Shown one piece after another: positions 1 through 23,008 of a DNA stretch of 23,008 nt. The translations under genes were made by a program, and so were the position numbers. Within the stretch, counting starts at the first letter, position 1, and every line of letters starts with the position of its first letter. Under the pieces are notes generated by a model. It was not told the origin of the DNA. It worked only from the letters and a program-made list of their open reading frames with translations, and ran no database searches. Origin of the DNA: a virus; IMG/VR virus record IMGVR_UViG_3300037508_000677, positions 1 through 23,008 of that record; one strand, written 5' to 3'.

Positions 1-958
1 ACCCGAGCTTCACGCCGAAGCAGCCCGACTCCTTCATCACCGACCACGTTTCCATCTTGCTCGTGTCGGCCCGGCACATCGCCGACCACGGCACGCCGAC
101 TCGCCGCATGACCTCGCACATCTTCACGACGTGCGAGTTGCCGAGGTTGAACGTGTCATCATCGAAGTAGATCGAGCGGAACCCGTAGTCACGCACGAGC
201 CCGGTGAGGTACGGCTCCATGTACTCGGGCGAGTAGTGGCGAACCTTCCGCACGTTCGTGCCGTCGGGATCGTTGCCCGTCATCGCGGCGGGCCACACGC
301 AGAAGCAGCACTTGTACGGGCATCCCCGGCTCGACCATACGTGAGCGTGTGGGTACTGCTGCCCGATCGGGTTGTAGTCGAAGTAGCGGTGTGCGATCTC
401 CGCATCCATCCACGGCGGCGGTGCCGCGTTCATCTCAGCGAGCGTGAGCAAGTCGAAGTCGATCACGCCGCTCGCTCCCTCGATCACCTTGACCGCGTTC
501 TTTTCGTACTCGCCCCGCAGGCACGCGTGAACCGGCAGCGTCGCGAGGATCTCGTCGCTCTTCGTGGTCGTGATCGGCCCGGCGATCACGATCTTCGCCG
601 CCGGCAGCACGTTGTGAATCATCTGCACGACCTGGGCATCGTGCTGCCAACTCGGGGTGGCCGTCTCGATCACCACGATGTCGGGTCGCTCGGCGGCGAG
701 GTAGTCGATGTAGGTCTGGTAGCTCTCCCGCAGGGCGATCGAATCGCGGAACCGGATCTCGGCGGTCGTGTTGGCCGCCGCGTAGGTCGCCGCGTACCCG
801 AGGAAGAACGGGTAGGGGAGATAGCCCCCGAACTTGAACTTGCCCGGCATCGCGTTCGCGGGCATCGTGAACGGCCACCGCGAGCCGGCCCGCACGCCGC
901 AGCGTAGGTACTGCTCGGAGACATCCCACCACGGCGGATTTGAGAACAGCACCTTCAC
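1..958 (-). CDS. Cobalamin-type radical SAM protein (partial, C-terminus beyond window)
   Basis: The frame is open from a GTG at 958 to the window edge, about 319 codons. Residues 1-160 look like the Rossmann-type B12-binding region that precedes many radical SAM domains (start VKVLFSNPPWWD, then DIVVIETATPSW and KIVIAGP). No DxHxxG cobalamin ligand motif is visible. The radical SAM CxxxCxxC cluster motif is RGCPYKCCFC, with C213, C217 and C220 as likely 4Fe-4S ligands. It is followed by SIYFDDDTFN and a CRADT segment, typical of B12-binding radical SAM methylases and related enzymes. The start is a GTGA overlap with the preceding gene, with GGAG seven bases upstream. It is the third gene of a coupled set with a methyltransferase and a glycosyltransferase-like protein. 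The substrate is unknown. An overlapping minus-strand ORF at 435-995 is a frame-shifted shadow. Confidence 0.85.
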   Translation of the reverse strand, partial: MKVLFSNPPWWDVSEQYLRCGVRAGSRWPFTMPANAMPGKFKFGGYLPYPFFLGYAATYAAANTTAEIRFRDSIALRESYQTYIDYLAAERPDIVVIETATPSWQHDAQVVQMIHNVLPAAKIVIAGPITTTKSDEILATLPVHACLRGEYEKNAVKVIEGASGVIDFDLLTLAEMNAAPPPWMDAEIAHRYFDYNPIGQQYPHAHVWSSRGCPYKCCFCVWPAAMTGNDPDGTNVRKVRHYSPEYMEPYLTGLVRDYGFRSIYFDDDTFNLGNSHVVKMCEVMRRVGVPWSAMCRADTSKMETWSVMKESGCFGVKLG

Positions 959-1590
959 GGGATGTCTCCTGCGTTCGCGAACCACTGCGGCTCATCTCGC
1001 GTGCCGTCGGCCCGCACCGTCGCGAAGACCGCCCGCGTGCTCTCAGCCGGCACGCCCCGCATCGCCCACCCGAGGAACGTCTCGGGATGAAACATTCCGC
1101 CCGCGTCGATGTACTCGTCTAGGCGGTCGAGCCGTGTGAAGTACCTTCGCATGGCTGGCAAGTCGCCGAACGCGAATCGGTCGTTGAACCCGAACCAGTT
1201 GCAGAACGTCGGCACCCGCCACCCCGTGCCCTCGAACGGCTCAGGCGGCACGCTGAACGCAAGGTCGGCCCGGCACCGCACCACGCAATCGGCTTCGATG
1301 CCGCTCGCCTCGAACACTTGCCAGACGCGACGCAGCCCCCAGAGTTGTTTCAGCACCCGCTGCACGCCGTGGCATCCCCGCCCGATCTGAATCGAATACT
1401 CCCGCCGCTCAGGCATCTCCCGCTGCGGCTCGATCACCGTCACTGCCGGGCGAAAGAGGAACGCTTTCTCGGCGTCCTCGTCGGCGACCGCGTGTACCAC
1501 AAACGGTACATCGGGGTAGAGCTCGCGGATGCCGGCGGCACACTGGTCAGCCGTCCGCATCTGCCCGCTGACGAGCACGACGGTCTTCAT
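955..1590 (-). CDS. Putative glycosyltransferase-like protein (WavE/DUF7796-like)
   Basis: A 211-residue protein. It begins MKTVVLVSGQMRT, a Rossmann-like first strand. It contains VVRCRADLAF (residues 103-112) and FNDRFAFGDLPAMRRYF (135-151). The pairing of an R-x-R-x-DL acid and NDxFAFG resembles nucleotide-sugar transferase-fold proteins of the WavE/DUF7796 kind. That is recall of motif style, and the sugar and acceptor are unknown. The start at 1590 is chosen because it gives an ATGA overlap with the upstream methyltransferase; the longer reading to 1689 would lie inside that gene. The 3' end overlaps the radical SAM start by 4 bp, so the three genes are probably translated together. No signal peptide or membrane segment is seen, so it is probably cytoplasmic. 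Confidence 0.7.
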   Translation of the reverse strand: MKTVVLVSGQMRTADQCAAGIRELYPDVPFVVHAVADEDAEKAFLFRPAVTVIEPQREMPERREYSIQIGRGCHGVQRVLKQLWGLRRVWQVFEASGIEADCVVRCRADLAFSVPPEPFEGTGWRVPTFCNWFGFNDRFAFGDLPAMRRYFTRLDRLDEYIDAGGMFHPETFLGWAMRGVPAESTRAVFATVRADGTRDEPQWFANAGDIP

Positions 1591-2198
1591 GGTCGCACCC
1601 AAATGCTCGCGCCGTTGCGAATGAAAGAGCTCGACCAGATGCACGACCAATTCGGGTCTCGGCGGAGTTGCTCGTGAGCCTCGGCACACTTGAACGCGTG
1701 GAACACATCGTCGAGCATCAGTACCCGCACGCGATTCTTGAGCATGAAGAAATCATCGACGCCGCAGAACTCGCACCCGTCGATGAGGGCCGCATCCCAT
1801 CGCTCATCGGTCAGCGTCTCAAGGTAGCCCGGCCCGGTGCGCTGTTCGTTCCACCACTCGCGAACCGTCGCCTCGTCATAGCGGAGCCGGTTGTACGGCG
1901 ACCGCCAGACCTCCGCGAACTCGCGGTGAATCATCGTCTCGCGGCTGACGCTGCGGCGGCAGACGGTTGTCACCCACGGCTTTTCCGCCACGACGCCCTG
2001 GAGGTAGGCGTGTCGCACTCGGTTCGGTTCAACGCAGGTCAGCCGTGGGTCGGGCTGCGACTGCAACGCGTGCATCAGCACAGTCGTTGAGCCGAGCCCG
2101 TCCCACGAGCCAATCTCAATCACGCTCTGCACACGACACGCGTGCACCGTGGCGACAATGGCCTTGCCGAACTCGTCGTTGAGCGTGATCTCGGGCAT
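1587..2198 (-). CDS. Class I SAM-dependent methyltransferase
   Basis: A 203-residue protein. Motif I is SVIEIGSWDGLGSTT (about residues 25-39), the glycine-rich SAM-binding loop. The acidic residue ending strand 2 is in TCVEPN. Later, AALIDGCEF and VLMLDDVFHAF match the post-motif strands of Rossmann methyltransferases of the Methyltransf_24 type. The region from WRSPYNRLRYDEATVREWW onward is an insertion rich in aromatic and basic residues that may form the acceptor site. The substrate cannot be read from sequence; a small molecule, sugar or protein is as likely as nucleic acid. The downstream glycosyltransferase-like and radical SAM genes overlap in turn by 4 bp, suggesting one modification pathway. 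Only 3 bp separate it from the small secreted protein upstream. Confidence 0.8.
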   Translation of the reverse strand: MPEITLNDEFGKAIVATVHACRVQSVIEIGSWDGLGSTTVLMHALQSQPDPRLTCVEPNRVRHAYLQGVVAEKPWVTTVCRRSVSRETMIHREFAEVWRSPYNRLRYDEATVREWWNEQRTGPGYLETLTDERWDAALIDGCEFCGVDDFFMLKNRVRVLMLDDVFHAFKCAEAHEQLRRDPNWSCIWSSSFIRNGASIWVRP

Positions 2199-2201
2199 GG
2201 G

Positions 2202-2522
2202 TCAGTAGTACCTCACGACCGCGACCCAGCCCTTTCGCTGCGGGCAGTAGGCGGTGCCCACCTCGCGGGGCTTCCGCACGCCCCAGAAGCAGCAGCGGCG
2301 AACCGCTGCCGAGGGCGAGACGGTCGAAAACCCGATGCCCTCGTAGTAGCCGCCACGGCGGGCACAGTGCGAGAACCCGCCCGAGCACGCGAGTGCCTGA
2401 GCGTGGTCTTGAGCCGACACGTAACTCGCCGCGACGGGAGCGGACGTGACGAGCACGCTCTGCTCCTGGGCAACGGCGGGCACGGCGAGGGCCGCGAGGA
2501 ACACAAACACGATGGAACGCAT
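2202..2522 (-). CDS. Small secreted protein with signal peptide
   Basis: A 106-residue protein. The N-terminus MRSIVFVFLAALAVPAVA is a classical Sec signal peptide with an AVA cleavage site near residue 18. The mature part is short and has several cysteines (ACSGGFSHC, a CC pair and a single C near the end) that could form disulfides. An AGGAG Shine-Dalgarno precedes the ATG by about eight bases. I do not recognise the family. It follows a 68-bp gap after rusA and precedes the methyltransferase by 3 bp. Together with the secreted protease at 2983-3768, it makes two exported proteins in this part of the phage-like segment. Confidence 0.65.
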   Translation of the reverse strand: MRSIVFVFLAALAVPAVAQEQSVLVTSAPVAASYVSAQDHAQALACSGGFSHCARRGGYYEGIGFSTVSPSAAVRRCCFWGVRKPREVGTAYCPQRKGWVAVVRYY

Positions 2523-2590
2523 GACGATTCTCCTGGGTCACACTGAACACGCCGCCGATCCGTGGCGACGCTTGCACGGTAGGCGAGCCG

Positions 2591-2998
2591 TCAAGAAATC
2601 CGCACGGTCGTTCGGCCCTCGCTGCCGTAGCTCTTCTCCACCACGAGCCGGCTCACTTGGGAGTCATCCACCCACGCGACGCCGTTGAGGGCATCGAGCA
2701 CCGCCTTCGCCATGTTGTCGAGGTCGGAGCGAGGCAGCACCGGGGCATCCTCGCGAACGCCCGACTTGCGGAGGTGCGACTTCGGGCGAGCGAACACGAA
2801 GTCGATCACCACGTTGACCGGCTCGGCGTGCGGCTCGCAGCCGGCGGCCTTGGCGGCGAGTGCCACCGCCTGGCGGTACGGATGCACCGCGTGACTCTTC
2901 GGCACATACGCCCGGCCGAATCCGCCCACGGTCGAGACGCGGACGCGGGGCTGCGGCACGGGGTCGCCTGGAACGGAGAACGCTATCGCGGTTGACAT
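2591..2998 (-). CDS. rusA: RusA-family Holliday junction resolvase
   Basis: A 135-residue protein, close to the usual RusA length of about 120. RusA is a dimeric endonuclease that cuts four-way junctions, in phages usually to resolve replication and recombination intermediates. The family signature is complete: PGDPVPQPRVR near the N-terminus (residues 10-20), then RSDLDNMAKAVLDALNG (90-106) and WVDDSQV (109-115). Aspartates 92 and 94, Lys98 and Asp111/112 correspond to the catalytic acidic cluster and lysine. The gene starts inside the last codons of the protease gene (16-bp overlap). It fits with the Sak4-like ATPase and SSB further upstream in the same orientation. Confidence 0.93.
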   Translation of the reverse strand: MSTAIAFSVPGDPVPQPRVRVSTVGGFGRAYVPKSHAVHPYRQAVALAAKAAGCEPHAEPVNVVIDFVFARPKSHLRKSGVREDAPVLPRSDLDNMAKAVLDALNGVAWVDDSQVSRLVVEKSYGSEGRTTVRIS

Positions 2999-3768
2999 GC
3001 TGCGAGAGTGCAGGGCGTGTCAAGTTTGCCCGCCACCTCGCGAATCCAATCGAAGTACAACGCCACCCGCGTATGCCCGCTCTCCTCCCCCGCCTGACTC
3101 CGTACCGGCGTCTTGCCGATCTTCGCCGTGTAGCAGTTCACGCCGACCAGCACCGTGCGACCATCCGCCGCCCGTGCCCAGAGCGGGCCGCCGCTGTCCC
3201 CCGGTGCAATGCAGAACGGCAGAGGCGACCCACCCCGCTCGATCTTGCAAACCCACACGCTCGCGAACGCCTCGGTCAGCCGCATCGTTCCCGCTCGGAT
3301 CTGGTTGTCGCCGCCACCGAACCCGGTCGAGAGCCGACCCGTGACGCCGTACCCGGCTGCGGTGCAGACCTCACCCGCCCGCTCGCTGCCGTCAGTCAGC
3401 GGCGGATACACCGTCACCCGAAAGGGTCGCACCACATGCACCAGGGCGATGTCGTGCTTGGCGAACTCGCCCGCGTACTCGTGATAGACGAACACCCTGT
3501 CGATCCGGTGCCGCCCGGCCGCCGTCTCGACCTCGCACGCGGTCATATCCCGCACCACATGGGCCGCCGTCAATGCCCAGTGCGGGGCGATCAGCGTGCA
3601 AGTGCCGACCTGGGGCTTGCCGTCAGTGTTCAGCCCCACGAGCCGGCACGTATACGCCGCGAACGTCTCGCCGTACTGGCGGTAGCGGGCGTCGGGAATC
3701 GTATCCTCGACGGTGCCCGCAGAAGCCACCGCCGCGACCAGCCCGGCGATGAAAGCCAAGCCCCGCAT
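2983..3768 (-). CDS. Secreted trypsin-like (S1) serine protease
   Basis: A 261-residue protein with a short signal peptide (MRGLAFIAGLVAAVASA, cleavage near residue 17). The chymotrypsin-fold catalytic triad is intact: His70 in LTAAHVV, Asp106 in HDIALVH and Ser192 in PGDSGGPLW. The conserved VCTAAGYG segment lies at 134-141. Cysteines near the active serine and histidine suggest disulfides and an extracytoplasmic location. The C-terminus ends CTLAACQPR. Such exported S1 proteases are uncommon in a phage replication region. The gene overlaps rusA by 16 bp and is 33 bp from the HTH gene upstream, so it is probably part of the same transcript. It could act in exit from the cell, in modifying the surface, or be a cargo gene. 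Confidence 0.9.
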   Translation of the reverse strand: MRGLAFIAGLVAAVASAGTVEDTIPDARYRQYGETFAAYTCRLVGLNTDGKPQVGTCTLIAPHWALTAAHVVRDMTACEVETAAGRHRIDRVFVYHEYAGEFAKHDIALVHVVRPFRVTVYPPLTDGSERAGEVCTAAGYGVTGRLSTGFGGGDNQIRAGTMRLTEAFASVWVCKIERGGSPLPFCIAPGDSGGPLWARAADGRTVLVGVNCYTAKIGKTPVRSQAGEESGHTRVALYFDWIREVAGKLDTPCTLAACQPR

Positions 3769-3801
3769 ATCCCGATGATGCCACGGGCGGCAACAATGCT
3801 T

Positions 3802-4143
3802 TCAGTCCGCTACAACCGTCATCGTCCGCAGCGAGTACGTTCGCAGATACACGCCGCCCACAACCGACTCGCCTCGGGCTTCCTTCTGCTGGCGAAACTC
3901 AGCGGCACGAGACGCCACCCACGGCGACAACGCGAGCGAGTCTTCCGATGCAACGGCATCCTCTCGCGACGGCGGGTCAGGCTCCCGCGAGCACAGCATG
4001 TCGCGATCGCTGATGCCGTACTTCTTCCGCAGCCAGTAGATGTACGTCTCGGTGCATCGGTAACGGGCCGATAGATCCTCGACCGTCCAACCCGCTTCCC
4101 AGAGTTGCCCCAGCTCGTCGATGTCGATGTGGTAGTGCTTCAC
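3802..4143 (-). CDS. Helix-turn-helix DNA-binding protein
   Basis: A 113-residue protein starting at GTG 4143, in a GTGA overlap with the small membrane protein upstream. The longer reading to 4299 would be a shadow of that gene. Residues about 10-43 (ELGQLWEAGWTVEDLSARY, then CTETYIYWLRKKYGI) form a helix-turn-helix of the resolvase/homeodomain-like type. The pattern is a short acidic helix, TVEDLSARY, a turn and a YIYWLRKKYG recognition helix. The rest is charged and low in complexity (SREPDPPSREDAVASED). It may be a small regulator or a small-terminase-like DNA-binding protein. No large terminase gene lies nearby to support the second option. Confidence 0.65.
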   Translation of the reverse strand: MKHYHIDIDELGQLWEAGWTVEDLSARYRCTETYIYWLRKKYGISDRDMLCSREPDPPSREDAVASEDSLALSPWVASRAAEFRQQKEARGESVVGGVYLRTYSLRTMTVVAD

Positions 4144-4292
4144 GGCGTTCCTTTCGCTGCTATGTAGAGACCGATGTTCGAGAACGCGTATCCCGCGTAG
4201 GCGAGGGCAAGCCCGTGCTTGCCCTGCCACGCGAGATCCGCTGCCACATAGGCGTAGATCAACCCGGTGATGGCGATCAGCGGAGCAGCCAT
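4140..4292 (-). CDS. Small membrane protein (50 aa)
   Basis: Starts at ATG 4292, sharing one base with the dnaN stop codon (TGATG). The 50 residues form two hydrophobic stretches: MAAPLIAITGLIYAYVAADL, then after WQGKHG, LALAYAGYAFSNIGLYIAA. Two membrane helices with a short polar hairpin fit a very small inner-membrane protein. A holin role can be imagined but no lysin is nearby, so no function is assigned. The stop overlaps the start of the HTH gene by 4 bp. Confidence 0.55.
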   Translation of the reverse strand: MAAPLIAITGLIYAYVAADLAWQGKHGLALAYAGYAFSNIGLYIAAKGTP

Positions 4293-5413
4293 CACGCATC
4301 CTTCGCGAGCGGCATGATGATTCCGGTGATGTCGCCGCACTTGAGCATCACCCGGCTCTCGGGGTCGGTCGCGTACACGTCCACCTGGGGCTCGCCGTCG
4401 CCGGGCAAGTGCTCCAGAAACTCGACCACGTATCGCGGATCGACCTTCGTCGCACTTGTCGTGCCGGGCGAGACGAGTTCGCACTTCACGATCGACTCGC
4501 CGAACTCACTCGACCGGGCCGAGATCGCGAGCGTGTTGTTCGTCCACGTCAGATCTACGCCCTTCGATTGCTCGCTGGTCACGATGGCGGCGGCCCGCAC
4601 CGCAGACTTCAAGTCGGCGATTTCCAACACGCTCGGCTCCCCCTCTGGCTCGCCCATCACGTCACGCCAACGCGGGAACTGCCCCTCGGTCACCTGCCCG
4701 TAGACCGTGCCGGCGTCAGTCGTGAACATCACTTGCCGGTCGTTCGCCTCGACCTCCACCAGCCCGTCGCCGTGAGCCATTCCCGTGACGATCCGCATCA
4801 CGCGAGCGGGCACCAGCACCTTCCGCGAGTCGGTCGCCTGGTCGGTCTCGGTCTCGACACAGCACAGCCGGCGACCATCGGTCGCCACCCAGAACTGAGC
4901 CGACCCGTCCCGGCTGGGCTCGACCTCCAGCAGCACCGCCCCGAGGGCGTAGCGGCTGCTCTCGGTGTCGCACGCGTAGGCGGTCGCCGTCGCGGCCCGG
5001 CGGAACTGATCCGCAGGCAGCCGGCACGCGGGCTTAAGTTCGCCCGTCGTGTTCGCCGGGAACTCGGCCGCTTCCTCGGTGGGCAACGTCCACTTCCCCG
5101 AGCCACACTTCACGAGCACGCTCGAATCCTTCGGCGTCAGCGTCACCTCGTCGCCGGTCGCCGCACGCACGATCTCCAAGAGACGCCCGTGAGGCACGAG
5201 CATGGGCTCGCCCTCTTCGCCGATCTTGACCTCGATCCGCACTTCGAGGTCGGTCGCGGTCATCAGCCCGTCGCCGATGCGGACGTTGGTCAGCACCGGC
5301 TTCGGCGAGCGGGTCGGCACCGCCGGCTTCACCGCCTGGAGGGCGGCGAGCAGTTCAGTTCGGGAAAACTTGATGCCACTTGCGGGCTTCGTCTTTGTTG
5401 CGGTCGCGGTCAT
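4292..5413 (-). CDS. dnaN: DNA polymerase III beta subunit (sliding clamp)
   Basis: A 373-residue protein, the length of bacterial DnaN (about 366-380). The clamp encircles DNA as a dimer and tethers polymerases and other partners. After a short Thr/Lys-rich leader, IKFSRTELLAALQAVKPAVP starts domain 1. Domain landmarks include TRSPKPVLTNVRI, TATDLEVRIEVKI, FWVATDGRRLCCVE (the conserved ATDG/hR motif of the second domain) and a C-terminal IIMPLAKDA corresponding to the MPMR-type end that helps form the partner pocket. AAAGGA precedes the ATG. It sits between very small genes in the phage replication operon, implying the phage supplies its own clamp for a host-type or phage polymerase. Confidence 0.92.
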   Translation of the reverse strand: MTATATKTKPASGIKFSRTELLAALQAVKPAVPTRSPKPVLTNVRIGDGLMTATDLEVRIEVKIGEEGEPMLVPHGRLLEIVRAATGDEVTLTPKDSSVLVKCGSGKWTLPTEEAAEFPANTTGELKPACRLPADQFRRAATATAYACDTESSRYALGAVLLEVEPSRDGSAQFWVATDGRRLCCVETETDQATDSRKVLVPARVMRIVTGMAHGDGLVEVEANDRQVMFTTDAGTVYGQVTEGQFPRWRDVMGEPEGEPSVLEIADLKSAVRAAAIVTSEQSKGVDLTWTNNTLAISARSSEFGESIVKCELVSPGTTSATKVDPRYVVEFLEHLPGDGEPQVDVYATDPESRVMLKCGDITGIIMPLAKDA

Positions 5414-5522
5414 GGGTCAAATCCTTTCGACGTAGGGAAGCCCCCGAGAGAAGCCCGAGGGCGAAGGTCAATCCGTTCACCAGCACTCCCACGCAAACAA
5501 GCGTGAGTTGTTCGATAGTCAT
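5355..5522 (-). CDS. Small single-pass membrane protein (55 aa)
   Basis: Starts at ATG 5522 in an ATGA overlap with the zinc-finger gene upstream and ends inside the first 59 bases of dnaN in another frame. Residues 5-30 (QLTLVCVGVLVNGLTFALGL and following) form one membrane helix. It is followed by a strongly charged tail (RRKDLTHDRDRNKDEARK). A short N-out helix with a basic cytoplasmic tail is common in phage accessory proteins. I do not recognise the family. The long overlap with dnaN lowers certainty about whether it is expressed. Confidence 0.45.
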   Translation of the reverse strand: MTIEQLTLVCVGVLVNGLTFALGLLSGASLRRKDLTHDRDRNKDEARKWHQVFPN

Positions 5523-5779
5523 GCGATCACCTTTGCCTTTCTTCGTGACTCGCGAACTTTGTCGCTCCACGATGCCTGCAAACGGATGCACTCGCGAGCG
5601 ATCTGATCCTCCGTTGGATCGCCAAGCATTGGCTCGCCGTCGCCGTAGATCGGCCTGTCACGAACGATGTCACAGTTGTGGCAGCTCTTGCACTCATCCA
5701 TGTGACCGTCTGGCTTTTTCGGGTGCTTGTAGAACTTTCGATAGTCCTTCCACTTCTTGCACCCTTCGCACCGTTTCAT
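5519..5779 (-). CDS. Small zinc-ribbon-like protein
   Basis: An 86-residue protein. Two cysteine pairs are visible: MKRCEGCKKWKDYRKFYKH (CxxC, residues 4-7) and CKSCHNC (about 30-36), likely holding one zinc. The KRCxxCKKWKDYRKFYKH spelling is the N-terminal zinc finger often seen in front of HNH nucleases, but no HNH motif follows. The C-terminal half has DQIARECIRLQASW and a basic tail. Start and stop overlap both neighbours by 4 bp. It is probably a nucleic-acid-binding accessory protein. Confidence 0.6.
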   Translation of the reverse strand: MKRCEGCKKWKDYRKFYKHPKKPDGHMDECKSCHNCDIVRDRPIYGDGEPMLGDPTEDQIARECIRLQASWSDKVRESRRKAKVIA

Positions 5780-6033
5780 GCGGCACCGCCTTTCTGGGCG
5801 AGAATCGCTTGCAGGTACTTCGCCATCCGGCGGTTGTCGTCAGCGAGCCGCTCGCACTGCGTCTCCATCCGCTCGGCCCGCACCGCACACCGGGCGGCTC
5901 GGGCCGCGAGCCGGCGGATGTGATGGTGGGCGAGTTCCAAGGCACGGCGGGCACCGTCGTTGAGATCGTCATCCCACGAGTGAGCCTCGCAGAGATTGGC
6001 GACATCGCCCGGCGGGAGGGGGCGGCGTTTCAT
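5776..6033 (-). CDS. Small coiled-coil protein
   Basis: An 85-residue protein with no recognised domain. From about residue 24 it is Ala/Arg-rich and helical (ALELAHHHIRRLAARAARCA, then ERMETQCERLADDNRRMAKY) with a heptad-like pattern, so a coiled coil is likely. The ATG overlaps the stop of the winged-helix gene upstream by 4 bp, and its stop overlaps the zinc-ribbon gene by 4 bp. It is probably a minor member of the replication operon. Confidence 0.5.
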   Translation of the reverse strand: MKRRPLPPGDVANLCEAHSWDDDLNDGARRALELAHHHIRRLAARAARCAVRAERMETQCERLADDNRRMAKYLQAILAQKGGAA

Positions 6034-6266
6034 TCGTCACCCCCGATCGGCACGATGCTGTTCGCACGCCCCGGCACGCGGGTCACGTAGCCCCGCTTTT
6101 CGAGATAGACGAGGTGGCAGTACGCCGCCGAAGGCGACGCCCAGCCGAACGCTTCGCCGATCTCGCGAACGCCGATGCCGTAGCCTCGCTCCGCGTAGGT
6201 GTTCACGATCCAGCGGTACACCGCTTTCTGCCGCTTCGTCAGCGGCGGTCGAGCCGTCGTGGTCAT
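6030..6266 (-). CDS. LexA-type winged helix DNA-binding protein
   Basis: A 78-residue protein starting at ATG 6266 in an ATGA overlap with the replication gene. It matches the LexA N-terminal DNA-binding domain in layout: LTKRQKAVYRWIVNTYAERG (first helix), VREIGEAFGWASPSAAYCHL (helix-turn-helix) and LEKRGYVTRVPGRANSI (wing). There is no C-terminal Ser/Lys peptidase domain, so it cannot self-cleave like LexA. It probably acts as a small repressor or as an origin or operator binder. Its position directly after the gene holding the candidate origin is suggestive only. Confidence 0.7.
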   Translation of the reverse strand: MTTTARPPLTKRQKAVYRWIVNTYAERGYGIGVREIGEAFGWASPSAAYCHLVYLEKRGYVTRVPGRANSIVPIGGDE

Positions 6267-7096
6267 AGATCCTCCTCCTTGAGTTTCAACGTCGATGCAA
6301 TCGCGGCGACTTCCTTGGGCGATCGGTACGCCGCCGGTCGGTACTGGTCTTTCCACGCCTTCGGCGGGGGCTTGTCATCGGGGCGGCGGCCCGGCTCGCG
6401 GTTCGTGCCGCCCTTGTCCTGGCACCGCTGGAGCCAGCCGACGAGGAACCGCCGCCAGTTCCGCTTGCCGCACCGCTGGGGGTTCGCCTTGAGCCACGAG
6501 GTCGCCTTGGCGAGCTCCTGGGCAAGCACGGCTCCGGGGAACGCCGTAGCCCACTCCAGGCGGTCGGCGTCAGTGATGCCCTCCCAGCCGGAATCCGCAG
6601 ACCACGAGAGGGAAGGCTTCGCCCGCGACCGAGACGGCTTTGCCGGCTCGCTCGTGGGAACCGGCGCAGCCGGTTGTAATTCTTCTCTCTTCTCCTCTCC
6701 TCTCCTCTCCTCTAGTCCGCAATCTGTCCGCTCGTCATGCGGACAAGATGCGGACATCCTGCGGACAGACTTCGCCCGAGCGTCTAAAAGCCGCCTTTTT
6801 GCGGCATTTCCGAACCGCTCCGACCAGCCTGGGATGGTGATGGAATCGTCCGTAGACACCAACCAACCCGCCCGCTCAACAGCAGACCAGAAGGTTTCGT
6901 CCCCGCCCGCGACCGTGGCGAGCATCGACCGGGGCACCCGGATCGTGCCGTCAGCCGTCACGTGCCACGCCCACGACCACAGGCGAACCATCCGGCCGAC
7001 CACGACCTCAATAGGCTCGTGAGTCGCCGCTGCCACCTCTAGCACCTCGGGCTTCGTGCCCAGGTTGCAGTCAATGGGTATCCATTCACCGGCCAT
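6263..7096 (-). CDS. Phage replication initiation / replisome organizer-like protein
   Basis: A 277-residue protein. The N-terminal domain (about 1-110) begins MAGEWIPIDCNLGTKPEVL and continues RMVRLWSWAWHVTADGTIRV, then AGWLVSTDDSITIPGWSER. This is the winged-helix style of phage replication initiators and replisome organizers. A charged linker (about 115-150, EERRGEEKREE) follows. The C-terminal domain has ITDADRLEWATAFPGAV and a WLKANPQRCGKRNWRRFLVG segment, as in DnaT/helicase-loader-like phage proteins. AGGAG precedes the ATG. The linker-coding DNA contains iterons and a pentanucleotide tract, listed separately, resembling the placement of the lambda origin inside gene O. The assignment rests on architecture and not on a catalytic motif. 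Confidence 0.65.
   Translation of the reverse strand: MAGEWIPIDCNLGTKPEVLEVAAATHEPIEVVVGRMVRLWSWAWHVTADGTIRVPRSMLATVAGGDETFWSAVERAGWLVSTDDSITIPGWSERFGNAAKRRLLDARAKSVRRMSASCPHDERTDCGLEERRGEEKREELQPAAPVPTSEPAKPSRSRAKPSLSWSADSGWEGITDADRLEWATAFPGAVLAQELAKATSWLKANPQRCGKRNWRRFLVGWLQRCQDKGGTNREPGRRPDDKPPPKAWKDQYRPAAYRSPKEVAAIASTLKLKEEDL
6659..6806. other. Candidate intragenic replication origin (iterons, polypurine tract, hairpins)
   Basis: Three direct GCGGACA heptamers start at 6739, 6750 and 6761, exactly 11 bp apart. An inverted copy lies at 6725-6731 and a partial one at 6715-6720. On the left is a polypyrimidine tract (about 6680-6713) and a perfect 7-bp stem with 3-nt loop (6659-6675). On the right, GCCGC and GCGGC flank CTTTTT (6790-6805) in an AT-richer patch. 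All of this sits in the linker-coding part of the replication gene. Iterons inside the initiator gene are established for lambda O. Function here is inferred. Confidence 0.45.
6691..6713 (+). repeat. Pentanucleotide TCTCC microsatellite (four units plus TCT)
   Basis: Four perfect TCTCC units followed by TCT lie inside the replication gene. On the coding strand they read as GGAGA units encoding Glu, Arg and Gly. The unit is not a multiple of three, so gain or loss of one copy would shift the reading frame between the two domains. Confidence 0.9.
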
Positions 7097-7316
7097 CCGT
7101 TGGCTCCTGTCGTTCTTGGTACCACTGGCGGCGGAACACCTCGAACGTCATGCCCCCGCCCTCACTCCGGTGAGCGGCGAAAGCGATCACACACTGCTCT
7201 AGTTGCGGGTCGCGGTTGCGTTCCTGCTCTTCCTTGACGGCAGCCAAGGCTTCCCGCTGGCGGCGGGCTTGGTACTCGCGGTAGGGGAGGAAGGTTTCAT
7301 TCGCCGGGCTTGTCAT
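7086..7316 (-). CDS. Small hypothetical protein
   Basis: A 76-residue protein of unknown family. It is highly charged and helical, with YREYQARRQREALAAVKEEQ and later FEVFRRQWYQERQ. GGAGG lies seven bases before the ATG. The gene overlaps the zinc-binding gene upstream by 20 bp and the replication gene downstream by 11 bp, in different frames. The layout suggests an operon member with co-translated neighbours. Confidence 0.5.
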   Translation of the reverse strand: MTSPANETFLPYREYQARRQREALAAVKEEQERNRDPQLEQCVIAFAAHRSEGGGMTFEVFRRQWYQERQEPTDGR

Positions 7317-7545
7317 CCGTGGCCTCCGACTCTATGGGCTTCCATTCGCCACACCAGTGCCAATCACCAACCAAAGGCCACGAAAACTCTAGGTCTTTGC
7401 TTGGGTCAAACTGAGTTGGCCCAGGGGCGTGACGCCTGCAAAAACCGTACTCGTCCTTTGCTCCGACAAGCTCATCGCTCATGTCTTCGTCGGCGTCAAA
7501 ATAGTCAGGTGCTGGCTCGAAAAAACGACAGCTATTGCATTTCAT
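7297..7545 (-). CDS. Small cysteine-rich zinc-binding-like protein
   Basis: The start is taken at ATG 7545, giving 82 residues, because GGAGGGACAAC precedes it and the protein then begins MKCNSCRFFE. The longer reading to 7596 has no such site. Metal-ligand candidates are CNSC (residues 3-6), FCRRH and HWCGEW, a spacing seen in small phage zinc proteins. The centre is acidic (DYFDADEDMSDE). Base composition here is visibly lower in GC than in the flanking replication genes, as in the adjacent ParB-like gene, so the two may have arrived together. Confidence 0.6.
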   Translation of the reverse strand: MKCNSCRFFEPAPDYFDADEDMSDELVGAKDEYGFCRRHAPGPTQFDPSKDLEFSWPLVGDWHWCGEWKPIESEATDDKPGE

Positions 7546-7610
7546 GTTGTCCCTCCATTCCGCCCCGCCGCGTCGAAGCGGCACCGTGCCTATCACGGGG
7601 GCGGCGTCGA

Positions 7611-8399
7611 TCAGACTGCGGCGGAACGCTTCCGCCTCATGCCCTTGTGGTAGATGAGCGAGATCGCGTCGTAGGTCGCCATCGACCGGCCGTAAGACGA
7701 ACTGTCTCGATCCCTGCCGAGCTTTAGATTGGCGTCGGCAGCCCGTATGACGCTGCTGACCGACTTCTTGGATAGCCGAGAAACAAGACGGTCACGATCG
7801 AACGGCGAGTTCTTTTTTATGAACCAGCACATGCCGTCGATCATGTCGCCAGCCAGAGAGCCGCTCTCTCCAGGCCAAGCCTCAGTGATGATCCCAAGGG
7901 CATTCAGCAGCCCTTCGCATCCGACGCGGACGTATGACCGCTCTAATGCCTTGACGGCCTTGATGTATGGGTAGTGGCTTCCCTCGTCTCGCAGTGAGAG
8001 CTTGAGGCCGGCTTCCCTGACAACTTCAGAAATGCGGATTGTCTGCGCATCCCCCTCAGTTAACTGAGCCCGAAATAAAGCGCACGCCGACACGTTAGTA
8101 CGCTCGCGATTCTTCAGCCGAAACACCCGCGCCTCGTGCTCTTGGCCGTCAGACTGAAAAACATCGCACGGCACCATAGCAATCCCGAGCTTGCGGGCAG
8201 CAGTGAGCCGCTGCATCCCGTCCACAACCCAGTGGGTGCCGTCTCGTCTCTGCCCGACAGTGAGCGACCCGAAGGCATCTTGGTCGAGGTTCTTCGCGAT
8301 TCTGTTTACGCGTGCTGGAACGAGAGTCCGCTGGTAAGCGTCAGAGATATTGAGTTCATCAACGCCGATCTTCCGGTTCTCTGTCTTGAGCAGCCGCAT
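7611..8399 (-). CDS. ParB/Srx-fold nuclease-domain protein (DUF6551-like)
   Basis: A 262-residue protein. The N-terminal 110 residues match the ParB/sulfiredoxin-fold domain: IGVDELNISDAYQR, VNRIAKNLDQDAFGSLTV, then the signature HWVVDGMQRLTAARKLGI (about 56-73), the DGxxR box that in ParB proteins binds nucleotide. The VFQSDGQEHEARVF segment is typical of the DUF6551 branch. The C-terminal half is helical and probably a protein- or DNA-binding part. A strong AAAGGAGG precedes the ATG, and a 68-bp gap separates it from the next gene. Lower GC than its neighbours hints at recent acquisition. Role: probably DNA binding or regulation, not segregation, since no ParA is present. Confidence 0.75.
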   Translation of the reverse strand: MRLLKTENRKIGVDELNISDAYQRTLVPARVNRIAKNLDQDAFGSLTVGQRRDGTHWVVDGMQRLTAARKLGIAMVPCDVFQSDGQEHEARVFRLKNRERTNVSACALFRAQLTEGDAQTIRISEVVREAGLKLSLRDEGSHYPYIKAVKALERSYVRVGCEGLLNALGIITEAWPGESGSLAGDMIDGMCWFIKKNSPFDRDRLVSRLSKKSVSSVIRAADANLKLGRDRDSSSYGRSMATYDAISLIYHKGMRRKRSAAV

Positions 8400-8467
8400 C
8401 GCGGCCTCCTTTCATTGAAATCCATCACTCTTCGTCGAACGTCAACAAGACGCCGACTCATGCCAAA

Positions 8468-8935
8468 TCAAAAAACCTCTTCGATTCCACAAAACCGCAC
8501 GAGCGACTTGTCTACCGTGTAGAAGCGACAAGTCCGCTTCTGGATCGGGTCGTGCATCTCTTCGATACCCCACTTGTCACGCGTCCATCCGTACACGACC
8601 GCCGCGTGCTGCCGCGTTTGATCCTCGATCACATACATGAGCACGGCACGATCCGCTTTGGCGTCTTCCTTGTAGACCTCGTCCACGATCACCGTCGGGT
8701 ATCGGTAGTCACTGCGGCACGTCCACGACAGATTCGTTCGCACCTTGTGTTCAATGCGGGCTTGAATCATCAAGTCGCCATCGTCCGCGTACTGACGCCG
8801 CACCGAAGCGTCGGGCCGCACCACTTCCGGCGGAAGCCAGACTTGCACGCCACGAGCCCGAGCTTTCGCCGCGAACTCGTTCACGGCGTCGCGGCTTTCG
8901 TCCAAGTCGCGAATGAAGCTGCTGTCATCTTTCAT
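8468..8935 (-). CDS. Putative PD-(D/E)XK-type nuclease-like protein
   Basis: A 155-residue protein. The segment DGDLMIQARIEHKVR places Asp54, Glu62 and Lys64 in a D-x7-E-x-K pattern, which fits the PD-(D/E)XK nuclease core. The following VIVDEVYKED and the RAVLMYVIE strand, then KWGIEEMHDP, also suit a mixed alpha/beta nuclease of the phage-encoded type. No second domain is visible. Evidence is motif-level only and a non-catalytic relative is possible. It lies between the tyrosine recombinase and the ParB-like gene. A GAGG site lies just before the ATG. Confidence 0.5.
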   Translation of the reverse strand: MKDDSSFIRDLDESRDAVNEFAAKARARGVQVWLPPEVVRPDASVRRQYADDGDLMIQARIEHKVRTNLSWTCRSDYRYPTVIVDEVYKEDAKADRAVLMYVIEDQTRQHAAVVYGWTRDKWGIEEMHDPIQKRTCRFYTVDKSLVRFCGIEEVF

Positions 8936-8943
8936 TCATCACC

Positions 8944-9756
8944 TCAAACCAGTGCCGGTGTCCTCGGCGTCTTCGTCCTCAACTGCGACCAATCGCAGTA
9001 GGCTTGCTCGAACAGTGCCGGCGACCGATGCCCTAGGTGCAGCCGTCCGCTGCCCGCCTGCTCCATCTCGCAGTGAGTCGCCCCCGAGCGTCTCAGCCAC
9101 TTCGAGGTGCCGCCGATGCCGAGCTCGTCTAGCAACTCCCGCATCAGCCGGCACGCTTGCCGCTTGCCGCAGGCCCACCTGAGGATCGTGCCGTCGGGCG
9201 ACTTCGCGAGCATCGCGTCGATCGCGTCCAGGCAAGCGGGCGTGAGCACCCGCGTGAGCGGCTCGCCCGTCTTCGCCTGCGTCCACGCGAGCGAGTCGCC
9301 GTCGATGTGCTCGCGGCGGAACCCGAACAGATCGCCCATGCGGGCTCCGCATTCGTAGCCCAGCAGCACCCACGCTCTCAGGAACGCCCCGCGATCCGCC
9401 CCGCTGCGGAGCCGGCGACCGTCGTGCTTTCGCGTCGCATCGACCAGCGTCTTCAGTTGCGGCACCGTCCACGCTTTTGTGGGCTTCCGCCGGGCTCGCA
9501 GTTTGCCGATCCCGCGAGGGGCTTCCTCGACCCTGCCCGAGTGGTACGCGTGGCACCAGACCGAGAGCAGGATCGTCCGCTCGTTGCGGGCGGTGATGCC
9601 GCTGACTTGCTCCAGGCGGCGCGCGAGGTAGCGGTTCAACTTGTCGCTGCCGATGGTGCCGGCCCGCGCCGCGATGGCACGAACGTGCCGCCCGTAGGCG
9701 GGCGAGACCTTGCGGCCCGCGAGGTAGTGCTCGGCAAGTTCGGTGAAGGTAGTCAT
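8944..9756 (-). CDS. Tyrosine recombinase (second, non-integrase position)
   Basis: A 270-residue protein. The catalytic tyrosine-recombinase residues can be placed as Arg139 (ECGARMGDLFGF), Lys162 (TQAKTGEPL), Arg222 in KWLRRSGATH, His243 (LGHRS) and the nucleophile Tyr253 (AYCDW). The usual HxxR histidine is Lys219. The N-terminal 90 residues form the core-binding domain with a long helix region. Gene size is within the family range (about 270-400). The start ATGA-overlaps the stop of the coiled-coil gene, with GGAGGAG upstream. It lies 6.5 kb from int, inside the replication operon, so it may resolve dimers, act at a second site, or be a remnant of a nested element. Confidence 0.85.
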   Translation of the reverse strand: MTTFTELAEHYLAGRKVSPAYGRHVRAIAARAGTIGSDKLNRYLARRLEQVSGITARNERTILLSVWCHAYHSGRVEEAPRGIGKLRARRKPTKAWTVPQLKTLVDATRKHDGRRLRSGADRGAFLRAWVLLGYECGARMGDLFGFRREHIDGDSLAWTQAKTGEPLTRVLTPACLDAIDAMLAKSPDGTILRWACGKRQACRLMRELLDELGIGGTSKWLRRSGATHCEMEQAGSGRLHLGHRSPALFEQAYCDWSQLRTKTPRTPALV

Positions 9757-9938
9757 CGCGTCTCCTCCGCGAGCAGCCGCTTGTCGAGGTGTTCATTCAC
9801 ATCACGCAACGCCCGGCAGAGCGTGTGCAGACGCCGGTTCTCCTCGCGGAGCCTTTCGTTCTCAGCCTCCAGCGACTCGGCGAGTTGCCTCAGATCGCGG
9901 GAAGGTCGGGGACGGAAGATGGAGAGGAGCCAGTTCAT
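9753..9938 (-). CDS. Small coiled-coil protein (61 aa)
   Basis: Starts at ATG 9938 (GGAGG upstream, ATGA overlap with the PAPS-reductase-like gene). After a short hydrophobic and basic start (MNWLLSIFRPRP), residues 15-55 are a heptad-rich helix (LRQLAESLEAENERLREENR), a clear leucine-zipper-like coiled coil. It is probably an accessory protein that forms oligomers. Family unknown. The stop overlaps the recombinase start by 4 bp. Confidence 0.55.
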   Translation of the reverse strand: MNWLLSIFRPRPSRDLRQLAESLEAENERLREENRRLHTLCRALRDVNEHLDKRLLAEETR

Positions 9939-11212
9939 GCCACCGCCTCCGCGTCGAAGAGTCGCCGTTGCGCCCGCTCCTGCCGTTTCCGCTCTTGCTC
10001 TTGCCGCTTGGCTTCCGCACGGCGAGCATCACGCAGCCGGATGTACGTTCCGTAGGCTTCCGACTTTGGCTGCGTCTGCCCGAGCCCCTTGCACCAGTAG
10101 TCGTTCCGCAGGAGCACCTTGCACATCCGCCGCCAAGACGGTGCCCAGCACTTCGACTCCAACTCGGGCGGTGCTTCTTCGGGGATGCCCGTGTAGCCCC
10201 GCTGGTGCCAGCCCCAGATGAACTTCTTGAACCGGGCCGCGTAGTGGTCGCGAGTCTTCTTCGGCATGGTCTGCAACAAGAGGTTGCAGAACGACTTCCA
10301 CGTATGCCCCTCGGGCTTCGTGATCTTGTGGTATCCGTTGATGTTGCCTTTCTCCTCGATGTAGAGCGATCCGCTGTTCGCGCCGTTGACGCGGGCCACG
10401 AGCTTGAACCACGTCTGAGGCTCAAGAATGTGATACAGCCAGAGCCCGCGTCGCTGGTCATCGCCGAACGGCTGGCAGAGCCGTTGCTGCGAGAGCTTCA
10501 CGCCCGCTTGATTCATGCGGTCGTAAATGTTGTTGTGCGGCTTGTCGGGATGCTTGGCGTGATACCGCCAAATATCCTCGGTCAGCCAATCGTAGATCGG
10601 GTAGACGTTGAACACGCGATCCACGATGTTCGTTGTCCACCGCCGCCCGCCGAACGTCTTGCCGCGCTTCTCCCAGGTCGCAATCGCACAGTAGCGGTGC
10701 AGGCTTTCTTGCGCCCGAATGCCGATAAACCCGGCAGTGAGCTCGCCTTGCCCGTACCACTCGCCGAATAGAACGATAAACTCCTCGAACTCCATGCCGG
10801 CCACGGCGAACGGGTAGTCGCGTTCTGTCTTGCAAGCCATCGGCTTGTCGCGAACCCACGCCTCCCGCTTCGCCTCATCCCAGCACGTCCACCTGGGCTC
10901 GTAGTTCGTCACCGCGTTACGAAGCAGCATCGGCATGCAGATCCAATGCGGGTCGATGTTGTCGCGGTAGAGGTGGAACATCTCATCTATGTGGGCGATC
11001 GTGTCGGCATACTGAGCCTCGAAGTCGATGAACATCACCGCGACCTTGCGACCCCGCTTAATGGCCTCCTCCATCACGAGGTGCATCATCACGCTCGAAT
11101 CCTTGCCGCCGCTGAACGCGACGTAGATTCGCGGGAAGTTGTCGAAGGTCTCGGCGATGCGTCGCCTTGCTGCCGTCAGCACGTCGATGTCGCTGAATCT
11201 CTTGACGCCCAT
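9935..11212 (-). CDS. PAPS reductase/DUF3440-family protein (IbrA/YbdN-like)
   Basis: A 425-residue protein. The PP-loop ATP-pyrophosphatase motif is RIYVAFSGGKDSSVMMHL (SGGKDSS at 34-40), followed by KVAVMFIDFEAQY, the strand seen in phosphoadenosine phosphosulfate reductase-like enzymes. The C-terminal part (about 220 onward, with NVYPIYDWLTEDIWRYHAKH, KLSQQRLCQPFGDDQRRGLW) is the DUF3440 extension of E. coli YbdN and IbrA. The tail is a Lys/Arg/Gln-rich helix. The start at 11212 shares one base with the ParB-like gene stop (TAATG). The longer reading to 11413 is a shadow. With the preceding ParB-like protein it reproduces the IbrA/IbrB pairing. IbrA/IbrB are known as prophage-encoded transcription activators of eib genes in E. 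coli. The chemistry is unproven, and a role in nucleic-acid sulfur or base modification is possible. Confidence 0.85.
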   Translation of the reverse strand: MGVKRFSDIDVLTAARRRIAETFDNFPRIYVAFSGGKDSSVMMHLVMEEAIKRGRKVAVMFIDFEAQYADTIAHIDEMFHLYRDNIDPHWICMPMLLRNAVTNYEPRWTCWDEAKREAWVRDKPMACKTERDYPFAVAGMEFEEFIVLFGEWYGQGELTAGFIGIRAQESLHRYCAIATWEKRGKTFGGRRWTTNIVDRVFNVYPIYDWLTEDIWRYHAKHPDKPHNNIYDRMNQAGVKLSQQRLCQPFGDDQRRGLWLYHILEPQTWFKLVARVNGANSGSLYIEEKGNINGYHKITKPEGHTWKSFCNLLLQTMPKKTRDHYAARFKKFIWGWHQRGYTGIPEEAPPELESKCWAPSWRRMCKVLLRNDYWCKGLGQTQPKSEAYGTYIRLRDARRAEAKRQEQERKRQERAQRRLFDAEAVA

Positions 11213-12351
11213 TAGTAAATCTCCATCTCGCGGTCGGGAGCGGCGGTGCTCATGTCCACCGGCTTGCGACCATTTGCTTTTAGCCACTTGTTCAGAGCCG
11301 CCAGGGCCGCAGCATTCGCTGCTTCTTGCTGGTCGCTGGTCAGCAGGTAGAAGCCGCCGCGATAGGTCGCAGGGATGCCGATGGCGTAGCACGCCGCCGC
11401 TTGCCCCAGCCATGCAATGCGGTTCATGGCAGCGTTGGTCAGGTAGTGCTCACACGAGTTCTTCCACTTCGTGATGACGCCGCGCAACGCTTTCTTGAAC
11501 GCAGGGATGTCGGCCAGGAGATCCCGCATTGCGGCTTCGCATTCCGCTTTGTTCATGCCTTCCTTGGTGGTGGCATAGAACCCTGCCTTGTGGCACTCCC
11601 ACTTGTCATAGGTGTGGAAGATGCGACCTTCGTCGGACGTGTTGACAGTGCGAAAGCCAGCGGTCTCGTCTTCCCCGTAGCTCTGAACATCGTCGGTCAG
11701 TTCGGCGAAGTCGGCCTCAGTGACCGAGCCTTCAACGTCCCACGATTTCGAGAACTCTTGGTCGGTGAATAGTTCCGCTAGTCCGCTGATCTGGCAGAGC
11801 CGCAGGATCTCGTCTTGATCCATGCCGAGCTCGCGGGCGATCTTTTCGTCTGCCCAGTTGCGACGCTTCAACTCGATCACGATGTCGCTCATCGCCGACA
11901 CCGCGTGCTTGCCGCGAGCCCGGTTGTGCCGGATGGTCGAAGCGATGCGGTCGCCGCGATCCTGTCGCTCGGTGTTGATGATCGTGAGGGGAAGGTAGCC
12001 GCGAATCCGCTGCCGAACCTCCATGCACTCGCGGCCTACGCGGTTGCGGTGGAATCCGTCTACGACTTCGTGAACGTATTCACGCTTCCACGAGACGATC
12101 GGCTGCGTGTATCCGTCTTCGAGGATGGACAACTTGAGCAGTTCCATCTCTGGCGGCGCGACGCTGTTCGGGTTGTAGTCGTTCGCCTGGATGTTCTCAG
12201 TGTGAATCCACTGAATGCAGTCCACCGGCTCCCGCTTGAACGGGCCTGCGTCGTGCATCATCCGACGAGCGGCATTGAGTTCCTCGACTTGCTGGGCAAG
12301 TGGCAGTCGCTCCAACTGCTTGCACCAATCGGCAATGAAATCAAGCATCAT
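11212..12351 (-). CDS. ParB-like protein with HTH (IbrB/YbdM-like partner)
   Basis: A 379-residue protein. The ParB/Srx-fold domain carries VDCIQWIHTENIQANDYNPN, LLKLSILEDGYTQPIV and VVDGFHRNRVGRE (96-107), the DGFHR box. Next come ASTIRHNRARGKHAVSAMSD and an HTH (ADEKIARELGMDQDEILRL, about 167-185). This order is that of IbrB-type proteins, here extended by a 180-residue C-terminal region (from DVEGSV) not seen in the short E. coli proteins. That region contains HTYDKWECHKAGFY and a KAECEAAMRDLL helix. AAGGAG lies seven bases before the first of two adjacent ATGs. It probably controls or targets the PAPS-reductase-like partner encoded immediately downstream. Confidence 0.82.
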   Translation of the reverse strand: MMLDFIADWCKQLERLPLAQQVEELNAARRMMHDAGPFKREPVDCIQWIHTENIQANDYNPNSVAPPEMELLKLSILEDGYTQPIVSWKREYVHEVVDGFHRNRVGRECMEVRQRIRGYLPLTIINTERQDRGDRIASTIRHNRARGKHAVSAMSDIVIELKRRNWADEKIARELGMDQDEILRLCQISGLAELFTDQEFSKSWDVEGSVTEADFAELTDDVQSYGEDETAGFRTVNTSDEGRIFHTYDKWECHKAGFYATTKEGMNKAECEAAMRDLLADIPAFKKALRGVITKWKNSCEHYLTNAAMNRIAWLGQAAACYAIGIPATYRGGFYLLTSDQQEAANAAALAALNKWLKANGRKPVDMSTAAPDREMEIY

Positions 12352-12363
12352 GGGTTTGCTCCT

Positions 12364-12591
12364 TCAGTCCCCTCTCCACCGCTTCGGCGGCAAGTACCGT
12401 TCCTGCTCCGGGTTCTCTACCTTCCACGCCTCGAACTTGATCGCCGCGAGCTCACGCAACGCGGCGGCAGCCTCGGGCACGAGGGCCACGTAGTCGAAGT
12501 CCCCCCGCTGCCGCTTCTCCGCTTCGATCGCCACGAGGCGATCGGCGAGCGACTTCAGCCGCAGGATCGGGGCGGTGCCTTGGTTGGTCAT
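12364..12591 (-). CDS. Small hypothetical protein
   Basis: A 75-residue protein, unknown family. It is mostly helical (ILRLKSLADRLVAIEAEKRQ; AAAALRELAAIKFEAWK) with a basic end (YLPPKRWRGD). It ends 12 bp before the IbrB-like start and its ATG overlaps the next gene's stop by 4 bp. It is likely an operon member; no motif indicates a role. Confidence 0.5.
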   Translation of the reverse strand: MTNQGTAPILRLKSLADRLVAIEAEKRQRGDFDYVALVPEAAAALRELAAIKFEAWKVENPEQERYLPPKRWRGD

Positions 12592-12866
12592 GCGGGCACC
12601 TGTTGCAGAACGACGGCGCGAGTGCGGCAGTCATCGGCCCGATCCCGCAGCCCCCACGAGATCGCGTCGATCGAGCGAGCCGCGTGATCCCACGCTTCCG
12701 GCTCGCTGTCGCACCACTCGGCACCGTGATGCGCCATGTACCCGCCGGGCATCTCGACCCACCACTGCCCCGCGATAGCTCGCAAGGTGCCGGTCTGGAT
12801 CGTGATGCTCACGTACTTCGGGTGTGCTGGCCCGACTTGCAGGATCGCTCGGTAGACCGTCTTCAT
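12588..12866 (-). CDS. Small hypothetical protein
   Basis: A 92-residue protein. The start at ATG 12866 is chosen because GAGGAA lies eight bases upstream. An in-frame extension to 13046 would begin inside the SSB gene and has no site. Content suggests a small beta-rich fold (VYRAILQVGPAHPKYVSITI; GQWWVEMPGGYMAHHGAEW), then a helical tail. No family is recognised. It follows a 163-bp gap after the SSB gene. Confidence 0.55.
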   Translation of the reverse strand: MKTVYRAILQVGPAHPKYVSITIQTGTLRAIAGQWWVEMPGGYMAHHGAEWCDSEPEAWDHAARSIDAISWGLRDRADDCRTRAVVLQQVPA

Positions 12867-13029
12867 CGTTCCATTCCTCGGGGTGTATTGGCGGCGTGTC
12901 GTGCCGCAGCCGGTCGAGTCACTCGGGAGTAAGGGAGGCGGGAGCCTCGACTGCACTGATACGACGCCTCGGAAGTGCTTGGCGGCGGACGTGGCATCGC
13001 AGCCACTAGGGCAACCGCGTGCCGCTGGA
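12867..13029. other. Intergenic region between SSB and small gene
   Basis: 163 bp without a convincing gene. On the minus strand a GAGGC-TCCC-GCCTC hairpin lies in the middle. No U-tract or -10/-35 pair is convincing. The stretch may be a leader or a processing site for the downstream IbrB/IbrA-like part of the operon. Confidence 0.3.
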
Positions 13030-13503
13030 TCAGAACGGGATGTCATCGCCCGGCAGACGATCGACCACCGGCTTCGGGTTCGCCTTAATCGCGGGCGGCT
13101 TCGGCTGCGTCGCCGTCACCGGCACGTACCGCTTCACCACCGCACTCGTCTTGCCCGCCTTCGACGTGTAGTGGCTGATCTCCACCACGAGCGTCTTCCC
13201 CTCGATGTCGCTCGGCGTGAGCGAGAGGCGACCATCGACGGGCTTGATGCCCAGGGCGTCGGCGAGATTCGCGGCCCGCCACCCGAGGTGATGCGGGATA
13301 TCGTCGAACACGAACTTGTAGTCGCCCTCGACCGTCGCGAGCCGCAGCTTGAGGCAGTTCCCGTCGGGGTTCGTCTCGTGCCGCTTGTACTCGTTCGTGC
13401 CTTCCTCGCAGTGCTTCACCAGCATCTCGTGCTTGCCGGCGGGCACGATGTCCCGCTCGCGGGTCACGGTCTCGGTCGGCTCTTCGTCAATCATGAAATC
13501 CAT
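13030..13503 (-). CDS. Single-stranded DNA-binding protein (DUF669-like)
   Basis: A 157-residue protein. The C-terminus is a proline-rich linker (ATQPKPPAIKANPKPVVD) ending GDDIPF, the acidic hydrophobic tip by which SSB proteins recruit partners. The body (IVPAGKHEMLVKHCEEGTNE, then LKLRLATVEGDYKFVFDDIP) is a beta-barrel-like region of the DUF669 type often found beside phage recombinases. AAAGGA precedes the ATG. Directly upstream is the Sak4-like ATPase. Sak4 recombinases are known to depend on a partner SSB, so the pair is probably a single-strand annealing module. Confidence is high for SSB, moderate for the exact family. Confidence 0.8.
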   Translation of the reverse strand: MDFMIDEEPTETVTRERDIVPAGKHEMLVKHCEEGTNEYKRHETNPDGNCLKLRLATVEGDYKFVFDDIPHHLGWRAANLADALGIKPVDGRLSLTPSDIEGKTLVVEISHYTSKAGKTSAVVKRYVPVTATQPKPPAIKANPKPVVDRLPGDDIPF

Positions 13504-13540
13504 CTCTCACGTCCTTTCCGTAGGGGTGTCGTTCCGTTCG

Positions 13541-14446
13541 TCACTCAGTCGCAGCGGGCTCGCCCGCCGTGGTCTCGATAGCGGCGAGCCGCTCGTTGAT
13601 CTGGTCGGTCAGCCTCGACCACTCGTCGCTGGTCAGTTGGCCGGCGACCACGTACCCGTCGATCGCTCGGGTCGCCTTCGTCAGATCCGCCTCGGTGCTC
13701 GCCTTGGCGATGAAGGCGGCGGCCTGGGTGGCCTTCTCACTGGGCGGCGTCACGGTCGGCGTGCCGCCCGCGAGCCACGCCGCCAGCCGCTCGCCCGTCG
13801 CGGGCGTGATCGGCTTCGGGTCGCCCGCGAAAAGCCCGGTGCGATCCTTGGAGACCGTCGCGTAGTGCCCGTCGTGAATGAGGTCGAGCACGCAGGTGAA
13901 CTCGAACTCCAGCCCGTCGCGGGCTTCGAGTTTCATCCCGAGCTTGGCGACCTTCTTCTTCCCGTGGTCATCCACCTGGGCGGTCTCGGTCTTAGATCGC
14001 CCGCAGCAGATGACGTGTGCAGGGCTCCGCAGGATCGCGTCTACGAACGCCCGCCAGCGGGGCGTGATGACCGAGAACGCCGACCATGTGTTCCCCCGGA
14101 ACTGGGCCTTCGCCACGTCTTCGAGGATCTCCAGGCAGCCGCCCGGCCCGCTCCAGCAATGCGTCACCGAGTCGATGACGATCACTTCGTAGCCCGCCTC
14201 TTCGGCTGCCTTGATCGCTTCGATGTACCGCTCGGGCGAGAACGGCGGTCGAAGGTCGATCACATCGAAGTCGTGGATGTGATCGTAGAGGTCGGACGAT
14301 CCTTCCTCGGTGTCAATCACTACCGTCTTGCCGCCCATGCCCTTCGCGATCTGAAGGGCTCCCCAAGTCTTGCCCGCACCACTGGGGCCGGTGAGCAGGA
14401 GCCGCAACTTCGTTGCCGAGCGGCGGGCTTTTCTGATCTGAACCAT
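13541..14446 (-). CDS. Sak4-like RecA-fold recombinase ATPase
   Basis: A 301-residue protein. The RecA-core Walker A is LLLTGPSGAGKTWGA (GPSGAGKT at 20-27) and Walker B is VIVIDSVTHCW (88-98). KTVVIDTEEGSSD and the ITPRWRAFVDAIL segment also match Sak4/AAA_24-type phage ATPases. The C-terminal 80 residues (STEADLTKATRAIDGY, then LTSDEWSRLTDQINERLAA) are a small helical domain. The start at 14446 has AAGGGA upstream; the frame continuing to 14716 is a shadow of the gene above. The protein probably promotes strand annealing or exchange with the adjacent SSB in recombination-dependent replication. Confidence 0.85.
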   Translation of the reverse strand: MVQIRKARRSATKLRLLLTGPSGAGKTWGALQIAKGMGGKTVVIDTEEGSSDLYDHIHDFDVIDLRPPFSPERYIEAIKAAEEAGYEVIVIDSVTHCWSGPGGCLEILEDVAKAQFRGNTWSAFSVITPRWRAFVDAILRSPAHVICCGRSKTETAQVDDHGKKKVAKLGMKLEARDGLEFEFTCVLDLIHDGHYATVSKDRTGLFAGDPKPITPATGERLAAWLAGGTPTVTPPSEKATQAAAFIAKASTEADLTKATRAIDGYVVAGQLTSDEWSRLTDQINERLAAIETTAGEPAATE

Positions 14447-14483
14447 CTGTCGAGTCCCTTTCGTTTCTGTCGTTTCCGTTCTT

Positions 14484-14515
14484 AAAAAGCCGCTTCCCCG
14501 TCCTAGGTCGGCGGC
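14484..14515 (-). terminator. Weak intrinsic-terminator-like hairpin before the Sak4 gene
   Basis: On the minus strand GCCGC pairs with GCGGC across a 17-nt loop and is followed directly by TTTTT. The short stem makes it a weak candidate. It could attenuate read-through from the small gene into the Sak4-like gene. Confidence 0.35.
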
Positions 14516-14562
14516 CCGATCCCTTCCTGGGCGTTCCCGGTTCCACCGGGCTCCTGTTTGCT

Positions 14563-14796
14563 TCAAGCAGTCGCGGCTTTGCCCGCGTACTCCAACTCGT
14601 GCGGGTAGTAGGCGAGCGTCTCGCCGTCCATCTCCACGAGGCAGTACGCGGCGTTGACGTGCCGCACGATTCCAGCCCGCCTGCCGCCGATGTAGGGCGG
14701 CTCGGCAATCACGCAATCGCCCACGGCGGGGCGGTAGCCATAGGTCTCGGTCATCCCTGCGATTGCGGCGGCAGCTTCTGCGTAGTGAGCGTCCAT
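14563..14796 (-). CDS. Small hypothetical protein
   Basis: A 77-residue protein. The start at ATG 14796 (MDAHYAEAAAAIAG) has AAGGGA nine bases upstream. An extension to 14829 has no site. The middle, GDCVIAEPPYIGGRRAGIVR, then NAAYCLVEMDGETLAYYP, suggests a small SH3-like beta barrel. No family is recognised. It is the first gene after the tandem promoter elements at 14936-14982 and heads the long replication operon. Confidence 0.6.
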   Translation of the reverse strand: MDAHYAEAAAAIAGMTETYGYRPAVGDCVIAEPPYIGGRRAGIVRHVNAAYCLVEMDGETLAYYPHELEYAGKAATA

Positions 14797-14935
14797 TCTT
14801 GAGTCCCTTCGAGGTGTGGTACTGGTCATCCGTCCATCGGTGAGGGGGCGTATCCTACCCCCCTCGGTTGCATCGTCAAGCGAGTTTTCGTTCGCGTGGT
14901 TTCATCGGGGAAATGAGGCGTTTTTGTTCGTGCCG

Positions 14936-14982
14936 TATGGTCTAGCGGTAGGTAGGCTATGGTCTAGCGGTAGTTTCGTCAA
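14936..14982 (-). promoter_or_regulatory. Tandem 16-bp operator/promoter elements with TTGACG
   Basis: Two identical 16-bp copies (TATGGTCTAGCGGTAG on the plus strand) lie at 14936-14951 and 14958-14973, offset by 22 bp, about two helical turns. Leftward, TTGACG (14977-14982) is a good -35, with CATAGC/TAGCCT as an imperfect -10. The minus-strand ACTACCGCTAG matches ACTACCGATAG of the promoter at 15.8 kb. The region 14797-14935 is the leader of the next gene and holds a GAGGGGG/CCCCCTC inverted repeat. Confidence 0.5.
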
Positions 14983-15050
14983 CCGGAAAGACCAGCGGCG
15001 AGGATTCGCAGCAAAACGATCGCGAGCTCGATCCAGATTTCAGCGTTCAT
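14979..15050 (-). CDS. 23-codon ORF with strong Shine-Dalgarno
   Basis: An ATG at 15050 follows AAGGAGGGCACC, one of the best ribosome binding sites in the window. It opens 23 codons, beginning MNAEIWIELAIVLLRIL and ending in a Gly-rich AAGLSG, before a TGA at 14979. The peptide is hydrophobic with two acidic residues near its start and could insert in or lie on the membrane. It may instead be a leader peptide: its stop codon overlaps the -35 of the tandem promoter elements. It is too short for statistical support, so the ribosome binding site is the main argument. Confidence 0.4.
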   Translation of the reverse strand: MNAEIWIELAIVLLRILAAGLSG

Positions 15051-15078
15051 GGTGCCCTCCTTGGCGTGTGAAGAATCC

Positions 15079-15120
15079 AAAAGTGCCACCCGTTTCGCGG
15101 CTGTCGGCTGGCCGGGTGGC
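15079..15120 (-). terminator. Hairpin with short U-run after the 15.1-kb gene
   Basis: On the minus strand GCCACCCG (15113-15120) pairs with CGGGTGGC (15085-15092) across a 20-nt loop, followed by ACTTTT. It lies just after the stop of the 64-residue gene. It could end transcription from the promoter at 15.8 kb. Confidence 0.4.
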
Positions 15121-15134
15121 CCCACCGTGTGCGG

Positions 15135-15329
15135 TCAGGCTGTGCGGACGAAGTACGGGTGCATACCTTCGGCTTTGATCTCGTCACATGCCTCCCATGC
15201 TTCGGCGAGCGTCGCGAACCGCTTCACGCAGTCCGCAGTCGGCAGGATCGGGATGACCCGTGCGCCGCAGTTGAGCAGGCAGCAGACTTGCGAGTTGAGG
15301 ATTCGCAGGACGTAGTAGCCGTTCGTCAT
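15135..15329 (-). CDS. Small hypothetical protein (64 aa)
   Basis: Starts MTNGYYVLRILNSQ at ATG 15329, with AAGGGAACGAACG upstream. This leader is nearly identical to that of the 18.2-kb gene. The middle (RVIPILPTADCVKRFATLAE) and end (AWEACDEIKAEGMHPYFVR) look like a small alpha/beta domain in which a strand is followed by a helix with spaced alanines. Family unknown. The end KAEGMHPYFV and the 18.2-kb protein's KAGVKCKEDG suggest a loose common plan, but true homology is not shown. Confidence 0.6.
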   Translation of the reverse strand: MTNGYYVLRILNSQVCCLLNCGARVIPILPTADCVKRFATLAEAWEACDEIKAEGMHPYFVRTA

Positions 15330-15359
15330 CGTTCGTTCCCTTTCGTTTCGTGGAGTCGT

Positions 15360-15385
15360 GCCCGCCGGCCCAGGTGCCGGCGGGC
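15360..15385. terminator. GC-rich 10-bp hairpin in intergenic leader
   Basis: GCCCGCCGGC and GCCGGCGGGC pair perfectly around CCAGGT, just after the stop of the 104-residue gene. No U-tract follows, so it may be an RNA-processing or stability element more than a terminator. A matching hairpin occupies the same place at 18434-18458. Confidence 0.5.
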
Positions 15386-15396
15386 GGGGTGGTTGG

Positions 15397-15711
15397 TCAG
15401 AGGCTCGTGAACAATCCGGTCGCGTCGCAGAAGTCAGCCTGGAGCGTGTCGCAGTAGACGTTCTCGCTCGTGGCGATGACGGTGTACTTGGTGCCCCAGA
15501 GGCGACCGTACTCGACCGTGTAGGTATCGCTCGGGGTAAGCCGCACCGTGACCATGTTGATGCCGTCCCTGATCCAGCCCGCCTTGGCGGGCAGCTTGAA
15601 CCGAACGCCCGACTCAATCGCGGCGAAGCACTTGGCTCCGGTCATCGCGGCGAACCGACCGCCACCGAGTTGATCGAGGATCGTGTTTGCGACTTGCATG
15701 TTGTTGGTCAT
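15397..15711 (-). CDS. Conserved small phage/plasmid protein of unknown function
   Basis: A 104-residue protein. The start at ATG 15711 is set by AAGGGAG upstream. The pattern NTILDQLGGGRFAAMTGAK, then GVRFKLPAKAGW, NMVTVRLTPSDTYTVEYG and VYCDTLQADFCDATGLFTSL, is that of a widespread small phage and plasmid family with the same LGGxRFxxMTGAK start and TGL end. Function is unknown. It is the first gene behind the promoter at 15769-15797, with a leader of roughly 50 nt. Probably an early gene. Confidence 0.75.
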   Translation of the reverse strand: MTNNMQVANTILDQLGGGRFAAMTGAKCFAAIESGVRFKLPAKAGWIRDGINMVTVRLTPSDTYTVEYGRLWGTKYTVIATSENVYCDTLQADFCDATGLFTSL

Positions 15712-15768
15712 CGTCCGGTCTCCCTTGCTTTCGTGTCCCGCGAGTCTCATTCGCTCGCGTCTGGGGGT

Positions 15769-15797
15769 ACTATAGGCTATCGGTAGTTAGGTTGCAA
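15769..15797 (-). promoter_or_regulatory. Leftward sigma70-type promoter (15.8-kb cassette)
   Basis: TTGCAA (-35, 15792-15797) and TATAGT (-10, 15769-15774) are separated by 17 bp containing CTACCGATAGCC. Upstream, AAAAAAATCTTTTC (up to about 15818) resembles an UP element. The upstream block with CCCCCTTG and CCGATAGC recurs at the 19.0-kb promoter. Confidence 0.7.
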
Positions 15798-15823
15798 GGG
15801 GGTTAGAAAAGATTTTTTTAGGG

Positions 15824-15844
15824 GCGTTTTCGCGGGGAAAACGC
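15824..15844. repeat. Inverted repeat GCGTTTTC/GAAAACGC upstream of promoter
   Basis: Perfect 8-bp arms around GCGGG, directly upstream of the A/T-rich element and touching the stop of the excisionase-like gene. A related GAAAAC-CGC-GTTTTC repeat lies at the same place beside the 19.0-kb promoter (19057-19071). It is probably an operator. There is no U-tract on the minus strand after it. Confidence 0.5.
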
Positions 15845-16113
15845 TACTTCCGCCGCCGGGCTGCCTTTTTCCGCTTGGCGGCGGGCCGCTTGGCGAGGTG
15901 CTTCTTGCCCGTCGCCCTGGTCGTGAGGGTGTCGCGAACGTGGGCGGCGGATCGCTTCGCCACCAGCCGCAGCCGTTTGCCCATCATCCGGCTTTCGAGC
16001 TTGCCCTCGCGGCAGAGAATCCGCACCCAGCCATCGGTGCAGCCGATGAACTCGACCGCTTCCGAGACCGTGAGGTAATCCACGCCGTCGATGTTGTACG
16101 CCATGCTGACCAT
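15844..16113 (-). CDS. Excisionase-like MerR-type HTH protein with basic tail
   Basis: About 89 residues. The N-terminal half (GVDYLTVSEAVEFIGCTDGW, then VRILCREGKL, SRMMGKRLRLVAK) is the winged MerR/excisionase helix-turn-helix. The C-terminal 25 residues are an extreme Lys/Arg/Ala tail (HLAKRPAAKRKKAARRRK) resembling histone H1-like tails. The start ATG 16113 coincides with the predicted start of transcription from TTGACT-16-TACCAT and has no Shine-Dalgarno, suggesting a leaderless message. TTG 16119 and ATG 16104 are alternatives. It is divergent from int, so it probably bends DNA for excision and may repress int. Confidence 0.72.
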   Translation of the reverse strand: MVSMAYNIDGVDYLTVSEAVEFIGCTDGWVRILCREGKLESRMMGKRLRLVAKRSAAHVRDTLTTRATGKKHLAKRPAAKRKKAARRRK

Positions 16114-16119
16114 GCCCAA

Positions 16120-16147
16120 ATGGTACGTAGAAATAGTTGGGAGTCAA
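16120..16147 (-). promoter_or_regulatory. Promoter of the excisionase-like gene
   Basis: Leftward TTGACT (-35, 16142-16147), a 16-bp spacer and TACCAT (-10, 16120-16125). The predicted transcription start falls on the ATG at 16113, which would make the message leaderless. Confidence 0.55.
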
Positions 16148-16183
16148 ACTGTCCTCACTGCCCCGCCCGCAGAATCCGCACAA

Positions 16184-16213
16184 CCGGCGCGGGGATCGAG
16201 TCTCCCCGGCCGG
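16184..16213. repeat. GC-rich hairpin in the divergent int/xis control region
   Basis: CCGGC and CGGGGA pair with TCCCCG and GCCGG around a 7-nt loop, with one bulged G, an 11-bp stem. It lies midway between the two divergent promoters and could be an operator, a bidirectional transcription block or part of an attachment site. No U-tract is present. Confidence 0.5.
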
Positions 16214-16240
16214 CTGGCGGATAGTGTGGACTAGGCAATG

Positions 16241-16292
16241 TTCGACTGGAGGCGGCTCCCGTCGAATCGTTGTATAGTGGACTGCTGTCCAC
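16241..16292 (+). promoter_or_regulatory. Integrase promoter with two inverted repeats
   Basis: TATAGT (16273-16278, in an extended TGTATAGT) is the likely -10 of int. Its -35 region is covered by TTCGACTGGAG-GCGG-CTCCCGTCGAA (16241-16266), whose 11-bp arms differ at one position. A second perfect repeat, GTGGAC-TGCT-GTCCAC (16277-16292), covers the start of transcription. A related ATAGTGTGGACTA half-site lies at about 16221-16233. The layout suggests tight repression. Confidence 0.55.
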
Positions 16293-16315
16293 GTATCCGA
16301 TGAGCGAGGGAGTCG

Positions 16316-17254
16316 ATGGAGCCGATCACGCTGGCAGAGCTTTTTGAGCGGTACGGAGACCTACGGAATCTCGACGCCAAGACGATGCAGCTCTACGTCA
16401 TGCTGCTCGACCGCCTGCGTGCGTTCCTAGGGCACGAGCCAACCACTGCCGACCTCGATGACCTTACGATCAGCCGCTACCTCAGACATCGCGCCACGCA
16501 TCTCTACCGTGGGCAGCCGATCCGCCCGGCGAGCGTCCAGAAGGACAAGGTCATGATCGCCGCCGTGTGGAACCTCGCCGCCCGAAAGCGATGGGTGAGC
16601 GAGTTCCCCGAGCTCCCCCGCATCAAAGTCGCCAAGAGCATCCCGACCGGGCGGGCCTACACCGCCGAAGACGTTGCCACGCTCATCCGACGGGCTCGCC
16701 GCCGGATCGGCACGACCGGCGAGCAGCCCTCGGCATGGTGGTGGAGCACGCTGATCTACATGGCGTACTGCACGGGCGAGCGGGCGACCGCCCTTCTCAG
16801 CCTGCGGTGGGGGGAACTCGACACTGCCCGCCGCCGGGTCATTTTCCTGGGCGCGACCCGGAAAGGATCGACCCGCGACATCGAGCGAGACTTCACCGCC
16901 GACCTCGCCGGATTCCTCGAAGCCCGCCGCCGCCGCCCCGAGGATCTCGTCTGGCCGTGGGATCGGCATCGCGGGAGCCTCTGGACGAGCCTCAAACTGC
17001 TCTGCCGGCTGGCAGGGGTGAAGTACCGGGGCTTTCATGGGCTGCGGCGTACCAGAGCCTCCTACGCAGCCCTGGCGGGCGGTACGGCTGCCGCCACCCA
17101 GGTGCTCGATCACAGCGATCCCAAGCTACAGGAACGCTACGTAGACCCCCAGATATGCCCCAGCGAGCAGAGCGGGGTCGAGGTCATGCCGTCGCTGCGG
17201 CTGGAGGAGCCGCCAGCCGGGCAGGAAGAGCCGCCCGCCGAGCCGGCGGCGTGA
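16316..17254 (+). CDS. int: Phage integrase, tyrosine recombinase
   Basis: A 312-residue protein and the only gene on the plus strand. The catalytic set is complete: Arg156 (TGERATALLSLRW), Lys183 (TRKGST), His241 and Arg244 (HGLRRTRASY), His266 (VLDHSD) and Tyr275 (ERYVDP). The N-terminus MEPITLAELFERYGD opens a SAM-like core-binding domain (TMQLYVMLLDRLRAFLGH). The C-terminus is Glu/Pro-rich (LRLEEPPAGQEEPPAEPA). GAGGGAG lies close before the ATG. It is convergent, 2 bp apart, with one excisionase-like gene and divergent from another. It should catalyse integration and excision at an att site not located here. Confidence 0.95.
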   Translation: MEPITLAELFERYGDLRNLDAKTMQLYVMLLDRLRAFLGHEPTTADLDDLTISRYLRHRATHLYRGQPIRPASVQKDKVMIAAVWNLAARKRWVSEFPELPRIKVAKSIPTGRAYTAEDVATLIRRARRRIGTTGEQPSAWWWSTLIYMAYCTGERATALLSLRWGELDTARRRVIFLGATRKGSTRDIERDFTADLAGFLEARRRRPEDLVWPWDRHRGSLWTSLKLLCRLAGVKYRGFHGLRRTRASYAALAGGTAAATQVLDHSDPKLQERYVDPQICPSEQSGVEVMPSLRLEEPPAGQEEPPAEPAA

Positions 17255-17256
17255 CG

Positions 17257-17487
17257 CTACCGCTTCCGCCGAGCCGCCCGCTTCGGCTTCGTGGCTCGCG
17301 GCCTGCCCTCGGTCTCGCTCCGCACGTAGGCGGCGGCACTGGCTCGACTCACGATGTAGTTCCGCCCCACCTTGATCCCGACCACGCGACCGCCCTGCAC
17401 GAGCGACCGCATCCATCGTTCGGTGACATCCGCCAGCCGGGCAGCTTCGGGGAGCGGAATCCAATCAGCGGGTTCGTGCTTCGTCAT
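17257..17487 (-). CDS. Second excisionase-like HTH protein with basic tail
   Basis: A 76-residue protein. DWIPLPEAARLADVTERWMR, then SLVQGGRVVGIKVGRNYIV is an excisionase-type winged HTH (helix, turn, recognition helix, wing). The tail GRPRATKPKRAARRKR is strongly basic, like that of the 15.8-16.1 kb protein, which also ends in AARRRK. The ATG overlaps the methyltransferase stop by 4 bp (ATGA). It ends 2 bp from the end of int, in the opposite direction. Its role may be excision or regulation. The presence of two such proteins around one integrase is unusual. Confidence 0.72.
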   Translation of the reverse strand: MTKHEPADWIPLPEAARLADVTERWMRSLVQGGRVVGIKVGRNYIVSRASAAAYVRSETEGRPRATKPKRAARRKR

Positions 17488-18203
17488 GCTGCGCCTTGCC
17501 TGTTGTGGTGTATCCACTTCGCCGCCTGCTTGCCGATGTGCTCGGTGTATGCGGGCGGGAAGCCTTCCTTGAGTTCCTCCCACGATAGATCCCGCGAAAC
17601 GCCCATTGCCTGCCTGCCCTCCTCAACCGTGCTCGCGGTGCTCCCGCCGATCACGAGTTTGCCGGTCTTCTTGCAGACCCCTTTACAGGTGTCGCCCATG
17701 ATGTGGTAGACGCCGACCGGCTTGCCCTGCTCCCGGTGCTTGCAGCCTGACCCAACCAGTGGGAAAGACGCTAGGAACAAGCGATGCCTGCGAACCTTGA
17801 GCCCGTAAGCAGACCCGCACTCGATCACTGCGTCGGTCATGCCGGGCGACCCAGGTACGTTTTCCACGACCCACGGCACATCATATTCCCGCAAGAGCCG
17901 CAGCGTGGGAGTGAGCAGGTCGCCATGCTTGCTGTTGCCGCCTTGGGCATCTCGTAGATGCTTCGCCCTTGTGTGTGCTTGGCATGGCGGGCTGGCATGA
18001 ACTAGATCAAACGACTCCACGAACTCGCGGTCACGCAGGATCGCGAGGGCACTCGCCCACTTGAACGCATAGGGATAGCCAGGGCGAATCACGATGTCTA
18101 CTCCGGTTGGCTCAAACCCCGCAGCGGCGTAGCCGTCTGCCGCCATCCCGGCTCCGCAGAACAAGTCGAGAACCCTCAGAGAATCTCGCCGTCTTCCTTG
18201 CAC
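17484..18203 (-). CDS. DNA (cytosine-5)-methyltransferase
   Basis: Up to 239 residues. C5-methyltransferase motifs are present in order: I VLDLFCGAGM (11-20), IV SPPCQAHT (catalytic Cys74), VI WVVENVPGS (ENV 114-116), VIII VRRHRLFLAS (137-146), and a C-terminal QAMGVSRDLSWEELKEGFPP, then YTEHIG. The target recognition region between VIII and IX is short, as in phage-encoded enzymes. The enzyme methylates cytosine in duplex DNA, probably for self-protection or gene control; no cognate endonuclease is adjacent. ATG 18203 overlaps the upstream gene by 28 bp. A CTG at 18179 would give a 4-bp CTGA overlap and the family-like start LRVLDLF. Confidence 0.93.
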   Translation of the reverse strand: MQGRRRDSLRVLDLFCGAGMAADGYAAAGFEPTGVDIVIRPGYPYAFKWASALAILRDREFVESFDLVHASPPCQAHTRAKHLRDAQGGNSKHGDLLTPTLRLLREYDVPWVVENVPGSPGMTDAVIECGSAYGLKVRRHRLFLASFPLVGSGCKHREQGKPVGVYHIMGDTCKGVCKKTGKLVIGGSTASTVEEGRQAMGVSRDLSWEELKEGFPPAYTEHIGKQAAKWIHHNRQGAA

Positions 18204-18400
18204 TTCACTCCAGCCTTTCGTGCGAGTTCAATCGCGTCATCGTCAGTCACGCAGAACCGTCGCTTCGACCCACGCTGGCCGTAGGCGTCAGAGACGATGT
18301 AGTGCCTCCATCCTTGGTACTGGATGCACCAAGCCTGCTCGATGCCGACGGTCGCGGCGAGATGCTTGGCGTTGGTCAGGTTGTCGCAGGCGGTGGTCAT
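18176..18400 (-). CDS. Small hypothetical protein (74 aa)
   Basis: Starts at ATG 18400 after AAGGGAACGAACGATA, shared almost exactly with the 15.3-kb gene leader. The sequence MTTACDNLTNAKHLAATVG, then WRHYIVSDAYGQRGSKRRF and AIELARKAGVKCKEDGEIL, suggests a small alpha/beta protein. No family is recognised. The methyltransferase start overlaps its end, so both probably form one unit behind the promoter at 19.0 kb. Confidence 0.55.
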   Translation of the reverse strand: MTTACDNLTNAKHLAATVGIEQAWCIQYQGWRHYIVSDAYGQRGSKRRFCVTDDDAIELARKAGVKCKEDGEIL

Positions 18401-18433
18401 TATCGTTCGTTCCCTTGTCTCTCGTGGTCGTGA

Positions 18434-18458
18434 GCCCGGCGGCACCGTGCCGCCGGGC
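18434..18458. terminator. GC-rich palindromic hairpin in intergenic leader
   Basis: GCCCGGCGGC pairs perfectly with GCCGCCGGGC around ACCGT, between the zinc-finger gene and the 74-residue gene. No U-tract follows. It matches the hairpin at 15360-15385 in position and in the leader sequence after it. Confidence 0.5.
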
Positions 18459-18467
18459 GGGTGGCGG

Positions 18468-18965
18468 TCAGGCGGCGACGGTCGCGGTTATCTGGACGAA
18501 CCCGTGAGCCGCATAGAACTCAACGTCGGCGGCGTCGGTGCCGTCAACTCGGACGATGTGGCCGGCGGCGTTCTCGGCGAAGTAGCTACCGATGATCGGT
18601 CGATTCGTCATGCGGTACAGGTGATTGGCGGCACCCTTCGCGTTGTCTTCCATGCGGAACTCGTTGAAGCCCAGGTCGATGAAGTACGGCACGCACTCGA
18701 CAACCCGACGGGCTTTCTGGCGGGCGTGATACTCGCGGTCGCTGTCGGCCCGCTGGGCTTCGGCGACGATCGCCGACTGATGACGAACCGCCTTCGAGCC
18801 GTGGTTGCGAACCTTGCTCGCACAGATCACGCCCCAGAACTGCACATCGCCGTGGCAGCCATCAGCATCGACCGACATGACCGCGACGCGACGCTTCGGG
18901 CAGTTTGCACCGCAGTGCTCGCACTTGCCCTCGTCAGCCATTCCCATGATCTTGAAGCCGTTCAT
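18468..18965 (-). CDS. Zinc-finger-like hypothetical phage protein
   Basis: About 165 residues from ATG 18965. The N-terminus MNGFKIMGMADEGKCEHCGA carries CEHC, with NCPKR soon after and ICASKV further on (CxxC plus later Cys), suggesting a small zinc site. VAVMSVDADGCHGDVQFWGV is typical of a phage and actinobacterial zinc protein family. The rest is helical and basic (KAVRHQSAIVAEAQRADSDR) with a C-terminal FYAAHGFVQITATVAA strand. AAGGGG lies six bases before 18965. ATG 19001 would coincide with the transcription start, so the internal start is preferred, though both remain possible. First gene behind the 19.0-kb promoter. Confidence 0.62.
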   Translation of the reverse strand: MNGFKIMGMADEGKCEHCGANCPKRRVAVMSVDADGCHGDVQFWGVICASKVRNHGSKAVRHQSAIVAEAQRADSDREYHARQKARRVVECVPYFIDLGFNEFRMEDNAKGAANHLYRMTNRPIIGSYFAENAAGHIVRVDGTDAADVEFYAAHGFVQITATVAA

Positions 18966-19007
18966 CGTCATCCCCTTCGCGTTGGTGTCGTTGATCGTCA
19001 TGCCCCT

Positions 19008-19035
19008 AGTATACCGCTATCGGAATACTAGACAA
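19008..19035 (-). promoter_or_regulatory. Leftward sigma70-type promoter (19.0-kb cassette)
   Basis: TTGTCT (-35, 19030-19035) and a consensus-like TATACT (-10, 19008-19013) are 16 bp apart, the spacer holding CCGATAGCGG. Upstream lies AAATCTTTTCAAGCCCCC, shared with the 15.8-kb promoter, and a GAAAAC/GTTTTC inverted repeat. Confidence 0.72.
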
Positions 19036-19056
19036 GGGGGCTTGAAAAGATTTCCC

Positions 19057-19071
19057 GAAAACCGCGTTTTC
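19057..19071. repeat. Inverted repeat GAAAAC-CGC-GTTTTC upstream of promoter
   Basis: Perfect 6-bp arms with a 3-nt loop, 20-odd bases upstream of the 19.0-kb -35. It corresponds to the 15824-15844 repeat beside the 15.8-kb promoter and may be a shared operator. Confidence 0.45.
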
Positions 19072-19116
19072 CCCGAGGAAACCGGGGGTAGGTACATCCG
19101 GCGTACCCACCCGGCA

Positions 19117-19167
19117 CAGCGAGGAGGCGGCGGGGAAAGGGAGAAAACCCGCCGCCTCAACTCGCTG
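19117..19167 (-). terminator. 51-nt two-part hairpin at the end of the right-hand operon
   Basis: Outer arms CAGCGAG/CTCGCTG and inner arms GAGGCGGCGGG/CCCGCCGCCTC form 18 bp of stem with a 2-nt bulge and a 13-nt loop, 8 bp after the stop of the 63-residue gene. No U-tract follows on the minus strand. Position supports a transcription end point before the 19.0-kb promoter. Confidence 0.55.
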
Positions 19168-19174
19168 GCCCGGA

Positions 19175-19366
19175 TCATTCGGTCGCGGGCTGCCGCAGTT
19201 CGTCGCGGTACGCCGCCTCGACCTTCAGTCGCCTCACCTCGAACAGAAGCCGCATCACATCCGCCGCGAGCGAGCCGCTCGTGCCCGCATCCCAGCACCC
19301 CGAGAACCGGCGGGCCCGTTGCTCGCACTCCGCGAGGTACGCGTCGGTGAGGGGCTCACGAGTCAT
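19175..19366 (-). CDS. Small hypothetical protein (63 aa)
   Basis: Starts at ATG 19366 in an ATGA overlap with the DUF1599-like gene. It is a short helical protein (LTDAYLAECEQRARRFSGCW, then LLFEVRRLKVEAAYRDELRQ), unknown family. It is the last gene of the right-hand operon, followed by the long hairpin. Confidence 0.5.
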   Translation of the reverse strand: MTREPLTDAYLAECEQRARRFSGCWDAGTSGSLAADVMRLLFEVRRLKVEAAYRDELRQPATE

Positions 19367-19866
19367 CGGTGTTCCTCGCGGTGAAGCAGGAGAGCCAAGA
19401 GCGAGTAGCTCGCGAGATCGAAGAGGTTGTCTTCGAGCGACTCGTTCTCAAGCCGCCCCGTGGCGTTGTATGCCGCCAGCCTCGTGACCTTGTCGGACAG
19501 GCGAACCATCGCACCTTTCCACGACGGGATGCCGACGAACTTCGCTCCGTTGCGGATGTTCGCGAGCGGGTCTTCGCCACTCGGGCAGCCGTAGTCTCGA
19601 CTCTTCCTTCGGTGCATCTCCTTCAGCGAGTCGCACAGATCGAAGAACTCGCGGCTCGTGGGGTGAACGTCATCCCGTAGCAGCGAGTCGCCACGCCAGA
19701 CGTTAGCCAGCACCTCGGCTGCACATTGCTGGGCAGGCTCGCAGCCCGCAAGCGGCGGCGGCGTGTAGCCCACCAGCTTGTCATCGCTCGGGTCGGTGCT
19801 CGCGAGCCGCTCCCGCACCGCTGCCCGCAGTTCATCGTTCGCCTTCTCCAAGATCGCCGCTGTCAT
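19363..19866 (-). CDS. DUF1599 / MazG-like nucleotide-modification-associated protein
   Basis: A 167-residue protein. The C-terminal half matches DUF1599 (nucleotide modification associated domain 1): LKEMHRRKSRDYG (81-93), DPLANIRNGAKFVGIPSWKG (99-118), VRLSDKVTRLAAY and LEDNLFDLASYSLLALLLH (144-162). The EDxxFDxAxY segment resembles the metal-binding helices of MazG-type NTP pyrophosphohydrolases. It may remove or control unusual nucleotides. The N-terminal 70 residues have no recognised domain. Start and stop both overlap neighbours by 4 bp (metallophosphoesterase upstream, small protein downstream). Confidence 0.75.
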   Translation of the reverse strand: MTAAILEKANDELRAAVRERLASTDPSDDKLVGYTPPPLAGCEPAQQCAAEVLANVWRGDSLLRDDVHPTSREFFDLCDSLKEMHRRKSRDYGCPSGEDPLANIRNGAKFVGIPSWKGAMVRLSDKVTRLAAYNATGRLENESLEDNLFDLASYSLLALLLHREEHR

Positions 19867-21050
19867 GTGAGTTCCTTTCGTGGGCCTGCGACGTGCGTCG
19901 CAATCATCCCGCCGTCGTTGGCGTAGATGAAAGTCTCCATCGCTTGTCTAGCGTTCAGAAATCCCAGGCTCGCGTGCCAATCGTCGGCGACGCAGAGCGA
20001 GGGTGCCGTTCGCACGAGCACGCCGTCAATCGTCTCGATCGGTCGCGACCACTCGGCAGCGGTCGAGTGGTAATGCCCGGTGTGGTACTCGCGGTACGGG
20101 CACGCCGCCCACTGCGACGCCGCCTCGATCGCCATGAGTTGCGGGAGCTTCTTCTTCGCCCGATGCCCGTGGGCGAAGCCGAGTAGGTTCCGCCCGTGCG
20201 AGAGGTACTTCCGCCCCGTGTAGTTGCCGTCGATCGTGATTCGTTTGTCGTTGCGGTATCGCTCCAGCAAGAGCCGATGGAAGACCCACGAAAGCGTCTC
20301 GTCGTGGTTGCCATGCACGAGCACGACATCGGTCGGCACGGTCTCGGCGGATCGCTCCACGATCCCGAGCAGCGTAGTCGTGCCAACGTCCAACATCTTC
20401 TGAAGTCGCCCGTCTCGTTCGAGTAGCGTGCCGCTGGAGGTCTCGGCACGCTCGGCCCGGTCGTAATGAAACAGATCCCCGAGGAAGGCGATCGTGCGGC
20501 GGGTGGGATTGTGGGAATCTCCCACCGCTAGGAGCTCGTGCCCAGTGTCGCGAACCACCCGCTCCGCGATCGAGAGATCCCAATCGGCTCCCGTGGTCGC
20601 CTTCCAACTGTAGTTCCCAAAATGGGTATCTGAAACGACCAGCACTTGCCAGAGCCCTGGCTTCGGCTTGCCGTGCCCCTTGCTCGCCGGGCGGCGGATG
20701 TCGCGGGTCGCCGCCCCGATCATCGCCTCGACCGCCTGGGCGACGTTCGGCCCGGCTTTCGGTCGCAGCCTGACGAACACGCGGTGGAGTTCAGTGACGG
20801 TCGTGCCGCCCTCGCCGTCGCTCGTGCCGACCTCCCACTTCGTCGCCTCACTCGCCGCGACTTCGTAGCGGGTCATGTCCGCTTCAATGTGGGCGAGCAG
20901 ATTATCGACCGTCTTGATCCGCCGGCTCGTGGAGCGGGCTTCGAGCGTGTCGCCTTCACGCCGCTGCGTGACCTGTTCCGCCGTGGCCGGCGGGCTGGGT
21001 GCGGGCAGGCTCGACACGACCGCCGCTTTCAGTCCTTGCTTGCCAGCCAT
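19863..21050 (-). CDS. Phage-type metallophosphoesterase
   Basis: A 395-residue protein starting at ATG 21050 (GGAG upstream). The reading to 21158 would overlap the neighbour without a site. Residues 1-130 form a charged N-terminal region (IKTVDNLLAHIEADMTRYEV, VFVRLRPKAG). The calcineurin-like phosphoesterase core has VVSDTHFGNYS (139-149), FLGDLFHYD (189-197), VHGNHDE (245-251), FAHGHR (292-297) and HTGHYHST (323-330), so all metal ligand blocks are present. Substrate may be a nucleotide, nucleic acid end or phosphoprotein; sequence does not decide. It is coupled to the DUF1599-like gene by a 4-bp overlap, which favours a nucleotide-related substrate. Confidence 0.88.
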   Translation of the reverse strand: MAGKQGLKAAVVSSLPAPSPPATAEQVTQRREGDTLEARSTSRRIKTVDNLLAHIEADMTRYEVAASEATKWEVGTSDGEGGTTVTELHRVFVRLRPKAGPNVAQAVEAMIGAATRDIRRPASKGHGKPKPGLWQVLVVSDTHFGNYSWKATTGADWDLSIAERVVRDTGHELLAVGDSHNPTRRTIAFLGDLFHYDRAERAETSSGTLLERDGRLQKMLDVGTTTLLGIVERSAETVPTDVVLVHGNHDETLSWVFHRLLLERYRNDKRITIDGNYTGRKYLSHGRNLLGFAHGHRAKKKLPQLMAIEAASQWAACPYREYHTGHYHSTAAEWSRPIETIDGVLVRTAPSLCVADDWHASLGFLNARQAMETFIYANDGGMIATHVAGPRKELT

Positions 21051-21280
21051 TCGCGTACTCCACAGAAGCCGCAGATCGTGATGCCGCGTTCTTTGCAGTT
21101 CGCCACGATCGCGGCGGCGAGCCCGCGACCCGAGGCTTGGATGGTTCCGGCCCGCCACTCGCGGCGGATCGCGAGCAGCTCTTCACGAACGTCATCGGGT
21201 AGGCGGTCGATCCACCGACCCACCGTTCGAGGAGCCTGCGGGGCGGCAGCCGCCACGATTGCCGAGCGGAGATCACTCAC
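21029..21280 (-). CDS. Small hypothetical protein
   Basis: An 83-residue protein from GTG 21280, overlapping the zincin gene by 8 bp and the metallophosphoesterase by 22 bp. It contains WIDRLPDDVREELLAIRREW and RGLAAAIVANCKERGITICG, with one CGFCG cysteine pair. The helix-turn-helix-like second half could bind DNA. No family is recognised. Confidence 0.5.
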   Translation of the reverse strand: MSDLRSAIVAAAAPQAPRTVGRWIDRLPDDVREELLAIRREWRAGTIQASGRGLAAAIVANCKERGITICGFCGVREWLASKD

Positions 21281-21563
21281 GCGGCACCTCCTTCACATTC
21301 AGCATTCCGAGCACGCGTCGCTGCACGCGGGCGAGCTCTGTGACTGCTTCCTCTGAGACTGTCGGGCCGAGAACCGCATGGGCGATCTCGTGCAGAATGG
21401 TCTCGATGCGTTGGGAGCCCCTAAGACGCTCGTCAATCAAGATCCTGGGGCTCGTAGCGTTGTCGAAGAACGTCCAGCCCATCGCGTCGCCACGCAGCCG
21501 GGTGAACCGCAGGAGCCACCGCTTGCCATCTATCGTGATGTGATGGTCTTCCGCCACGGGCAT
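21273..21563 (-). CDS. Zincin-like HExxH protein
   Basis: A 96-residue protein. The motif TILHEIAHAVLG (about 55-66) is the HExxH zinc site of metallopeptidases of the SprT/ImmA-like kind, with acidic residues in VSEEAVTELA downstream as possible third ligand. The N-terminal half is a beta region (HHITIDGKRWLLRFTRL; GWTFFDNATSPRILI). ATG 21563 has GAAAGGG immediately before it; GTG 21557, six bases inward, has better spacing. A small peptidase or an inactive relative is possible. Partner unknown. Confidence 0.65.
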   Translation of the reverse strand: MPVAEDHHITIDGKRWLLRFTRLRGDAMGWTFFDNATSPRILIDERLRGSQRIETILHEIAHAVLGPTVSEEAVTELARVQRRVLGMLNVKEVPRE

Positions 21564-21592
21564 CCCTTTCGCCCGTCAGTGTCGCGGGGCTG

Positions 21593-21913
21593 TCAACCGA
21601 ACACGGCTTTCGCGTACCGCTGGGCAAGCCGCCTCGCTCGCATCTGCAATCGCGTCCCCCATTCGTTGAGCCATCGCTGGCGAGCCTCACACCCGCACCC
21701 GCCGGGAGTGCCCTCGGTTCGCGTCCACCGCTCGACTCGCTCCTTGGTCACGCCAACGCGAGTCAGGCACTGCTCCACGAAGTCGCCCACCATGAACGGT
21801 CGCCACACCTCGACCGGCGGCGGGCGGCACTCGCGAAACGTGGGCAGACGCCGGGCTTGATGCCCGCAGACGCGGCACCGCAGATCGACGGGATCGTAAA
21901 CGCACTGGCTCAC
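21593..21913 (-). CDS. Small cysteine-rich zinc protein
   Basis: A 106-residue protein from GTG 21913, in a GTGA overlap with the structural-like gene. CRVCGHQARRLPT (CxxC near residue 13) and GGCGCEARQRWLNEWG (about 71-86) carry the metal-ligand candidates, separated by GDFVEQCLTRVGVTKERVER. I recall this pattern of CxxC, GDxxExxLxxxGVTKERV and CGCxxRQ from proteins near planctomycete phage regions. Function unknown, possibly structural or DNA-associated. Confidence 0.6.
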   Translation of the reverse strand: MSQCVYDPVDLRCRVCGHQARRLPTFRECRPPPVEVWRPFMVGDFVEQCLTRVGVTKERVERWTRTEGTPGGCGCEARQRWLNEWGTRLQMRARRLAQRYAKAVFG

Positions 21914-23008
21914 GAGATGGTCGCGGTGTAGGCGGGGGTGTTGAACATCCCTGTCACTAGCGTGTATGCGCCAGCCGGTGGCGAACAGACCGGGAAATCA
22001 ATGCAATCGCAGCCGGGGTAGTAAACGCCGGGAACAAACTCAAAAAACGGGCCGCTAAGGTTTATCCGCAGCCGGCATTTTTTGTAACACGTATCGTCGC
22101 AGCCTGCGTCAACGAATGTAAGCAATGTGTCAGACAGCGTTGCACATGGCTCAACGACAGCCTCCAACGAAAACGAATAGGTAGAGCCTTCAAAAACATA
22201 CGTGCCGTTCGTGACCCATCGTGTCGGGTTGGCATTGAACGCGTCGATCAGTCCGCTGCTTCGGCTCAGCACGTAGTCTCCCTCTGCGGGCCTGCCGAAC
22301 GAGCTCTCAATCAGATACTCAAGGTTGATAGTGATTTCCGCCGGCGTGGGCTCTTCATTGAGGCAGCACGAGCCGCAGACGCCGGTCGCATGAGATGAGC
22401 CGCCAGCGATTGAGGGAACTACCGGGGAGCCCGTAGCATCCTCGACACTTCCGCCGCCCGAGACAACAGTCGCAGTAACGTCGTTGAACGCCGGCACGCT
22501 CTGAGCCTTGTCGGGAAACTCCAGCGTAAAACTACTGCAATCTGCGATTTGTTCCTCGGTAGTCAGGCTGACGAGCGGGGCTTGAAGCAAGGATTTCGCG
22601 GGCTCGGCAGTCTTGTCTTGGCGGTACTCAAACACAATGGCTGAAGACGAATACGTGCCGAGAGCCAGAGGGTTGCACAGATAGCCCCGGTACTCGCACG
22701 CGTAACTCGGGATATTGAAGAAACTCCCAAAGAACTTACTGCGGGCCAGCACGAACGACTTCCCGTTCATGTACTCGCCCATGCAGTACTGATTCGGAAA
22801 CCCCTCGGCTTCGTACCCGTCGCCTCCGTTGTTGACCGTGACGCTCGTGATCTCGCCGAACGTCGGGCTGTCGGGGTCATCGTCCACGTTCACGGTGAAC
22901 GTCGCCCCGTCGCCATCACTAGGGGCGATCTGGTCGAGCACTACTGTGATGTCGGCGACCAGCGGCGGGGCGTCGGGGTCTTCACCGTAGAACGCACCGC
23001 CGTCCGAG
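21910..23008 (-). CDS. Partial cysteine-rich protein, possibly a phage structural protein (open at right edge)
   Basis: The frame has no stop from 21910 to the window edge; a GTG at 22941 is only an internal codon since the frame continues upstream (SDGGAFYGEDPDAPPLVADI). At least 365 residues. GEITSVTVNNGGDGY resembles short glycine-rich repeats of phage tail and fibre proteins. Cysteine clusters (CGSCCLNEE, CDDTCYKKCRL, CDCIDFPVC) are unusual for a cytoplasmic protein and suggest zinc sites or disulfides. The codon use and base composition are visibly more AT-rich than in the replication genes. A virion component is a reasonable guess. The family is not recognised. Confidence 0.6.
   Translation of the reverse strand, partial: SDGGAFYGEDPDAPPLVADITVVLDQIAPSDGDGATFTVNVDDDPDSPTFGEITSVTVNNGGDGYEAEGFPNQYCMGEYMNGKSFVLARSKFFGSFFNIPSYACEYRGYLCNPLALGTYSSSAIVFEYRQDKTAEPAKSLLQAPLVSLTTEEQIADCSSFTLEFPDKAQSVPAFNDVTATVVSGGGSVEDATGSPVVPSIAGGSSHATGVCGSCCLNEEPTPAEITINLEYLIESSFGRPAEGDYVLSRSSGLIDAFNANPTRWVTNGTYVFEGSTYSFSLEAVVEPCATLSDTLLTFVDAGCDDTCYKKCRLRINLSGPFFEFVPGVYYPGCDCIDFPVCSPPAGAYTLVTGMFNTPAYTATIS

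Follow-up and report, generated by a model that had tools for sequence, protein, structure and literature searches.

Origins of replication located inside the initiator gene are known from bacteriophage lambda, so a site of this kind is not in itself new. The lambda record annotates four iterons within O, at 39034–39118; beyond them the sequence continues as ACAAAAGAAAAAAGAAAAG and then forms an inverted repeat around AATT. RepA_N plasmid initiators have a winged-helix N-terminal domain, and their iterons lie midway through the initiator gene. Geminivirus Rep, treated together with its iterons in PMC12548392, offers a further comparison. Rep is a rolling-circle protein that is unrelated to the initiator analysed here, and its iterons lie upstream of the gene, whereas those described below lie inside it. 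PMC5043065 describes the A+T tract of the lambda origin as having its purines almost all on one strand, and PMC3945230 places an active origin, oriJ, on the Rac prophage.

The window, meaning the whole 23,008 nt stretch analysed here, comprises positions 1 to 23,008 of the IMG/VR record IMGVR_UViG_3300037508_000677. We consider it likely (at a probability of roughly 0.85) that positions 6659–6802 are a lambda-ori/O-like origin inside its own initiator gene, with a proposed mechanism that includes docking of a helix, opening of a tract and exchange of a cassette. The features of the locus are as follows.

6263–7096, minus strand: replication initiator gene, 277 residues, with profile matches to phrog_2509 and phrog_9474
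6803–7096, minus strand: N-terminal domain (residues 1–98), helices and short strands, winged-helix-like in the AlphaFold2 model
6749–6802, minus strand: predicted DNA-recognition helix (residues 99–116), basic, a helix in both models
6761–6767, minus strand: iteron 1, TGTCCGC
6750–6756, minus strand: iteron 2, TGTCCGC
6739–6745, minus strand: iteron 3, TGTCCGC
6725–6731, plus strand: iteron 4, inverted TGTCCGC
6715–6720, plus strand: iteron 5, inverted 6 nt copy GTCCGC, adjoining the purine tract
6680–6713, minus strand: 34 nt all-purine tract of the coding strand (34 of 34), presumed unwinding element
6659–6675, no strand assigned: 17 nt hairpin with a 7 bp stem, coding strand AACCGGC-TGC-GCCGGTT, with compensatory changes in relatives
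6263–6658, minus strand: remaining linker and C-terminal domain, structured at about residues 164–228 (pLDDT about 85)

The initiator protein belongs to the phrog_2509 family ('replication initiation protein'), which it matches over residues 1–235, most of its length, with E = 1e-23; it also matches phrog_9474 ('replication initiation protein') with E = 3e-18. A Pfam search with the protein returned zero family matches. Membership of the lambda O family (PF04492) was rejected, as lambda O itself scores 5.7e-36 and the window protein and 39 relatives give no match. The RepA_N N-terminal domain was likewise sought in the window protein, with no Pfam match of any kind and fold matches that are not significant. 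The N-terminal domain is modelled with a pLDDT above 90 across most of residues 1–98, the helix spans residues 97/99–116 in both structure models, and residues 120–160 of the linker are predicted to be charged and disordered; the C-terminal domain presumably contacts the replisome or a helicase loader. The iterons and the purine tract lie in the codons for the helix end and for the disordered linker. A PDB fold search with the N-terminal domain gave nothing at E ≤ 0.001 and only weak CAP/winged-helix matches, the weak matches including chains named initiator and Rep–DNA complex; some of its viral fold matches bear the names primosomal protein 1 and replisome organizer. PDB-sequence profile matches to recA fusion chains, covering 28 residues with no stretch passing alone, were dismissed, as was one further weak match, to a glycosyl hydrolase.

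On the plus strand, GCGGACA starts exactly at 6739, 6750 and 6761, with the 11 bp pitch that had been claimed, and both the inverted TGTCCGC at 6725 and the partial inverted copy at 6715, which retains the 6 nt core GTCCGC, are present as the original prediction described them. The window as a whole contains no excess of the word (five copies of TGTCCGC against a shuffle mean of 6.7), and four of the five lie inside 43 bp. Within the window, only the array heptamer and its shifted version GTCCGCA reach four copies in 60 bp. When synonymous codons were shuffled within the gene, the linker acquired at most three copies of TGTCCGC (two of 2000 shuffles) and never four (0/2000), and four linker copies of any 7-mer arose in none of 400 shuffles. 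The 11 bp pitch is not divisible by three; the three direct copies therefore fall in three reading frames, and the repetition belongs to the DNA and is not a protein repeat. The polypurine/polypyrimidine tract that had been noted beside the array is all-purine at 34 of 34 positions and shows a stronger strand asymmetry than any other 34 bp in the window. It is of the GAGGAGAG type, about half G, and lacks the A+T-richness of a lambda-type origin.

The likeness to lambda O is closer than was first stated. Both loci carry iterons, a strand-asymmetric tract with the purines on the coding strand and a hairpin or inverted repeat, with order and strand in agreement, and in both genes the array lies between the N- and C-terminal domains. 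Lambda O precedes P, and several cultured relatives of the window family precede a helicase-loader gene. The differences are of scale and composition: lambda has four 18 bp sites 20–24 bp apart, whereas the window has words of 6–7 bp about 11 bp apart that are inverted at the end, and the lambda tract is A+T-rich whereas that of the window is G-rich.

Scans of IMG/VR and of cultured phages yielded 153 distinct initiators with a readable N-terminal domain and linker. One scan, of bacterial genomes, yielded three small MAG contigs (Planctomycetota, Phycisphaerales and Burkholderiales) that are too short for a host call. Among the contigs collected, the initiator frame of L042 ends after 29 codons and may contain a frameshift or sequence error, and in L175 the linker stretch viewed codes for a tandem protein repeat of GEGLGEGL type instead. 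Conservation of the heptamer spacing had been set beforehand as a point open to refutation and is strongly borne out: in 135 of the 153 relatives the linker repeats exceed those of 95% of codon shuffles. Summed over the 153 linkers, the repeated 6-mer pairs number 2572; codon shuffles give 489, and a control stretch of the same length from the N-terminal core gives 439. Successive copies are most commonly 11 bp apart (46 direct and 44 inverted intervals), and spacings of 22, 33 and 44 bp also occur. Direct copies usually come first and inverted ones after them, the final copy often abutting the purine tract, which was detected downstream in 144 of 153 relatives. As had been anticipated, the linker protein, predicted to be disordered, drifts among homologues while the layout of the repeats stays.

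The words themselves vary among relatives within this constant layout and include GTCCG, GTAAC, GTGAC, GTACGC, GTGGC and longer GGGCGC-type forms, classes that were named after the sequences had been viewed and that mechanical 6-mer counting mostly reproduces. Copies within one gene mostly agree, which indicates concerted change of the word by clade. In L013–L015 TGTCCGC is replaced by CGTACGC in concert; L043 contains both CGTACGC and TGTCCGC and, judged by its repeats, looks like an intermediate between the two. A sister group (L072–L080) has a 15 bp near-palindromic site in two copies, which change together between subgroups (GGCGCACGAGCGCCC versus GGCGCTCGTGCGCCC).

Cultured initiators of phrog_2509/phrog_9474 come from E. 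coli phage ZX5 ('primosomal protein I'), Xanthomonas phage CP2 and Cobetia phage Carin1 and, as a Rac-type YdaU, from strain 442/2; their N-terminal domains are related to that of the window protein. Where their linkers were read, the layout matches the window. Carin1 has the TGTCCGC word, identical to that of the window, whereas most of the cultured initiators have GTAACGC-type words. Their C-terminal domains differ, one of them matching DnaT. The YdaU proteins of the Rac prophages in strain 442/2 and K-12 have near-identical C-terminal domains and different N-terminal domains, and their words are GTAACGC and TGTTCAAAC, respectively; module exchange is directly visible in these E. coli prophages. 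In K-12 the linker of the Rac ydaU gene (L099, 4120–4977), a DUF1376 YdaU, contains TGTTCAAAC repeats and an inverted GTTTGAAC. We predict that oriJ coincides with this linker, which is a candidate site. The C-terminal domain of the window protein is also found behind unrelated N-terminal domains: in L061–L070 it follows N-terminal domains of MARTRSIKP or DUF1376 type, and the linkers there carry different repeats, among them CCGGGAAATCC and CGCAAACGCAT.

The 7 bp hairpin described beside the tract covaries among relatives. It occurs beyond the tract in the closer relatives of the window, and its stem variants keep pairing (CCGGC/GCCGG, CCTGC/GCAGG, CATCTGC/GCAGATG and CCTCC/GGAGG), some of them altering the protein. 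None of 500 shuffles matched the covariation score, which is biased towards the hairpin as the rows were centred on it by hand, and in slid controls pairing drops to 15–46%. The hairpin in this form is absent with other C-terminal domains and so belongs to the C-terminal side of the gene. The AT-richer hairpin near 6784–6806 fared differently: it consists of the recognition-helix codons for AAKRRLL, is missing from most other iteron clades and was dropped as an origin element.

The iteron word tracks one face of the predicted basic helix (residues 101, 105, 109 and 112) and not the remainder of the N-terminal domain, a relation added by the present analysis. The information that each residue holds on the iteron type was computed on 97 representatives and expressed as a fraction of iteron-type entropy. 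Residues 109 and 105 are the most informative (0.64–0.72), followed by 112 and 101; the four span 0.39–0.72 and are spaced by 4, 4 and 3, which places them on one helix face. In many genes residues 112–116 overlap the iterons, which therefore dictate part of the word signal at these residues; such overlap hardly touches 101, 105 and 109, the only clean ones among the four. The helix neighbours 103, 104, 106, 107 and 111 give 0.08–0.18, and residues of the N-terminal core at most 0.23 each. All 37 GTCCG genes have Lys109 and Asp or Glu at 105. GTAAC genes mostly have Thr105, Val109 and His112, and GTGAC genes mostly His105, Gln109 and Tyr112; Met109 occurs in four of four GTGGC genes and Gln109 in three of three GTACGC genes. 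A tree built from the N-terminal core only implies at least 29 changes of the word. On the best tree, all 23 independent comparisons pair Lys109 with GTCCG and none runs against it (core controls, 0–3 of 23); strongly supported branches alone leave five independent pairs, in which the association holds in 4.9 of 5. Positions 100, 102, 108 and 113 of the helix are near-invariant in the family (Lys, Arg, Arg and Arg/Lys), while 101, 105, 109 and 112 vary; the window protein has Ala at 108, unlike the Arg of the family.

The initiators of L031 and L035 are identical over residues 1–95, have different words and differ in half of the helix. Their DNA identity is 80–100% before the helix, 33–37% across about 90 columns, 60% over the next 30 and again 90–100% past the purine tract, a pattern that marks a swap of about 120 bp. 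Specificity appears to reside in the short helix (residues 99–116) and not in the whole 1–110 domain. We think it reasonably probable that the helix, which lies outside the winged-helix-like core, and its own sites form a portable cassette of about 120 bp that sets specificity through a simple residue code and whose exchange switches replication specificity. The proposed code would pair Asp/Glu105 and Lys109 with GTCCG, Thr105 and Val109 with GTAAC, His105 and Gln109 with GTGAC, and Met109 with GTGGC. No earlier description of such a code was found in the open-access literature, most subscription journals and bioRxiv being outside this coverage.

From the sequence we infer that initiator binding, unwinding, loading and the start of replication take place at 6659–6802. 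In the proposed mechanism, copies of the initiator would dock on the 11 bp-phased TGTCCGC sites along one face of the DNA, each inserting the basic helix of residues 99–116, with positions 100, 102, 108 and 113 making general contacts and 101, 105, 109 and 112 reading the word. Docking would strain and open the adjoining purine/pyrimidine tract (6680–6713), the hairpin at 6659–6675 may form within the opened strand, and the C-terminal domain would recruit the host replisome or a helicase loader. The codons of the helix adjoin the sites, so that specificity would be exchangeable by one recombination of about 120 bp.

GC skew, which had been proposed as a check, shows no inflection inside the window. 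In three circular relatives, where gene orientation confounds the reading, the minimum is 784 bp away from the gene in one, 564 bp away in another and not near it in the third; skew was dropped as an origin marker, being uninformative in the window and mixed among these relatives. In several cultured relatives the initiator gene directly precedes a gene annotated as DnaC, replication protein P or DNA replication protein, and in others it does not. The scanned proteins of the window included no identifiable helicase loader, and seven related records yielded no DnaB. The phage encodes a DNA polymerase III β clamp (DnaN; 4292–5413, minus strand; all three domains matched) a little downstream of the initiator gene. 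The 23 kb record also contains overlapping genes for a PAPS-reductase/DUF3440 protein and a ParB-like protein (9938–11413 and 11212–12351, minus strand) and two integrase-like genes (8944–9756, minus strand, and 16316–17254, plus strand). We take the PAPS-reductase/DUF3440 and ParB-like pair to resemble the IbrA/IbrB pair.

Four rival accounts of the array were considered. A low-complexity linker could repeat by chance as an artefact of coding or composition, and the predicted disorder and charge of this linker would suit that; shuffles that preserve the protein fail to reproduce the repeats, which already contradicts such an origin for them, and the direct copies are read in different frames, leaving the artefact with next to no likelihood. 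The sites might instead be those of a different protein, such as the adjoining LexA-type HTH protein (6030–6356), since the gene for this LexA DNA-binding domain overlaps the end of the initiator gene. We hold this to be very improbable: the word follows the initiator's own residues in all of the independent comparisons, and the layout is kept in phages with different neighbouring genes.

Autoregulation is common among initiators, and the repeats could be initiator-binding sites for that function only, with the origin elsewhere; the sites do sit inside a transcribed gene, and the skew of the window lends the origin no support. We nevertheless regard autoregulation alone as quite unlikely, because the sites lie about 330 bp into the gene and not at a promoter, the constant strand-asymmetric tract and the hairpin that covaries in closer relatives point to a site of unwinding more readily than to an operator, and the order of the elements is that of the proven lambda origin. 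A further alternative would leave the segment as a possible origin and explain the association of helix and word by physical linkage alone, the DNA block being exchanged whole and the helix having no recognition role. Helix and iterons do lie within about 120 bp and are able to move together, but residues 103, 104, 106, 107 and 111 of the same block carry little of the signal (0.08–0.18) compared with 101, 105 and 109 on one face (0.41–0.72), and very different N-terminal cores that share GTCCG also share Lys109 and Asp/Glu105; we consider linkage alone unlikely.

The putative recognition key and its lock lie within a single reading frame in a great many phages, and initiator–origin recognition and the switching of specificity would therefore be readable from metagenomes. 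Recognition could be tested with small mutants of the purified domain, and for many genomes of uncultured phages the array offers a practical marker of the probable origin. If the proposal is true, cassette exchange would be a one-step switch of specificity, and each sequenced gene would record a matched protein–DNA pair.
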